Shown: piece by piece, positions 1 through 64,000 of the stretch
Position numbering within the stretch: position 1 is the first letter of the stretch
Layout: each line of letters starts with the position of its first letter
Assembly: GCA_013286145.1 (NCBI GenBank)
Contig: JABDGH010000001.1
Span: 62,001 to 126,000, forward strand
DNA length: 64,000 nt
Reading direction: 5' to 3'
Origin: Verrucomicrobiota bacterium
Lineage (GTDB): Bacteria > Verrucomicrobiota > Verrucomicrobiia > Methylacidiphilales > UBA1321
Notes under the pieces: generated by a model
Seen by the model: the letters and a program-made list of their open reading frames with translations, nothing else
Told to the model about the DNA's origin: nothing
Databases searched by the model: none
Made by a program: the position numbers and the translations under genes

Positions 1-1
1 A

Positions 2-1348
2 TTGGCCTGCTCCGGGCTGATCATCGCCTTTTATCTTTTCAAGGCTGTCTTTCCAATTGGGCTTGATCCGATTTACCCGCGATGGGAAATCAGGCCGCTC
101 ATGCCGTTGGGCTTCTTTTTTCTGCTCCTGTTCTGCCTTCTCATTTATTGGCTGATGACAAAACGTCAAAGCTGGGGACGTCATGCGTTGCTGGGATTCG
201 GTTTTTTCCTCATCAATCTTTTTCCGGTGCTGGGCTTTATCTCCATGACATGGATGCATCTGGCGTGGGTCTCGGATCACCTGGTTTATCTACCGTTCAT
301 TGGTTTGATCGGACTTGTGACCGCAGCCGTCAGTAGGATTTATGACCGATCCGCGTCCATGAGACCCTATATCGGAGGAGTTTTTTCGCTGCTCATCATA
401 TTTCTGGCCTGTGAAAGCCACAGCTATGCGAAAATTTTCAGGGATAGCCAATCCTACTGGACGTACGTCACCGAGCATAATCCACAACCGTGGCAGGCCT
501 ACAATAACCTGGGCATCACACTCATGCAAAAGGGCCAATCATCGGAAGCAATCCAGCAGTTTGAGAATATTTTAAAAATTGATCCGCATAATGTACGAGC
601 TCATCTTAATTGGGGGAATACGCTGGATCAAATGGGGCGCCCCAGCGAAGCGATCCAGCAATTTCAGGAAGCGTTGCAAATCGATCCCAAAAATGAGAAG
701 GCCCATAATGGTTGGGGGGATGCCTTAGCTCACGCTGGCCAGTATGAGCAGGCCATCGAACATTATCGGCTGGCTTTGCAGATCAAACCCGATTACGCGG
801 AAGGTCACAGCAACCTGGGCGTCGCGCTGGCCCAAACCAATCACCTTTCGGAAGCAATAAAACAATACCTCGAAGCTCTCTCCATCGATCCCGATTATGC
901 CGAGGCCCATCACAATCTGGGAAGAGCCTGGGGACTGGCCGGGCGTATGCCCGAAGCAATTGTTCAATTTCATCAAACCCTGCGACTCAATCCCGATAAT
1001 GCGGAAGCTCATAACGATTTGGGCGTCGCTCTTGTGCTAACCGACCATTTGTCCGAAGGGATCAGCCAGTACAAAGAGGCTCTTCGGATTAATCCCGATT
1101 ATGCCAAAGCCCATTATAATCTTGGAGCTGCCTTGGGCCAAAGCGGACACGCCCAGGAAGCGATGGAACAATTCCAGGAGGCCTTGCGAATTACTCCCAA
1201 CGATCCACAGACTCATTATAACCTGGCCGTGGTACTGGCTCAGACCGGGCATACCGAACAAGCGATAGCGCAGTTGGAAGAAGCCGTGCGGCTCAATCCC
1301 GAATACACCGCCGCAAAAGACAACCTGGCCAAGTTAAGGACGAAATAA
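2..1348 (+). CDS. Membrane protein with C-terminal TPR array (TMTC/O-GlcNAc-transferase-like), 5' end cut by window
   Basis: Hydrophobic N-terminal half followed by ~8 consecutive 34-aa TPR units (AxxNLGxAL...G...EAIxxYxxALxIxPxx). Confidence 0.85.
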   Translation: MACSGLIIAFYLFKAVFPIGLDPIYPRWEIRPLMPLGFFFLLLFCLLIYWLMTKRQSWGRHALLGFGFFLINLFPVLGFISMTWMHLAWVSDHLVYLPFIGLIGLVTAAVSRIYDRSASMRPYIGGVFSLLIIFLACESHSYAKIFRDSQSYWTYVTEHNPQPWQAYNNLGITLMQKGQSSEAIQQFENILKIDPHNVRAHLNWGNTLDQMGRPSEAIQQFQEALQIDPKNEKAHNGWGDALAHAGQYEQAIEHYRLALQIKPDYAEGHSNLGVALAQTNHLSEAIKQYLEALSIDPDYAEAHHNLGRAWGLAGRMPEAIVQFHQTLRLNPDNAEAHNDLGVALVLTDHLSEGISQYKEALRINPDYAKAHYNLGAALGQSGHAQEAMEQFQEALRITPNDPQTHYNLAVVLAQTGHTEQAIAQLEEAVRLNPEYTAAKDNLAKLRTK

Positions 1349-1367
1349 AATGTCATGCACAGCCACC

Positions 1368-1396
1368 CTCGTTCCCAAGTTGAACTTGGGAACGAG
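1368..1396. repeat. 29-bp palindrome CTCGTTCCCAAGTTGAACTTGGGAACGAG (family 2)
   Basis: Near-perfect inverted repeat directly after the TPR gene; possible terminator-like hairpin. Confidence 0.85.
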
Positions 1397-1435
1397 AAAA
1401 TCTGCGACGGTCATAGACCACCGCTACATTTGATC

Positions 1436-2434
1436 TTACTTCCGATCAAACGCCGCGTCGAATGCCACTTTGCTCGGGGAAAAATCGAGCTTTCGCACAA
1501 AAGCCGCGGCCTCGGTTGCTCCATGCTCACGATCCATTCCGATATCCTCCCACTCCACGGAAAGCGGCCCGGCATATTGAATATCGTTCAAGGCGCGAAT
1601 GATTTCCTCGAAGTTGACGCTTCCACGCCCGAGTGAACGAAATTCCCAGAAACGGCGGGAGTCGCCAAACTTGGTGTGCCCGCCAAAAACACCCGCCTCG
1701 GTAAGTTGCGAAGACCAATGAACATCCTTCATGTGCACATGATAAATGCGATCGGCAAACTTCCGAATGAAGCGGACGTAATCGACACCCTGATAACCGA
1801 GGTGGGAGGGGTCGTAGTTGAAGCCAAACTCGGGCCGGTTCTTCAACGCTTTCAGAGCCCGCTCGGCACTGACGATATCGAAGGCGATTTCCGTGGGATG
1901 CACCTCGAGGGCAAAGCGAACGCCAGCTTTCTTAAACTCATCGAGAATTGGATTCCAGCGTTTGGCAAAATCGGCAAAGCCATCTTCAATCTGTGCGTCA
2001 CTGACGGGCGGGAAACTGTAAAGGAACGACCAGATTTTCGAGCCAGTAAAACCATTGACCACTTTAACCCCGAGATTTTTGGCGGCGTAGGCCGTCTTGA
2101 TCATTTCTTCCGCCGCACGCTTGCGCACTTCTTCCGGTTTGCCGTTGCCCCATACATGCGCCGGGAGAATAGCCTTGTGACGCTCGTCAATGTTGTCGCA
2201 AACCGCCTGCCCGACCAAATGATTTGAAATGGCCCAAGTCTTGAGACCATGTTTGGCCAGAAGCGCGTGGCGGTCGTCACAATACTTTTTCTTCTGGGCC
2301 TGGGTGACATTGAAATGATCGCCCCAACAGGCCAGTTCCAACCCATCGTAGCCAAAGCTTTTGGCTTTCTTCGCGACAGCATCCAGGGAGAGATCCGCCC
2401 ACTGGCCGGTAAAAAGGGTAACGTGACGTGACAT
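1436..2434 (-). CDS. Sugar phosphate isomerase/epimerase (xylose isomerase-like TIM barrel)
   Basis: [41 protein letters not shown]...[12 protein letters not shown]...[13 protein letters not shown]...HMKDVHW, typical AP_endonuc_2 family. Confidence 0.9.
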
Positions 2435-2471
2435 AATATTATTTTTTTTAGATTTTGATTGGTTTTATAAA

Positions 2472-2570
2472 TGTCATCCTGAGCTTGTCGAAGGACCTCT
2501 AACTATTTTATTCGAGCGGTATCGACAGAAGGAATAATTAGAGATCCTTCGACAAGCTCAGGATGACAGA
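2472..2570. repeat. Family 1 palindromic element
   Basis: TGTCATCCTGAGCTTGTCGAAGGACCTC...GATCCTTCGACAAGCTCAGGATGACA. Confidence 0.85.
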
Positions 2571-2578
2571 ATTTTTTA

Positions 2579-3703
2579 TTAAGCTACTTTGACCCAACGA
2601 CGTTGCTTGGACGATTTTTCAATCGCTTCCAAGACAATCTGATTTTGCAAGCCGTCGACAAAAGTCGGTTGGACTGATTTTCCTTTCACGACGGCCTGGA
2701 TGAAATCGAAAATGGTATGCACAAAGGTATGCTCGTAACCGATGATGTGCCCTCCCGGCCACCACGCGCCCACATAGGGATGAGTGGAGTCGGTCACGAT
2801 GATGTCGCGATAGCCCTGCCGATCCGCCGGGTCGGCCCGGTTGAAATACTTGAGACGATTCATGTCCTCGAAATCAAAGACGAGCGATCCCTTGCTTCCG
2901 TTGATCTCAATCTGAATGTGATTTTTCCGGCCCGGCGCGAAACGGCTCGCCTCCAGGTTGGCCATGGCGCCGTTCTTAAACTTGCCCAACGTGATAACGG
3001 CATCGTCCACGGTGACCTTTCCCTTCTTGGTCTTTGATCCCGGCAAGGGACGTTGCTTGATGAACGTTTCCATATAACCGCAAACTTCACTGAGTTCGCC
3101 CACGAGATAGCGTCCGAGATCGATGATGTGCGCGTTGATGTCTCCATGCGTACCGCTGCCCGCAATCTTGCTTTGCAAACGCCAGACCAGCGGAAATTCC
3201 GGATCGACAATCCAATCCTGCAAATAGCGCGCACGGTAATGAAAGATGCGCCCGAGATCACCCGCCGCGATCATCTTCCGGGCCTGGGCTATGGCAGGAA
3301 TCCGCCGGTAATTGTGACAAACCATGTTAACCACGCCCGCCTTTTTGACCGCCTCCACCATCGCCCATGCCTGGGCAACATTGAGAGCCAGGGGCTTTTC
3401 GCAAAGGACATGCTTGCCTGCTTTCGCCGCTGCGATGGCGATTTCCGCATGGGTGTCATTCGCCGTATTGATGTCGATGATATCAATCTCCGGATTATTG
3501 ACCACGTCCTGCCAGCGCGTGGCGGCGTGATCCCATCCAAATTTTTTGGCTGCCGCCTGCACGGCGGTTTTATTCCGGCCGCAAATGGTGTGAAGTCGTG
3601 GCTTGGCGGCAACGGGGAAAAATTTGTCCACCTGCCTCCACGCGTTGGAATGGGTCTTGCCCATAAACTTGTAACCGATCATTCCGACATTGAGAGTTTT
3701 CAT
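2579..3703 (-). CDS. Gfo/Idh/MocA family oxidoreductase
   Basis: NVGMIGYKFMGKTHSNAW; EKPLALNVAQA; start likely internal Met at 3703. Confidence 0.9.
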   Translation of the reverse strand: MKTLNVGMIGYKFMGKTHSNAWRQVDKFFPVAAKPRLHTICGRNKTAVQAAAKKFGWDHAATRWQDVVNNPEIDIIDINTANDTHAEIAIAAAKAGKHVLCEKPLALNVAQAWAMVEAVKKAGVVNMVCHNYRRIPAIAQARKMIAAGDLGRIFHYRARYLQDWIVDPEFPLVWRLQSKIAGSGTHGDINAHIIDLGRYLVGELSEVCGYMETFIKQRPLPGSKTKKGKVTVDDAVITLGKFKNGAMANLEASRFAPGRKNHIQIEINGSKGSLVFDFEDMNRLKYFNRADPADRQGYRDIIVTDSTHPYVGAWWPGGHIIGYEHTFVHTIFDFIQAVVKGKSVQPTFVDGLQNQIVLEAIEKSSKQRRWVKVA

Positions 3704-3827
3704 GATTATTGAAGTGGGCGGAGAATCTACCAAAGGTGCCTCAATACAAGCAAGACGATGGTGGCAATATTGTCGTTCAACGAAATGACATGCCCGTCTG
3801 CGAACAGGCAGAGGGCCTACCTTTTCA

Positions 3828-3858
3828 GGTAGCCGTCATAGAGCCTGCGACGGCTACC
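3828..3858. repeat. Short inverted repeat GGTAGCCGTC...GACGGCTACC
   Basis: Self-complementary ends; related element at 15525-15593. Confidence 0.6.
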
Positions 3859-3908
3859 AAAATAAACGAAAAACAAACTTCGCGGAATTATATCCGCAAG
3901 ATTAAAAA

Positions 3909-4343
3909 TTAGCGCACGGGATAATTAGTGCTCGGGTAGTTTGTTGGCGGAGTCGTCGTGGGTGGATAATTTGCCGCCGGTGGAGTGGGGGCGATTGGAT
4001 AATTCGTCGTGGGTGAAGTGGGAGCACTCGGATAATTGGTTGCGGGAGCCTGGGTGCCCGGATAGTTCGTGGTCGGAAAGTTGGCAGGCGGATAATTCGT
4101 GGGAGGCGGATTGTTATTGGGGTTCGTCGGCATGCCGGGCGCGTTAGGCGGAGAAGTCGTGGGCATTCCGGGCGCATTGGGTGGAGGAGTCGTGGGCATT
4201 CCGGGCGCATTGGGCGGCGATGTCGTCGGCATTCCAGGGGCTGCGGGAGGAGGCGTCGCACCTCCATTTTCTGCAAACGCAATGGAAACAGCTAAAAAAG
4301 CCGTGAGAAGAAGTGCACAAAGAAAATGGGTTGTTGGTTTCAT
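3909..4343 (-). CDS. Secreted Pro/Asn/Thr-rich low-complexity repeat protein
   Basis: Signal peptide (MKPTTHFLCALLLTAFLAVSIAFA) followed by PPNAPGMPT and TNYP repeats. Confidence 0.6.
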   Translation of the reverse strand: MKPTTHFLCALLLTAFLAVSIAFAENGGATPPPAAPGMPTTSPPNAPGMPTTPPPNAPGMPTTSPPNAPGMPTNPNNNPPPTNYPPANFPTTNYPGTQAPATNYPSAPTSPTTNYPIAPTPPAANYPPTTTPPTNYPSTNYPVR

Positions 4344-4720
4344 AATGGAATTATTTGCAAGGGACATGCCAGCGTTGGATTTAAATCCAAGTTATTTACT
4401 GCGTGGAAATTACGAATTTCGTGCTTTTAGACCTTTTTGTTTTTTGCATCGCTGAAGAACGACCGTCCTGCAACATGCGGCTATTTCGGAATATACCACG
4501 CTTTCAACAATCTCCTAATGCCCAACGAAAATCGTGACATTGGAAATCATCTGTCGTCTGGGTATTTCCGGACACGACATCGAGCCTCGTTCCTCTTTTT
4601 CGCGAAGAACTTGGGCGCCCGAGTTTATTTGCAGGCTTGCTACTCGCATTGAAAATGCGACAGTTATATTCCGTTCGAGCCGTTTTTCGATGGTTCGCCG
4701 GTTGTCAGTCTCCATTTATT

Positions 4721-4794
4721 CGGGTTGTGGCTCAGCTTGGTAGAGCGCGCCGTTCGGGTCGGCGAGGTCCAGGGTTCAAATCCCTGCAGCCCGA
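4721..4794 (+). tRNA. tRNA-Pro (anticodon CGG)
   Basis: 74-nt cloverleaf: acceptor CGGGTTG/CAGCCCG, D-arm GCTC..GAGC, anticodon stem CGCCG-TTCGGGT-CGGCG, T-arm CAGGG-TTCAAAT-CCCTG. Confidence 0.93.
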
Positions 4795-4874
4795 TTGGTT
4801 CGGAGATAACTGACTCTCCCCTATACCGGCGATTGTCATCTCTCGTAACGCGCCACTTTCCAAAAAGCCGACGC

Positions 4875-7277
4875 CTAAATATCAATCACATTGCCGGAAC
4901 GAGGGCCCCGTGGGTGCCGTTCCGTCAACGGTAATTTCCGTCCAGGAATCCAAAAGGCCCATTTATCCAGCAAGATCATGATACTGGGCACAAGCAAGAG
5001 ACGAATCACGGTCGCATCGAGCAGAACTGCGAACGAAAGGCCAACCCCAAGCTGCTCGATCTCCACGACATCGCCAAAACCGAAGGACAGGAAGACCGAG
5101 ATCATGATGATGGCCGCAGAGGTGATGATCCCCGCCACGCGCATGAGACCGTCCTGCACCGCGAGCCGCATGTTGTGCTGATCGAGCCAGCTTTCGCGTA
5201 TGGCGCTGAGAATAAAAACTTCGTAATCCATCGAAAGTCCGAACAAGGCGCAGAAGCAAATGACCAGCACGACCGTGTTCAAGCCGTCCGTGGGGAAGAA
5301 ATGAAAGAGGTGCGATCCCCAACCATCCTGAAAACAAAGAACCTGAAATCCGTAAGCAGCCATGACACAGATGAGATTGAGCACAATGGCTTTCAGCGCG
5401 ACCAGCAGTGACCGCATGAAAATGAGCAACAGCACAAACGTGCTACAAAGCGTGACGAAGATCACCTTGGGCAACGCACCGATGATGATGCGGTCGGCGG
5501 AGAGAGTCACCGAGGGCAATCCTCCCACAAAATAGCGCGTGTTGTTTGACGTATCGGCTTCGGTCCTGGCCAGCATATCCGTGATCTGATCGAGCCATTC
5601 ACGGGCTTCCGGTGACTGCGGATCGGAATGACTTAACAGCAGGATCACGCTTTGAGTTGGATCCTGATAACTCGTCAGCATCCCCATTCGCGTTTGCTGT
5701 GATCGCCGCGAACCGCTGTTATCCGTCACAGTGACGATCTTTTCGGTATTGGAAAGTTGAGAGAGCTTATCGACCAGGGCTTTTTCCTGAGTGAGACCGT
5801 CGGTGGTCATCCATTCACCGGAAGGATGCTGCACAAGGACAATGGCGGGCATCATCCATCCCGCGCCAAGATTTTTTGTCAGGCTTTCATAACCGAGCCT
5901 CGAATCCATCTGGGGTGGAATATTTTTCACCTCAACGGAAGCGATGTGCAGGTGATAAGCGGGTATCGCCAGCGCACCGAGCACCACAAGCCCAGCCGCC
6001 AGGCAAGTCCATGGGCGATGAACGACCAATCGTCCCCACTTTTCACAAGTCTGGGGACCAAGATGTAATTTTTGCAACGGGCGAAGCAGTTCGGCTCCCC
6101 ATTCAAGCCGCGAACCGACGAGAAAGATCATCGCTGGCAGAAGTGTCAGCGTGGCCAGCGCGACGCTGGCGATGACAAGGACTCCACCCAAGGCGATTGA
6201 CGTGAAGAATTCGAGGGGGATGAAAAGTAGGGTAAGAAAACCGCTCATGACCAACACAGCCGAAGCCAGCACGGTTTCACCGGCGGTTCGACGCGTGACC
6301 CGCAAGGCTTCCTGCGTCGTGAGATGGTTGGCCCGTTCGCGCCGGTAACGGGCGAGATAGATAAGGCAATAATCGATGCCAACCCCGAGCCCGATCATCG
6401 TCACAAGATTCGGGACAAAAAAGGTCACTGACATGGAGTTGGCAAAGAAACTCAGTATTCCGAGCGTGCAGGTAACGCCGAGCGTCGCTACGAGAACCGG
6501 TAACAATGCCGCGACAATCGAGCGAAAAACCCAAAGTAAAATAATGAATGTGATCGGCAACGCCCAGATCTCACCGGTGCGCAAGGCCTCGGTAGAAGCG
6601 ATGTTGAGATCCAAAAAGAGCGCGGGCCCGCCTGTGATCCACGGCTTGTTTTGCCCGGGATAAGTAAGCTTCGCCATGTCGGCGCGCAGGTTGGGAATGA
6701 TTTTTTCCGCCCCGCCATAAGTCGTCGTATTGACTGCGACAAAGGCAGCGTGCCAATCACTTCTCGGCCAGTTATCGATCATCATGGGGCCATCCGTCAC
6801 CTCATGCACGGTTGGATCCTGACGCACGGTATCGAGCACGTTTTTCCAGGTCGCATCCGCCACTTCCGGCGCGATGCCCTGCGCATCCCACACGATGGCC
6901 GTCGGGAAGGCCAGGGCCGTCGAGAAATTCTTGACCACGTTTTCCCGGACAACTTCTGACGGTGTCCCCGGCATGCCACTGAGGGTACTTTGAATCCGGC
7001 TGGAAAACTGATAGGCCAGCGGCGCAAAAAAGATCACCATCAAAAACCAGAAACCTAGGCTGATGATCGCCTGTCGTCGCGAATAGTGCCTGGCGATGGG
7101 CAGTTCCCGGGAGGGGGATTCCGGGGCAGAGCCGTTCGTGGCAGCCCCTCGCTGAGAGCGCTCCCGTTCCATACTTCGACGTTGTGATCCTACTTTTGGG
7201 TCCAAGTTCCGTCTTCTTTCTGTACCCATTCTCCCGGAAAGGCACGATCTCGCCACAATGGGGCGTTGGCTAAGCAA
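4875..7277 (-). CDS. MMPL/RND-family transporter
   Basis: Two repeats with multiple TM segments; GLGVGIDYCLIYLARYRRER and ALFGLSMDYEVFILSAIRE motifs; true start may be downstream of the listed ORF start. Confidence 0.9.
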   Translation of the reverse strand: MLSQRPIVARSCLSGRMGTERRRNLDPKVGSQRRSMERERSQRGAATNGSAPESPSRELPIARHYSRRQAIISLGFWFLMVIFFAPLAYQFSSRIQSTLSGMPGTPSEVVRENVVKNFSTALAFPTAIVWDAQGIAPEVADATWKNVLDTVRQDPTVHEVTDGPMMIDNWPRSDWHAAFVAVNTTTYGGAEKIIPNLRADMAKLTYPGQNKPWITGGPALFLDLNIASTEALRTGEIWALPITFIILLWVFRSIVAALLPVLVATLGVTCTLGILSFFANSMSVTFFVPNLVTMIGLGVGIDYCLIYLARYRRERANHLTTQEALRVTRRTAGETVLASAVLVMSGFLTLLFIPLEFFTSIALGGVLVIASVALATLTLLPAMIFLVGSRLEWGAELLRPLQKLHLGPQTCEKWGRLVVHRPWTCLAAGLVVLGALAIPAYHLHIASVEVKNIPPQMDSRLGYESLTKNLGAGWMMPAIVLVQHPSGEWMTTDGLTQEKALVDKLSQLSNTEKIVTVTDNSGSRRSQQTRMGMLTSYQDPTQSVILLLSHSDPQSPEAREWLDQITDMLARTEADTSNNTRYFVGGLPSVTLSADRIIIGALPKVIFVTLCSTFVLLLIFMRSLLVALKAIVLNLICVMAAYGFQVLCFQDGWGSHLFHFFPTDGLNTVVLVICFCALFGLSMDYEVFILSAIRESWLDQHNMRLAVQDGLMRVAGIITSAAIIMISVFLSFGFGDVVEIEQLGVGLSFAVLLDATVIRLLLVPSIMILLDKWAFWIPGRKLPLTERHPRGPRSGNVIDI

Positions 7278-7630
7278 AGAGGCGATCGCCCGGTATTTTT
7301 TGCGGCTGCAACGCCTTGCTCAGCGAAACCGATGATATTTGATCCAAGCCGCGCCAGTCCGAAAATCGGATGGCAAGACAATCCACATTTACTTTTAAGA
7401 TAGATTCTAAGAAAAGATTTCACGAAAAGCCCCGACAATGTCGTATGCGGGATAGAAATATACATAATATACTTACTGGCTATTGATCTCATTGGCAACC
7501 TTGGAAGTCACTTGGAGGTTGTCAAAAAGTTGGTGCGGATCACGTTGAAAGAACTTTGCATGAGGCAAGGAGCGTAACATCGCATCTCTTAACGAATTGA
7601 CAAGTTACCGTTCCTTCGACATCAAGAGTC

Positions 7631-8518
7631 ATGTCCGCCCTCCCACGCAAAGGTATTATTTTAGCAGGCGGCCGTGGCACCCGCCTCTATCCCCTCACCC
7701 GGGCCGTCAGCAAACAGCTCATGCCGGTTTACGACAAACCGATGATCTACTACCCGCTCTCCGTCCTTATGCTGGCTGGAATTCGAGAAATTCTCGTGAT
7801 CTCCACGCCGGAGGATCTGCCGCTGTACCGACAACTGCTCGAGGACGGTTCGTCCTTCGGCCTTTCCATTTCCTATCAGGAACAGCCGACACCAAACGGC
7901 CTCGCGCAAGCCTTCATCCTCGGGGAAAAATTTCTGGCGGGCGCTCCTGCCGCACTCATCCTTGGTGACAATATTTTCTACGGACAGGACTTGAGCCGCC
8001 TGGTCTCCGAAGCCAATGCGTTAAAGCGTGGCGCGATGATCTTCGGTTATCGCGTGGTTGATCCCACCCAATATGGCGTCCTCGGCTTTGATGCCGATGG
8101 CCGTGTGACCAGCATCGAGGAAAAACCTGAGGCTCCCAAATCTTCCTACGCCATACCGGGTATCTATTTTTACGATGATCGTGTCGTGGAGATAGCGCGG
8201 TCATTAAAACCCTCCGCGCGCGGTGAATACGAAATTACAACCCTGAATCAGGCCTATCTCGACATGGGAGAACTTGAAGTGATCCTCCTTGGCCGCGGCA
8301 TCGCGTGGCTGGACACAGGCAGTCACGACAGTCTGCTTCAAGCTGCAAATTTTGTTCAAACCATCCAGCATCGCCAGGGGCTAAAGATCGCCTGCCTGGA
8401 AGAAATCGCTTTCTACAATCGCTGGATCAATACCGCCACCATGGAAGAATCTATTGCCAAACTGGGGGCCACCGACTATGCCCTCTACCTCAAGCAAATC
8501 CTAAAGGAAAGCTTGTAA
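7631..8518 (+). CDS. rfbA: Glucose-1-phosphate thymidylyltransferase
   Basis: KGIILAGGRGTRLYPLTRAVSKQLMPVYDKPMIYYPLSVLMLAGIREILVIS. Confidence 0.96.
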   Translation: MSALPRKGIILAGGRGTRLYPLTRAVSKQLMPVYDKPMIYYPLSVLMLAGIREILVISTPEDLPLYRQLLEDGSSFGLSISYQEQPTPNGLAQAFILGEKFLAGAPAALILGDNIFYGQDLSRLVSEANALKRGAMIFGYRVVDPTQYGVLGFDADGRVTSIEEKPEAPKSSYAIPGIYFYDDRVVEIARSLKPSARGEYEITTLNQAYLDMGELEVILLGRGIAWLDTGSHDSLLQAANFVQTIQHRQGLKIACLEEIAFYNRWINTATMEESIAKLGATDYALYLKQILKESL

Positions 8519-8524
8519 AGACCA

Positions 8525-8695
8525 CTAGCTTAGTACTGTTTCTGTCTTCTTTTTAGGCGAAATTCTATATCGCGCAGGTGCATTGCTGGTACTTTCAGCT
8601 TGGCGACGACGTGCCAAGGCTGCGGCATGGGCTAAAGGGCTGAGTTCGTTGGTCAAAGGAATCGGGGCAAATGCGAAAATCGGCGATATACTCAT
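8525..8695 (-). CDS. Candidate 56-aa small protein (below ORF-track cutoff)
   Basis: ATG..TAG ORF translated by eye: MSISPIFAFAPIPLTNELSPLAHAAALARRRQAESTSNAPARYRISPKKKTETVLS. Confidence 0.3.
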   Translation of the reverse strand: MSISPIFAFAPIPLTNELSPLAHAAALARRRQAESTSNAPARYRISPKKKTETVLS

Positions 8696-9058
8696 AATTT
8701 TTATTCTAATCTGTTGGTGCAGGCTACTGGTAGTTTACTAAATAGTCAAATATTACATTTACGCAACACACACTATTAGTCGTCATGAAAGATTAGACCC
8801 TTGGTTTATACAATCGTTGCGAAATTCTTCGATTTTTTTCCAAGCTGTATTTTTCGAACCGATTCCCTTATTCCGATTCAGCCCCGATTGGAACAACAGA
8901 ACTCCTTTTACGACAACGTAACCGGCGGCGGTTCGACGTACACTTACCTGCGAAATACCTTCCATTACGCATTTGAAACAAAAAATTATCGTGACGTTAG
9001 CCAATTAATGCTATGTTGTAGCAACAGCAGCTTACTTAAGCTTTTCCATAAATCCAAC

Positions 9059-9679
9059 ATGACCGTTCTTGTCGCCGACGATCACGATGTAAATCGTAAA
9101 CTGCTCAACGCCATCTTCACCAAAGCGGGTTATGATGTTGTCCAGGCGAGCAATGGACTCGAGGCTCTCGAAATTCTCAAAAGCGCCACAACCCCTGTCG
9201 TCGGTCTTATCGACTGGGAAATGCCTGAAATGGAAGGCATCGAGGTATGCCGCCAAGCCCGTGCGCTTAATCCCACGGTTCCACTCTTTCTCATCGTCGT
9301 CACAGTCCGGGACAGCAAACAGGACGTCGTCGCGGGTCTTGAAGCCGGAGCCAACGATTACGTCACGAAACCCTTCGACCAGACGGAACTCCTGGCCCGG
9401 GTGAAGATCGGCGCCCAGATGGTCGAATTGCAGCAAGCGCTGACCCAACATGTGCAGGAACTCGAGGTGGCGCTGGTAAATGTGAAACAACTCAGCGGCC
9501 TTTTGCCTATATGCAGTTACTGCAAAAAAATCCGCGACGATCAAAACTATTGGGAACGAGTGGAGGCCTACGTCACCCGGCATTCCGAGGCGCAATTCAG
9601 CCATTCCATTTGCCCGCAATGTTACGAAGAGATCGTAAAGCCGGAAATGCTCCGATTGGGCATCGCGCCCAAATCGTAA
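9059..9679 (+). CDS. Response regulator (REC domain) with C-terminal double-cysteine module
   Basis: MTVLVADDHDVNRKLLNAIFTKAGY...GLIDWEMPEMEG...KPFDQTELLARV then ICSYCKKIRDDQNYW...SHSICPQCYEE; start corrected from 8801. Confidence 0.88.
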   Translation: MTVLVADDHDVNRKLLNAIFTKAGYDVVQASNGLEALEILKSATTPVVGLIDWEMPEMEGIEVCRQARALNPTVPLFLIVVTVRDSKQDVVAGLEAGANDYVTKPFDQTELLARVKIGAQMVELQQALTQHVQELEVALVNVKQLSGLLPICSYCKKIRDDQNYWERVEAYVTRHSEAQFSHSICPQCYEEIVKPEMLRLGIAPKS

Positions 9680-9736
9680 GCGGCGGCCCGCCTTCAATTC
9701 TATTGCCTCTGTGAAATTGGATCGTTAGTCTTCCTT

Positions 9737-12199
9737 ATGCCGAGTAGTGCCGTCTCGCGCCGACCAGCCTGGCCAAAAAACATCGCCCAACTGCCTATCT
9801 TCAAGCAGGTCATCGGGTTTCTGTGGGCGGCGCTCTATATCGTCACCCTCCTGTCCTTGGTCTCTTACGACCCGGCGGATGTCAGCTTTAATGTCTTCCC
9901 ACCCAACTCCATCCCAACCAACTTCATCGGGTATGTAGGAGCCGGTCTCGCTTGCATGCTCTATTATTGCTTTGGATTTGGAGCTTATCTCTTCCCCCTG
10001 CTTTTTTTCTGGTGTTGTCTCGTTAATTTTCTCGGGATCAATATCAACTGGCGTTGGAAACCGCTCTGGCTGGCTCTTTTTTTGGTTAGCGGGTGCTCCC
10101 TGCTCAATCTGCAACGTTGGGGTGGCTGGGATCTGATTCAGAGTCTCGCTTTTTTCAATAATCCCGGGGGTATCGTCGGGGAAGCAATCATTCGCTGTAC
10201 CGTGCCCTATGCCCTCGGGAGCGTCGGGGCAGGAATTCTCTTTGGCTCGATCTTTATCATTTCGACCATCTATCTTTTTAACATCAACCCGGTCATCACC
10301 GTTTTGAATGCCTTCTCGTGGTATCGCGAATGGACTGCGCGCCGGGAAGAGGATCGGCTGGCCCGGTTATCTCCCGGAGAACAACTCTCCATGCAGCAGG
10401 CCCGGATCAAAAAAGAAATCCAGGAACTGCAAAGGAAAGCCGCAATCGATGCCCTCGAGGAACCGGCAGTCATCGAACCGCCCCGCATCAACATCCGCCG
10501 TCCCGACGATGACGATGAGGAGGAAAAAAAAGAAGAACCTGCGCCCACACCCGAACCGATTGCTGCGCCAAAACCGTCCAAGATAGCCCGCACTTCCCCG
10601 AGTCCGAGCGCCCCGCCTCTCGTAACTTCAACCTCGTCGGTTCATCCGAATTACGTTCTGCCCTCCATGCAATTGCTCAGCGCGCCTGCTGGCAAGGCCC
10701 GCGATGCCGGGTTGAGCGAAGACCAGCTTCGCAAAAACCTCGAACTCATCATCGAAACCCTGCGTCTCTTCGGGGTTCAGGCCGCACCCGGCGACATCAC
10801 TCCCGGCGCGACCATCACCCGTTACGAGGTCTATCCGGCAGCGGGCGTTCGCGTCGATAAAATCAGCAGTCTGAGCCGCGATCTCTCCCGCGTCCTCTGC
10901 GCGGAACGAATCAATATCCTCGCGCCCATCCCCGGCAAGGACAGCGTCGGCATCGAAGTCCCCAACTCGAATAAAGTCGCCGTTTTCCTCCGTGAACTGC
11001 TCGAAAGCAAGGATTGGCTCAATACCAACGCCAGGATCCCGATCGCGCTCGGCAAGGATGTTTACGGCAAAACCCTCGTCGCCGATCTCGCCGCCATGCC
11101 GCACCTGCTCATCGGCGGCACGACCGGCTCGGGCAAATCGGTCTGCATCAATTGCATCCTGATGAGCTTTCTCTACCGCTTTAGCCCCGACGAAATGCGG
11201 CTTATCCTGATTGATCCGAAACAGGTCGAGATGCAGGTCTATAATTCGATCCCACACCTCGTTGTGCCCGTCGTCACCGATCCCAAAAAAGTCATGCTCG
11301 CCCTGCGCTGGGTCATCAACGAAATGGAAAAGCGCTACCGCATCCTCGCCAAGGTCGGCGTCCGGAATATCGCCAGCTTCAATTCGCGCACCCGTACAGA
11401 TGCGGCAACACCCCCGGTAGAATCACCGCAACTCGAACTCAACGTCGATGCCCTGGAACCCGACGAGGAAGAGGACGAGCCTTCCTCGCCGCCGATCCGG
11501 GTGCCTCGCGAAGACGACCTCATCATCCCCGACAAACTCCCCTACATCGTTGTCATCGTCGATGAGTTGGCCGATCTCATGCAAACCGCACCCGCCGATG
11601 TCGAGAGCGCGGTCGCCCGTCTCACGGCCAAGGCTCGCGCTGCTGGGATCCATCTCATCGTGGCCACGCAAACGCCGCGCCGCGAAGTCGTCACCGGCGT
11701 CATCAAGACCAACATCCCGGCGCGAATTGCCTTCCAAGTACCCAGCGGACTCGACTCGCGCGTGATTCTCGACGAGAACGGCGCGGAGAATCTCCTCGGC
11801 AAGGGTGATCTTCTCTATCGTCCACCCGGTGTCGGTCGTCTCACCCGCGGCCAGGGCGCATTCGTTTCCGACGAGGAAGTGCAGTCGGTCGTCAAATTCT
11901 GTGGCGACCAGGCCGAGGCCGAATTCGTTCCCGAAATCCACAATAAACTCTCGGGGAAAACTCCGACGGAAATGCAGATCAGCGAAGAAGACCGGGAACT
12001 CATCATCGAATGCCTCGAAGTCATCCGCCAGGAAAAGCGCGCCAGCACTTCCAATCTCCAGCGTCGCCTGCGGCTCGGTTACAATCGAGCTGCCTATGTC
12101 ATCGACTATCTTGAACGCACCGGGGTCCTCGGGCCCGGTGAAGGTGCCAAGCCCCGCGAAATTCTCGTTGATCTTGAGACTTACGAGTTGAACTTTTAG
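9737..12199 (+). CDS. ftsK: DNA translocase FtsK/SpoIIIE
   Basis: N-terminal TM segments; LLIGGTTGSGKSVCINCI Walker A; VVIVDELADLM; C-terminal gamma winged helix (RRLRLGYNRAAYVIDYLERTGVLGP). Confidence 0.96.
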   Translation: MPSSAVSRRPAWPKNIAQLPIFKQVIGFLWAALYIVTLLSLVSYDPADVSFNVFPPNSIPTNFIGYVGAGLACMLYYCFGFGAYLFPLLFFWCCLVNFLGININWRWKPLWLALFLVSGCSLLNLQRWGGWDLIQSLAFFNNPGGIVGEAIIRCTVPYALGSVGAGILFGSIFIISTIYLFNINPVITVLNAFSWYREWTARREEDRLARLSPGEQLSMQQARIKKEIQELQRKAAIDALEEPAVIEPPRINIRRPDDDDEEEKKEEPAPTPEPIAAPKPSKIARTSPSPSAPPLVTSTSSVHPNYVLPSMQLLSAPAGKARDAGLSEDQLRKNLELIIETLRLFGVQAAPGDITPGATITRYEVYPAAGVRVDKISSLSRDLSRVLCAERINILAPIPGKDSVGIEVPNSNKVAVFLRELLESKDWLNTNARIPIALGKDVYGKTLVADLAAMPHLLIGGTTGSGKSVCINCILMSFLYRFSPDEMRLILIDPKQVEMQVYNSIPHLVVPVVTDPKKVMLALRWVINEMEKRYRILAKVGVRNIASFNSRTRTDAATPPVESPQLELNVDALEPDEEEDEPSSPPIRVPREDDLIIPDKLPYIVVIVDELADLMQTAPADVESAVARLTAKARAAGIHLIVATQTPRREVVTGVIKTNIPARIAFQVPSGLDSRVILDENGAENLLGKGDLLYRPPGVGRLTRGQGAFVSDEEVQSVVKFCGDQAEAEFVPEIHNKLSGKTPTEMQISEEDRELIIECLEVIRQEKRASTSNLQRRLRLGYNRAAYVIDYLERTGVLGPGEGAKPREILVDLETYELNF

Positions 12200-12262
12200 C
12201 CCGTCCCAAATAAGCCTTAATAACAGGTTTCAAATTCCTGTTCGTGTTTTACTGTTTTTCCC

Positions 12263-13288
12263 ATGATTCATCCCGAATTTCGACGTGACCCGCTTCACAA
12301 TACCTGGGTTGTCTTCGCCCCGGAACGCCAGCGCCGTCCCAACGACTTCGCGCCCGCCGTCCTCCAGGCAGGCTCGCTTGATCCATTCGTCGAGGGTAAC
12401 GAACGCCTTACCCCCCTCGAAGTTTACGCCATACGCCAGGAGAAATCTAAGCCCAATGAACCGGGCTGGCAGGTTCGCGTTGTGCCCAATCGTTACCCCG
12501 CCATGCGAATCGAGGGAAAGCTCGAAGCCACTCCGGTCGGACTTTACGACCACATGACCGGCATCGGCGCGCACGAAGTCATCATCGAAACTCCCAGGGG
12601 CGATATCGCTACCGAGGATCTGCCCGTCCCGGCGATCGCCCAGATTTTTTCCACTTACCGCGAACGGATTCTCGACTTGGAGAAGGATCATCGCTTTCAG
12701 CACATCTACATTTTCAAGAATGTCGGCCCGAGCGCGGGGGCGTCGCTCACTCATGCCCACTCGCAACTTGTCGCGCTTCCCCTCGTTCCTCCTTTTGTCG
12801 AAGGCAAACTCGCCCGCGCCCGCGAGCATTACATCGTCAAGCAGCGCAGCCTTTTCAGCGACATCCTCCATACCGAATGCACCGACGGTTCGCGTCTTGT
12901 CGCCGAAAACGACGGCTATGTCCTCTTCTGTCCCTATGCGAGCCGCTTTCCCTTTGAGATGTCCATCTTTCCCAAGCGCCACCATCCCGACTTTGTTTCC
13001 TGCACCCCGAATGAACTCCACGACCTCGCTGAAATCCTTCGCTTTGCCCTTCAGCGTTTGAACGAAGTCCTCGAAAAACCCGGCTACAATCTACTTCTTC
13101 ACACCGCTCCGTTGCGACGCCCCCACACCGAGCGTTTCGACAGCACGCGCTACGATTATTCGTGGCATCTCGAAATTGCCCCCCGGTTCAACGCCCTCGC
13201 CGGTTTTGAAATCGGTCTCGGTTCCTACATCAACACCGTTTATCCAGAGGAGGCCGCGCGGTTCCTGCGCGGGGAAGCGCGCTCATGA
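12263..13288 (+). CDS. galT: Galactose-1-phosphate uridylyltransferase
   Basis: RRDPLHNTWVVFAPERQRRP...; SAGASLTHAHSQLVALP. Confidence 0.92.
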   Translation: MIHPEFRRDPLHNTWVVFAPERQRRPNDFAPAVLQAGSLDPFVEGNERLTPLEVYAIRQEKSKPNEPGWQVRVVPNRYPAMRIEGKLEATPVGLYDHMTGIGAHEVIIETPRGDIATEDLPVPAIAQIFSTYRERILDLEKDHRFQHIYIFKNVGPSAGASLTHAHSQLVALPLVPPFVEGKLARAREHYIVKQRSLFSDILHTECTDGSRLVAENDGYVLFCPYASRFPFEMSIFPKRHHPDFVSCTPNELHDLAEILRFALQRLNEVLEKPGYNLLLHTAPLRRPHTERFDSTRYDYSWHLEIAPRFNALAGFEIGLGSYINTVYPEEAARFLRGEARS

Positions 13289-15447
13289 ATGTCGTTCTCC
13301 TCTGGCACATGCACCAGCCCTACTACGTCAATCCCCTGACGAAAAAGGCGATGATGCCGTGGGTGCGTCTCCATGCCGCCAAAGGCTACCTCGACATGAT
13401 CGACTTGATCTCGGCCCAGCCCGATCTTCGCGTCAACGTCAACTTCACCCCCGTCCTCGTTCGCCAGATTCTCGAGCTTGTGAATCGCGAAGTTCAGGAC
13501 GAATGGGAAAATCTCAGCCGCAAACCTGCCGCCGATCTCGACCTGCTGGAACGCCGCCATCTTCTCGAAAATTTTTTCAAGATCAACTGGGATACGCTTG
13601 TCCGCCCGGTTCCACGCTATGCCGAACTCCTCGCCAAGCGCGGCGCCCATTATACCCTCGGCAAACTCGACTCCGTTGCCCGCACTTTCAGCGAAGGCGA
13701 TCTTCGCGACCTCCAGACCCTCTACAATTTGCAGTGGTGCGGATTTTCCGCCGCACACCGTTTTCCTGTCCTGAAGGAACTCAAGGCCAAAGGCCGCGAC
13801 TACACCGAAGCTGAAAAGAGTACCGTCCTCGACATTCACGACAAAATTCTTGGCCTCGTGCTCGGCGAATATCGCGCGGCAGCCGAGCGTGGCCAGATCG
13901 AACTGACCACCACGCCCTACTTTCATCCCATCATGCCGCTGGTCTATGACACGAATATCGCGCGACGATGCCAGCCTCACTCCTCCCTTCCGTCCGCATT
14001 CTCCGCGCCGGAGGATGTCCGCGCCCAACTTCGCCTCGCCCAGGATCAACATCAGCAAGTCTTTGGCCATCGCTCGCGGGGACTCTGGCCCTCGGAAGGT
14101 TCCATCTGCCCTGAAATTGTCCCGCTTATGATCGAAGCTGGCTTCGATTATTTTTGCTCGGATGAAGGCAATCTTTTTAAAAGCCTCAAGCAAGACCCTG
14201 CCTGGAATAATCGTCCGGTTAATCATCTCGAACTTTTCCAAGGCTGGCGCATCCATGCCGGGGGAACCTCCATCCAGGCTCTCTTTCGCGAACGCCCCCT
14301 CTCCGATTTCATCGGTTTTGATGCCGCTCATAATGAAGCTTCACACGCGGTCGGACACCTCATCAACAACCTGAACAACATCGCCAGGATTGCCCCGGCT
14401 GGCCGCGGGGTCGTCTCGCTCATACTCGATGGCGAAAATGCCTGGGAAGCTTTTCCCGACGGCGGAGAAACTTTTCTTACTTCCTTCTACCGCGCGCTCG
14501 TCGATGCGCCCGATCTCGAACCCCGCCGCATCGGCGATTATTTTGACGCACATCCCGCCCAGGCGGAAACCTCGCATCTTCATTCCGGGTCATGGATCAG
14601 GAGCGATTTTGATATTTGGGTCGGCGATCCCGAGGAAAACAAGGGGTGGGAATGGCTCAAGGAAACCCGCCACTTTCTCGTGGAACGGCTGGCTCTTGAA
14701 AACATCCCGCCCGAACGCGCCCAGGAAGCCTGGTGGGAAATTTACGCCGCCGAGGGCAGCGATTGGTTCTGGTGGTACGGCCCCGACTTCACCATCGACA
14801 CCGATTTCCTCTTCGACGAACTTTTCCGCCTTCATCTCCAGAATGTCTATCGCATCCTCGGCGTCGAGCCACCCGCGCACCTCGACATCCCCATCTGCCT
14901 CCCCACCTCCGATCTCGGTTACACCCAACCCCTGCGCCTCCTCGCTCCCGATATTTCGGGCGGAAGCGAACACTATTTCGACTGGCTCGGCGCCGGTGAA
15001 CTTAACCTCACCCGCCAGCAAACCGCCATGTTTCAGGGCGACCGCATCGGCCAAAAACTCTACTTTGGCTTTGGCACGAACGCGTTCTTTCTTCGCCTCG
15101 ACCTCAGTCGCCATCCCGAGGCCATTCTCATCCGCTTCCTTCTGCCTCATCCGGCGCGCTTGACCCTTCGCCAACCGAACCCCGGTAAAGTCGAAGCCGT
15201 TTTTGAATTGAGCCAGGACGGCGTCACCTTTACGCCCGTTCCCGCCCAGGATGTCCTCACCCATTGGGGGAAATCGTTCATCATTTCGATTCCCCGCCAT
15301 CTGCTCGCCATCGAAGAAGGCCACGAATTCGCTTTCTTCGTCCAAATCCTGGAGGGCGGCCTCCAGCGGGAACGCTATCCCGAGCACGGCACCATCGAAT
15401 TGAGGGCTCCCGGCAAAGATTTCGAATCGGAGCAGTGGTTTGTCTAG
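13285..15447 (+). CDS. Glycoside hydrolase family 57 protein
   Basis: WHMHQPYYVNPLTKKAMMPWVRLHAAKGYLDM; GLWPSEGSICPEIVPLMIEAGFDYFCSDE; 4-bp overlap with galT. Confidence 0.92.
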   Translation: MNVVLLWHMHQPYYVNPLTKKAMMPWVRLHAAKGYLDMIDLISAQPDLRVNVNFTPVLVRQILELVNREVQDEWENLSRKPAADLDLLERRHLLENFFKINWDTLVRPVPRYAELLAKRGAHYTLGKLDSVARTFSEGDLRDLQTLYNLQWCGFSAAHRFPVLKELKAKGRDYTEAEKSTVLDIHDKILGLVLGEYRAAAERGQIELTTTPYFHPIMPLVYDTNIARRCQPHSSLPSAFSAPEDVRAQLRLAQDQHQQVFGHRSRGLWPSEGSICPEIVPLMIEAGFDYFCSDEGNLFKSLKQDPAWNNRPVNHLELFQGWRIHAGGTSIQALFRERPLSDFIGFDAAHNEASHAVGHLINNLNNIARIAPAGRGVVSLILDGENAWEAFPDGGETFLTSFYRALVDAPDLEPRRIGDYFDAHPAQAETSHLHSGSWIRSDFDIWVGDPEENKGWEWLKETRHFLVERLALENIPPERAQEAWWEIYAAEGSDWFWWYGPDFTIDTDFLFDELFRLHLQNVYRILGVEPPAHLDIPICLPTSDLGYTQPLRLLAPDISGGSEHYFDWLGAGELNLTRQQTAMFQGDRIGQKLYFGFGTNAFFLRLDLSRHPEAILIRFLLPHPARLTLRQPNPGKVEAVFELSQDGVTFTPVPAQDVLTHWGKSFIISIPRHLLAIEEGHEFAFFVQILEGGLQRERYPEHGTIELRAPGKDFESEQWFV

Positions 15448-15524
15448 CCGCTAATCATTTTTCAGGCAGTAGCGCTACAATAAGTTTAGATAAAGAATCC
15501 CACCGCAAGCAGCGGGGAATTCAA

Positions 15525-15593
15525 GGTAGCCGTCGCAGGCCCTTGCGACGGTCGGATGTGCCAAGTTCCGTTGCGCGGCGCGCAACGGCTACC
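15525..15593. repeat. Complex palindromic repeat GGTAGCCGTCGCAGGCC...GCGCGCAACGGCTACC
   Basis: Outer GGTAGCCGT/ACGGCTACC-like arms with two internal hairpins (GTCGCAGGCCCTTGCGAC; GTTGCGCGGCGCGCAAC). Confidence 0.6.
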
Positions 15594-15611
15594 AGTCAGT
15601 TGCAAAAGAGA

Positions 15612-15688
15612 AAAGGGATAGGCACGGAGACAAGGCCGCAGACCCTAGGCGAAATTCAAGACTGCTGCATGCCTGTCACCTTTTTCAC
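15612..15688 (+). repeat. REP-like element family 3, copy 1
   Basis: AAAAGGGATAGGCACGGAGACAAGGCCGCAGACCCTAGGCGAAATTCAAGACTGCTGCATGCCTGTCACCTTTTTC. Confidence 0.75.
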
Positions 15689-15784
15689 TTTCTCTGATGC
15701 TTCAAGCGCGATTGTAACTTGTGGGACGGCAACGGTACCCTACAGTGATCGCTCATGGGCCGGAAAACCTGTGAGAGACGACAG

Positions 15785-16684
15785 ATGGAAGCTGCGAAAT
15801 CATCGCGGAAGATGCTCATTTTATCCGCTGTCTGTATTCTCACGCTAGTCTTTGTCGGTACGGCCTGTGCGGGAATGTGGTACTGGTTTAATGCCAATCC
15901 TTCACCCACATCACGTAATCTAACTCTTTCCCAACTTTTCAAGCTTCCCCCTGACCAGTTGGATAAGGTGGATGTCGGCCAGATGGATTTGCTTTGTGCC
16001 ACCGGGTTGCGTGGTTCCGAAAATCTGGATATTCCCACCTCCCTTCACACATTGGATGAATGGGCGGCCAAGGTGAAAGCCGACGTGGATGCCAATCTTT
16101 ACAAATTCAATCAGTACCCCGGCGTCTTTCGACATTCAGTCGCTTTCTTTAAGGCGCAAGATTTGGTTACCGTTCTGGACTTGGATTTGGGCTGCCATTA
16201 TGACCAAGACCGATCTAATGATGAGCCGAATGCAACCTTCTTTGCCTCATCAGGGCCGGTGTTTATCCATGGTCTGCTTGGTTCCCGGCACGCGGGAACG
16301 TGCAGTTCAATTCCAGTATTGGTCGTCGCTATTTCGCAACGATTGGGCTGGCCGGTAAAGCTGGTTTGCAACAGTAATCATTTCTTTGCACGGTGGGATG
16401 ACGGCAAGGATCGCTTCAATATCGAGGCTTCCAATGAAGGCGGCATGGGTTCTCACCCTGATGCTTATTATCGGTACTGGCCCAGGCCTTTGACCGACGC
16501 CGAGATTGCGCGGGAAGGATACCTTCAATCCATGGACGGCAGGCATGAATTGGCGGCTCTCCTTGGGAAACGAATCATGTGTTTGGAGGTAAATGGGCAA
16601 AAAGACGAGGCAAAGATGATTTGCCAGAAGATGCAGCAACTTGTACCTTCAACCCAACTCGCAGAATTAACCGGAGGCCAATAG
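15785..16684 (+). CDS. Membrane-anchored transglutaminase-like (SirB1-type) protein
   Basis: N-terminal TM; GTCSSIPVLVVAISQRLGWPVKLVCNSNHFFARW..RFNIEAS gives a plausible Cys-His-acid arrangement. Confidence 0.6.
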   Translation: MEAAKSSRKMLILSAVCILTLVFVGTACAGMWYWFNANPSPTSRNLTLSQLFKLPPDQLDKVDVGQMDLLCATGLRGSENLDIPTSLHTLDEWAAKVKADVDANLYKFNQYPGVFRHSVAFFKAQDLVTVLDLDLGCHYDQDRSNDEPNATFFASSGPVFIHGLLGSRHAGTCSSIPVLVVAISQRLGWPVKLVCNSNHFFARWDDGKDRFNIEASNEGGMGSHPDAYYRYWPRPLTDAEIAREGYLQSMDGRHELAALLGKRIMCLEVNGQKDEAKMICQKMQQLVPSTQLAELTGGQ

Positions 16685-16685
16685 C

Positions 16686-17600
16686 ATGAAGAACCTTTTC
16701 CTTGGACTTTTACTCGTTGCAGGATGGTTGACCACTTCAACCTCAGGCTCGGCCTATTACGATCCCGAGACAGGCACCTTCCTTACCCGCGATCCTGCCG
16801 GATTCATTGATGGCCCAAATGTTTACACTTATGTCCGCCAGAATCCATGGACCAAGTTTGATCCAGAGGGGCTAAATGAGGTGGTCGTAAGCGGAGGCAT
16901 TGACACAACCTCCCCAAAGACTTGGGGCAGTTTCTTTGCGCGACAACTTCGTAACAGGTTTGATTTCGAGGGAATGGTGCACGACGTCAAGTGGAGTAAC
17001 TTTATTGATGCCGCCGAGGCCAATATTCAGAATCGCCAAAAAGCGGGCGATACCCAGAAGATTGAATGGGACGTGCAAAAATCGACTTACGAAACGCGAG
17101 CTGTAGCCGACGGCTTAAGCAAAGATGCCTACACGAAGCAGATCGAACAGAAAGCCAAAGCCGATAGCGTCGATCTAAGATGGTATAACGATAGCAAAGA
17201 ACTAATCAAGGACATCAATACCAACGAACAGGGTAAGCCACGGCAAGGCGACGAGAAAATATCCGACTACACTCAATACAGCCACGGTTATCCCGGTAAA
17301 ATGGCAACAGATTATAACGGTGGAACGGAACAATCCCTAACCACTGGCGACATCAAAGCGGGAGTGCAACGAAGTGCTTTTCAGGACAAATCGACGTCTG
17401 AGCTCTATCCGTGCAACAGTGCCTCAATGGTGAACAAGGAATCAGTAAAAGAAATGTGGCAAGCGACCACAGGATCCACTACCGCCGGGGTTGTAGGGCG
17501 GATGGACTATGCTTCAGATTCAAGGCATCCTGCTCCCACAGCAGCGGGAGCGCATTGGGATCCAGCACCACCAAACGCTCCACCTCAAAAGAATCTTTAG
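16686..17600 (+). CDS. Secreted RHS-repeat core C-terminus fused to variable (toxin-like) domain
   Basis: Signal peptide then YYDPETGTFLTRDPAGFIDGPNVYTYVRQNPWTKFDPEGL (RHS-associated core consensus), then unrelated C-terminal region with SHGYPG and PCNSAS motifs. Confidence 0.75.
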   Translation: MKNLFLGLLLVAGWLTTSTSGSAYYDPETGTFLTRDPAGFIDGPNVYTYVRQNPWTKFDPEGLNEVVVSGGIDTTSPKTWGSFFARQLRNRFDFEGMVHDVKWSNFIDAAEANIQNRQKAGDTQKIEWDVQKSTYETRAVADGLSKDAYTKQIEQKAKADSVDLRWYNDSKELIKDINTNEQGKPRQGDEKISDYTQYSHGYPGKMATDYNGGTEQSLTTGDIKAGVQRSAFQDKSTSELYPCNSASMVNKESVKEMWQATTGSTTAGVVGRMDYASDSRHPAPTAAGAHWDPAPPNAPPQKNL

Positions 17601-17614
17601 GCCAACTGTAAAAC

Positions 17615-17950
17615 ATGAGAATAACGGTCAAATATGCTGTTATGGTCTGCTTCTTAATTGTGGTGCTTGTTGGCATCTTTATTTACGAATTTCCGCCGTA
17701 CCCAGCCGCGTATTCGGTTGTTAATGCCAGCATGACGGAAAAACAGATCGATGACCTACTCACGAAGGAAGGCTTTACGAGGATGCAGGATCAAGGTGTT
17801 ACCGATAATTGGCAAAAACAAACCTTTTTTGGAATGTGGTACGTTGGATGTGGATTTTGGAAGGGAAAGGCTTATTACATTAGTGCCTGTTATCGAGCTA
17901 ACAACCATACGATCCGAGCAAGAAGCAGAGATTTTAGGATGGGAGAGTAA
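17615..17950 (+). CDS. Small single-TM hypothetical protein downstream of RHS-tail gene (candidate partner/immunity)
   Basis: MRITVKYAVMVCFLIVVLVGIFIY N-terminal TM; 14-bp gap to preceding gene. Confidence 0.5.
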   Translation: MRITVKYAVMVCFLIVVLVGIFIYEFPPYPAAYSVVNASMTEKQIDDLLTKEGFTRMQDQGVTDNWQKQTFFGMWYVGCGFWKGKAYYISACYRANNHTIRARSRDFRMGE

Positions 17951-18016
17951 GTTCCTTCGGATGCGAAAACGAATTACATGGTGGATGGTTAGTGCATTAC
18001 TAGTAATTACATTGAG

Positions 18017-18090
18017 AAAAAAGGGGACAGGCATGCAGCAGTCTTGAATTTCGCCTAGGGCATGCGAGCCTGCCTCAGTGCCTGTCCACT
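18017..18090 (-). repeat. REP-like element family 3, copy 2 (inverted relative to copy 1)
   Basis: Reverse complement contains CCCTAGGCGAAATTCAAGACTGCTGCATGCCTGTC, identical to copy 1. Confidence 0.75.
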
Positions 18091-18144
18091 ATTCTCTCCC
18101 TCAACAAGCCTGACTATAGAAATAGCATTAAGCAAAAGCATTTC

Positions 18145-18642
18145 ATGAAGCTATGGCAAATTTTTAAGCTGGTAGTCGTATCTCTCTTAGGAGGAATGCT
18201 ACTCTCTATAGCGACTTTAGCTCAAGATCCCAAGAGAACCCCGGACGAGCCTATTCCTAACGAGAATTTTTTTGAAATGGAGTATTTTTATGATTCATCT
18301 CATAAAAAGATCATAGTTTATTTCTGTGAAGTCAATAGCGGCTTTCAATATACAGGGTTGCGTTTGAATATTGTTAAGGAAACTCCAAAGCTTTCGCTTT
18401 ATAATTTTTGCATCCTTACCGCAATTGGCGAGGGCGTGAAGTCTGATCCAAGGTTTTTAGGCTGTGAAGATGGAGGCCTGATGATTAGCTTCGATGCGCC
18501 TGATTTCAGGCCCGGCCATGATCTAGTTATTTATGAAGCATCGCCAAGTAGGGGGCGCGTAATAAATTGTCTTGGTGGTGCCAAGGAAGCAGCAGCGCGT
18601 AAATTACAAAAGCGCTGGCCGGATGGGCAAATGGGGCAGTAA
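18145..18642 (+). CDS. Hypothetical secreted protein
   Basis: 165-aa ORF with signal peptide; no family recognised. Confidence 0.5.
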   Translation: MKLWQIFKLVVVSLLGGMLLSIATLAQDPKRTPDEPIPNENFFEMEYFYDSSHKKIIVYFCEVNSGFQYTGLRLNIVKETPKLSLYNFCILTAIGEGVKSDPRFLGCEDGGLMISFDAPDFRPGHDLVIYEASPSRGRVINCLGGAKEAAARKLQKRWPDGQMGQ

Positions 18643-18698
18643 AGTCATCAACTCTGAAAGAGAATAGAACGGGGAAAGCGTTACAAGCACTACCAAGA

Positions 18699-19781
18699 TC
18701 ACTCATCGGCATGAAGTCGTTTGAGGGCGGCATGCGCGTCTGGATTACCTTCTGAGGCCGCCTGCCGATACCACGCAATGGCTTGGTCTAAGTCTTGGGG
18801 AACGCCGCAACCTGTTTCGTTAAGTTGGCCAAGGATAGTCTGGTAACTGTTATCACCCTCAGCCGCCTTTTTTTGAATCAAAGGCACTAATTTTTCTATT
18901 AATACGGTTGCCTGTGCTTGATCGCGCGGCACACCCAAACCATTTTCATAAAGAAGTGCAAGTTCCGCTTGTGCTTGAGCTTCATCTTGTGAGGCGGCCT
19001 TTTGATACCAACTAGCTGCCTCAGAATAACTTTGTTTACCGCCGTAACCTAACCGATAAAGGTCGCCTAATTCTAACTCGGCCATTGAGCTATTCTGTGT
19101 GGCAGCTTTCTCTGCCCACATGCGAGCCTTACTGTAATCTTGGACAACGCCTTTGCCCTCATAAAAACAATAACTCAGGTTGGCCTGAGCCTTTGAGTAG
19201 TTCTGATCTGCCGCCTTTTGGAACCAAGAAGCAGACAGAGAATCGTCTTTGGGAACACCCGTGCCTTGAGAATATAGCACCCCAATAATTGATTGAGCGG
19301 GAGCAAAGTTCTGGTCAGCAGCTTTCCGAAGCAACGAGGCTCCCTGAGCAATATCTTGAGTAACTCCCTGACCTTGGATGTAAACAACCCCTAAATCAGC
19401 CTGAGCTTCTGCATTACCCTGATCGGCAGCGACGTGAAGCCAGGCGATCCCACCGAGAATATCTTTTGGTCCACCCACACCTTGGCAGCACATATCTCCA
19501 AGGTAAGTCTGCGCGACAGCATCATTTAAGTCGGCTGCCAGATGGAAAAAATACCGCGCCTTAAGATAGTTTGGTGCAACACCTGCTCCTTTTAGATAAG
19601 CTTCTCCCAAACCCACCATCGCGCCTATGTCACCGTCCATTACTTTTTCACGAAGTGCCTTGACCTCCGGGGACATAATAGCGGCGGTGGGATCACTTGG
19701 CACAGGTTGAGATTGGCCTGCGAGATTTGTAAATGAGGCGAGTATTGCCAGCCCACCAATAAAAATATGTCGCACATTCAC
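18699..19781 (-). CDS. Sel1-like repeat (SLR) protein
   Basis: Multiple ~36-aa repeats (AQADLGVVYIQGQGVTQDIAQGASLLRKAADQ...); GTG start near 19781 more plausible than the ATG at 19844. Confidence 0.85.
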   Translation of the reverse strand: MNVRHIFIGGLAILASFTNLAGQSQPVPSDPTAAIMSPEVKALREKVMDGDIGAMVGLGEAYLKGAGVAPNYLKARYFFHLAADLNDAVAQTYLGDMCCQGVGGPKDILGGIAWLHVAADQGNAEAQADLGVVYIQGQGVTQDIAQGASLLRKAADQNFAPAQSIIGVLYSQGTGVPKDDSLSASWFQKAADQNYSKAQANLSYCFYEGKGVVQDYSKARMWAEKAATQNSSMAELELGDLYRLGYGGKQSYSEAASWYQKAASQDEAQAQAELALLYENGLGVPRDQAQATVLIEKLVPLIQKKAAEGDNSYQTILGQLNETGCGVPQDLDQAIAWYRQAASEGNPDAHAALKRLHADE

Positions 19782-19794
19782 AAATTGAGTAAGA

Positions 19795-19870
19795 AAAAAG
19801 GGCCATGCACAGAGACAGGATTGCAGACCATAGACGAAATTCAAGGCTGCGGCGTACCTGTCCTCTTTTC
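19795..19870 (+). repeat. REP-like element family 3, copy 3
   Basis: GGCCATGCACAGAGACAGGATTGCAGACCATAGACGAAATTCAAGGCTGCGGCGTACCTGTCC. Confidence 0.75.
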
Positions 19871-20210
19871 TCGCGCTTTCCCGGCTGAATTCCTCCCCAT
19901 TTTCTTATCTGGCCTAAAAGGCTTATAATATTGCGCCAGATAAGCCATTTAAGCGGCCTAGGACTACCGCGTTTCATTCGGGCTGATGTAAAATCGTAGC
20001 CTCATGAACTCCCTCCATTCTCATTCTTCTTCCAAAACCAACGAAACCCAACCGGCCACAACTCCGCCGGGTGTTCCGCGGCTCACCTCGCTCCATCACC
20101 GCCAACAAACCCAAATCGCCCGCGACCAGTTCAACGACCGCCTCGCCATACCACCTCATACCACCCTGTAACGGAACATCCCCATGCCCCCCTCCCCCCC
20201 CGGAGGGAAA

Positions 20211-20285
20211 AAAAGGAACAGGCACGGAGATAGGATCGCTGACCCTAGGCAAAATTCAAGGCTGCGGCGTATCCGTCCCTTTTTC
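20211..20285 (+). repeat. REP-like element family 3, copy 4
   Basis: GGAACAGGCACGGAGATAGGATCGCTGACCCTAGGCAAAATTCAAGGCTGCGGCGTATCCGTCCC. Confidence 0.75.
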
Positions 20286-20379
20286 GGTGTCCCGTCATAA
20301 AACATTCCTGCCGACCAGCTAAATTGTAATCAAAATAGCGGTTGCTGACCCATGATTTTTGTGAGATGAAAGGAGCCAT

Positions 20380-20763
20380 ATGAAGAACCTTTTGGGAGTT
20401 GTAGCCGTGATGGGAGCCTTCCTCGTCGCGGGTTGCGGACACAGTTCGGACAATGCCTCCACGGAACCGCCTGCCCCGGCACCGGATACCAATACCGCGA
20501 TGAATCCGGCTGCTCCCGAGCCAACGGAGCCCACCACGCCCGCGCCTTCAACACCTGCTCCCACCACACCCGAGGTCACAGCCCCGGTAACTCCCAAACC
20601 GGCGACCAAGTATCCGATGGCCACTCCCATCCCGGGCAAAAAAGGCTTCGTTAAAAGCCCTTACGCCCAATATGCGGAACCCGTGGATGTTCGTGGTTAT
20701 GCTCCAGGCACTCTGGTGCGTTGCCCTTACACCAACAAGATTTTCGTCGTTCCCCAGGATTAA
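20380..20763 (+). CDS. Pro/Thr-rich lipoprotein
   Basis: [23 protein letters not shown] lipobox; Pro/Thr/Ala linker; conserved-looking C-terminus ([24 protein letters not shown]). Confidence 0.7.
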
Positions 20764-20816
20764 GGGATAGTTCGCCTGTAGCGGTGTTCCATGAATGCCG
20801 CCATGGTGGTTTAGAC

Positions 20817-21611
20817 ATGAAACAGTATCACGACCTCCTGCGCCTCGTTCTTGAGCAGGGTCGTCGCAAATCCGACCGCACCGGCACGGGTACGCTCTCC
20901 GTCTTCGGTGCCCAGGCGCGCTTCCCTTTGCGCGAAAACTTCCCGCTACTCACCACCAAGAAAGTCCACTTCAAGTCGGTCGTTTACGAACTTCTCTGGT
21001 TCCTGCGTGGTGAGACCAATGTCCGCTGGCTCCAGGATCACGGGGTCAGTATCTGGAACGAATGGGCTGACGCCGAAGGAAACCTGGGGCGCGTCTATGG
21101 CGCACAATGGCGCGACTGGCGCTCCCCGGACGGCGGTTCGGTCGATCAGATCGCGCGCGTCATCGAACAAATCCGCCACAAGCCCGACAGCCGCCGCCAT
21201 ATCGTCACCGCTTGGAATCCTGCCGAAGTCGAAGCGATGGCGCTTCCTCCCTGCCACGCGCTTTTCCAGTTCTTTGTCCTCGATGGTGAACTGAGTTGCC
21301 AGCTCTATCAGCGCAGCGCCGATCTCTTCCTGGGCGTTCCTTTCAACATCGCTTCCTACGCGCTTCTCACCTGCATGGTCGCGCAAGTTTGCGATCTCCA
21401 GCCCGGCGAATTTGTCCACACCTTCGGCGATCTCCATCTCTACGATAATCATCTCGACCAGGCCCGCGAACAACTCAGCCGCGAAATACGTCCCCTGCCC
21501 CGCCTCACGCTCAACCCGAAGATTCGCGAACTGAACGACTTCGCCTACGAGGACATCACCCTCCACGACTACAACCCGCATCCACCCATCAAGGCGCCCA
21601 TCGCGGTTTAA
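20817..21611 (+). CDS. thyA: Thymidylate synthase
   Basis: [31 protein letters not shown]...[12 protein letters not shown]...YDNHLDQ; start corrected from 20721. Confidence 0.97.
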
Positions 21612-21640
21612 TCTTCTCTTTCCGCCATCTTTTTTATTAC

Positions 21641-21730
21641 CGTCATCCTGAGCTTGTCGAAGGATCAGCTTCCGGTGAGTTCGTGAAAGCTTTATGGTGG
21701 CTGATCCTTCGACAAGCTCAGGATGACCGG
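21641..21730. repeat. Palindromic GTCATCCTGAGCTTGTCGAAGGATC element (family 1)
   Basis: Inverted terminal arms CGTCATCCTGAGCTTGTCGAAGGATCAGC/GCTGATCCTTCGACAAGCTCAGGATGACCG. Confidence 0.85.
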
Positions 21731-21760
21731 TTGATTTAGTGAAAATAATTTGGATTAAAA

Positions 21761-22273
21761 ATGCCCATCTTCCACGCCATCGCTGCCATGTCGGAAAATC
21801 GCGTCATCGGCGATCATGGCAAAATTCCGTGGCACCTACCGGAAGATTTCCGCTGGTTCAAGCACAAGACGATGGGCGGCATACTGGTCATGGGCCGAAA
21901 AACTTTTGAATCGATCGGCAAGCCTTTGCCCGGAAGAAAGACTGCGGTTCTTTCGCGCATAACATCCGGCCTTTCCGGCGTGACCGTTTATAACAACATC
22001 GAAACATTCAAGGCGGAGACCACCTCTGATGTTCCGAATTGGATCTGCGGAGGAGCCGAGATTTACAGCCAACTCCTGCCGCAATGCACCGCGCTTTATC
22101 TTACCCGCGTCAAACGCACAGTCGATGGAGATGCCTTCTTCCCACCCTTCGAGGAGTCCTTTGCGCTCAATCAGATCATCCACGAAACAGCCGAGTTCCG
22201 GGTGGAACGCTGGATGAACAATGCCGATAAATTTGCTTATCCTCCTGAACCCTGGCCCTTCCCAACGCCCTAG
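21761..22273 (+). CDS. folA: Dihydrofolate reductase
   Basis: IAAMSENRVIGDHGKIPWHLPEDFRWFKHKTMGGILVMGRKTFESIGKPLPGR. Confidence 0.96.
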   Translation: MPIFHAIAAMSENRVIGDHGKIPWHLPEDFRWFKHKTMGGILVMGRKTFESIGKPLPGRKTAVLSRITSGLSGVTVYNNIETFKAETTSDVPNWICGGAEIYSQLLPQCTALYLTRVKRTVDGDAFFPPFEESFALNQIIHETAEFRVERWMNNADKFAYPPEPWPFPTP

Positions 22274-22280
22274 AGCTTGT

Positions 22281-24077
22281 TCACTTGGCGGGAGACCTTT
22301 GCAATATCGCAGCCTTTACCTTGGCCAGGTTATATTGCGCTTCGTTATCGTCGGGCTTCAGGCGTAAAGCCTCCTGAAACTGCACCACTGCTTCGTCCAT
22401 TTGTTCTTTTTGGAAAAAAGCAGCGCCCAGACCGTTGTGTGCCTCGGACATGTCTGGATTAATTTCGAGAGCCTTTTGGTAATGAGAAATCGCCTCATCA
22501 ACTTGTCCCTTTTTGGAAAGTATATTACCCAGGTTATTATGAGCGTCCGCCTGCCTGGGATTGATTTCCAGGGCCTGCTGGTACTGGGACATCGCTTCAT
22601 CTATTCGTCCTTTTTTAGAAAAGATGGTGCCTATGTTGTAGTGAGCTTCAGCATTTTCCGGACGGATTTCCAAGGCCTTTTGGTACTGGATAAGCGCTTC
22701 GTCCAGATGTCCTTTTTGGGTAAGGTAAGCGCCAAGATTGTAGTGAGCCAGCGAAGAGAGCGGGTTGACTTTAAGGATGTCCGTCCAAAGGGAGAGTTCG
22801 TCGGTAAAAACATTTTCACGAGTCACGGTAAGAAAAGTCAGGGGCAGGATCACGCCCATGCAGGGCACCACCGCCATCCAGAATCCGCGATTCGATTTTA
22901 ATACCATGAGGAACAAGGCCAGCAGTTGCACCGCCATTCCCGCCAGGGGTAAGTAGTAAAAGCGGTCAGCCACCGGGCGATAGAGAGGAACAAAATTGGA
23001 AACAGTCGCAAGCCCCAACCAATAGATGGCAACCCCAAGAGCGCCCACCCTGCTTTTGTAAGCCAGCAAAACCTGCAATAAAACCACCACGATCAGAATT
23101 ACGAGAGCAACGGGCGGAGAGGGGCCGAACATGATTGCCGGTGTATAGTCGGCCGCAAATTGCATCGGCCAAACCAACTTGCCCATCATGAAAACCCATA
23201 AGCCCGGTTGGATTAAAAAGACTTGAGAGAATGATCCACCGAGGTAATTCAAAGGAACTCGATCAGGGTTTGAAGGAGCTAAAAGAAATCGAGCCGCCAG
23301 AAAGATAACTGTCACCGTCATCGCACTGCCCAAAAACAGAAGCCACGGTAATTTCGCTTCCTTCCGACGAAACACGAACCAGTAAACAATGAGCAGTAAG
23401 GCTGTCGCAATTCCCGATTCCTTGCATGTTACCGAGGCGAAGGTGCAAAAAGCGCCGATGCTTCCCATGATCATCGCGATGCGAAAATTGTCCGGACGAA
23501 AAGCCATTGCCGCGAGCAAGGCCAGCAAAGTGAAGAACGTCACCAAAAGGCCCGAGCTATAACTCACCTCGGCGACCGACTCTACCGCGATTGGATGCAG
23601 GGCGAAAATCAACGTGACCACCACTATCGCAAGTTGAGCTTTCAAAAAAACACTTTTGGTCAGTCCCGTTATTTCCGTCGCGATCAAGCGTTGCAACAAC
23701 ACAAACAACAGCGCGACATTTGCCGCATGAAGCAAATTGCTGCATAAATGATACCCGAACGGTTCCTTGCCGCAGACGGCGGCGATAAGCATCAAATAAA
23801 GTAATTGTCCGGGACGAGGACCGAGCATCAGATTCATCCCTAACACTTTCAGCGACAGAACGGCAGGCAGGTTGGAAAGGGAAGTGATAAATCCTTCCTG
23901 AATAATCTCGACGCGACCATCGTAAACAAAACCAGATTTGAGTGAGGGCCAGTAGGCCAAAAAAGCCACCACCGCCAGCAGGAGGGCTATCCAGACACTC
24001 GGAAACGGCACCTTAGAGTCGTGCGAAGTCGGAGAAGCGTTATCGAACGCCTTCTTTTTCCTGAATCGTTTTGCCAT
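22281..24077 (-). CDS. TMTC-like polytopic membrane protein with C-terminal TPRs (paralogue A)
   Basis: 598 aa; MAKRFRKKKAFDN N-terminus; many TM segments; ~4 full TPRs. Confidence 0.88.
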   Translation of the reverse strand: MAKRFRKKKAFDNASPTSHDSKVPFPSVWIALLLAVVAFLAYWPSLKSGFVYDGRVEIIQEGFITSLSNLPAVLSLKVLGMNLMLGPRPGQLLYLMLIAAVCGKEPFGYHLCSNLLHAANVALLFVLLQRLIATEITGLTKSVFLKAQLAIVVVTLIFALHPIAVESVAEVSYSSGLLVTFFTLLALLAAMAFRPDNFRIAMIMGSIGAFCTFASVTCKESGIATALLLIVYWFVFRRKEAKLPWLLFLGSAMTVTVIFLAARFLLAPSNPDRVPLNYLGGSFSQVFLIQPGLWVFMMGKLVWPMQFAADYTPAIMFGPSPPVALVILIVVVLLQVLLAYKSRVGALGVAIYWLGLATVSNFVPLYRPVADRFYYLPLAGMAVQLLALFLMVLKSNRGFWMAVVPCMGVILPLTFLTVTRENVFTDELSLWTDILKVNPLSSLAHYNLGAYLTQKGHLDEALIQYQKALEIRPENAEAHYNIGTIFSKKGRIDEAMSQYQQALEINPRQADAHNNLGNILSKKGQVDEAISHYQKALEINPDMSEAHNGLGAAFFQKEQMDEAVVQFQEALRLKPDDNEAQYNLAKVKAAILQRSPAK

Positions 24078-24163
24078 GCGGTCTGGATTGCTAGGATGAA
24101 CATTTCCGGCCTCCCTAGAAGCAGATTTTGTTCAGCTTACCATTGTCTTCAAACCGGGCGTTT

Positions 24164-26065
24164 CTAATTCTCCCTTTGTCTGGCCATGGCTTTCGCTTTA
24201 AGCAAATTGTTTTGCGCCCCTTCATAGTCGGGCTTTAGCCGTACGACTTCCTGGAACTGGTACACTGCCCCATCCCATTGTCCTTTTTGGATAAGAGCAA
24301 CGCCGAGATTATTATGAGCTTCAATATTCCTGGGGTCGATTTCCAGGGCTTTCTGATACTGAATAATCGCCTCATCAACCTGCTTTTTTTGGAAAAGAGC
24401 AATGCCGAGATTATTGCGGACTTCGGCATTATTTGGATTGATTTCCAGAGCCTTTTGGAACTCGATCATCGCTTCCTCCATCTGTCCTTTTTGAGAAAAA
24501 CCATTGCCAAGATTATTGTGGGCCTCTGCGTAGTTTGGGCGAATTTCCAGGGCCTTCTGAAACTGGATTATCGCCTCGTCCAACTGTCCTTTTTTCAAAA
24601 GATCGAGACCGAGATTGCTATGGGCTTCGGCTATGTTGGGATTGATTTCCAGAGCCTTTTGAAACTGATCCATCGCATCGTCCACCCGCTCTTTTTGGTC
24701 AAAGAAAATACCAAGGTTATAGTGGGCTAATGAAGAGCGGGGACTGACTTGCAACGTGTCCGTCCAAAGAGAAATGTCGTTAGCAAAAACATCTTCACGA
24801 GTCAGGGTAAGCAGGGACAAAGGCAGAAGCGCGCCAAGGAAGAGCGCTATCACCACCCAAAATATCCGGTTCCATTTTAGTGTCATGAGAAGCAACGCCA
24901 GGAGTTGCATCGCCAGTCCCGCCAGCGGCAAATAATAAAACCGGTCAGCCAAAGCATGATAAAGCGGGATGAAATTGGAAACGGGCGCAAGACCAAGCCA
25001 ATAGACGGCAATCCCAAGGGCACCCAACCGACTTCTGTAAGCCAGCCAGGCTTGCATCAAAATCACAACAACAAGGATAGCCAGCGCAAAGGTCGTTGGA
25101 GGACCGATCATGTCCACTGGCACATAATCAGCCGAAAGTTGTGCAGGCCACATTAATTTGCCCATCATGAAAACCCATAAACGGGGTTGGATCGAAAAGA
25201 CCTGCGAGAATGATATTGATCCTCCAAGATAGCCCATGGAAGCTTGGTCAGGCGGCGCGGAGGGAGCCAGAAGGAATCGAGCCGCCAGAAAGATTGCAGA
25301 CATCACCGTCGCGGCACCTAAAAATAAAAGCCACGTCAGCTTTGCTTCCCGACGTCGAAACAAAAACCAGTAAACGATGAGGAGAAGTGGCGTGGCAATT
25401 CCTGACTCCTTGCACATCACGGAAGCAAAAGCACAAAAAGCACCCACGCTTCCGATTAGCATCGCGGCTCGAAATTTTTCCGGACGAAAGAAAGTCGCCG
25501 CGAGCAAAGCCAGCAGCGTGAAAAACACCACCAGAAGGCTTGAGCTATAACTCACCTCAGCGACCGATTCCACCGAGATCGGATGCAGGGCGAAGATTAG
25601 GGTGGCTGCTGCTATCGCGAGTTGAACTTTCAAAAAGGTACTTCTGGTCAGTCCCGCTATTTCCGTCGCGATCAAGCGTTGCAACAACACAAACAACAGC
25701 GCGACATTTGCCGCATGAAGCAGATTGCTACTCAAATGGTACCCGAACGGCTCCTTGCCCCAGATAGCGGCATTGAGCATGAGATAAAGTAGCTGTCCTG
25801 GACGAGGACCGAGCATCAGATTCATGCTCAATACTTTTAGTGAAAGAACGGCAGGCAGGTTGGAAATGGAAGTGATAAATCCTTCCTGAATAATCTCAAC
25901 GCGAGCGTCGTAAACAAAACCCGATTTGAGCGAAGGCCAGTAGGCCAAAAAAGCCACCACCGCCAGCAGGAGGGCTATCCAGACACCCGAAAACGGCACT
26001 TTAGAATCGTGCGAAGACGGAGAAGTGTTATCGAACGCCTTCTTTTTCCTGAATCGTTTTGCCAT
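24164..26065 (-). CDS. TMTC-like polytopic membrane protein with C-terminal TPRs (paralogue B)
   Basis: 633 aa; near-identical N-terminus to A and C; ~5 full TPRs. Confidence 0.88.
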   Translation of the reverse strand: MAKRFRKKKAFDNTSPSSHDSKVPFSGVWIALLLAVVAFLAYWPSLKSGFVYDARVEIIQEGFITSISNLPAVLSLKVLSMNLMLGPRPGQLLYLMLNAAIWGKEPFGYHLSSNLLHAANVALLFVLLQRLIATEIAGLTRSTFLKVQLAIAAATLIFALHPISVESVAEVSYSSSLLVVFFTLLALLAATFFRPEKFRAAMLIGSVGAFCAFASVMCKESGIATPLLLIVYWFLFRRREAKLTWLLFLGAATVMSAIFLAARFLLAPSAPPDQASMGYLGGSISFSQVFSIQPRLWVFMMGKLMWPAQLSADYVPVDMIGPPTTFALAILVVVILMQAWLAYRSRLGALGIAVYWLGLAPVSNFIPLYHALADRFYYLPLAGLAMQLLALLLMTLKWNRIFWVVIALFLGALLPLSLLTLTREDVFANDISLWTDTLQVSPRSSLAHYNLGIFFDQKERVDDAMDQFQKALEINPNIAEAHSNLGLDLLKKGQLDEAIIQFQKALEIRPNYAEAHNNLGNGFSQKGQMEEAMIEFQKALEINPNNAEVRNNLGIALFQKKQVDEAIIQYQKALEIDPRNIEAHNNLGVALIQKGQWDGAVYQFQEVVRLKPDYEGAQNNLLKAKAMARQREN

Positions 26066-26183
26066 GCGGTCTTGATTGCTAGGATGAACATTTCCGGCCT
26101 CCCTAGAAGCAGATTTTGTTTAGATAAGGGGCTCTCTTCGCTTTTAAGCGAGGCGTTCGCATGTCCCGCTCCAACCTGCCCTC

Positions 26184-28190
26184 TTATTTGGGGATCAACC
26201 TTTGATCTATGATCGCCTGCATTCTAGCCAGGTTATTCTGCGCTTCTTTATTATCGGGATCCAGTCGCACGACTTCCTGAAACTGGATCAACGCCTTATC
26301 CACTTGTCCTTTTTTAAATAAAACGAGGCCGAGGCTATAGTGGGCTTGAGCCAGGTTGGGATTAATTTCCAGAGCCTTTTGATACTGGGCCATCGCCTCA
26401 TCCATTTGCCCCTGCTTGGAAAAGATATTGCCAAGGTTGTAGTGCGCCTCAAGCAGATCGGGATTAATCTCCAGGGCTTTTTGGTAGTGAGCCATCGCCT
26501 CGTCCATTTGCCCTTTTTCGAAAAACATATTGCCAAGATTAATATGAGCTTCGATATAGCGGGGATTAATCTCCAGGGTTTTTAGATACTGGGCCATCGC
26601 CTCATCCTTTTGTCCTTTTTGGAAAAGAGCAATCCCAAGATTATAGTGAGCTGCGGCCAAGTTAGGGACAATTCTCAAGACCTTTTGATACTGTGCTATC
26701 GCTTCGTCCACTTGTCCTTTTTTGGAAAGAGCCGCGCCAAGGTTATTATCAACGTCGGCATTACCGGGTTCGATTTCCAAGGCCTTTTGGTACTGGGCAA
26801 TCGCGTCGTCCATTTGCCCCCTTTGGAAAAGAGCCATGCCAAGGCAGTTATGAGCCACCGAGGAGAGAGGACTGACCTGAAGTGTGTCTGTCCATAGAGA
26901 AAATTCGTCGGCGAAAACTTTCTCACGAACCAGCGTAAGAAAAGTCAGGGGCAGGATCACAGCCATACAGGGTGCCATCGTCATCCAAAATCTTCGGTGC
27001 GATCCTAACGTCATAAGAAGCAGCGCCAGTAGCTGCATCGCGAATCCCGCAAGAGACAGATAATAAAAGCGGTCCGCCTCAGGACGATTAAGGGGAATAA
27101 AATTGGATACCGTCGCGAGACCCAACCAGTAGATCGCAACTCCCAAGGCTCCAATTCGATTTTTGCAAGCCAGCCAGGCTTGCAGCGAAACCACGATCCC
27201 AAGAATCACCAGCGATAGAGCCGCCGAGGGTCCAATTTCATCAACAGGTGCATAATCAGCAGAGAGATCTGTCGGCCAAAGCAATTTGCCCATCATGAAA
27301 ACCCATAAACGCGGTTGGAGTAAAAAGACCTGCGAGAAGGATCCTCCGAGATAGCTCAAGGGAGCCAGTCCGTGCGGAGCAGGCGGGGCCAAAAGAAATC
27401 GAGCCGCCAAAAAAGCTGCGGTCACTGCCCCCGCAACGCTTAAAAACAAAAACCACGGCAGCTTTGCTTCCCGACGACGAAACAAAAACCAGTAAACGAA
27501 AAGCAACGGCACCGTCATAACGCCCGATTCTTTTGAGGTCACGGCACCAAAGGCACAGAGAGTGCCGACACCTCCAATCATCATTGCGACTCGAAAATTT
27601 TCCGGACGAAAGGCAGTCGCTGCCAGCAACGCCAGCAGCGTGAAGAATGTCACGAGAAGACTGGAACTATAACTTACCTCCGCGACCGATTCCACCGCGA
27701 TGGGATGCAGGGCGAAAATTGAAACGACGACCGCCGCCGCGAGTTGAACTTTCCACACACCACCTCGGGTCAGTCCCGTTATTTCAGTTGCGATCAAGCG
27801 ACCTAACAATACGAACAACAGCGCGACATTCGCCGCGTGGAGAAGATTGCTGCTCAAGTGATACCCGAAGGGGTGCCTGCCCCAGATGGCGGCGTTGAGC
27901 ATCAGGTAGAGCATCTGCCCCGGACGAGAAGCAAGCGTGAGGTTCATTCCCAATACCTTGAGCGAAAGGACGTCCGGCAGGTTGGAAAGGGACGTGATGA
28001 ATCCTTCCTCGAGGATTTCTATACGCGCATCGTAAACAAAACCGGATTTGAGCGAAGGCCAGTAGGCCAAAAAAGTCACTACTGCCAGCAGGAGTGTCAC
28101 CCCGATACTCAAAAGCGATACTTTGGAGCTGGTCACAGGCGACGAGACACTGGAATCGAACGCCTTCTTTTTCCTGAATCGTTTTGCCAT
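26184..28190 (-). CDS. TMTC-like polytopic membrane protein with C-terminal TPRs (paralogue C)
   Basis: 668 aa; near-identical N-terminus; ~6 full TPRs. Confidence 0.88.
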   Translation of the reverse strand: MAKRFRKKKAFDSSVSSPVTSSKVSLLSIGVTLLLAVVTFLAYWPSLKSGFVYDARIEILEEGFITSLSNLPDVLSLKVLGMNLTLASRPGQMLYLMLNAAIWGRHPFGYHLSSNLLHAANVALLFVLLGRLIATEITGLTRGGVWKVQLAAAVVVSIFALHPIAVESVAEVSYSSSLLVTFFTLLALLAATAFRPENFRVAMMIGGVGTLCAFGAVTSKESGVMTVPLLFVYWFLFRRREAKLPWFLFLSVAGAVTAAFLAARFLLAPPAPHGLAPLSYLGGSFSQVFLLQPRLWVFMMGKLLWPTDLSADYAPVDEIGPSAALSLVILGIVVSLQAWLACKNRIGALGVAIYWLGLATVSNFIPLNRPEADRFYYLSLAGFAMQLLALLLMTLGSHRRFWMTMAPCMAVILPLTFLTLVREKVFADEFSLWTDTLQVSPLSSVAHNCLGMALFQRGQMDDAIAQYQKALEIEPGNADVDNNLGAALSKKGQVDEAIAQYQKVLRIVPNLAAAHYNLGIALFQKGQKDEAMAQYLKTLEINPRYIEAHINLGNMFFEKGQMDEAMAHYQKALEINPDLLEAHYNLGNIFSKQGQMDEAMAQYQKALEINPNLAQAHYSLGLVLFKKGQVDKALIQFQEVVRLDPDNKEAQNNLARMQAIIDQRLIPK

Positions 28191-28297
28191 GCGGTCCTAG
28201 TTACCAGAATGAACGCTTTTGCTTTTCCTAGAAGCAGATTTTGCTTTCGGTTGGAGGCATTTTTAATTAGCGACGCTCCCTGTGCATCGCTACAATA

Positions 28298-28735
28298 ATG
28301 GCCATGCGCATCCTGGCGATTGATTATGGCAGTGTACGGGTAGGCCTGGCCCTCAGCGATCTGACCGGCACGCTTGCGCGTCCCCTGCCCTTTATTCCTG
28401 CAAAAACCGACGCCAAACTCGCGCGCGAAATCACAGCGCTGGTGGAAAAGGAATCGATCGAATTGATCCTTCTCGGATTACCGCGCCACATGAACGGATC
28501 GCTTGGGAAAGCCGCAGAGCAGGTACAGGCCTTTGCCGCCATCCTTGGCCAGGCCACGCCGATTCGCATCAAACTCGTCGATGAACGCCTCTCCACGGTG
28601 CAGGCAAGCCGCCAATTACAGGAAGCAGGCAAGAACTCCCGCACGCAACGCAGCCAGATCGATAGCGAAGCCGCCGCGGTTTTATTGCAGGGTTATCTCG
28701 ACACGCAAAACTTTTCCCTCCCACCGGACGCATGA
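28298..28735 (+). CDS. ruvX: Putative pre-16S rRNA nuclease / Holliday junction resolvase YqgF
   Basis: MRILAIDYGSVRVGLALSD...LGLPRHMNGSLG...VDERLSTVQA. Confidence 0.93.
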   Translation: MAMRILAIDYGSVRVGLALSDLTGTLARPLPFIPAKTDAKLAREITALVEKESIELILLGLPRHMNGSLGKAAEQVQAFAAILGQATPIRIKLVDERLSTVQASRQLQEAGKNSRTQRSQIDSEAAAVLLQGYLDTQNFSLPPDA

Positions 28736-29538
28736 CCTCTTCACTTGAACAACGTAAACGCAGGCCACATCGTTTCGATGCAACGTTGCAGGGTCACAAG
28801 TTGACGCTGGCCTACCGGGGCACCGATTTCTCCGGCTGGCAACGCCAACCGAATAAGCGAACCGTTCAGGAATGCATCGAAAATGCACTGGAGAAAATCT
28901 GGGGCGCGAAAATTATCCTGCAAGGTTCCGGACGAACCGATACCGGCGTTCACGCGCTTGGGCAGGTGGCGTCCTTCAATGCCCCGCGCCTACATGCCGA
29001 TAGCATTCTGCAACGCGCCTTGAACGCCAATCTTCCCCGCGATGTGCGCGTGGTGAAGTGTCGCCTGGTATCTCCTGCGTTCCACGCACGTTTTGATAGC
29101 GTGGAAAAAACTTATCGTTACCTGATCTGGAATCACCTGGTGCAGGATCCGTTTACTTGGGACACCCATTGGCATGTGCCGCGTCCGTTGGATTTAACCG
29201 CCATGCGTCGTGCATCCCGCTTTCTCCAGGGCAAACACGATTTCGCTTCCTTCACGAGCAATCCCGGTTATGAGCGCGAAACAACAGTGCGAACCATGCG
29301 CCGGGTCTCGCTTGTGCACGACAAGGAGACACTGACATTTCACTTCACTGCCGATGGATTTCTCTATCGCATGGTACGGAATTTGGTCGGCGGACTCGTA
29401 AAAGTTGGCCTGGGCAAGATCAGCGTTGCCGATTTCGGAAAAATCCTGCATGCCTGTTCGCGCTCCGAGGCGCCTGCGACCGCTCCCGCATGTGGGCTTT
29501 ATCTCGTCAGCGTCAAATACCCGCCACGCCCTTCCTGA
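28732..29538 (+). CDS. truA: tRNA pseudouridine(38-40) synthase
   Basis: LTLAYRGTDFSGWQRQPNKRTVQECIENAL...GSGRTDTGVHALGQVASF. Confidence 0.95.
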   Translation: MTSSLEQRKRRPHRFDATLQGHKLTLAYRGTDFSGWQRQPNKRTVQECIENALEKIWGAKIILQGSGRTDTGVHALGQVASFNAPRLHADSILQRALNANLPRDVRVVKCRLVSPAFHARFDSVEKTYRYLIWNHLVQDPFTWDTHWHVPRPLDLTAMRRASRFLQGKHDFASFTSNPGYERETTVRTMRRVSLVHDKETLTFHFTADGFLYRMVRNLVGGLVKVGLGKISVADFGKILHACSRSEAPATAPACGLYLVSVKYPPRPS

Positions 29539-29540
29539 GC

Positions 29541-30011
29541 ATGTCCCCAAGGCACCAACTGCAAATCGTCCTGGTCGAGCCGGAAATTCCACCCAATACC
29601 GGCGCGATTGCCCGGCTTTGCGCCGCCACGCACACCGTACTGCATCTCGTGGAACCGCTTGGGTTCAAGCTCGACGACCGCGCCTTGAAACGCGCTGGCA
29701 TGGATTACTGGGAGCACGTCACCTGGCAAAGCTGGCCGAACTGGACTGCGCTGCACGAAGCTCATCCCGGCGCGACGTTTTATTTCCTGACGACGAAAAC
29801 GGATCGGCCTTACACCAAAGCCCCTTTTCAAGCAGGCGATTTTCTGGTTTTCGGGCGGGAAACCAAGGGACTTCCCGAGTCGTTATTGAAGAAAAATGCC
29901 GGGACGTGTCTCACCATTCCCATGGCAAACCCCGAGGTGAGAAGCTTGAACCTGGCAACCGCAGCGGCGATTGTTCTCTTTGAGGCCTTGCGGCAAATCG
30001 AAACGATTTAA
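29541..30011 (+). CDS. trmL: tRNA (cytidine(34)-2'-O)-methyltransferase
   Basis: LQIVLVEPEIPPNTGAIARLCAATHTVLHLVEPLGF...FGRETKGLPE...NLATAAAIVLFEALRQ; start corrected from 29490. Confidence 0.93.
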   Translation: MSPRHQLQIVLVEPEIPPNTGAIARLCAATHTVLHLVEPLGFKLDDRALKRAGMDYWEHVTWQSWPNWTALHEAHPGATFYFLTTKTDRPYTKAPFQAGDFLVFGRETKGLPESLLKKNAGTCLTIPMANPEVRSLNLATAAAIVLFEALRQIETI

Positions 30012-30015
30012 CGCC

Positions 30016-30201
30016 TTATCGCGTCATGCCGCCGAGCTGTCCGGTGGTTTCCCACTGCTCCGGCTTGTTCCACGGGATACTGGAAACAGGTTGACCAGTC
30101 GCATCGACATTCCCCGTCGATGGCGACGTGCTGGTACTCGAACATCCGACCTGAACCAAAACCAAAGGCAAGAGAAACAGCGTCAAACGAAGGCGTGTCA
30201 T
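30016..30201 (-). CDS. Small lipoprotein
   Basis: MTRLRLTLFLLPLVLVQVGCSSTSTS lipobox. Confidence 0.5.
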   Translation of the reverse strand: MTRLRLTLFLLPLVLVQVGCSSTSTSPSTGNVDATGQPVSSIPWNKPEQWETTGQLGGMTR

Positions 30202-30205
30202 GCCC

Positions 30206-30964
30206 CTAGTTAAGCACATAATCACCGATTTGAATATCACCTTTTGAACTGGGCAGTATATCGGCCACGGAATCATTGGGATCAGCCTTGGTGACCTTAA
30301 CTTTACCTAAAAAATCATTGCCGCGATAAATAATCAATTCGCCATTGGGTACCACTCCATTGGACAGACCGACATCAAGAACGACAAAATTCCAAGCCCG
30401 ATTGACGTAAGTCACCCTGCCGCTGATACCTGGAGGCATGGTGCCTGTTTTTGCCCGGTTAATTTCCTCCTTAAGCTGCGCAACTTGTTTGCTGGCAGCA
30501 TCAAGCTGATCGGCCAAAATCTTTTGTTCGGTTTCGGCTGCGATTTTTTCCGACTTCGCTTTTTCCATGGCAGCCTTCACTTCGTCGGGGGACATGCCGC
30601 TAAAAGCATCCTGATAACCCTTTAAATCCGCCGTGGCCTTGTCAACAGCATCCGTAGCTTGTTTAAGGGATGTTTTTAAGTCCGCCTCCGTTTTCATGCC
30701 CGCAGTGAGCTTTAAATTCAAATCGTCAATATTGCCCTTGGCTTCGGTCAAGGCGGTATTAGTCGCGTCTTTTTCCTTAATGGCAGCGTCTTTTTCCGCC
30801 GTAGCGGCGACAGTAGCCTTTTTGGCCGTTACAGTCTCTGCCTGGCTCGTGGCAAGATTCGTCTTCGTTTCATCGTACTTTTGAACCAGCACCCAAGCTC
30901 CATAAATGGCAGCTAGTGCGCCTGCTAAAGCAACGTACAGAAATATTTTTCCAAGTGTGGACAT
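30206..30964 (-). CDS. Hypothetical membrane-anchored coiled-coil protein
   Basis: N-terminal TM, long Lys/Glu/Ala coiled coil, small C-terminal beta-type domain. Confidence 0.7.
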   Translation of the reverse strand: MSTLGKIFLYVALAGALAAIYGAWVLVQKYDETKTNLATSQAETVTAKKATVAATAEKDAAIKEKDATNTALTEAKGNIDDLNLKLTAGMKTEADLKTSLKQATDAVDKATADLKGYQDAFSGMSPDEVKAAMEKAKSEKIAAETEQKILADQLDAASKQVAQLKEEINRAKTGTMPPGISGRVTYVNRAWNFVVLDVGLSNGVVPNGELIIYRGNDFLGKVKVTKADPNDSVADILPSSKGDIQIGDYVLN

Positions 30965-31104
30965 GTGATAAGTTTGCTAGGTCGTTGAGTTAAAACGGTT
31001 CAGGGAAGTTTCCTAAAAATGAATCAACTGTCAATTCATTCTTACACTCCAATAATGGAAATGACATTTTTTGATGAAAAAGGCAATAACTTCCTGAAAT
31101 TTAA

Positions 31105-31560
31105 TCATTTCCAACGAGCGGTGCGATGAATGCGGCTCAGTTCATCGGCAAAGGAACTGCCTTCCTGTTCCAGCATTTTTAGAAGCCATTCCGGGGAGGC
31201 ACTCGCCGCTCCCAATGACTCGACGGTAAGTTTCTCAACCTCGTCAGCCGTGATGACCAAAATCTCCTGGACCACCCCGGAAGACGCCACCAGACGCTCG
31301 ATGATGCTGTCCGCTGTTTGATCCGCCGTGGCGTAGGCGATAACCATGTCATAAGGCTTCTTTGACCCCGAAGCGACGGCCGTTCCAAGCTTTCCATCGA
31401 GTATCAGGGTTACACGCCAGGAAGTGGTGTCGTGCAGTTGTTGCAAACGATCGGCCAGCACCTTCCGCGCATAGGCACGATTATGGTCATGAAGAGCCCT
31501 TAAATCAGGCCATGCAAAAATCACGCTATGGCCATCGACGACCAGATAACGTGCACTCAT
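31105..31560 (-). CDS. NYN-domain (YacP-like) RNase family protein
   Basis: YLVVDGHSVIFAWPDL...LILDGKLGT...YATADQTADSIIERLV...ILVITADEVEK. Confidence 0.85.
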   Translation of the reverse strand: MSARYLVVDGHSVIFAWPDLRALHDHNRAYARKVLADRLQQLHDTTSWRVTLILDGKLGTAVASGSKKPYDMVIAYATADQTADSIIERLVASSGVVQEILVITADEVEKLTVESLGAASASPEWLLKMLEQEGSSFADELSRIHRTARWK

Positions 31561-31588
31561 GTAAAATCGGGACGGTGCCCGGAAGACC

Positions 31589-31693
31589 TTACGCCTTGGC
31601 GGTAGCCGCAGTCGTTTTGGATTTAATCTTTTGCCTCTTCTTGTAATTGAGGCGACGACGACGTTTCTGAACTTTATTCAACTGTTGACCCAT
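31589..31693 (-). CDS. 34-aa highly basic protein (not in ORF track)
   Basis: ATG..TAA: MGQQLNKVQKRRRRLNYKKRQKIKSKTTAATAKA; immediately upstream of and co-directional with the YacP-like gene. Confidence 0.6.
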   Translation of the reverse strand: MGQQLNKVQKRRRRLNYKKRQKIKSKTTAATAKA

Positions 31694-31752
31694 AAGAGAC
31701 TTGTTGCGAGAAACGGACTCTTAGTCAAGCTTGGGCTGCAAACTCATCTCTT

Positions 31753-32208
31753 ATGCTTACCGCAGAAAACTACCGAATCGGCATCATTGCCGACACCCAT
31801 GACCGTTGGATTCCAGAGGTCGCGACCCTTTTTCGTGACGTGGATGAAATCTGGCACTTGGGCGATGTTTGCGCGGAATCGATCCTGGACGAGCTGCGAG
31901 CGATCAATTCCAACCTGACCGTGGTTTTGGGCAATAATGATTTCACGTTGTCTTCGCCCCTGTGTCTCGACCTGGAGCGGGGCGGGGAACGCTTTCACCT
32001 GATTCATATCCTGCCCCGGCACATGCCGCCACAGACTGATTGGCTCCTTTTCGGTCATACCCATCGACCTGCCGATGAAATGCATGAAGGCGTACATTTG
32101 TTCAATCCGGGTTCGGCAGGCCGGGCCAACAAGGGCGCGCCGGTAAGCGTCGGCTTTCTCATCCGGGAAAACGGCAAAAAATTCCGCGCGGAAATTGCGT
32201 TGCTTTGA
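31753..32208 (+). CDS. YfcE/MJ0936-type metallophosphoesterase
   Basis: YRIGIIADTHDRWIPE...HLGDVC...VLGNND...FGHTHRP...NPGSAG. Confidence 0.93.
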   Translation: MLTAENYRIGIIADTHDRWIPEVATLFRDVDEIWHLGDVCAESILDELRAINSNLTVVLGNNDFTLSSPLCLDLERGGERFHLIHILPRHMPPQTDWLLFGHTHRPADEMHEGVHLFNPGSAGRANKGAPVSVGFLIRENGKKFRAEIALL

Positions 32209-32252
32209 TTTTCTTAATGTAGCGGCGGTCTATTATCGTCGCACTATAAAAT

Positions 32253-32463
32253 CCGTCATCCTGAGCTTGTCGAAGGATCAGCTTCCATAAGGTGTCCGCG
32301 TTGCCCGACAAGTAGTGGCTTATCGGGAGCTGATCCTTCGACAAGCTCAGGATGACGGGTTGGGATGGTGGTAAATTAATGCCCTCGCTATCGCTCGATA
32401 TAAACAGAACCCAAATTAGAACACCACCGATGTGTCTGATCCCTCGACAAGCTCGGGATGACC
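32253..32463. repeat. Family 1 palindromic element plus extra half-element
   Basis: CCGTCATCCTGAGCTTGTCGAAGGATCAGC...GCTGATCCTTCGACAAGCTCAGGATGACGG, then CTGATCCCTCGACAAGCTCGGGATGACC. Confidence 0.85.
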
Positions 32464-32479
32464 GCTTATAGAGTAGCCA

Positions 32480-33602
32480 ATGGCCTCTCTTCCCCTTCCC
32501 GACGTCACCGACCTTGAAACCCGCCTTGGGCAGCTTCGGAGGTTTCTTTGACCTGCCTGCGCTAAAAACCCAACTGGCCGAGTATGAAGTCAGGATGGCC
32601 GCTCCCGCATTTTGGGACAATGCCCAGGCAGCCCAGAAGATCATCGGCGAAGCCAACGCCATTCGCGCCAAGCTCGACCCTCTTAAAGACCTCGAGCAAA
32701 AAATTGCCGACCTGACGACCTTGCATGAATTGGTCATCGAGGATGCCAGCGAGCAGGCGGGCAAGGAATTTCAAGCCGAGTACGATGCCGTTGCCAAGTC
32801 GCTCAGCGCACTCGAAATGCGCGTCTTGCTCGGCGGCCCGATGGATCGCAACAACGCGATTATCAGTCTCCACGCCGGGGCGGGTGGCACCGAGGCGTGC
32901 GACTGGGCGAACATGCTTCTGCGCATGTACCAGCGTTTCGCCGAAAAATCGGGTTATAAGGTCGAGATGCTCGACATTCTCCAGGGAGAGGAAGCCGGGA
33001 TTAAAACCGCGACGTTGCAGGTCAAAGGCGAATTTGCCTATGGACGGCTCAAGGCGGAGCACGGTGTGCATCGGCTCGTCCGCATCTCACCCTTTAATTC
33101 GGCGGGTAAACGCCAGACCTCCTTTGCTTCACTCGACGTGATCGCGGAAGTGGATGACAGCATCGATATCAAGATTGAGGAGAAGGACATTCGCGTTGAT
33201 GTCTATCGCTCCGGCGGCCCCGGCGGCCAGGGCGTGAATACGACCGATTCCGCAGTGCGCATTACCCACATTCCAAGCGGCCTCGTCGTCACCTGCCAAA
33301 ACGAGCGGTCGCAGATCAAGAATCGCGCCACGGCCATGAACGTGCTCAAGGCGCGTCTCTATGAACTGGAAATCGACAAGAAGCGGGCCGAGATGGAAAA
33401 GCATTATGGCGAGAAGGGCGAAATCGGCTGGGGTCGCCAGATTCGCTCCTATGTGTTTCAGCCTTACCAGATGGTGAAGGATCTCCGTACCGGTGAACAA
33501 ACCAGCGACGTGCAGGCCGTCATGGATGGCGATCTCAACGCGTTCATCGAGGCGTTCCTGCGCGGTAAAAAACGCTCGGATGCCGATACGGATGAGGAGT
33601 AA
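32480..33602 (+). CDS. prfB: Peptide chain release factor 2 with +1 programmed frameshift (join 32480..32548, 32550..33602)
   Basis: Frame-0 start MASLPLPDVTDLETRLGQLRRFL then in-frame TGA at 32549-32551 in ..CGGAGGTTTCTTTGAC..; +1 frame continues DLPALKTQLAEYEVRMAAPAFWDN...; GGQGVNTTDSAVRITHIPSG. Confidence 0.95.
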
Positions 33603-33615
33603 GGTTAAGCGTTAA

Positions 33616-34392
33616 ATGAACAAACTCGCCGAAATCAATGCCAGCAAGGAAGCCGAATGGAAAAGGCTGGAGCCGCACGCTGCCGAATTGCGCAAGCAGG
33701 CGCTTCTGCGAAATGATTTCCGCCCTTTCCGCCCGGCACTCCAGCACGGGAGCGAGGTGGCCATCATCGCCGAGGTAAAAAAGGCGTCGCCCTCGGCGGG
33801 AATTATCGCGGAAAATTTCAGCCCCCTCTCCCAGGCTCGCGAATATGCACGAGGCGGCGCGCACGCCCTGAGTGTCTTGACCGATGAAAAGTATTTCGGC
33901 GGACATTTGAGCTACCTGAAACAGATTCGCGAGCAAGTCGATCTGCCGTTGCTGCGCAAGGACTTCATCGTTCACGAACTCCAGGTTTACGAGAGCGTGG
34001 TCGCGGGTGCGGACGCCATTCTTCTCATCGTTGCCAGCCTCGATGATCCCACTCTCCTATCCCTCTATAACAAGGCCAAGTCGTGCCAGCTTGATGTGCT
34101 GGTCGAAGTGCATGACCTTGCTGAAATGGAACGCGCGCTCGATCTTGGGGCCGACATCATTGGAATCAATAACCGCAACCTGAAGACCTTCGAGGTCGAC
34201 CTGGCGACGACCGAGGCTCTTTCGGAGGAAATCCCGAACGACACGGTGGCGATCAGCGAAAGCGGGATCAAAACGGCGGAGGATGTCCGGCGGGTTCGCG
34301 CCTGCGGAATCAACGCGGTGCTCGTCGGCGAGGCGCTCATGCGGGCCAAGAATGTCCCCGAAAAGCTGGCGGAATTATTGTTGAAAAATTGA
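33616..34392 (+). CDS. trpC: Indole-3-glycerol phosphate synthase
   Basis: VAIIAEVKKASPSAGIIAENFSP...ISESGIKTAEDV. Confidence 0.95.
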   Translation: MNKLAEINASKEAEWKRLEPHAAELRKQALLRNDFRPFRPALQHGSEVAIIAEVKKASPSAGIIAENFSPLSQAREYARGGAHALSVLTDEKYFGGHLSYLKQIREQVDLPLLRKDFIVHELQVYESVVAGADAILLIVASLDDPTLLSLYNKAKSCQLDVLVEVHDLAEMERALDLGADIIGINNRNLKTFEVDLATTEALSEEIPNDTVAISESGIKTAEDVRRVRACGINAVLVGEALMRAKNVPEKLAELLLKN

Positions 34393-34422
34393 TAGTCGTC
34401 CTCTTTTAAAATTCTAAAAGCC

Positions 34423-34527
34423 TGTCATCCTGAGCTTGTCGAAGGATCAGCCCCCGGTAAGTATTCGCTCACAGGGTGAAGTGCAGGCTTTCTGGAAGCT
34501 GATCCTTCGACAAGCTCAGGATGACGG
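34423..34527. repeat. Family 1 palindromic element between trpC and trpF
   Basis: Inverted arms TGTCATCCTGAGCTTGTCGAAGGATCAGC/GCTGATCCTTCGACAAGCTCAGGATGACG. Confidence 0.85.
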
Positions 34528-34538
34528 AATTTAAATGT

Positions 34539-35165
34539 ATGCCCCTACGTGTTAAAATTTGCGGTATTACGAACCTGGAAGATGCACAAGCTGCCGTGAC
34601 GGCGGGTGCGGATGCGCTGGGCTTTATTCTTTACGAGAAGAGCAAACGGTTCATCCCCATCGAGGAAGCGATTAAAATTATCGAGGCGCTGCCACCGTTC
34701 GTGCAGACCGTGGCCGTGACGGTAAATGCGAACAAGGAGTTTTCCAACCTGGGCTGGAGGAAGCAGCTCAAGAACTTCGGAGTGGCGCAACTGCACGGCC
34801 AGGAATCGCCGGTGCATGTCAAAGCGGTGGGTAAATATCTCTCCGTGATCAAGGTGCTGGCCGCCGACCAGGCCGAGGCAATTACGCCGGAAAGCTACGC
34901 CGTTTCCGCATTCCTCCTCGATACACCGTCAAAGGAGCATGGCGGCACGGGGCAAACCTTCGACTGGAGCCTCGCACTCGCCTTCAAAAAAAGGACGACG
35001 AAACCCCTTATTTTATCGGGCGGCCTGAACCCCGAAAATGTTGCGAAAGCGATTGAAACGGTGCATCCTTATGCTGTCGATGTGAGCAGCGGCGTCGAGG
35101 CCTCCCCCGGTAAGAAAGACCACTCCAAGCTGCGCGATTTCATCCAGATATGCAAAAACTCCTGA
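34539..35165 (+). CDS. trpF: Phosphoribosylanthranilate isomerase
   Basis: [30 protein letters not shown]...[14 protein letters not shown]...[15 protein letters not shown]; start corrected from 34521. Confidence 0.95.
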
Positions 35166-36349
35166 CTCAGGTGCCGGACGCCACGGGCCACTTTGGCCCG
35201 TATGGCGGCATGTTCGTGCCCGAGACGCTCATGGCGCCTTTGCACGAGTTGGCGCAGGAGTACGAGAAAGCCAAGGCGGACAAGGCCTTTCGCAACGAAC
35301 TCAAATTTCTCCTCGAAGAGTATGCCGGTCGTCCTACGCCGCTTTATCGTGCGGAACGGATGACCCAGCGCCTGGGCGGAGCCAAGATTTATCTCAAGCG
35401 GGAAGATCTTCTCCATACCGGGGCGCACAAGATCAATAACGCCCTCGGCCAGGTTTTGCTGGCACGGCGGATGGGCAAAAAACGGGTGATTGCCGAGACC
35501 GGGGCGGGGCAGCATGGCGTAGCCACGGCCACTGTCGCGGCGCGGTTCGGACTTGAATGCGTTGTCTATATGGGTGCGGTCGACATGGAACGGCAGGCTT
35601 TAAACGTAACGCGTATGCGCCTCCTCGGGGCAACGGTGGTACCCGTGACCGCAGGGCAAAAGACGCTGAAGGAAGCAGTCAACGAAGCGATGCGCGACTG
35701 GGTGACGAATATCCGCTCCACGCACTACATTCTTGGCTCGGCGCTCGGTTCACACCCCTATCCGATGATGGTGCGCGATTTTCATCGCGTAATCGGCGAC
35801 GAGGCGCGCCGCCAGATTCTCGAACGCGAAGAACATCTGCCCGACGTTTTGCTCGCCTGCGTCGGTGGTGGTAGTAATGCCATCGGCCTCTTTTATCCCT
35901 TTATTGAGGACAAGCAGGTGCGCTGTATCGGCGTGGAAGCGGGTGGGCACGGCATCCTGGCCGGACAACACGCGGCGCGCTTTCAAGGTGGAAGCCTGGG
36001 GGTGCTTCAAGGCGCGCGGACGTTCATTCTTCAGGACAGCAACGGCCAGATCATGAATACCCATTCCATCTCGGCGGGACTCGATTACGCTGCGGTCGGG
36101 CCGGAACACGCCTGGTTGCGCGACGAAGGCCGCGTCGAATATACCTTCTGTGTCGATGACGAGGCGTTGAAGGCGTTCCGTTTCCTGAGCGAGACCGAAG
36201 GCATCATCCCCGCGATGGAAAGCGCCCACGCGATTGCCGAGGCGATCAAGCTCGCGCCGACAATGCGGCCCGACCAGACGATGATCATTTGTCTCTCTGG
36301 ACGCGGCGACAAGGACGTGCAGCAGGTGGCGCAGATGCTGGGGTTGTAG
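35150..36349 (+). CDS. trpB: Tryptophan synthase beta chain
   Basis: [15 protein letters not shown]...[19 protein letters not shown]...[14 protein letters not shown]...GGGSNAIG. Confidence 0.97.
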
Positions 36350-36356
36350 AAAAGAT

Positions 36357-36498
36357 TGTCATCCTGAGCTTGTCGAAGGATCAGACGCATGGGAGATAAT
36401 CAACCCGTCGGACAACTTAAATCCGACGGGTTTTCGTGGTCGTCTGACTTTTGGATAAGAAGGACGCGTCTGATCCCTCGACAAGCTCGGGATGACGG
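36357..36498. repeat. Family 1 element (extended loop)
   Basis: TGTCATCCTGAGCTTGTCGAAGGATCAGACGC...GCGTCTGATCCCTCGACAAGCTCGGGATGACGG. Confidence 0.8.
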
Positions 36499-36511
36499 AT
36501 TAAAAAAGACT

Positions 36512-37384
36512 ATGCGAAGCATGACTGGATATGGGCGGGGCACGGCCACTTTTGATGGACGGCAAATCGCGGTTGAATTGAGTTCGGTCAACCGCAAGCA
36601 GGCGGAGATTTCTCTTTCGCTGCCCCGCGCTTTCATGGAACTCGAACCGCGTGTGCGGGATGAGATCAATGCCCATCTTTCGCGGGGACGCCTCACCGTG
36701 GCCGTGGGGCTTCATGCCAAGGGCGGAGGTCGCACCGGCGCGATCAATCTTGCCGCAGCCCGGGCCTATCGTGATCAACTGGAATCCATCCGCAAGACAC
36801 TGAAGCTCGGTGGAGAAATTACCTTGGATCAGATTCTGCGCGGGCCGGGTGTACTCGATTCCGAAAACATGGAAATCGAAGTGGAAACAGCCTGGACTGC
36901 CTTGCAGAAGGCGCTCAAGGCCGCACTGGAACAATTCGTCCAGATGCGCAAACGCGAAGGAAAAGCCCTCGCCACCGATTTGCAAAAGCGGACTTTCGCG
37001 ATACAAAAAAACGTGAAGACGATCAGCGTCCTCGCCCCGAAAGTCATGGAACATCATCGCGGCCTCCTGCTGGAACGCGCCTCCAAGGCCGGGCTGGAGA
37101 TCGAGGCTTCGGATGAGCGGCTATTGAAGGAAATCGTTTTCTTTGCCGACCGGAGCGATATTTCGGAGGAACTGACCCGCCTGCGGAGCCATCTTGACCA
37201 GTTCCTCGGTCACCTGAACAAGGACGAGCCAGTAGGACGCACCCTCGATTTTCTCCTCCAGGAATTGTTCCGGGAGACCAATACCATTGGCAACAAGGCC
37301 AATTTCCTCGCCATCAGCCAAATCGTCGTTGGCATGAAAACAGAGTTGGAAAAATTGCGGGAGCAGGTTCAGAATATCGAATGA
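36512..37384 (+). CDS. YicC family endoribonuclease
   Basis: MRSMTGYGRGTATFDGRQIAVELSSVNRK...LGHLNKDEPVGRTLDFLLQELFRETNTIGNKA; N-terminal ORF extension encoded by repeat. Confidence 0.93.
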   Translation: MRSMTGYGRGTATFDGRQIAVELSSVNRKQAEISLSLPRAFMELEPRVRDEINAHLSRGRLTVAVGLHAKGGGRTGAINLAAARAYRDQLESIRKTLKLGGEITLDQILRGPGVLDSENMEIEVETAWTALQKALKAALEQFVQMRKREGKALATDLQKRTFAIQKNVKTISVLAPKVMEHHRGLLLERASKAGLEIEASDERLLKEIVFFADRSDISEELTRLRSHLDQFLGHLNKDEPVGRTLDFLLQELFRETNTIGNKANFLAISQIVVGMKTELEKLREQVQNIE

Positions 37385-38010
37385 ACCCGACGACCTTCCG
37401 ACGCCAGGGCATTCTCTTTGTCATCTCCGCCCCGTCGGGCACCGGCAAAACCACGCTGTGCGAAAATCTGCGGGCCACGCCCGATTTCATCTATTCTGTT
37501 TCCTGCACGACACGGCCCGCGCGTCCCGGTGAGATCGATGGAACCGATTATCATTTTCTCTCCAAGGAAGAATTTCTCAGCCGCATTCACCATGGCGATA
37601 TGCTGGAACATGCGCTCGTCCACGGAAATTATTACGGAACGCTGAAGGCGACCGTCAAGGAGGCGCTCACCCAGGGAACCGACGTCCTGCTCGACATCGA
37701 CGTACAGGGAGCTGCCTCAGTTCGCAAAACGGATGATGTCATGGTGCGCGATTCGCTCGTCGATGTTTTCATCATGCCGCCCACGCTGGAGGAATTGGAA
37801 AAGCGTTTACGCAAGCGCGGCACGGAAACCGAGGAGCAGGTTCAGCAGAGGCTCCGCACCGGGCGGGAGGAATCGAAACTGTGGCCTCTCTACAAATATA
37901 CGATTCTGAGCGGCTCGATGGAGGAAGACCTGATCAAGTTTAGGGCGATCATGCGGGCCGAGCGTTATCTCAGCCGTCGCCTCGAATTGACCGATCTTCC
38001 GGCAAGCTAG
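37381..38010 (+). CDS. gmk: Guanylate kinase
   Basis: LFVISAPSGTGKTTLCENL...SVSCTTRPARPGEIDGTDYHFLS. Confidence 0.96.
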   Translation: MNPTTFRRQGILFVISAPSGTGKTTLCENLRATPDFIYSVSCTTRPARPGEIDGTDYHFLSKEEFLSRIHHGDMLEHALVHGNYYGTLKATVKEALTQGTDVLLDIDVQGAASVRKTDDVMVRDSLVDVFIMPPTLEELEKRLRKRGTETEEQVQQRLRTGREESKLWPLYKYTILSGSMEEDLIKFRAIMRAERYLSRRLELTDLPAS

Positions 38011-38112
38011 AGGCCATATTTAGCCCTTCAAAACCTGCTCCGGGCTTAAAACTTAACTCGATTAGTTAAAATTTGGCTTTCTTCATTGCAGAAGGTTGAT
38101 AGCTCTAACGTG

Positions 38113-38451
38113 ATGCAAATCACCGAACGGACCGAAGACACCATACCCATCGTTTCGATTACGGGCGATATTGACCTGGAAAACTCGCCCAAACTGCGGG
38201 AATACCTGAAGCCCAAGGCATCTCAAAAAACGCCCCGGCTGCTGCTCGATTTCACGGGAGTGAGCTATATCGATTCCTCCGGGCTGGCAACGTTGATCGA
38301 GTATTTCCAGTCCGTGCAAGGTTTCGGAGGCAAGCTGGCCCTGGCTTCGCTAAGCCCGCGCGTGAAAAATGTCTTCGAGATTGTGCGCCTGGAGCAAATC
38401 TTCTCCCTCCATCCCGATATCCCCTCCGCGCTGGCCGCGCTTAAATCTTAA
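38113..38451 (+). CDS. STAS-domain protein (MlaB/anti-anti-sigma-like)
   Basis: LLLDFTGVSYIDSSGLATLIEYFQ; adjacent to MlaE/F/D homologues. Confidence 0.88.
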   Translation: MQITERTEDTIPIVSITGDIDLENSPKLREYLKPKASQKTPRLLLDFTGVSYIDSSGLATLIEYFQSVQGFGGKLALASLSPRVKNVFEIVRLEQIFSLHPDIPSALAALKS

Positions 38452-38471
38452 CGGAAAAGGGGAGCACAACC

Positions 38472-39209
38472 ATGCTCGCATTCGCACAACTATCCCTTGA
38501 AGCCTTTGTCGGTATTTTCTCGCCGATTTTTGGCCAAAAAAGCTGGCGTCTTTCAGCCCTCTTTTCCCAGATGGTCAATATCGGCGTCGCCTCGCTGCCG
38601 ACGGTCGCGCTGGCTAATTTTCTGCTCGGTCTTGTGCTCGCCATCCAGGGCGCCGGGCAATTCGAGAAATTGGGAGCGACCAACATGGTGGCCAATCTGG
38701 TCGCCTTTTCCATTTTGCGGGAAATCGGCCCGCTCATCACGGCGGTCATTGTCATCGGCCGCTCCGGTTCCGCCATCACGGCGGAGCTTGGTACGATGAA
38801 AGTCGCGGAGGAAATCGAGGCGCTTAACGTCATGGGCATCGACCCGGTGAAGTACCTCGTGGTACCGCGTCTGCTGGCCATGCTCCTGATGATGCCCGTC
38901 CTGACCGTGCTGGGCGAAGGCGTTGGGCTTTTTGCCGGATGGCTGATCAGCGTCGGCAGCCTGCATCTTGATCCATTTTTTTACGTTCAAAATTCGATAG
39001 AGGCCGTGGAGCAGAAGGATCTTTTTACCGGCCTGCTCAAGGCGCTCGTTTTCGGCGGCGTGGTGGGTACGGTGGCCTGCTTTTACGGGATGCAGGTCGA
39101 GGGTGGCGCTGAAGGCGTGGGCCGCTCCACCACCAAGTCGGTGGTCACCGCCCTCACCTCCATGCTTGCCATGGACGCGATTCTAACCACATTAATTTAC
39201 TTCACATGA
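38472..39209 (+). CDS. mlaE: MlaE-family ABC permease
   Basis: ALANFLLGLVLAIQGAGQFEKLGA...LREIGPLITAVIVIGRSGSAITAELGTMKVAEEIEALNVMGIDP. Confidence 0.93.
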   Translation: MLAFAQLSLEAFVGIFSPIFGQKSWRLSALFSQMVNIGVASLPTVALANFLLGLVLAIQGAGQFEKLGATNMVANLVAFSILREIGPLITAVIVIGRSGSAITAELGTMKVAEEIEALNVMGIDPVKYLVVPRLLAMLLMMPVLTVLGEGVGLFAGWLISVGSLHLDPFFYVQNSIEAVEQKDLFTGLLKALVFGGVVGTVACFYGMQVEGGAEGVGRSTTKSVVTALTSMLAMDAILTTLIYFT

Positions 39210-40027
39210 GCGAGCCTCAAACCAAGCATAAATCGCCTTACGCCCTCGAAGTGCGCGGCCTGACCCGCAGCTTCGGTTCGCGCAAAATTCTTTCAGATGT
39301 GAGTTTCAAGCTCAAGCGCGGTGAAATCCTTATCATCATGGGCGGGAGCGGTTGCGGTAAGAGCACCCTGTTACGGCACATCATCGGCTCCCTGAAACCG
39401 GACGCAGGCGAAATTTACATTGATGGCACGGAGATCACCAAGTTGAACGACCGGGAGTTGTCCAATGTTCGCAAACGCTTCGGAATGTTGTTCCAGACGG
39501 GGGCGCTTTTCAATTCCCTGACTGTCGGTGAAAACGTGGCGTTGCCCATCCTCGAATCGAGCGATGTCTCCGCCAGTATCGCCGATCTCGTCGTGAAACT
39601 TAAACTGGAACTGGTCGGCCTCACCGGGTTCGAACATCTCAAGCCTGCGCAAATCTCAGGCGGAATGAAAAAGCGGGTCGGCATGGCACGGGCGCTGGCT
39701 CTCGATCCTGAACTCCTTTTTTGCGACGAACCGACCGCCGGCCTCGATCCGGTCATGACTGCCGTGATCGACACACTGACGGTGGACCTGACTAAAAAGC
39801 TGGGACTTTCCGCCGTGGTGGTGACGCACGATATGACCAGCGCATTTCGGATCGCAACGCAGATGATCTTCCTCTTCGAGGGACGTGTTATCGCTTCCGG
39901 CACGCCCGATGAGATCAAAAATAATCCCGATCCGATTCTTCAACAATTTATCAATGGTTATGCGGATGGCCCGATACCGCTGAAACTTTCCAAAGATGAC
40001 TATCTCAAACGCCTGATGCAGGCTTAA
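39206..40027 (+). CDS. mlaF: MlaF-type ABC ATPase
   Basis: IIMGGSGCGKSTLLRHIIG...ISGGMKKRVGMARALALDPELLFCDEPTAGLDPV. Confidence 0.94.
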   Translation: MSEPQTKHKSPYALEVRGLTRSFGSRKILSDVSFKLKRGEILIIMGGSGCGKSTLLRHIIGSLKPDAGEIYIDGTEITKLNDRELSNVRKRFGMLFQTGALFNSLTVGENVALPILESSDVSASIADLVVKLKLELVGLTGFEHLKPAQISGGMKKRVGMARALALDPELLFCDEPTAGLDPVMTAVIDTLTVDLTKKLGLSAVVVTHDMTSAFRIATQMIFLFEGRVIASGTPDEIKNNPDPILQQFINGYADGPIPLKLSKDDYLKRLMQA

Positions 40028-40044
40028 AACGCGAGGAATACGCC

Positions 40045-40971
40045 GTGAAAGATAATAAAATCAATGCCGTCATAGCCATCATCACGCTGGTCGGCGCTGT
40101 CCTGATGGCGCTCGCCCTGAGCTTCGCCATTGGCAAATGGTCCTTCGGCCAGTCCCGCTACCATCTTCTTATTAAGTTTCCCAATGCATCGGGTATCAGC
40201 ACCAATAGCGCGGTCAAGTATGCCGGGGCCAATGTCGGTCGGGTCTCGGAAATCCGGGTGATCCGCCGTGTTGACCAGACGCAAGACCCCGATACCCTGC
40301 TCTATAATGCCGTGGAGGTGGTGGCGGAAATCAACAAAGATGTGGAAGTCGGCAAGGATGTGACCGCCACGATCAAGCAAGACGGCTTGGGCATTGCTGC
40401 GATGTATATCCTGCTCAGCCCGGGAGGCGATCACACCAGCAAACTCCTGGCAGATGGTTCCGTTATTCAAGGTCACATGCCTTACGATTTGACCTCGCTG
40501 GTTCAACCGGCGGGCGAAGCGCTGGACAAAGCCAAGTCCCTGATCAATGAATTGCAGCCAATCGTGGTTCGCCTCGATTCGATCAGCACAAAAATGGCCA
40601 CCCAGCTGCCACCTTTGATCGATCATGCCGATAAGTTCCTGGTGGATGGCGATAGCGTCATGGCAAATCTCGATTCGGCAGAAAGCCGCGAGCACATCAA
40701 CACGATGCTGGCCAGTATGCGCGTGGCTTCGGAGAATCTAAAAGTCGTCAGTTCCAACGCCAAGGCGCTCACGGCGACGCTGGCGGAAAAACCTTGGCGC
40801 GTCTTCTGGGGCGGTCCGAGCATCAGACCGCCGTCGGAATCCGATGTGTTGAAATCGAACACCGTCATCCCGCTCACCCCGGATGTGGACGTCAATGGCG
40901 CAACGCCTTCTATAAAGAAGAACACCACCTCCACACCGTCGTCAGCCAGGCCAGCCCCACTGATCAATTAG
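40045..40971 (+). CDS. mlaD: MlaD/MCE-family protein
   Basis: N-terminal TM, MCE domain (FPNASGISTNSAVKYAGANVGRV...). Confidence 0.9.
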   Translation: MKDNKINAVIAIITLVGAVLMALALSFAIGKWSFGQSRYHLLIKFPNASGISTNSAVKYAGANVGRVSEIRVIRRVDQTQDPDTLLYNAVEVVAEINKDVEVGKDVTATIKQDGLGIAAMYILLSPGGDHTSKLLADGSVIQGHMPYDLTSLVQPAGEALDKAKSLINELQPIVVRLDSISTKMATQLPPLIDHADKFLVDGDSVMANLDSAESREHINTMLASMRVASENLKVVSSNAKALTATLAEKPWRVFWGGPSIRPPSESDVLKSNTVIPLTPDVDVNGATPSIKKNTTSTPSSARPAPLIN

Positions 40972-41701
40972 TCGGGCTGAATTCGCGCAGGCGCCCCGTC
41001 GCGGCGAGCTTGACCCATTCCCAACGCTTGTTGACCGTCCAGTGGGGTTTGAAGAGAGGCTCAAAGCCGGACATATCCTGGGTCACGGCCGCCTTGTTGG
41101 CGCGCGCGACAGCTTCGTTGCATTCCCGGGCAATGCGACCTTCCGTCCACTCGATGGCCTGAAAAGGCTGACCGATTTCAATCAAGACATTGGGACGATT
41201 CTCCCGGAAAAACTCGTAACGCATCGAGACGCCGACCAGCAACGCATGAGGAGCATTCTGGGCGAGATAATCAGTGCCCGGTTTTACTTCGACTGGATCG
41301 TTGGGCAGGGAGAGTTTTCCCTGGGGGAAAATCCAAATGGCCGTTTCCTTCTTTTGGAGGAGTCGCTGGGCATAGCGAAGCGCCGCCGCCGAACGCAAGG
41401 GACTGCTCAGATCGACTGAAAATGCGCCGAGCCAAGTGAAGAAACGGTAATGCTTGAGTTGTTTCTCCTCCATCATGCAATAAACGGCTTTGTGGGACAT
41501 CTGCCGGGTCAGGAGATAAACCATTAATCCGTCCCACCAATTGGTGTGATTGCAAAAAATAATCGCCGGGCGATCCGGGGGCAAATTACGGAGGTGCTCA
41601 AGACCGCGTCCGGCTATGGTGTAAAAGGCTCGCCGGGCAAGCCATCGGAAATAGACAAAAAGCAGCGAGTCGAGAATGTCGTTTTTGTTGGCGGCAATCA
41701 C
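40964..41701 (-). CDS. Lysophospholipid acyltransferase family protein (PlsC-like)
   Basis: PAIIFCNHTNWWDGLMVYLL (HxxxxD) and IWIFPQGKLS. Confidence 0.9.
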   Translation of the reverse strand: MIAANKNDILDSLLFVYFRWLARRAFYTIAGRGLEHLRNLPPDRPAIIFCNHTNWWDGLMVYLLTRQMSHKAVYCMMEEKQLKHYRFFTWLGAFSVDLSSPLRSAAALRYAQRLLQKKETAIWIFPQGKLSLPNDPVEVKPGTDYLAQNAPHALLVGVSMRYEFFRENRPNVLIEIGQPFQAIEWTEGRIARECNEAVARANKAAVTQDMSGFEPLFKPHWTVNKRWEWVKLAATGRLREFSPTN

Positions 41702-41815
41702 AGGATTAATTTAGGGCGTTGCCGCGATAGGGCAAGGCCGCGATGTATTCCTTTTCACATCAAACTATCGCTGAATTTTTTGACGGAATTAACGGACTTT
41801 ACGAAATCAACCATC

Positions 41816-42114
41816 CGTCATCCCGAGCGGAGCCGAGTCAACATGCTGGTTTTGATCCGTTGATTTCCCGAGACGCAGTCGAGGGATATGGTTTGAATAA
41901 TCGAAACTTAAAAGTGGCGTCACAAAATTTCAAAGCACCAGAAGGGATCTAGCTCGTCGCCCATGCTGCAAGCGGGCCGTTGCATGTTGCTTAACAAGCT
42001 TCCGGCGCTTTTCATCCTTTACCGCCTGATGGGCCATATCCCTCGACTTCGGTTCGAGTTAATGCCTGCGCTAGAATACACTTTCCGATTCACCTCCGCT
42101 CGGGATGATGGTGC
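41816..42114. repeat. ~300-bp nested imperfect palindrome
   Basis: GTCATCCCGAGCGGAGCCGAGTC...GCAGTCGAGGGATATGG...CCATATCCCTCGACTTCGGTTCGAG...CCTCCGCTCGGGATGATGG. Confidence 0.65.
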
Positions 42115-42143
42115 TTTAGATTATTTGCTGCCGTCCGCAGGAC

Positions 42144-43022
42144 TTACCGCTGTCCGTACGACTTTACGGCGAGCCAGACCTTGCGAGTAAACAAGACCTT
42201 CACGCGACCCCGATAAACCTGATAATCGGCCCACTCAATTTCATCGAGAATGGCGCCATAGATCGTGCTCATCAAGCGCGCGCAAAAACGTGATCCGTCG
42301 TCGGGCAATGCCTCGATGCCCTGCTCCGCATAACTGTAGTAGGCACGGGCACGGCCGATTTGGGATCGCATCATGGCGCGAAAGGCATCAGTCACGCGCT
42401 CGAGGGCGATGTCTTCCGTATCGATCCCGAATTTTTCCAACTCTTCGAGGGGAAGATAGAGCCGGTCACGCTGCCAGTCCTCGTGAATATCGCGCAGGAT
42501 GTTGGTCAACTGCATGGCCGTGCCGAGATCGCGCGCCGGTTTCAGCAACTCGGGCGAAGGTTCCGTGAGCACATGCACCATGATCAAGCCGACCACCGAC
42601 GCGACATGATAACAGTATTTGTCCAGTTCATCCCAGGTTTTGATCCGTACCTGGCCTCGATCCATTTCCACACCGACGAGCAGGTCTTCAAAATAGGTTT
42701 TCGGAATGGCACGACGCTGGATCGTTTCACAAAAGGACGTCAACCAGGGTAAGCTGGTGAGGAATGTTTCAAGTTTGTCTGTGGGTGGATAGACAGCATC
42801 GAGCAGTTCCCTCAACTCGGTAAAGGCACGCAGACGCGCGGCTTCCTCAGAAGCAAGATCGATTTGATCATCGACGTAGCGGCAAAAGGCATAGACCGCG
42901 TAGGCATCCATCCGTTTTTGCCGGGGCAGAACATTGGATGCAAAATAGAAGGTCTTCGCGTGCTTCTTCGTCATCCGACGGCAGGCCTTGCGGGATACGG
43001 AAAGAGAGTTGGAATTGGGCAT
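42144..43022 (-). CDS. Squalene/phytoene synthase family protein
   Basis: YAFCRYVDDQIDLAS...TNILRDIHEDWQRDRLYLP. Confidence 0.93.
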   Translation of the reverse strand: MPNSNSLSVSRKACRRMTKKHAKTFYFASNVLPRQKRMDAYAVYAFCRYVDDQIDLASEEAARLRAFTELRELLDAVYPPTDKLETFLTSLPWLTSFCETIQRRAIPKTYFEDLLVGVEMDRGQVRIKTWDELDKYCYHVASVVGLIMVHVLTEPSPELLKPARDLGTAMQLTNILRDIHEDWQRDRLYLPLEELEKFGIDTEDIALERVTDAFRAMMRSQIGRARAYYSYAEQGIEALPDDGSRFCARLMSTIYGAILDEIEWADYQVYRGRVKVLFTRKVWLAVKSYGQR

Positions 43023-43066
43023 GGCCTTGAGAGAAAATACTTTGTGAAAATCTTAATTAAGAAAAA

Positions 43067-43210
43067 CGTCATCCCGAGCTTGTCGAGGGATCAGACACGC
43101 TTTGATTACCACTAAACCTGACCGAATACGGAAAGCTAACTAATCTCAAGCTCTTCAACATATTGTCTATTTGATTGCGCGTCTGATCCCTCGACAAGCT
43201 CGGGATGACA
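43067..43210. repeat. Family 1 element (CGAGCTTGTCGAGGGATC variant)
   Basis: CGTCATCCCGAGCTTGTCGAGGGATCAGACACGC...GCGTCTGATCCCTCGACAAGCTCGGGATGACA. Confidence 0.8.
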
Positions 43211-43236
43211 AAGAATAAGCGTACACCAACTGCGGA

Positions 43237-44334
43237 CTATTGCGTTCCGGTATGTTGCGTTTGTTGCCGCACCGACGAAAAAGCCTCCCGCAACCCATCA
43301 CCTTGCTCCGGGGTAAACGACGAGGCTTTCAGCGCAGCCTCGGCTTTTTGGAAAAGCCCTTCCATCCGTTGGGTGAGAAGGCCAACCGCACCCGATTTAT
43401 CGATAAGCTGCTCGATCTTGCTGATCGAAGCGTCGTTGGAAGCGCGTGTGCTCAAGCAAAGCTGAAGGAAGCTTCGATCCAAATCATCGAGATGATCGTA
43501 AGCCACGCGCAGGAGCAGGGTTTTCTTTCCTTCCAAAATATCGGTCTGCCGCAACCGATCGACGCCCTTGAATTGGTGGTACTCGATCAGGTCGTTTTGG
43601 ATTTGAAAGGCAAGCCCCACGGGTTCGATCAACTCGGCAAGTTCCTGTAAAAGCTCGGCATTCGCCCCCGCCAATAACGCGCCCAAAACGAGGGGTGCCT
43701 CAAAAGTGTAACGCGTGGTCTTGAGCGTATACATGCGCGTGATGTCGGCTTCTTCCACCCGGGCGATGTCGCGTGTGCCGAGTAAAATATCATACACCTC
43801 CCCTGCCCCCGTATCGGAGATGTAACGCAGGAAATGAGAGAGCGCAGCGTCGCGCAATTCGCGCGGAAAGTCGGTCGAGCGCAGGGTATCGAGCGCCATG
43901 GCAAAAAGAATGTCCCCCACCACCACCGCGACATTTCCACCCACGCGGGCAGCGCCGTCGAGCTTGCCGAGCCGCTCTTCAACGAGCTTATGAAAAGTTG
44001 GCAATCCCCGGCGGCGTTCCGACTGGTCGATGACGTCGTCGTGAATCAGGATGAAGGCATGCAGCAGTTCCAGGGAGAGAGCTGAACGCAAAAGAGAGGA
44101 ATCGTCGAAAAGACGCTCTCCACCAAAAATGCGGTAAGAACCGAGAAACAACATCGGACGAATGCGTTTACCGCGTCGCGCCACAAACTCAGTCATGTCC
44201 AGATAAAGCGGTTCAAACAATTCGCCGTAAGCGTAGCGCTCGGCATTCTCCTGAAAAAAACGGGCAAGGAATCCCTCGAAAATCGAGGGTGCCTGCTGGA
44301 GTTCGGTACGGAGCGTCGGGGACATCGCGCCCAC
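43237..44334 (-). CDS. Polyprenyl synthetase family protein
   Basis: ELLHAFILIHDDVIDQSERRRG...FQIQNDLIEY. Confidence 0.93.
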   Translation of the reverse strand: MGAMSPTLRTELQQAPSIFEGFLARFFQENAERYAYGELFEPLYLDMTEFVARRGKRIRPMLFLGSYRIFGGERLFDDSSLLRSALSLELLHAFILIHDDVIDQSERRRGLPTFHKLVEERLGKLDGAARVGGNVAVVVGDILFAMALDTLRSTDFPRELRDAALSHFLRYISDTGAGEVYDILLGTRDIARVEEADITRMYTLKTTRYTFEAPLVLGALLAGANAELLQELAELIEPVGLAFQIQNDLIEYHQFKGVDRLRQTDILEGKKTLLLRVAYDHLDDLDRSFLQLCLSTRASNDASISKIEQLIDKSGAVGLLTQRMEGLFQKAEAALKASSFTPEQGDGLREAFSSVRQQTQHTGTQ

Positions 44335-44384
44335 AGGCTAGGTGAAAAACTTTACCGACGCAAATGTGGAAGTAGGAAAAACAA

Positions 44385-45464
44385 TTACGGCAGGGGCAGT
44401 TCCACGGCATGACCTCCGCGCGCGCTGAGATTAACGGCTTCGGTAAACTCAAGATATTGCACCCCAGTCTCAAAACTCGGCTCGGGACGCCCGCCCTTGA
44501 CGACCGCATCGATGAAATCCTTTTCCACGGTCCAGGTTGTTTCAAGCTCCGGGGGAATCGTCAATGAACGCAGTTCCTTGTCGCCACGCCGACCGCCCAG
44601 AATTTCATCCCGGGTGAAATTGTAAACCAATGTGCCGTCGCGCCCATAGATGGTCAGGGTTTCATCGGGAGCGAACTGCGCCACGCCGCTCCACTCCAAA
44701 AGACCGGCAAGACCATTAGGCCAGTGGCCAAAAACCTGCACCACATCGGGCACATGAACGACATAACCTTCGCGCTTGGGCACGCAGACTTTCATCTGGG
44801 CATGCACCCGCCGTGGGGAGCCAATCCAGCGTTGCAACACCTCGGCATAAATACCGACGGTCAGAATATTCAAGCCGCTCAGTTCCCTGCGTTGACGAAA
44901 ATGCACCGGGGCAAGTGGATCCGAAAACTGGCTGTTGACGGCGCAAAGACGAAAATGCCAAGGCTCGCCCACATAACCATCGTGCAGCAATTTCTGAAAA
45001 AATTTTCCGCCACGAAGTCCGTGGGGAGGAGGACAAAGCATCGTGACCAGTTGCGGACGTGCCTGGGCTGCGGTTAGCATTTCGCGTCCCTCGCGCAGAT
45101 TCATGGCCATCCGCGCCTGGCAAAAAACATGTTTTCCGGCTTCCAATGCCGAGATCGTAATGGGTGCGTGCAGGTAAGGAGGTGTGCCAATCCAGATGAT
45201 ATCGAGATCAGGCCGGTCAAGCATCTCGGCCCAATCGTTCATGACCTCGGGAATGTGGAACTCCTTCGCGATGCTCTGGGCCGTCTCGGTACGCGCATTG
45301 CAAACCGCGACCACCTGAACATTGGGCAAAGCCATCAAGCCGGGCAAATGACGTTGCCGGACAATGCCTCCCGCGCCCACGATGCCGATGCGTAATTTTT
45401 TAGATGCGTTCCGATTCATGCCAAAGCTTCCTGTCGAACGGGTTCCTGAACTGCTGATGTCCAC
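44385..45464 (-). CDS. Gfo/Idh/MocA family oxidoreductase
   Basis: RIGIVGAGGIVRQRHLPGLMALPNVQVVAVCNARTETAQ. Confidence 0.92.
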   Translation of the reverse strand: MDISSSGTRSTGSFGMNRNASKKLRIGIVGAGGIVRQRHLPGLMALPNVQVVAVCNARTETAQSIAKEFHIPEVMNDWAEMLDRPDLDIIWIGTPPYLHAPITISALEAGKHVFCQARMAMNLREGREMLTAAQARPQLVTMLCPPPHGLRGGKFFQKLLHDGYVGEPWHFRLCAVNSQFSDPLAPVHFRQRRELSGLNILTVGIYAEVLQRWIGSPRRVHAQMKVCVPKREGYVVHVPDVVQVFGHWPNGLAGLLEWSGVAQFAPDETLTIYGRDGTLVYNFTRDEILGGRRGDKELRSLTIPPELETTWTVEKDFIDAVVKGGRPEPSFETGVQYLEFTEAVNLSARGGHAVELPLP

Positions 45465-46609
45465 CTGCGAAGTCCCCGCTGATGACTTACCACCTGTTTG
45501 ACGCGATTTACGATTTCTTTCAAGTCTTCATCTCGAATTTGCGAACCCATGGAAAAACGAACTGTCGCCGAGGCCCATTCAGGAGGAACGCCCATGGCCG
45601 CGAGCACATGCGACGGCTGCACGGAACCAACCATGCAGGCCGAGCCGCTGGAGACAGCCAGTCCGGCGAGATCAAGCGCGATGAGCAGGTCTTCCCCATG
45701 CAATCCGAGAAAACTAACGTTGAGCGTATTCGACAATCGCTGCGTCGGATGACCGTTGCGTCGTACTCCGCCAAGGAAATTTAATTCCCGCCACAATTCT
45801 TCCGTCCAACGCATTTGCCGTTGTAATTCTGCGGAATCAACCTGGCCATAAAGACGCAATGCCTCGGCCATCCCAACAATCGCCACCGTATTTTCCGTTC
45901 CGGGGCGGCGTTCGTTTTCATGCGAGCCGCCTTCCATCAATCGCGTAATAGGCACTCCGGCCTTCAACCACAGAAATCCCGCCCCCATCGGACCGTGGAA
46001 TTTATGCGCAGCGAGGCTCAACGCACCGACTTGCCATCCCGCAAGATCGAGCGGTTCTTTTCCCGCGCTCTGAATGGCGTCGGTATGAAAAAGAATACCG
46101 TGCTGCGCGCAAATGGCCCCGATCTCCCCCATGGGCTGACAAACACCCGTCTCGTTGTTCGCACTCATGATCGAGACAAGAATTGTATCCGGGCAAATGG
46201 CCCGCGAAAGATCACCCGGATCGATAAGACCCTCGGCATTCACGTCCAGATAAGTAACCTCAAAATCGTTCTGCTTCTCCATGGCCTGAAAAGCGTGAAG
46301 CACCGCGTGGTGCTCTGTTTTTGTCGTGATGAGATGCTTTCCCCTACCCCCGCTTGCGCAGGCAAGTCCCCGAATGGCGAGATTGCAACTTTCCGTGCCG
46401 CCGCTGGTGAAAATGATTTCCGAGGGCTTGGCTTTTAATTGGGAGGCAATGCAGTCACGGGCAGAGTCAATTTCGCCACGCGCACGGCGGCCTTCGGCAT
46501 GGAGGCTCGAAGGATTACCCAGAGTCCCATCAAGAAGCGGCTCCATGACATCGCACACACGCGGGTCGAGATTCGTCGTCGCGTTGTCATCCAGATAAAA
46601 ACGCTGCAT
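45416..46609 (-). CDS. Cysteine desulfurase (NifS/IscS-like)
   Basis: FYLDDNATTNLDPRV...IIFTSGGTESCNLAIRG...LSLAAHKFHGPMGAGFLW...SSGSACMVGS. Confidence 0.95.
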   Translation of the reverse strand: MQRFYLDDNATTNLDPRVCDVMEPLLDGTLGNPSSLHAEGRRARGEIDSARDCIASQLKAKPSEIIFTSGGTESCNLAIRGLACASGGRGKHLITTKTEHHAVLHAFQAMEKQNDFEVTYLDVNAEGLIDPGDLSRAICPDTILVSIMSANNETGVCQPMGEIGAICAQHGILFHTDAIQSAGKEPLDLAGWQVGALSLAAHKFHGPMGAGFLWLKAGVPITRLMEGGSHENERRPGTENTVAIVGMAEALRLYGQVDSAELQRQMRWTEELWRELNFLGGVRRNGHPTQRLSNTLNVSFLGLHGEDLLIALDLAGLAVSSGSACMVGSVQPSHVLAAMGVPPEWASATVRFSMGSQIRDEDLKEIVNRVKQVVSHQRGLRRWTSAVQEPVRQEALA

Positions 46610-46626
46610 GACATTTCAGATCGGGG

Positions 46627-47535
46627 TCAGATCACCCAATCCCCTCCCATGCGCTGTCGCGGGTGAATGCTGATTTGCTGTGACTCGAAGAAAACCACCG
46701 AGTCGGGCGGAATCGAACGAGTCAGCCAGACGTTACCGCCGATGATGGTGCGATCCCCGATGACCGTATCACCGCCGACAATCGTCGCATTAGCGTAGAT
46801 GGTGACATCGTCTCCAACGGTGGGGTGCCGTTTGCCGCCAAGAGCGTGCCCCTGCTCATCGCGTTGCACATTCTTGGCAAGGCTGCGGGCAACCAGTCCC
46901 ACGCCCTGATACAAGCGAACACGGTTGCCAATCTTCGATGTTCCACCGATTACGACGCCGGTGCCGTGATCGATAAAAAAGTGGGAGCCGACATCAGCGC
47001 CTGGATGCAGGTCGATGCCAGTGCGACCATGCGCCCACTCGGTCATCATGCGAGGCAGGAAAGCGACGCCCATTTCGTAAAGAACATGCGCGAGGCGAAA
47101 GACGGCAACCGCTTCAACTCCCGGGTAAGCGAGAACGACTTCTTCCTTGTTGGCGGCGGCGGGATCGCCCTGGTAGGCGGCTTCGACATCAGTTTGGATA
47201 ATGCTGCGCACTTCGGGCAGCTTTTGTAAAAAAGCGAGCGCAGCATTCTGGGCGTTCTGGCCTGCGACGGGCACCATCTCAAGACTCTTGGCAATCTCGC
47301 GTTCCAACCGCTTTTGCAAACTATTCAATTGAAGCGCCGTCTCTTGCGGTAAATCTTTTTTCGCCACCTGCTGCTCCGCGATAAAACCCGGAAAAATAAT
47401 GTGGAGCAAATCCTGCGTCAGCGCGGCCACCGCCATTTTTGAGGGCAGATTGGCGCCATTGAGATGCTTGATCCCGCCGCAATGGGCATAGGACTCGAGC
47501 AGTTGCGCGACGAGCTTGTCCATTGATTGATCCAT
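46627..47535 (-). CDS. cysE: Serine O-acetyltransferase
   Basis: TGIDLHPGADVGSHFFIDHGTGVVIGGTSKIGNRVRLYQGVGL...KRHPTVGDDVTIYANATIVGG. Confidence 0.93.
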   Translation of the reverse strand: MDQSMDKLVAQLLESYAHCGGIKHLNGANLPSKMAVAALTQDLLHIIFPGFIAEQQVAKKDLPQETALQLNSLQKRLEREIAKSLEMVPVAGQNAQNAALAFLQKLPEVRSIIQTDVEAAYQGDPAAANKEEVVLAYPGVEAVAVFRLAHVLYEMGVAFLPRMMTEWAHGRTGIDLHPGADVGSHFFIDHGTGVVIGGTSKIGNRVRLYQGVGLVARSLAKNVQRDEQGHALGGKRHPTVGDDVTIYANATIVGGDTVIGDRTIIGGNVWLTRSIPPDSVVFFESQQISIHPRQRMGGDWVI

Positions 47536-47595
47536 GGCATTAAAGCCTATCGGAAAAACGGAGCCGCTGCAAATGCGGGCGCTAGCTCAGATATT

Positions 47596-47700
47596 CCGTC
47601 ATCCTGAGCTTGTCGAAGGATCAGCCCCCGATAAATATACGTTTACAGAGTGATGTGTACGCTTTTGGGAAGCTGATCCTTCGACAAGCTCAGGATGACA
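47596..47700. repeat. Family 1 palindromic element
   Basis: CCGTCATCCTGAGCTTGTCGAAGGATCAGC...GCTGATCCTTCGACAAGCTCAGGATGACA. Confidence 0.85.
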
Positions 47701-47776
47701 GAGTGGGGATGTCGATAGATGATTGCTCATTATCTCAATACCATCCTGAAATTAATTAGAGCATTTCCCCGTTGCT

Positions 47777-49549
47777 TTAAGGTGAATCCGCCAGAACCGC
47801 TTCAATATCAGTTTCCGAAAAACGGTCGGTATGTTGGGCCCGGCAAAGCCTGGCGTAGAGACCATTCATGGCGAGCAATTCATCGTGCGAACCACGTTCA
47901 AAAATGCGCCCTTTCTGGAGTACAAGAATCAAATCGGCATGGCGTACCGTCGAAAGACGATGCGCGATGACAAACGAAGTCCGACCCGCCAGCAGTCGCT
48001 GCAAAGCCTGCTGGATAAGTTGCTCCGTGGCCGTATCGACGCTAGCCGTCGCTTCATCCAGAACCAGCACTGGCGGATTTTTCAAGAGCGCACGCGCGAT
48101 AGAAATGCGTTGTTTTTCTCCCACGGAAAGTTTCACCCCTCGCTCGCCCACATGTGTGTCATAACCTTCAGGCAACGCTGACACAAAATCGTGGACACAG
48201 GCCGCGCGCGCCATTTCTTCGATTTCTTGCCGGGTTGCGTTGGGCCGCCCAAAGCGAAGGTTGTCGAGAATCGTCCCGTTGAAGAGAAAAGTCTCCTGCG
48301 AAACGACCCCGATCTGTTCACGCAACTCAAGAAGCGCAATCTCGCTCACGTTCCGGTCATCGAGAAGAATTTCACCGCCGGTGGCTTCATAAAATCGGCT
48401 TAGTAATGAGACCATGGTAGATTTGCCCGCGCCCGTGGGCCCAACCAGCGCAATGCATTGGCCCGGTTGAACCGTGAGATTGATTTCATGCAGGGCCGGA
48501 ACGTCAGCACGGTAGGAAAATGATACGTTACGATATTCAACCTTCCCCTTCGCCCGGGTAAAGGGTTGCGCGCCCGGTTCCCCATATTTTTCAGTCGGTG
48601 CATCCAAAATTTCAGCGACGCGCTCGCTGGCGGCACGCCCCGCCTGGTAAAGCTGATTGATCTGGTGAAGCCGTCCGACTGGTTCATAAAACATGCCGAC
48701 ATAAAGGAGAAAGGTGACCAGTCCACCGGCAGTAAATCCTCTCGTGGGGTTGAGAACATCCATGCCGCCGATGTAGAGGACGATGGCGCTGCCAAGCGCG
48801 GCCACAAAAGTCATCCCGGGCGAATACCACGCCCAGGTACGCATGATGACCAGTTGCGTTTCGGCCACAAGACGCGCCGAGGCACAAAAACGTTCAAGTT
48901 CCGTTTCTTCGCGCGCATACGATTTGATCTGGCGTACGCCTTGCAGATTATCGAGCAGCAACGCGTTCATGGCCGAGGCGGCCCGACGTTGATCGCGGTA
49001 ACGGAACCGGGCAGTCATGGTGTACCAGGCCGCTCCGCCAATCATAACGGGAACGGGTAAAAGCATCCACGCAGCCAATCGCGGATTCAGATAAAAAAGG
49101 ACAAAGCCCACACCGATGATTTGCAGCAAAGCAACAATGCCCTGCTCGACGCCGTCGATCAGCACCCGTTCCATATTGGTCACGTCATCGATCACGCGCG
49201 TGATGATGTCTCCGGTGGCGCGTTGGTCGTACCAACGAAGCGGGAGACGCTGGAGCGTGGAATAGAGATCGCGTCTCAAGTCAAAAATGACCGCTTGCTC
49301 GAACGTATTGTTGAAACGAATACGCAGGGCATTGAGCGCATCCCGAAGAAAAAACGACCCGGCAACGATGAGAACATAACTCAGAAGCAAACCAGGCCGA
49401 TGGGGCGTGAGAACATTATCAATAACGAGACCCGTGGCTTGGGGAAATACGAATCCGGCCAATGTGCCCAGAATGGCAGCCCCGAAAGTGGCGATAGCCA
49501 GTAGTGGATAAACCCGGGCGTAGACCCAGACGCGGCGAAAAGTTTTCAT
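47777..49549 (-). CDS. ABC transporter, fused permease/ATPase (MsbA-like)
   Basis: 6-TM exporter domain; ALVGPTGAGKSTMVSLLSRFY; LSVGEKQRISIARALLKNPPVLVLDEATASVD. Confidence 0.94.
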   Translation of the reverse strand: MKTFRRVWVYARVYPLLAIATFGAAILGTLAGFVFPQATGLVIDNVLTPHRPGLLLSYVLIVAGSFFLRDALNALRIRFNNTFEQAVIFDLRRDLYSTLQRLPLRWYDQRATGDIITRVIDDVTNMERVLIDGVEQGIVALLQIIGVGFVLFYLNPRLAAWMLLPVPVMIGGAAWYTMTARFRYRDQRRAASAMNALLLDNLQGVRQIKSYAREETELERFCASARLVAETQLVIMRTWAWYSPGMTFVAALGSAIVLYIGGMDVLNPTRGFTAGGLVTFLLYVGMFYEPVGRLHQINQLYQAGRAASERVAEILDAPTEKYGEPGAQPFTRAKGKVEYRNVSFSYRADVPALHEINLTVQPGQCIALVGPTGAGKSTMVSLLSRFYEATGGEILLDDRNVSEIALLELREQIGVVSQETFLFNGTILDNLRFGRPNATRQEIEEMARAACVHDFVSALPEGYDTHVGERGVKLSVGEKQRISIARALLKNPPVLVLDEATASVDTATEQLIQQALQRLLAGRTSFVIAHRLSTVRHADLILVLQKGRIFERGSHDELLAMNGLYARLCRAQHTDRFSETDIEAVLADSP

Positions 49550-49609
49550 GAGGGAGAAATTTTAAAATGACTGTCATCCCGAGCTTGCCGAGGGATCGGG
49601 ATGACAACA

Positions 49610-50713
49610 TTACACATTAAAGCGAAATTCGAGCACATCGCCATCCTGCACCACGTATTCCTTGCCCTCGATGCGGAGCCGTCCCGCTTCGCGCGCCTTG
49701 GCGAACGAACCGAGCTTCACAAGCTCTTCGTAGGCCGTGCATTCCGCCGCGATGAAACCCCGCTCAAAATCGGAATGGATGACGCCCGCCGCCGCCGGAG
49801 CCTTGTCCCCGGCATGAATCGTCCAGGCTCGTGTCTCCTTTTCACCCGTGGTGAAGTAGGTGCGCAAGCCGAGCAAATGATAAGCGGCACGAATCAAGAC
49901 GCCTACGCCCGATTCCTTGACACCGAGACTGGTGAGATATTCGCGCTGCTCGTCTTCATTGAGATCGACGAGATCCGACTCGATCTGCGCGGAGATGACC
50001 ACGGCCTCGGTATTGAGATGGGTCTTCACATATTCACGGACAGCCTTGACGTGGGGATTTCCATCGGGATTCGCCAATTCCTTTTCGGCCACGTTGCAGG
50101 CGAAGAGCGTCGGCTTACCCGTGAGAAGGAAGAAACTTTTTAGCACGGCTTTTTCGTCAGGCGTCACCTCGAGCATGATCGCGGGCTTTCCCGAATCGAG
50201 ATGCGGTTCGAGTTTCACGATCAAATCGAGTTCGGCCTTGGCCTGCTTATCGCCGCCACGCGCCGCTTTCACGTTTTTGTCCTTCCGCTTTTGGATGGCG
50301 CCGAGATCGGCCAGTACCAGCTCCGTGGTGACGACTTCGATGTCCCGCACCGGATCAACCGTGCCGGAGACGTGATGAATATCGTCATCCTCGAAACAGC
50401 GGACGACCTGTATGATGGCATCGACTTCTCGGATGTGGGTCAGGAATTGGTTACCCAGCCCCTCTCCCGTGCTCGCGCCTTTGACCAGGCCGGCAATATC
50501 GACAAATTCAAAAACGGCGGGAACCAGTTTCTGCGACTTGGAAATCGCGGAGAGCTTGTCGAGGCGATCATCGGGCACAGTGACGATGCCGTTGTTCGGC
50601 TCGATGGTGCAGAACGGATAATTGGCCGCCTGCGCTTTGCGAGTGCGCGTGACCGCGTTAAAGAGCGTGCTTTTCCCGACGTTGGGCAATCCGACAATTC
50701 CGGCGCGTAACAT
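49610..50713 (-). CDS. ychF: Redox-regulated ATPase YchF
   Basis: RAGIVGLPNVGKSTLFNAVTRTRKAQAANYPFCTIEPN; C-terminal TGS domain. Confidence 0.97.
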   Translation of the reverse strand: MLRAGIVGLPNVGKSTLFNAVTRTRKAQAANYPFCTIEPNNGIVTVPDDRLDKLSAISKSQKLVPAVFEFVDIAGLVKGASTGEGLGNQFLTHIREVDAIIQVVRCFEDDDIHHVSGTVDPVRDIEVVTTELVLADLGAIQKRKDKNVKAARGGDKQAKAELDLIVKLEPHLDSGKPAIMLEVTPDEKAVLKSFFLLTGKPTLFACNVAEKELANPDGNPHVKAVREYVKTHLNTEAVVISAQIESDLVDLNEDEQREYLTSLGVKESGVGVLIRAAYHLLGLRTYFTTGEKETRAWTIHAGDKAPAAAGVIHSDFERGFIAAECTAYEELVKLGSFAKAREAGRLRIEGKEYVVQDGDVLEFRFNV

Positions 50714-50854
50714 AAATTTATTTTTTAATGGCTGTCATCCTGAGCAAGCCGAGCTTGTCTCGGTGCTATCGAAGGAACTCTAATTTTTTATCACATTCCC
50801 AATGTGAACTGCGAACGATAGCCGTTGCTCAAGACGATGGCAAGGCAAGCGCAA

Positions 50855-51244
50855 CTAAGGCAGTGCCCTAATTTGATTTCTTTTGCGCTTGATAAGAAAG
50901 TTGACTAATAGAAACGCTCCGAGAGTTACGCTAGCTCCCAAACCAATCCATTCCACTGGAATAACTACTTGCGCAACGTCTCTTGCTGCAATGTTTGGGT
51001 CGTTATCATCGCTATATCCCTTCGCGGTCAAAGTGCGCAGGATTTGATCAGCCCAAATGGCCGCGATCAAAAGACTGATTAGAAATGGGGTGAGAATGCC
51101 CACCAGAAATAGAATTATTTTTGCGAAGGTCTTCATTTTCCTTACGCCACAATAACCTCCTGTATGGTAATTTCGATGGAAATCCCCTCTAAACCATCCG
51201 TCATCCTGAGCTTGTCGAAGGATCAGCTCCCGGTAAGCACACAT
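50855..51244 (-). CDS. Hypothetical two-TM protein (start likely downstream; N-terminus overlaps repeat)
   Basis: MKTFAKIILFLVGILTPFLISLLIAAIWA...LGASVTLGAFLLVNFLI; LRQAQDD segment is repeat-encoded. Confidence 0.5.
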   Translation of the reverse strand: MCAYRELILRQAQDDGWFRGDFHRNYHTGGYCGVRKMKTFAKIILFLVGILTPFLISLLIAAIWADQILRTLTAKGYSDDNDPNIAARDVAQVVIPVEWIGLGASVTLGAFLLVNFLIKRKRNQIRALP

Positions 51245-51303
51245 TTATAGAATGAAGTGTACACTTTCTGGAGGCTGATCCTTCGACAAGCTCAGGATGA
51301 CGG
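51198..51303. repeat. Family 1 palindromic element
   Basis: CCGTCATCCTGAGCTTGTCGAAGGATCAGC...GCTGATCCTTCGACAAGCTCAGGATGACGG. Confidence 0.85.
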
Positions 51304-51310
51304 ACATTTC

Positions 51311-51339
51311 CTCGTTCCCAAGTGCAACTTGGGAACGAG
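51311..51339. repeat. 29-bp palindrome CTCGTTCCCAAGTGCAACTTGGGAACGAG (family 2)
   Basis: Near-perfect inverted repeat; related copies at 1368-1396, 54786-54814, 57206-57234. Confidence 0.85.
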
Positions 51340-51367
51340 GAAGGCACCGCCGTTGGGCCAGCGGCGG

Positions 51368-52768
51368 CTACCTTGTCGAATGATGATCGTGTGTTTTAAA
51401 ACTGTGCAGCGTCCGGACATCATGGACGAAGGGATCATCGAGATGAATTTGCTTCCCCTCACCGATGTAAATGAGATCCCAATCAATGACGTAAGAGAGT
51501 TTTTTGTGGAGGATGGTGCGCATCGCTTCGCTGCGGAGATTGGCGCGGGTGTTGGGTGGCGGTTTCAAAAAGAAATCGCGCTTGGCCAGGCCGGGCAATC
51601 CCTGCTCGATCAACGCCGTTCCGGGTAATCCGGCGAGGAGCGACTTGGCCGGGTTGAGTTGATGATATTCGAGGTCGAGGCTTTCGAGCCACGCATCGCG
51701 CCACGTGATGCCCTCCGATTCGATGAACGATTCGAGCAGGAACTGTTTCGTGATCCAGTCGAGCTTTCCGATCAAGGCGTGGGGATCGTGACGGAGTTTG
51801 TCGAGCGTCATCTTCCACGCTTCAACCGTCCAGCGACCATCAGCATCGAGGTCGATTTTTCCCGAGCAAGCCGCGGCAAGAAATTCCTCCAGCACATCGA
51901 GCGCGGAGCAGTCGCGCCCGTCGGCCAATTCCACTTTCCATGGCCCGTTCGGCTGATGCGAAAGATTCCGCATTGCGCGAACCGCATCGGTCAACGCCAG
52001 GGGCGGCAGCGCATCGGCTTCGAGCAGATCGAGGACAAGCGCGGTCGTGCCCACCTTCAGCGCGTTGCAAAACGGAAGCAGGTTCGAGTCGCCCAGCAAC
52101 AAATGCAACCGCCGGAACCGTCGATAATCGGCCAACGGCTCGTCCCGCGCATTGATCAGCGCGCGATTGAACTGCACCCACTCATAAATATCGGTCTGGA
52201 TAAAATCGGCGCGCTGGGAAATCTGGTAAGGGACGTATTCGCTATTCTCCATCTTCCCGTAACGGCGCGGCGCAAGAGTCATCCCCACCCGCCCCGCTCC
52301 CACCAGCAAAATGCGCGTGGCCAAAAAAGCCAGGAGCGTATCGACATTCCGACGGGTCAACGGCGCATCGCGGCTGAGGAGATAGTTTTCGTGGCAGCCA
52401 AACGTGGCGCTCGTGTAGTGATCGATGTTGTTCTTGATAAACGAAACTTCCGAGGCGAGATGCAACTCATGCAAGGCTTGTTGCAGGAGGACTTCACCAA
52501 CCTGGTCGTAAGCCACGACATCGGCCAGAGAGAGACATTCCGGCGTGCAATACTCGACATGCCCCATGTCGAGATAGAGTCGCCCGCCGTTGAAAAGAAA
52601 GCCGCCGTTGCCCGCAGGCTCGTCGTAATCGCGGTCGTGCAAATCAATCAGCCCGAGCTTTTTCTTTTTGAAAATATAATCGCGAACCCGCGTGGGCACT
52701 GCCGGAAGTCCGAACGTTTCGGGCGCCATGCACCCATATTCGGTTTCCAAGCCCGCGAGCCGCTTCAT
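51368..52768 (-). CDS. Pup ligase/deamidase family protein (PafA/Dop-like)
   Basis: RLAGLETEYG...FNGGRLYLDMGHVEYCTPEC...GCHENYLLSRD...INARDEPLADYRRFRRLHLLLGDSN...GTTALVLDLLEA...LDWITKQFL. Confidence 0.9.
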   Translation of the reverse strand: MKRLAGLETEYGCMAPETFGLPAVPTRVRDYIFKKKKLGLIDLHDRDYDEPAGNGGFLFNGGRLYLDMGHVEYCTPECLSLADVVAYDQVGEVLLQQALHELHLASEVSFIKNNIDHYTSATFGCHENYLLSRDAPLTRRNVDTLLAFLATRILLVGAGRVGMTLAPRRYGKMENSEYVPYQISQRADFIQTDIYEWVQFNRALINARDEPLADYRRFRRLHLLLGDSNLLPFCNALKVGTTALVLDLLEADALPPLALTDAVRAMRNLSHQPNGPWKVELADGRDCSALDVLEEFLAAACSGKIDLDADGRWTVEAWKMTLDKLRHDPHALIGKLDWITKQFLLESFIESEGITWRDAWLESLDLEYHQLNPAKSLLAGLPGTALIEQGLPGLAKRDFFLKPPPNTRANLRSEAMRTILHKKLSYVIDWDLIYIGEGKQIHLDDPFVHDVRTLHSFKTHDHHSTR

Positions 52769-52853
52769 GCTTTAACGGTACCGGGCTTTTGCCGACTGCC
52801 AACTCACGACCGCAAAAAAAGGACTGGTCTCCCCATGATTTGAAGACTTACGC

Positions 52854-53312
52854 TTGGCGATGCTGACGACCATCTTCCGGCACCCCATCCTGCTCAGCTT
52901 GGGACTGATCTTAATCGTGCTGGCCTTGTACCTGACCTGGCGTAAGCACCAAATTCTTCTCACCGGACATCTGGCGGATGGCGAAGTAGTCCGGCTGGCC
53001 CCGCATAGCAGTTCCAAGGGAGGCCCCACCTATAGTTCAGTGGTCGATTACGTGGATCCCAGCGGGAAGAGAACCGAATTTGAGAGCAGCTTTTCGAGTA
53101 GTCCGCCGCTTCATCAAGTCGGAGAAAAGGTGCGTGTCGTTTATTATCAGGGCGCGGAAAAGCCGGATATTCTTAATTTTGCCGATCTATACCTTTTCCA
53201 ATGGGTCTCTCTTTGTACGGGCATCTTTCTCCTGATGATGTATGTCGGTTTTACCTTTGGCCCCGGCGTGGTGAATGCCCTTTACCTACCCACCTTGACG
53301 AATCGTTGGTGA
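52854..53312 (+). CDS. DUF3592-like membrane protein
   Basis: Two TM segments flanking TYSSVVDYVDPSGKRTEFESSFSSSPPLHQVGEKVRVVYYQGAEKPDIL. Confidence 0.7.
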   Translation: MAMLTTIFRHPILLSLGLILIVLALYLTWRKHQILLTGHLADGEVVRLAPHSSSKGGPTYSSVVDYVDPSGKRTEFESSFSSSPPLHQVGEKVRVVYYQGAEKPDILNFADLYLFQWVSLCTGIFLLMMYVGFTFGPGVVNALYLPTLTNRW

Positions 53313-53441
53313 ATTATCGGCCTCCCCGCATTCCCGGCCCTCAATCCCAAGCTTGACCTGCCCTCCGGTTACCACGCTAAGCTGCTAAGTAACGCGTAAC
53401 TTTTTACTTTAAAAACGTAAAAAATCCCTTACACTCAACCT

Positions 53442-54713
53442 ATGCATAATCGGAACTGCTATTCCCCGATTCTTATTGCGGTAGCACTCTCCCTCAGCCT
53501 CGGGCCATCCCTTCTCGGCGCGACCGATGCATTACCCACTAAAGCAGTTGCTCCAGCCGCGCCGGAGCGGCCTTCGACTTATACCGTTCTGGCGGGTGAT
53601 ACCCTTTGGGATCTCAGCCAAAAATTCAAGTGCACCGTGAAGCAACTGAGGACACTCAACAGCCTCAAGAAAGATGCCCTGAAGCCGGGGCAGGTTCTGA
53701 AGATTCCCCCGGTTAAAAGCGTAGCTTCCACCCCTCCCCCGCCCCCACCGAAGGCCAAGCCGGTTATTTCCGTCAAGCCCGCCGCCACTCCGCCTCAACC
53801 CAAGACGACCAGTTATCATCCGACGTACCCTCATGCGCAGCCGGTGCAGGACTTCGATATTCCCGCATCGACCTTTGCCTCATGCCCGACGCCACCCGAC
53901 TCTTCGGCTTCCGAGCCTGAGACGACTCCGGCGACTTCTTCGACACCTGAACCGATGGTCACGGAAACTCCCGCTCCTTCCACAAGGGATACCGCCGCTC
54001 TCACGGGTTCCATCGCACCGGTTCCATCGCCTAAACGTTTCGATTCCGAGAGCACGGCAAAATCAGAATCCGTACCGTTGCCGCCTGCATCGAAACTCGC
54101 GAATCGTGATCCGCTCATCACATCGCCTTCCAGCGAATGGGCAAATCGTTTCTTCCAGGTGGCGCGCGATCTCGGCAATCGGGGCATCGACTATAACGAT
54201 TCGTGGAGGCCTCCGGGCGAATCCCATTCCTGGGACATGGATTGCTCCAATACTTCGCGCTACATCTACAAAGCCGCCACCGGCATCCAATTGCCCCGCA
54301 CCGCCTCGGATCAATATTACTACCTCCATCTGCAAAACAAGGCGTGGGACGTGCCCCAGGCTTCCAACGGCTTCGCCGATTGCAATTTCCTGCGCCAGAA
54401 TCTCAAGGCGGGCGACCTCCTTTTCTGGGAAAATACCTACAAGCCCGAACGTCAGCCACCCATCACCCACGTGATGGTTTTCCTCGGCAAAAACAACAAG
54501 GGCGAATGGGTCATGGCTGGTTCTCAGACAGGCAGGGGCGGCGAGCACAATCGAAGCCATGGCGGCCCCGACATTTACGTTTTTGATCCCACCCGGCCTT
54601 GCGGCGGTTACTCGACGTGGATGGGACTGGTGCACCACCAGGGCCGTTTCTGCGCCTACGGACGTCCGCTCGAAGCCGACAAATCAAAGCTCGCCATGGC
54701 GGCTAACGATTAG
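53442..54713 (+). CDS. LysM plus NlpC/P60-like cell-wall hydrolase
   Basis: TYTVLAGDTLWDLSQKFKCTVKQLRTLNSL LysM; MDCSNTSRYIYKAATGIQLPRTASDQ...GDLLFWENTY...ITHVMVFLG. Confidence 0.85.
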   Translation: MHNRNCYSPILIAVALSLSLGPSLLGATDALPTKAVAPAAPERPSTYTVLAGDTLWDLSQKFKCTVKQLRTLNSLKKDALKPGQVLKIPPVKSVASTPPPPPPKAKPVISVKPAATPPQPKTTSYHPTYPHAQPVQDFDIPASTFASCPTPPDSSASEPETTPATSSTPEPMVTETPAPSTRDTAALTGSIAPVPSPKRFDSESTAKSESVPLPPASKLANRDPLITSPSSEWANRFFQVARDLGNRGIDYNDSWRPPGESHSWDMDCSNTSRYIYKAATGIQLPRTASDQYYYLHLQNKAWDVPQASNGFADCNFLRQNLKAGDLLFWENTYKPERQPPITHVMVFLGKNNKGEWVMAGSQTGRGGEHNRSHGGPDIYVFDPTRPCGGYSTWMGLVHHQGRFCAYGRPLEADKSKLAMAAND

Positions 54714-54785
54714 CGGTTGCCTCTCCAGGGACTCGGGAATTTAGCTTTCCCGCAACTCGTTTCCAAGTTTTGCACTTCGGCGACC

Positions 54786-54814
54786 CTCGTTCCCAAGTTC
54801 AACTTGGGAACGAG
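54786..54814. repeat. 29-bp palindrome (family 2)
   Basis: CTCGTTCCCAAGTTCAACTTGGGAACGAG. Confidence 0.85.
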
Positions 54815-54854
54815 GTGCAACCGTCACAACGGCTGACGATTTAAAACGCCAGGA

Positions 54855-55103
54855 TTAATCCCCAGCGGCCATACCGGCCTTCACTTCATCAATGGCATTG
54901 TCGATGATGCCCATGGCGCGAACGCGATGGCCACCTTTGTCTTCGCGTGCAATCTCGAGTTGATGACGAGCTGCGCGGAGGTTTTCGATGGCGTTGACCA
55001 TGTGGGGTTGGTTTGCCGCCTGAAGGTGCCCAGCGAGGACGCCGCTAGAGACCATGATTCCAACAGTAAACGCAAGGAGGAGATGAGCTATATTGAATTT
55101 CAT
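54855..55103 (-). CDS. Small secreted/periplasmic hypothetical protein
   Basis: Signal-peptide-like N-terminus, helical C-terminus (NAIENLRAARHQLEIAREDKGGHRVRAMGIIDNAIDEVKAGM). Confidence 0.7.
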   Translation of the reverse strand: MKFNIAHLLLAFTVGIMVSSGVLAGHLQAANQPHMVNAIENLRAARHQLEIAREDKGGHRVRAMGIIDNAIDEVKAGMAAGD

Positions 55104-55297
55104 GCCGCAAATTTGAATAGAAAAAAGAAGGATGCAATCTTAAAATCGGGTGGGGAAAATGGCAGGCACCTTTTCAAAGAGAAGTTTACACATCGAGATT
55201 TGACCTATGGGTTTGACCCTGATTTTTCCCAACCAGCGGCACAATTTTGATTCGGCGGCCTTGCCCTATTTTTAAGACACGTCCATTCTGTGCGGCC

Positions 55298-57160
55298 ATG
55301 TCCGATCACAAAGTCCAGAAGGGGGGTGTCGCCCTCAATCCAAGCCAGTCGGAAGTCGTTTTTTCCACGGAGAAACATGTGGTCGTCTTGGCAGGCGCGG
55401 GAACGGGAAAAACCGCCGCGATCGTGCACAAGGTGGCCCACCTCATCCGCGGCGGCACTCCCCGCCACGAGGTGATGATGATTACATTTACCCGCCGTGC
55501 CGCGAGTGAAATGCAAAAGCGAATCGGCGCGCTCATCAACGACATCCCGAAGCATGGCCGCGACGACTCCATGCTCGTCGGCACTTATCACGCGATTGCC
55601 AGCCTGCTCCTCCGGCGCGACGCAGCGGGCTTCGGCCTCTCCGGGGCCAATTTTACCACGCTCAATGAGGACGACGCCAACAGCCTGATGAAGTCGGCGT
55701 TCCGCGAATGCGACATCCAGCCCGGCGACAAGGTCACCCCGGCCAGTGTCCGGGCGGCGCTCTCCTTCGCCCTGAACAAACGCATCGCGCTTGAGGTTCA
55801 TTTCCGGGATGAGTTTCGCGAAAACGCCGACCGCGCGCTCACCTTGGTGAAATGGTACCGGAAGCTCAAGCAGACCGCGAACGGCCTCGATTATGATGAT
55901 CTTCTCGTCCTCTGGGCGCGACGCCTGGGCGAGGACAAGCCTTACGCGGCGCGCCTGCGCTCCGCTTATCGTTACGTCATCTGCGACGAGTTCCAGGATA
56001 ACAACGCGCTCAATTACGAAATTCTCTCCAAGCTCAATCCGGAGCATCTCACCGTCGTCGGCGATGTAAACCAGTCGATCTTCGGTTTTCGCGGAGCCTC
56101 GTGCGGCCTGGTCGATCTTTTCCTCAAGGAACATCCTGATGCGAGGGTTATCCGCCTCGAAAAGAATTACCGCTCCGGCCAAAAGATTCTCGACCTGGCC
56201 AATAGCGTCGTCGAGACCTGTCCCCGTGCCCTCGTTTTGACCAGCGCCAAGGGCCACGACAGCAGGACGGAATTGGTTCCGCTTCCCACGACGGTGACCG
56301 AATCGGCGTTTATTATGGACTGGATTCGTCAGCGCATCGAACGCGGCACCAGCCCCTCCGAGATCGCCATTCTTTCCCGCTCGTCCCGTTCCATCGAGAC
56401 CGTGGAACTGGCCCTCAAGTTCCAAAAAATCCCTTACCGCAAATACGGGGGATTGACCCTGGGCGACTCAGCCGAGGTGAAGGATTTCATTGCCTTCATT
56501 CGTCTCGCCTTCAACGCCAATGACCGCGTCGCGCTGGTGCGCTGCCTCACGCTTTTCCCCGGCGTGGGTGAGGTCTCAGCGGAAAAATATGCGTCCACGG
56601 AGGAAACTTCCGGCGAGCTTTTTGCCGTCGAGCGCTCGCTTCCTAGGGGCGCGGGCACCTTGAACGAGTGGCTTGCTAAATTGCGCACGGTGCGCGGGGT
56701 GGCGGAGCAGGCGGAATATCTTCTCCACGTTATTTACCCGTTGATCGAGCGAAACTATCCGACAAATCATGCCGAGCGCATGGCGACGCTCCAGTCGCTC
56801 GTCGATTCGATGAAGGCCATGCCGGTCTCCGTGGCCGAGTTTCTCGACGCCTTTTCGCTCGAAAAATCGACGGAGAAGGATCACGACGTATCGGAACTCA
56901 CCGTGGCGACCATCCATGCCAGCAAGGGACTCGAATACGATTGCGTGATTCTTTGCGGCGCAGGAAGCAACCAGATGCCGCACCCCAAATCAATCGACCC
57001 GGAAAGCTTCGAGGAGGAGAGGCGCCTCATGTATGTGGCCATCACCCGCGCCCGCAGCCGCCTCTTGATTACCTATCCCGCAGATGGCGTCTTCGGCTCA
57101 TCCCAACGCCCCAGCCCGTTCCTCCCGCCCAAATTTCCCTGGGATGAACTGGGAGCTTGA
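55298..57160 (+). CDS. UvrD/Rep-family DNA helicase
   Basis: VVLAGAGTGKTAAIVHKVAHLI...TFTRRAASEM...VVGDVNQSIFGFRGA...ATIHASKGLEYDCVILCG. Confidence 0.94.
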   Translation: MSDHKVQKGGVALNPSQSEVVFSTEKHVVVLAGAGTGKTAAIVHKVAHLIRGGTPRHEVMMITFTRRAASEMQKRIGALINDIPKHGRDDSMLVGTYHAIASLLLRRDAAGFGLSGANFTTLNEDDANSLMKSAFRECDIQPGDKVTPASVRAALSFALNKRIALEVHFRDEFRENADRALTLVKWYRKLKQTANGLDYDDLLVLWARRLGEDKPYAARLRSAYRYVICDEFQDNNALNYEILSKLNPEHLTVVGDVNQSIFGFRGASCGLVDLFLKEHPDARVIRLEKNYRSGQKILDLANSVVETCPRALVLTSAKGHDSRTELVPLPTTVTESAFIMDWIRQRIERGTSPSEIAILSRSSRSIETVELALKFQKIPYRKYGGLTLGDSAEVKDFIAFIRLAFNANDRVALVRCLTLFPGVGEVSAEKYASTEETSGELFAVERSLPRGAGTLNEWLAKLRTVRGVAEQAEYLLHVIYPLIERNYPTNHAERMATLQSLVDSMKAMPVSVAEFLDAFSLEKSTEKDHDVSELTVATIHASKGLEYDCVILCGAGSNQMPHPKSIDPESFEEERRLMYVAITRARSRLLITYPADGVFGSSQRPSPFLPPKFPWDELGA

Positions 57161-57205
57161 AGAGAAAGTCCCGTCATCCCGAGCGAAGGTGAGCCGGTAA
57201 AGCAC

Positions 57206-57234
57206 CTCGTTCCCAAGTTGTACTTGGGAACGAA
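57206..57234. repeat. 29-bp palindrome (family 2)
   Basis: CTCGTTCCCAAGTTGTACTTGGGAACGAA. Confidence 0.8.
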
Positions 57235-57245
57235 GTAAGAAATCT

Positions 57246-57541
57246 GTCATCCCGAGCGGAGGTGAGCCAGAGAATGGTGTTCGAGCACACGGTCAACCCG
57301 AACCGCAGTCGAGGGATATGGCTCGCATTCAAAATACGTGCGGGATGCGCCGATAGATTTTTAAGTGGAGTACAACCACCCGCTTTACGAATAAGCAACA
57401 AGCGGGATTCCATTTTTGCACTTCAACATCATATGACGCCACTCATACCTTTCGATTAACTTGGCCATATCCTTCGACTTCGCCTCGGGTCAACCGTATG
57501 CTTGGCCTTCACTTTTCGCCTCGGCTTCGCTCAGGATGACG
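57246..57541. repeat. ~300-bp nested imperfect palindrome, second copy
   Basis: GTCATCCCGAGCGGAGGTGAGCC...GGTCAACCCGAACCGCAGTCGAGGGATATGGC...GGCCATATCCTTCGACTTCGCCTCGGGTCAACC...CGGCTTCGCTCAGGATGACG. Confidence 0.7.
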
Positions 57542-57582
57542 ATGGGAGCGTTACGTCTATGTTAGTTGTGTGAAAAAAGAGA

Positions 57583-57648
57583 GAAAAGGAGACAGGGTCG
57601 CAGACCATAAACAAAATTCAAGACTGCTGCGTACCCGTCCCCTTTTCT
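57583..57648 (+). repeat. REP-like element family 3, copy 5
   Basis: AAAAGGAGACAGGGTCGCAGACCATAAACAAAATTCAAGACTGCTGCGTACCCGTCCCCTTTT. Confidence 0.7.
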
Positions 57649-57654
57649 TGGAGT

Positions 57655-57990
57655 TCACTTCACTTTAGGGTGGAAATTGGCATAGGTTATTCCTACGTAG
57701 GTGACTTTCTTGAATTTTAGAAAAACTTCAAAACCAGCATAACTAGAGTTTTTCTCTCTCGCAACACGAGGATCTACAAGATATTCCCATACTTCTACTC
57801 CTGGCGTTCCAGTATCAATTAGATTTGGGTGGCCAAATTTTGCCACTACTTGCTTAGCGTCCATTCCTATACTAATGAATGACTTAACATCCTTCTCCTG
57901 TGCTTGAGTATATGGAACTAAATTCGGGGAAGCGGCGAATCCAACCCCCTGTAAGTATGTGATCGCTAAAATTAGGAATAGTCTGTTCAT
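57655..57990 (-). CDS. Hypothetical secreted SmpA/OmlA-like protein
   Basis: Signal peptide; SIGMDAKQVVAKFGHPNLIDTGTPGVEVWEYLVD. Confidence 0.6.
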   Translation of the reverse strand: MNRLFLILAITYLQGVGFAASPNLVPYTQAQEKDVKSFISIGMDAKQVVAKFGHPNLIDTGTPGVEVWEYLVDPRVAREKNSSYAGFEVFLKFKKVTYVGITYANFHPKVK

Positions 57991-58009
57991 GCTCTTACCA
58001 GGACAGGAA

Positions 58010-58086
58010 AACGTGACAGGCACGGAGACAGGATCGCAGACCCTAGGCGAAATTCAAGGCTGCTGCGTTCCTGCCTGCTTTCCCGG
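58010..58086 (+). repeat. REP-like element family 3, copy 6
   Basis: GACAGGCACGGAGACAGGATCGCAGACCCTAGGCGAAATTCAAGGCTGCTGCGTTCCTGCC. Confidence 0.75.
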
Positions 58087-58089
58087 CTT

Positions 58090-59820
58090 TTAGCGCGACT
58101 CCGGCTTTCCAATTGTGGCGCGTTTGCACCAGAGCTTGCGCCCCTTGAACTCGATTCCGTTGAGTTTTGAGACCACAAGTTCCGCGTGCTCTTCGGCCAC
58201 ATCGACAAACGTCTGCTTGGTTTGCAGGCGAATGACGCCGACGATCTCCTTGGGCAATTTCGTGATGCCCACAATGACCCCGAGCACATCTCCCGGTTGC
58301 ACCCCGTGATCGCGCCCCACGCCGAGAGTCAGCCGCACCATGCCCTGCTCATGCGAGACCTCACCCGACTCGCGGTCAGCCTTGAGTCCCGTGCCCATCG
58401 GGCTGGGCCTGTGCTCTTGCCGCTCTGGACGTTCCCTGCGCTCCGGGGGTTCTCTACGCTGGGGGTAGGGTGCATCCTCCCGCCGCATCGGCGCAGACCG
58501 TTGCTCACGGATAGGTTCGACAGGCTTCACGTCATCATCGCTGAAGAGATGAATCAGCGCGGACGCAATATCGGTCGCGACGTAGCCTTGATCCAACAGA
58601 CGACCGATGAGCGCGTCCTGGCGTTCATATTTCCCTTCCTCCAAGGTCTTGTGGAGCGTGTCGTAAAAGCTGTTTGCACGTTTCTTCTCCACTTCCTCTT
58701 CCGAGGGGATTTTCTCCCGCCGAATCTTGCCTTTCGTGAAGCGGATGATGCTCTGCATCTTGTAAATTTCGCGCCCCGACACGAAAGTAATCGCCCGCCC
58801 GCTACGGCCTGCGCGCCCGGTGCGCCCGATCCGGTGGATGTAGTCATCCCCGTCATGCGGCAAATCGTAATTGAAGACCACTTCCACGTCATCGACATCG
58901 AGTCCGCGCGCCGCCACGTCAGTGGCGACGAGGAAATCGAGACCGCGCTTGCGGAACTTGGCGATCACCCGTTCCCGCATCGCCTGGGTCATGTCGCCAT
59001 GCATTTTATCCGCCGCATACCCGCGCGCCGCGAGATGCTCCGTCAATTCATCGACCATCATTTTGGTCGCGCAAAAAATGATTCCGAACGTGATGTCCTG
59101 CAGGTCGATCAGGCGACATAAGACATCGAGCTTGGAACGACGATCCACCTCGTAATAGACCTGCTCGATGGCGGGCATGGTCAACGCCTGCGTTTCAATC
59201 GTCACGTTCACCGGGTTCTTCGTAAACGTCTTGATCAAATCCTGGATCGGGCGCGGTAATGTCGCCGAAAAGAAAACCGTCTGCCGCTCTTTCGGCGCCT
59301 GTTTCAACACCGTTCGTATGTCGTCCAAGAATCCCATGTCGAGCATGCGATCCGCCTCATCAAGAACGACCATCTTCACCTGGTCGAGCTTCAAGGTGCG
59401 GCGGTCGAGATGATCCATGACGCGACCGGGCGTTCCGATGATGATTTGCGCGCCGTCCTTCAAGCCGCGCAACTGGCGGTCGTAGGATTGGCCGCCGTAA
59501 ATCGGAATCTCCCGTACGCCTTTCTTGAAGGAAGCCAGTTTCGCCACCTCCTCGGCCACCTGCACGGCCAGCTCCCGCGTCGGGCACAGAATCAAAACCT
59601 GCGGCGCGCGCAGGCGGACATCCACCTTTTCAATCGCGGGCAGGGCAAACGCGGCGGTCTTGCCCGAACCGGTTTGTGATTGCCCCACCACATCCGCCCC
59701 GGAAAGCATGGCGGGAATCGCCTGCGATTGGATGTGGGTCGCCTCCTCATAACCCATCTGCACCACGGCCTTGAGCAGTTCCGGCGACAACCCCAGTTCA
59801 GTAAATAGTTTCTTCTGCAT
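58090..59820 (-). CDS. DEAD-box RNA helicase with DbpA-type RNA-binding domain
   Basis: SQTGSGKTAAFALP; VLDEADRMLDMGF; SATLPRP; HRIGRTGRAG; C-terminal RRM-like domain. Confidence 0.95.
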   Translation of the reverse strand: MQKKLFTELGLSPELLKAVVQMGYEEATHIQSQAIPAMLSGADVVGQSQTGSGKTAAFALPAIEKVDVRLRAPQVLILCPTRELAVQVAEEVAKLASFKKGVREIPIYGGQSYDRQLRGLKDGAQIIIGTPGRVMDHLDRRTLKLDQVKMVVLDEADRMLDMGFLDDIRTVLKQAPKERQTVFFSATLPRPIQDLIKTFTKNPVNVTIETQALTMPAIEQVYYEVDRRSKLDVLCRLIDLQDITFGIIFCATKMMVDELTEHLAARGYAADKMHGDMTQAMRERVIAKFRKRGLDFLVATDVAARGLDVDDVEVVFNYDLPHDGDDYIHRIGRTGRAGRSGRAITFVSGREIYKMQSIIRFTKGKIRREKIPSEEEVEKKRANSFYDTLHKTLEEGKYERQDALIGRLLDQGYVATDIASALIHLFSDDDVKPVEPIREQRSAPMRREDAPYPQRREPPERRERPERQEHRPSPMGTGLKADRESGEVSHEQGMVRLTLGVGRDHGVQPGDVLGVIVGITKLPKEIVGVIRLQTKQTFVDVAEEHAELVVSKLNGIEFKGRKLWCKRATIGKPESR

Positions 59821-59907
59821 TCAACCTTGTACGCTGATGTCTCGCCTCTCGCCATGCCTAACTGACATCGTTCTCGCTTTCTCTGTGTATGAGCAAGATA
59901 ATGAGGT

Positions 59908-60735
59908 GTGCGTTTTCCTTTACTATTTTCGGTTATCTTTCTGCAAATTTGTGGAGTGAAATTCCTTCAAGGTGCCGATACGCCTACCACAGTGCCACCT
60001 CAACCGAAAGAAGCCCAAGCCGTTACTTCTTCCGCATCGCTTGACCCACAAGCCCAGCAGATTCTAGAACACTGCGCCCAATTTTATCAGGGTTTCGAGA
60101 GCTTTGAAACTGACATCGCGTCCTCACTTTCCACAACAAGTGATGATCGAGGCCTACAGAATTTACTGAAAACTTCAAATAACTCCGTTCACATTGCGGT
60201 TAAAGGGTCAACAGGTTTTGCTCTACTCTCAAATTCGGGCCCCATCAACATAAGTACATTTTACGATGGCAAGACATGCACCCATTATTATGTGAAAGGA
60301 AATCAATTTACGCGCGATGAATTTGTCTCTCCTTATAAAAATCTGGATGAAACAGCGTCCGGGTTCTTGACTTCAGGTGCCGGGCTCTCCCCATCATTTG
60401 TATTAGCTTCCCTTTTCAAGCACAGCCCACTCTACTTTCTAAGCGATGGATTCGTCACCCAAAGCAGTTATCTTGGTGTGGAAAAAATTGGTGATCTTGA
60501 GTGTCATCGCATACGCCTGTGCGATCACGCCTCGCCATTCTTTATTGACCTGTGGATTATGAATGGGAATACCCCCTTCCTTATGCAATCCCAAACCAGC
60601 GAAAAAGTACCCTCTGCTTATGGTTTGGCTAACACCTGTAAATATACAAACTGGAGCTTCAATGTGCCGATTGCTTCCGACGTTTTCGTTTTTCATCCAC
60701 CCGCCAACGCAAAATTCGTTTCTAAATTTCAGTGA
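59908..60735 (+). CDS. DUF2092-like secreted protein
   Basis: Signal peptide; LDPQAQQILEHCAQFYQGFESFETDI... Confidence 0.65.
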   Translation: MRFPLLFSVIFLQICGVKFLQGADTPTTVPPQPKEAQAVTSSASLDPQAQQILEHCAQFYQGFESFETDIASSLSTTSDDRGLQNLLKTSNNSVHIAVKGSTGFALLSNSGPINISTFYDGKTCTHYYVKGNQFTRDEFVSPYKNLDETASGFLTSGAGLSPSFVLASLFKHSPLYFLSDGFVTQSSYLGVEKIGDLECHRIRLCDHASPFFIDLWIMNGNTPFLMQSQTSEKVPSAYGLANTCKYTNWSFNVPIASDVFVFHPPANAKFVSKFQ

Positions 60736-60832
60736 TCGAAGCTACTGAGTGAACTATCCGCGAAAAGCGGTTCGCATGACTATTCTGATAACTATTCTTT
60801 TCCGAATGGCAAAGAGTGGGGAATTAACGGTG

Positions 60833-61171
60833 CTAGGGATATTTTAAAATTAGTTTTTCGATCCAAAGCTGGACGACCTCTTCGGGGGTCTTTCCTTCTT
60901 GCCTAACTTCTCCGGTTTCAATGGCCAGGAAGGCATCGAACGCGTATCCGTGATATCTTCCATATTTTTGAAACAATCCGTTCAGCCGGTTCATGGCAGC
61001 ATCACACGCTGGCCACGTAAAACGATTCTCTACGTATCCTGCAACTATATAACGAGCGAACCCATCCATAAACACGGCGGGTGTAATTTGTTCCTGCTTA
61101 CAAAAGGCCTCAACTTCCAGTTTATCGATGTCGTCTACAAAGGCACGTTTTGCGAAGTCCTCTATTGTCAT
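60833..61171 (-). CDS. Hypothetical protein
   Basis: 112-aa ORF, no family recognised; adjacent to tRNA fragment. Confidence 0.5.
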   Translation of the reverse strand: MTIEDFAKRAFVDDIDKLEVEAFCKQEQITPAVFMDGFARYIVAGYVENRFTWPACDAAMNRLNGLFQKYGRYHGYAFDAFLAIETGEVRQEGKTPEEVVQLWIEKLILKYP

Positions 61172-61196
61172 GTTGGAAACTATTGGACAACTAAGC

Positions 61197-61252
61197 GCAC
61201 CCGTCGAGATTTGAACTCGAAACCTCTTCCTTCGGAGGGAAGCGCTCTATCC
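61197..61252 (-). repeat. tRNA-Arg 3' fragment (56 bp, identical to 61918-61973)
   Basis: GCACCCGTCGAGATTTGAACTCGAAACCTCTTCCTTCGGAGGGAAGCGCTCTATCC shared; sequence then diverges, lacking 5' acceptor strand and most of the D arm. Confidence 0.95.
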
Positions 61253-61289
61253 CGTGGTGGAGGGAGTAGACATGTAAAAATGCTGTGGG

Positions 61290-61706
61290 ATGATGCAACC
61301 GAAGATGCAGCCCAACCCATCCCCCTACGACCCCATTGAAGAAGCTGCCAAGGGGAAGGCAAATGCGATCAAGGTCATTGATGAGGGTTGTGATGTTGGG
61401 GCTGCTTTCAGACATCCTATTCTTGGGCACATTTCTTTGCTCTACGGTGACCGGGAAAAAGGTATCCGGCACATTCTTCATCGAAGAGAACGGGAGATTG
61501 CTGATAATGCCAGGCTTATTGGACAAGTACCACGAGATGTGGTTCTAAAATTGATCGAGGTTATCCTTTTTGGGAAAATGACCAGAATAGGGCCGAAGTA
61601 CAATATCGATCACGACGGCTACCGGGCTGTATTAGCGGCTCCTGCGGGCGACCAAATGAATTACTGGCTGCTGACAGGATTTAAAGTTACCTCAGTAAAG
61701 AGGTGA
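61290..61706 (+). CDS. PBECR-like (phage Barnase-EndoU-ColicinE5/D-RelE) nuclease-domain protein, putative
   Basis: FRHPILGHISLLYGDREKGIRHILHRRER...LIEVILFGKMTRIGPKYNIDHDGYRAVLAAPAGDQMNYWLLTGFK resembles PBECR domain architecture. Confidence 0.5.
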   Translation: MMQPKMQPNPSPYDPIEEAAKGKANAIKVIDEGCDVGAAFRHPILGHISLLYGDREKGIRHILHRREREIADNARLIGQVPRDVVLKLIEVILFGKMTRIGPKYNIDHDGYRAVLAAPAGDQMNYWLLTGFKVTSVKR

Positions 61707-61916
61707 AGCTGCGGTGGTATCGGTGAAATTGGAGGTTCATCCGACCCTATGCATCCTGGACCTACACTAAGGCGTTCCAAGATGGGAGCGCTGAAGCTTC
61801 AGAGCTAAATATGGTATCTTTGGGGGCTTAGGTCAAGTGCGATTACGACAAGCTCGGGATGACGGACTCATTCGTAAGTCATTAACAAGGGACAGGCGTT
61901 ATTTCCATAGCGAGCG

Positions 61917-61990
61917 TGCACCCGTCGAGATTTGAACTCGAAACCTCTTCCTTCGGAGGGAAGCGCTCTATCCAGTTGAGCTACGGGTGC
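61917..61990 (-). tRNA. tRNA-Arg (anticodon CCG)
   Basis: Reverse complement GCACCCGTAGCTCAACTGGATAGAGCGCTTCCCTCCGAAGGAAGAGGTTTCGAGTTCAAATCTCGACGGGTGC folds to a full cloverleaf. Confidence 0.95.
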
Positions 61991-62243
61991 GATTACTTTT
62001 CAGGGGGGAAACTGATCTTTGACTTCAATTTTCATTCCCTGGGCCATCCCTTTCGGAATGAGGATCAAGGCTATCGTCAGCGTGACGGAAATCCATCACA
62101 AAACGGTTCTGCTCGGACTCCCCTCTTTCCAGAAAACGGGCATCGCCAACCCCGATTTCTGTGCATATACTCCGAGACCGTGGGTGGCAGACGCTTGGCA
62201 GGGTTCCCCTCCCCCTCTTGAATCCTCTCCTTTTCACCCTTGC

Positions 62244-64000
62244 ATGAAAAATATTGCGTTACTGCTCGCGCTTCTGGTTTTGGGCTTCGCTGCGAAGCTC
62301 GATGCAGCGACGGTGACCGCTTCCTACTCCTCGGCTGCCGATGTGCCCGTTACGGCGGCAAGTTACACGGCGACGGGAAATACGGTTAACTTTAATCTCA
62401 ACTATGCGCCCGTTGCAGGGACGATTTTCACCGTGGTCAAGAATACCGGGATTGATTTCATCCAGGGTACATTTGACAATCTGGCTCAAGGGCAGGCCGT
62501 GACCCTGTCGTATAACGGAATCAATTACAGTTTCGTGGCCAATTACTACGGCGGCACCGGCAACGATCTCGTGCTTCAATGGGCCAACACCGTACTTGTG
62601 GGCTGGGGCCTTAGCTTAAATGGACAGTTAGGCAATAATAGTACGGTCAACCGCAACGTGCCTGCGGCAATCACCGCATCGGGAGTGCTCTCGGGCAAGA
62701 CGGTCGTCTCCATGTCCGGAGGAGTTTTCTTCGGCCTGGCGTTGTGCTCGGATGGCACGGTGGCAGCCTGGGGATCAAATACCTACGGTCAATTAGGCAC
62801 CAACAGCACGACCGATAGCCTGGTACCGGTAGCGGTAAACATGTCGGGAGCTCTTTCCGGCAAAACGGTCATCGCCATAACTGCGGGAGATTATTACTCG
62901 ATGGCACTATGCTCGGATGGCACGGTGTTTGCCTGGGGCTTAAATAATTACGGTCAATTAGGCAATAACAGCACGACCGATAGCTGGGTGCCAGTGGCGG
63001 TCACAACCTCGGGAGTGCTTTCCGGCAAAACGGTCGTTGTCATAGCCGCAGGCCAGTACGATAGTCTGGCGCTTTGCTCGGACGGCACCGTGGCTACATG
63101 GGGTCGTAACTCGAACGGCCAGTTGGGCAATAACAGCACGACGAATAGCTCGGTACCGGTGGCGGTCACAACCTCAGGAGTGCTTTCGGGCAAAACGGTC
63201 GCCGCAATAGCGGCAGGGGGAGTTCACAGCCTGGCTCTCTGCACGGATGGAACGCTTGTCACCTGGGGCCTCAACGCAAATGGCCAGTTGGGCAATAACA
63301 GCACGACCGACAGCAGTGTACCGGTGGCTGTTACGACATCGGGAGTACTTTTGGGCAAGACGGTCGTCTCCATGTCCGGGGGAGCTTGGCACAGCCTCGT
63401 AATATGCTCGGACGGCACGGTGGCTGCATGGGGCATCAATTCGCTTGGCCAGTTAGGCGTCAACAACAGCTATAGCCTAACCCAAAGCGTCCCGATAACA
63501 GTCCCGCTATCGGGAGCTCTTTCGGGCAAGACTGTAGTATCCGTGTCCGGGGGAGTTTATCAAAGCGTGGCGCTTTGCTCCGACGGCACGGTGGCTGCCT
63601 GGGGTAGTAACTCTGCTGGCCAGTTGGGTGACGGCACCACCAACAACACAGGCTATGTACCGGAAGCCGTTACCACGACTTCGTTCGGTCCCGGCATACG
63701 TTTCGCGCTGGCAGGCACCGATGCATCTTCCTCGTTCAATCTTGCTCTCGTCGCTTCTCTATCAGGGTCGCCGATCATTACCAGCGCACTGGCAGCCAAC
63801 AACCTGACGGGACTTCCTTTTAGTTATACCGTCACAGCTTCCAGTTCACCCACCACCTATGGAGCCACGAGCCTGCCGGCAGGTTTAACGATCGACACTT
63901 CCACGGGTTTGATTTTTGGTACCGTAGTTACGAAGGGCACATATACCGTCCATCTTTCCGCCACAAACCCGGGCGGAACGGGCACCACGAGTGTCGTATT
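62244..64000 (+). CDS. Secreted RCC1-repeat protein with Ig-like (He_PIG-type) domain, continues past window end
   Basis: ATG with signal peptide MKNIALLLALLVLGFAAKLDA; repeated ALCSDGTVAAWGxNxxGQLGNNSTTDSxVPVAVTTSGVLSGKTVV; then SLPAGLTIDTSTGLIFGT. Confidence 0.88.
   Translation, partial: MKNIALLLALLVLGFAAKLDAATVTASYSSAADVPVTAASYTATGNTVNFNLNYAPVAGTIFTVVKNTGIDFIQGTFDNLAQGQAVTLSYNGINYSFVANYYGGTGNDLVLQWANTVLVGWGLSLNGQLGNNSTVNRNVPAAITASGVLSGKTVVSMSGGVFFGLALCSDGTVAAWGSNTYGQLGTNSTTDSLVPVAVNMSGALSGKTVIAITAGDYYSMALCSDGTVFAWGLNNYGQLGNNSTTDSWVPVAVTTSGVLSGKTVVVIAAGQYDSLALCSDGTVATWGRNSNGQLGNNSTTNSSVPVAVTTSGVLSGKTVAAIAAGGVHSLALCTDGTLVTWGLNANGQLGNNSTTDSSVPVAVTTSGVLLGKTVVSMSGGAWHSLVICSDGTVAAWGINSLGQLGVNNSYSLTQSVPITVPLSGALSGKTVVSVSGGVYQSVALCSDGTVAAWGSNSAGQLGDGTTNNTGYVPEAVTTTSFGPGIRFALAGTDASSSFNLALVASLSGSPIITSALAANNLTGLPFSYTVTASSSPTTYGATSLPAGLTIDTSTGLIFGTVVTKGTYTVHLSATNPGGTGTTSVV

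What the first reader, a model, noticed from the sequence alone, without database searches (positions are those of the whole stretch)
61197..61990. tRNA-Arg bounded mini-island: 56-bp perfect duplication of the tRNA 3' portion, 721 bp apart
Seen directly: 61918-61973 (3' part of the intact tRNA-Arg(CCG)) is repeated base-for-base at 61197-61252, where the copy lacks the 5' acceptor strand and most of the D arm. An intact tRNA on one side and an orphan 3' fragment on the other is the classic footprint of tyrosine-recombinase integration into a tRNA gene (attL/attR). The intervening ~0.67 kb has no room for an integrase and holds one ORF. It is therefore either a collapsed integrative element or a very small satellite cassette mobilised in trans.
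Basis: partly seen in the sequence, partly recalled or inferred. Interest (0 to 1): 0.78.

Follow-up and report, generated by a model that had tools for sequence, protein, structure and literature searches.

The report
tRNA-anchored array of single-gene cassettes
In an uncultured bacterium (Ca. Methylacidiphilales, Verrucomicrobia), a tRNA-arginine gene is followed by a tiny one-gene insert that ends in a copied piece of the same tRNA; sister species carry rows of such inserts at the same gene, which suggests a cassette-collecting site served by a recombinase encoded elsewhere.

Summary
The repeat is real: 56 bp exact, 721 bp apart, the 3' part of tRNA-Arg(CCG). It is not an isolated relic. 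In 5 of 7 species of the genus, the same tRNA gene is followed by one to three orphan 3' fragments marking off units of 0.72-0.93 kb, each with one gene (one unit has two) and no integrase. Contents differ between species. Unit 'B' lies first in two species and second in a third; between two species its protein is 95% identical, while the gene upstream of the tRNA is 71%. A second array sits at tRNA-Lys(CTT) in one species. Twenty tRNA-Arg(CCG) loci outside the genus have none.

In the window, unit 1 carries a stand-alone PBECR1 nuclease domain. Beyond the fragment, a 112-aa gene plus an exact 21-bp motif that also ends two units elsewhere marks a probable second, eroded unit. Best reading: serial site-specific insertion of integrase-free gene cassettes into a tRNA 3' end, mobilised in trans. 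The same kind is reported as 'additive' islands in Actinomarinales and Methylophilaceae; the uniform single-gene size and shared end motif look like a new variant. Neither the recombinase nor present mobility is shown.

The parts
61916..61990 (-). Intact tRNA-Arg(CCG), the anchor and insertion target
   Evidence: ARAGORN; identical over 75 bp to the same gene in G002, G005 and G007
61197..61252 (-). Orphan copy of the tRNA 3' part (far boundary of unit 1; 59 nt at 98% to 61255)
61253..61915 (.). Interior of unit 1 (fragment-to-fragment period 721 bp); no integrase
61290..61706 (+). 138-aa ORF, stand-alone PBECR1 nuclease domain (phage effector family); reads toward the tRNA, opposite to most other units' genes
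   Evidence: PF18809, 29.9 bits against cut-off 27.6, residues 39-135; aligned with the C-terminus of a 410-aa ORF in G096, His61 shared and Thr/Ser in LL(T/S)G
60833..61171 (-). 112-aa ORF of unknown function, gene of the probable second, older unit
   Evidence: weak relatives in 2 other genomes of the class; no Pfam, NCBIfam or PADLOC hit
60778..60798 (-). 21-bp end motif AGAATAGTTATCAGAATAGTC, shared exactly with the ends of units A (G007) and X (G003)
60740..61196 (-). Probable second unit (inferred limits; no closing tRNA fragment found)
   Evidence: inference from the end motif and its distance to the fragment in units A and X; fragment search negative

Best explanation
An integrase-free cassette array anchored on tRNA-Arg(CCG). 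Inferred mechanism: a small circular DNA carries about one gene and a copy of the tRNA 3' part. A tyrosine recombinase supplied in trans by another element recombines that copy with the chromosomal tRNA, somewhere between the anticodon loop and the T arm. The cassette's copy restores the tRNA, and the displaced old 3' end becomes the orphan fragment at the far side. Each new insertion enters next to the tRNA, so units stack up and older fragments decay. Shown: fragment-bounded units, their recurrence with different contents, and one unit (B) shared by species at different array positions. Inferred: the circular intermediate, the trans recombinase, the crossover position, the role of the 21-bp end motif and current mobility. 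In the window the newest unit carries a lone PBECR1 nuclease gene; an older one carries the 112-aa gene and has lost its end fragment.
For: Fragments at the same tRNA in 5 of 7 congeners, unit periods 721, 729, 904, 918, 924, 925 and 926 bp. Contents unrelated between units. Unit B: 91% over 992 bp between G005 (position 1) and G007 (position 2), ending at the end of the tRNA fragment; protein 94.9% against 71% for the conserved upstream gene and 86% for the next best pair. The closest sampled pair, G002 and G003, carry different units. Fragments run to the tRNA 3' terminus while their 5' limits vary by unit. End motif exact in three unrelated units and absent elsewhere in 60 relatives and in a 388-genome draw of the phylum. 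A second array of the same build at tRNA-Lys(CTT) in G002. Zero of 20 tRNA-Arg(CCG) loci outside the genus.
Against: No recombinase is linked to the site; no excised form or clean empty allele was found. G000 has only one PF00589 hit, Xer-like by inspection, though its assembly is 66% complete. The second unit of the window lacks a closing fragment. The PBECR1 gene points toward the tRNA, unlike the genes of units A, B, C and X. The end motif is absent from units B, C and the PBECR1 unit.
Confidence: 0.62

Rival explanations
1. Collapsed elements: prophages or integrative elements inserted at the tRNA, then lost nearly everything but one gene each (CIME-like decay followed by accretion).
For: The window's gene is a phage-type domain that elsewhere sits at the end of a longer protein. 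Congeners carry many integrases beside tRNA genes and a 3.66-kb integrase-bearing element at tRNA-Gly(TCC). Such decay and accretion is documented for ICEs and IMEs (PMC5704250).
Against: Independent collapse to 0.72-0.93 kb with one intact gene would have to recur at least four times at one tRNA (units PBECR1, A, B, X), with no larger intermediate seen there, and B was transferred as a whole.
Confidence: 0.25
2. Units move by homologous recombination: DNA taken up from relatives recombines through the 47-66-bp tRNA repeats, without a site-specific recombinase.
For: The repeats are long and near-identical; it needs no helper; it would explain spread of unit B once the array exists.
Against: Does not explain how new unrelated units acquired a tRNA 3' fragment, nor the shared 21-bp end motif in unrelated units.
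Confidence: 0.08
3. Ordinary tandem duplication of the tRNA gene followed by decay of one copy.
For: Only that a copy lies nearby on the same strand.
Against: All fragments lack the 5' part and end at the tRNA 3' terminus; inter-fragment DNA is unrelated between units; unit B recurs at different positions.
Confidence: 0.02
4. A standard integron or CALIN whose sites happen to resemble tRNA.
For: Rows of single-gene units of integron-like size.
Against: The separators are tRNA 3' ends, not attC sites, and no congener matches TIGR02249 at E <= 1e-30 (no control genome rang, so absence is not proven).
Confidence: 0.03

Closest known systems
Additive flexible genomic islands with tRNA-targeted cassettes (Ca. 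Actinomarinales, PMC7771536; Methylophilaceae fGI-2 at tRNA-Lys(CTT), PMC10872708)
   Same: [quoted passage not shown] repeats recur along the island; content varies between close strains; mostly unknown genes
   Different: Those islands range up to tens of kb (330 bp-42 kb in Methylophilaceae) with 20-bp repeats there; here units are uniformly 0.7-1.1 kb, nearly all one gene, repeats 47-66 bp, with an end motif shared by unrelated units, in Verrucomicrobia
Tandem ssrA islands of Dehalococcoides with accretion (PMC3146451)
   Same: Serial islands bounded by the target gene's 3' end or its direct repeat; some lack the integration module and are proposed to be cis-mobilisable
   Different: Target is tmRNA, the integrase is a serine recombinase present in 16 of the islands, repeats 20 bp, within up to 100 kb
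Tycheposons (Prochlorococcus; cited in PMC11389934 and PMC10872708)
   Same: tRNA-targeted elements tied to tyrosine recombinases
   Different: 4-200 kb with their own recombinase; the units here are under 1.2 kb without one
Integron cassette arrays without integrase (CALIN)
   Same: Rows of single-gene units that depend on a recombinase encoded elsewhere
   Different: No IntI match in the genus at the cut-off used; the recombination site is a tRNA 3' part
PBECR1 domains of phage polyvalent and MuF proteins (PF18809, PMC5512222)
   Same: The unit-1 gene matches the profile and keeps the His and Thr/Ser positions
   Different: Here it is a stand-alone gene in a bacterial tRNA-anchored unit, not in a visible prophage

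Membership tests
Additive tRNA-targeted flexible island | Insert directly downstream of a tRNA 3' end, closed by a direct repeat of the tRNA 3' part | tested here: met
Additive tRNA-targeted flexible island | Presence and content of cassettes vary between related genomes at the same target | tested here: met
Additive tRNA-targeted flexible island | Cassettes exchanged between lineages | tested here: met
   unit B, (small number of compared genes)
Self-mobile integrative element (prophage, ICE, IME) | Integrase encoded within the element | tested here: not met
   no room and no PF00589 hit at the locus; none on the array side in congeners
Trans-mobilised cassette (hitcher) | A helper recombinase acts on its ends | not testable with these tools
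   needs reads or an assay; candidate recombinases exist in congeners
Integron / CALIN | attC sites and an IntI-family integrase | tested here: not met
   separators are tRNA 3' ends; no TIGR02249 match at E <= 1e-30 in 8 genomes, with no positive control ringing; attC models not run
PBECR1 (PF18809) | Profile match above the curated cut-off | tested here: met
   29.9 against 27.6 bits
PBECR1 (PF18809) | RNase activity | not testable with these tools
   only conserved His and Thr/Ser positions seen

The most novel reading that the evidence does not exclude
A dedicated, integron-like gene-capture system that uses tRNA 3' ends as its recombination site: a trans-acting recombinase moves many unrelated single-gene cassettes, recognising the tRNA core plus an arm site (the 21-bp direct repeat AGAATAGT-TATC-AGAATAGTC) near the cassette end, and works at more than one tRNA (Arg-CCG, Lys-CTT).
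Probability: 0.2. Interest if true: 0.72.

Novelty: new variant of a known kind. Interest (0 to 1): 0.46.

Why it matters
Tandem insertions at tRNA genes are usually read as decayed phages or ICEs of many kb. Here the unit is close to the smallest possible (one gene plus a tRNA piece), it repeats, and at least one unit appears to have moved between species. That is a concrete, testable case for single-gene cassettes spread outside integrons by a recombinase they do not carry. It also gives a short signature (tRNA 3' fragments at 0.7-1.1 kb spacing, 21-bp end motif) to search for elsewhere, and places a stand-alone PBECR1 nuclease and a conserved two-gene module among the cargo.

Tried and rejected
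Viral contigs for the tRNA core, the end motif and unit B: nothing; for PBECR1 only one partial hit of 28 residues. Phage and plasmid records: no relative of PBECR1 or the 112-aa protein in phages, or of B in plasmids. Pfam, NCBIfam and PADLOC for cargo proteins other than PBECR1: no hit. Fold of the 112-aa protein: pLDDT 72, all helical, no PDB match better than E = 1.3. Fold of B: pLDDT 39, useless. Direct repeats in units B, C and PBECR1 comparable to the end motif: none clear. An integrase beside tRNA-Arg(CCG) outside the genus: only a 340-bp stretch on the 5' side in G096. Motifs in B that recall nucleotidyltransferases (LIGGWA, SKDLDF) are a lead from memory, not confirmed by any profile; an immunity-protein look of the 112-aa protein is likewise only an impression. 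Tandem tRNA duplication and integron readings were rejected (see rivals).

Full report
Observation. The repeat is exact over 56 bp (61197-61252 against 61918-61973, offset 721) and 98% over 59 nt. The intact gene is tRNA-Arg(CCG), 61916-61990 on the minus strand. These are the only two copies in the window's 2.33-Mb, 66%-complete genome. The copy is the 3' part of the tRNA and lies downstream of it.

Organism. The assemblies that share unit B are named Verrucomicrobia and Ca. Methylacidiphilales MAGs (JABDHJ010000023 = G007, JAJSLK010000014 = G005, CAIPBM010000086 = G002). The window's genome is of the same genus; its own name is not shown.

The array in congeners. A search of 98 genomes with the tRNA and its flanks, then retrieval of the loci, gave fragments at the same gene in G000, G003, G005, G007 and, weakly, G002. 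Unit lengths, fragment to fragment, are 721 (G000), 904, 926 and 924 (G007), 925 (G005), 918 (G002, a weak 28-nt fragment) and 729 (G003). In G007 the order is tRNA - A (200-aa protein) - fragment - B (small ORF and 205 aa) - fragment - C (200 aa, probably secreted) - fragment. G005: tRNA - B - fragment. G002: tRNA - B - weak fragment. G003: tRNA - X (171 aa) - fragment - relative of C. G001 and G006 have the tRNA without a fragment; G004's tRNA-Arg(CCG) was not found.

Units move as units. B in G005 (first from the tRNA) and B in G007 (second) align over 992 bp at 91%, and the match ends at the end of the tRNA fragment. B protein is 94.9% identical between them, the top value of 13 reciprocal best hits, while the conserved gene 3-4 kb upstream of the tRNA is 71%; in a larger set the next best G007-G005 pair is 86%. 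Few genes were compared, so this is good but not conclusive evidence of transfer. B evolves as a protein-coding gene (8, 6 and 28 differences at codon positions 1, 2 and 3 between G007 and G005), although G005's copy has a premature stop near its end. G002 and G003, the closest pair sampled (median 87% over 11 proteins), have different units at this tRNA.

The fragments. Aligned with the tRNAs of nine genomes, all fragments but the weak one of G002 run to the tRNA 3' terminus (GGGTGCAC, or GGGTGCGC in the window copy). Their 5' limit varies: units A and X from tRNA position 10, the window's from about 15, B and C from the anticodon arm. This fits a crossover between the anticodon loop and the T arm, the part 5' of it belonging to the cassette, but the point is not resolved.

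An end motif. AGAATAGTTATCAGAATAGTC (an 8-bp direct repeat with a 12-bp period) occurs exactly once each in units A and X, about 70 bp before the fragment, and in the window at 60798-60778 on the minus strand, after the 112-aa gene. In 60 genomes of the genus, family and order, with two mismatches allowed, there are only these three sites; a draw of 388 genomes across the phylum gave only the window's own. A and X share sequence around it (139 bp at 76% including the fragment) although their genes are unrelated. I infer a recombinase or accessory-protein site; a shared terminator is possible. In the window it implies a second, older unit (112-aa gene, about 60.75-61.20 kb) whose closing fragment is gone.

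Controls. In 167 tRNA loci of eight genomes of the genus (156 with at least 1 kb downstream), clear fragments at under 1.2-kb spacing occur only at tRNA-Arg(CCG) and at tRNA-Lys(CTT) of G002, whose units of 1097 and 689 bp hold, by inspection, a cupin-like and a PEP-CTERM-like protein. Other tRNAs show single islands: 3.6 kb at Gly(TCC) in G007, 2.1 kb at Gly(TCC) in G006, 3.7 and 3.6 kb at Arg(TCT) and His(GTG) in G000, 4.3 kb at Arg(ACG) in G007. The Gly(TCC) island of G007 carries its own integrase. Twenty tRNA-Arg(CCG) loci outside the genus have no fragment at E <= 1e-3.

Cargo. The window's unit-1 gene is a stand-alone PBECR1 domain. Related sequences elsewhere in the class lie mostly in long frames, and the best (410-aa ORF) carries it at the C-terminus. 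PMC5512222 describes PBECR domains as predicted RNases of phage-injected proteins that also occur alone. The His and Thr/Ser positions are present. B has distant relatives in five further genomes of the class, and a small ORF precedes the gene in three that I inspected, which suggests a conserved two-gene module.

Recombinase. No unit encodes one. G002-G007 carry 13-20 PF00589 hits each, G001 four and G000 one; several lie beside other tRNA genes. None lies beside the array tRNA-Arg(CCG). The helper is unidentified.

Place among known things. [quoted passage not shown] PMC10872708 (Methylophilaceae) describes an additive island with recurring 20-bp repeats of tRNA-Lys(CTT), 330 bp to 42 kb. 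The window's structure belongs to this kind. What seems new is the uniform single-gene unit, the long repeats, the end motif shared by units with unrelated genes, recurrence at two tRNAs, and the host phylum. I did not find these features described, but only ten searches of an open-access library were possible.

Limits. All genomes of the genus are draft MAGs (66-94% complete); arrays at contig ends could be missed. Independent assemblies agree on unit B, so an assembly artefact is unlikely. Mobility today is not shown.

Noticed in passing
L101 (G007:C3:40000-48000), downstream of tRNA-Gly(TCC) at 572-643: A compact 3.66-kb element closed by a tRNA fragment, with a 359-aa integrase, a 347-aa protein that looks like a rolling-circle Rep, and a small HTH-like protein; possibly a minimal integrative plasmid or ssDNA phage.
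   Followed up: partly
L044 14400-18071 (G000:C1, beyond the window's right end): tRNA-Arg(TCT) with a 39-nt 3' fragment 3655 bp downstream, four ORFs between and no integrase found: another candidate integrase-less island in the window's own contig.
   Followed up: partly
L094 (G000:C4), tRNA-His(GTG) at 805-880: A 25-nt 3' fragment 3563 bp downstream; the last two ORFs before it look like a nucleotidyltransferase and a HEPN-type partner (by inspection).
   Followed up: no
L154 (G003:C176): A second, divergent tRNA-Arg(CCG) on a short contig between genes including a 509-aa tyrosine recombinase and tRNA-Gly(GCC): an element may carry its own tRNA-Arg.
   Followed up: no
genus loci (L104, L140, L142, L164): Several tyrosine recombinase genes start about 40-150 bp from the 5' side of a tRNA gene rather than its 3' side, in three species.
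   Followed up: no
window 62243-64000 (continues past the window): Long ORF (about 1780 aa in the contig) of RCC1-type repeats with a 165-bp DNA period.
   Followed up: no
window 23670-24132: Series of exact repeats of 26-65 bp at a constant offset of 1988 bp, suggesting a recent gene or domain duplication.
   Followed up: no
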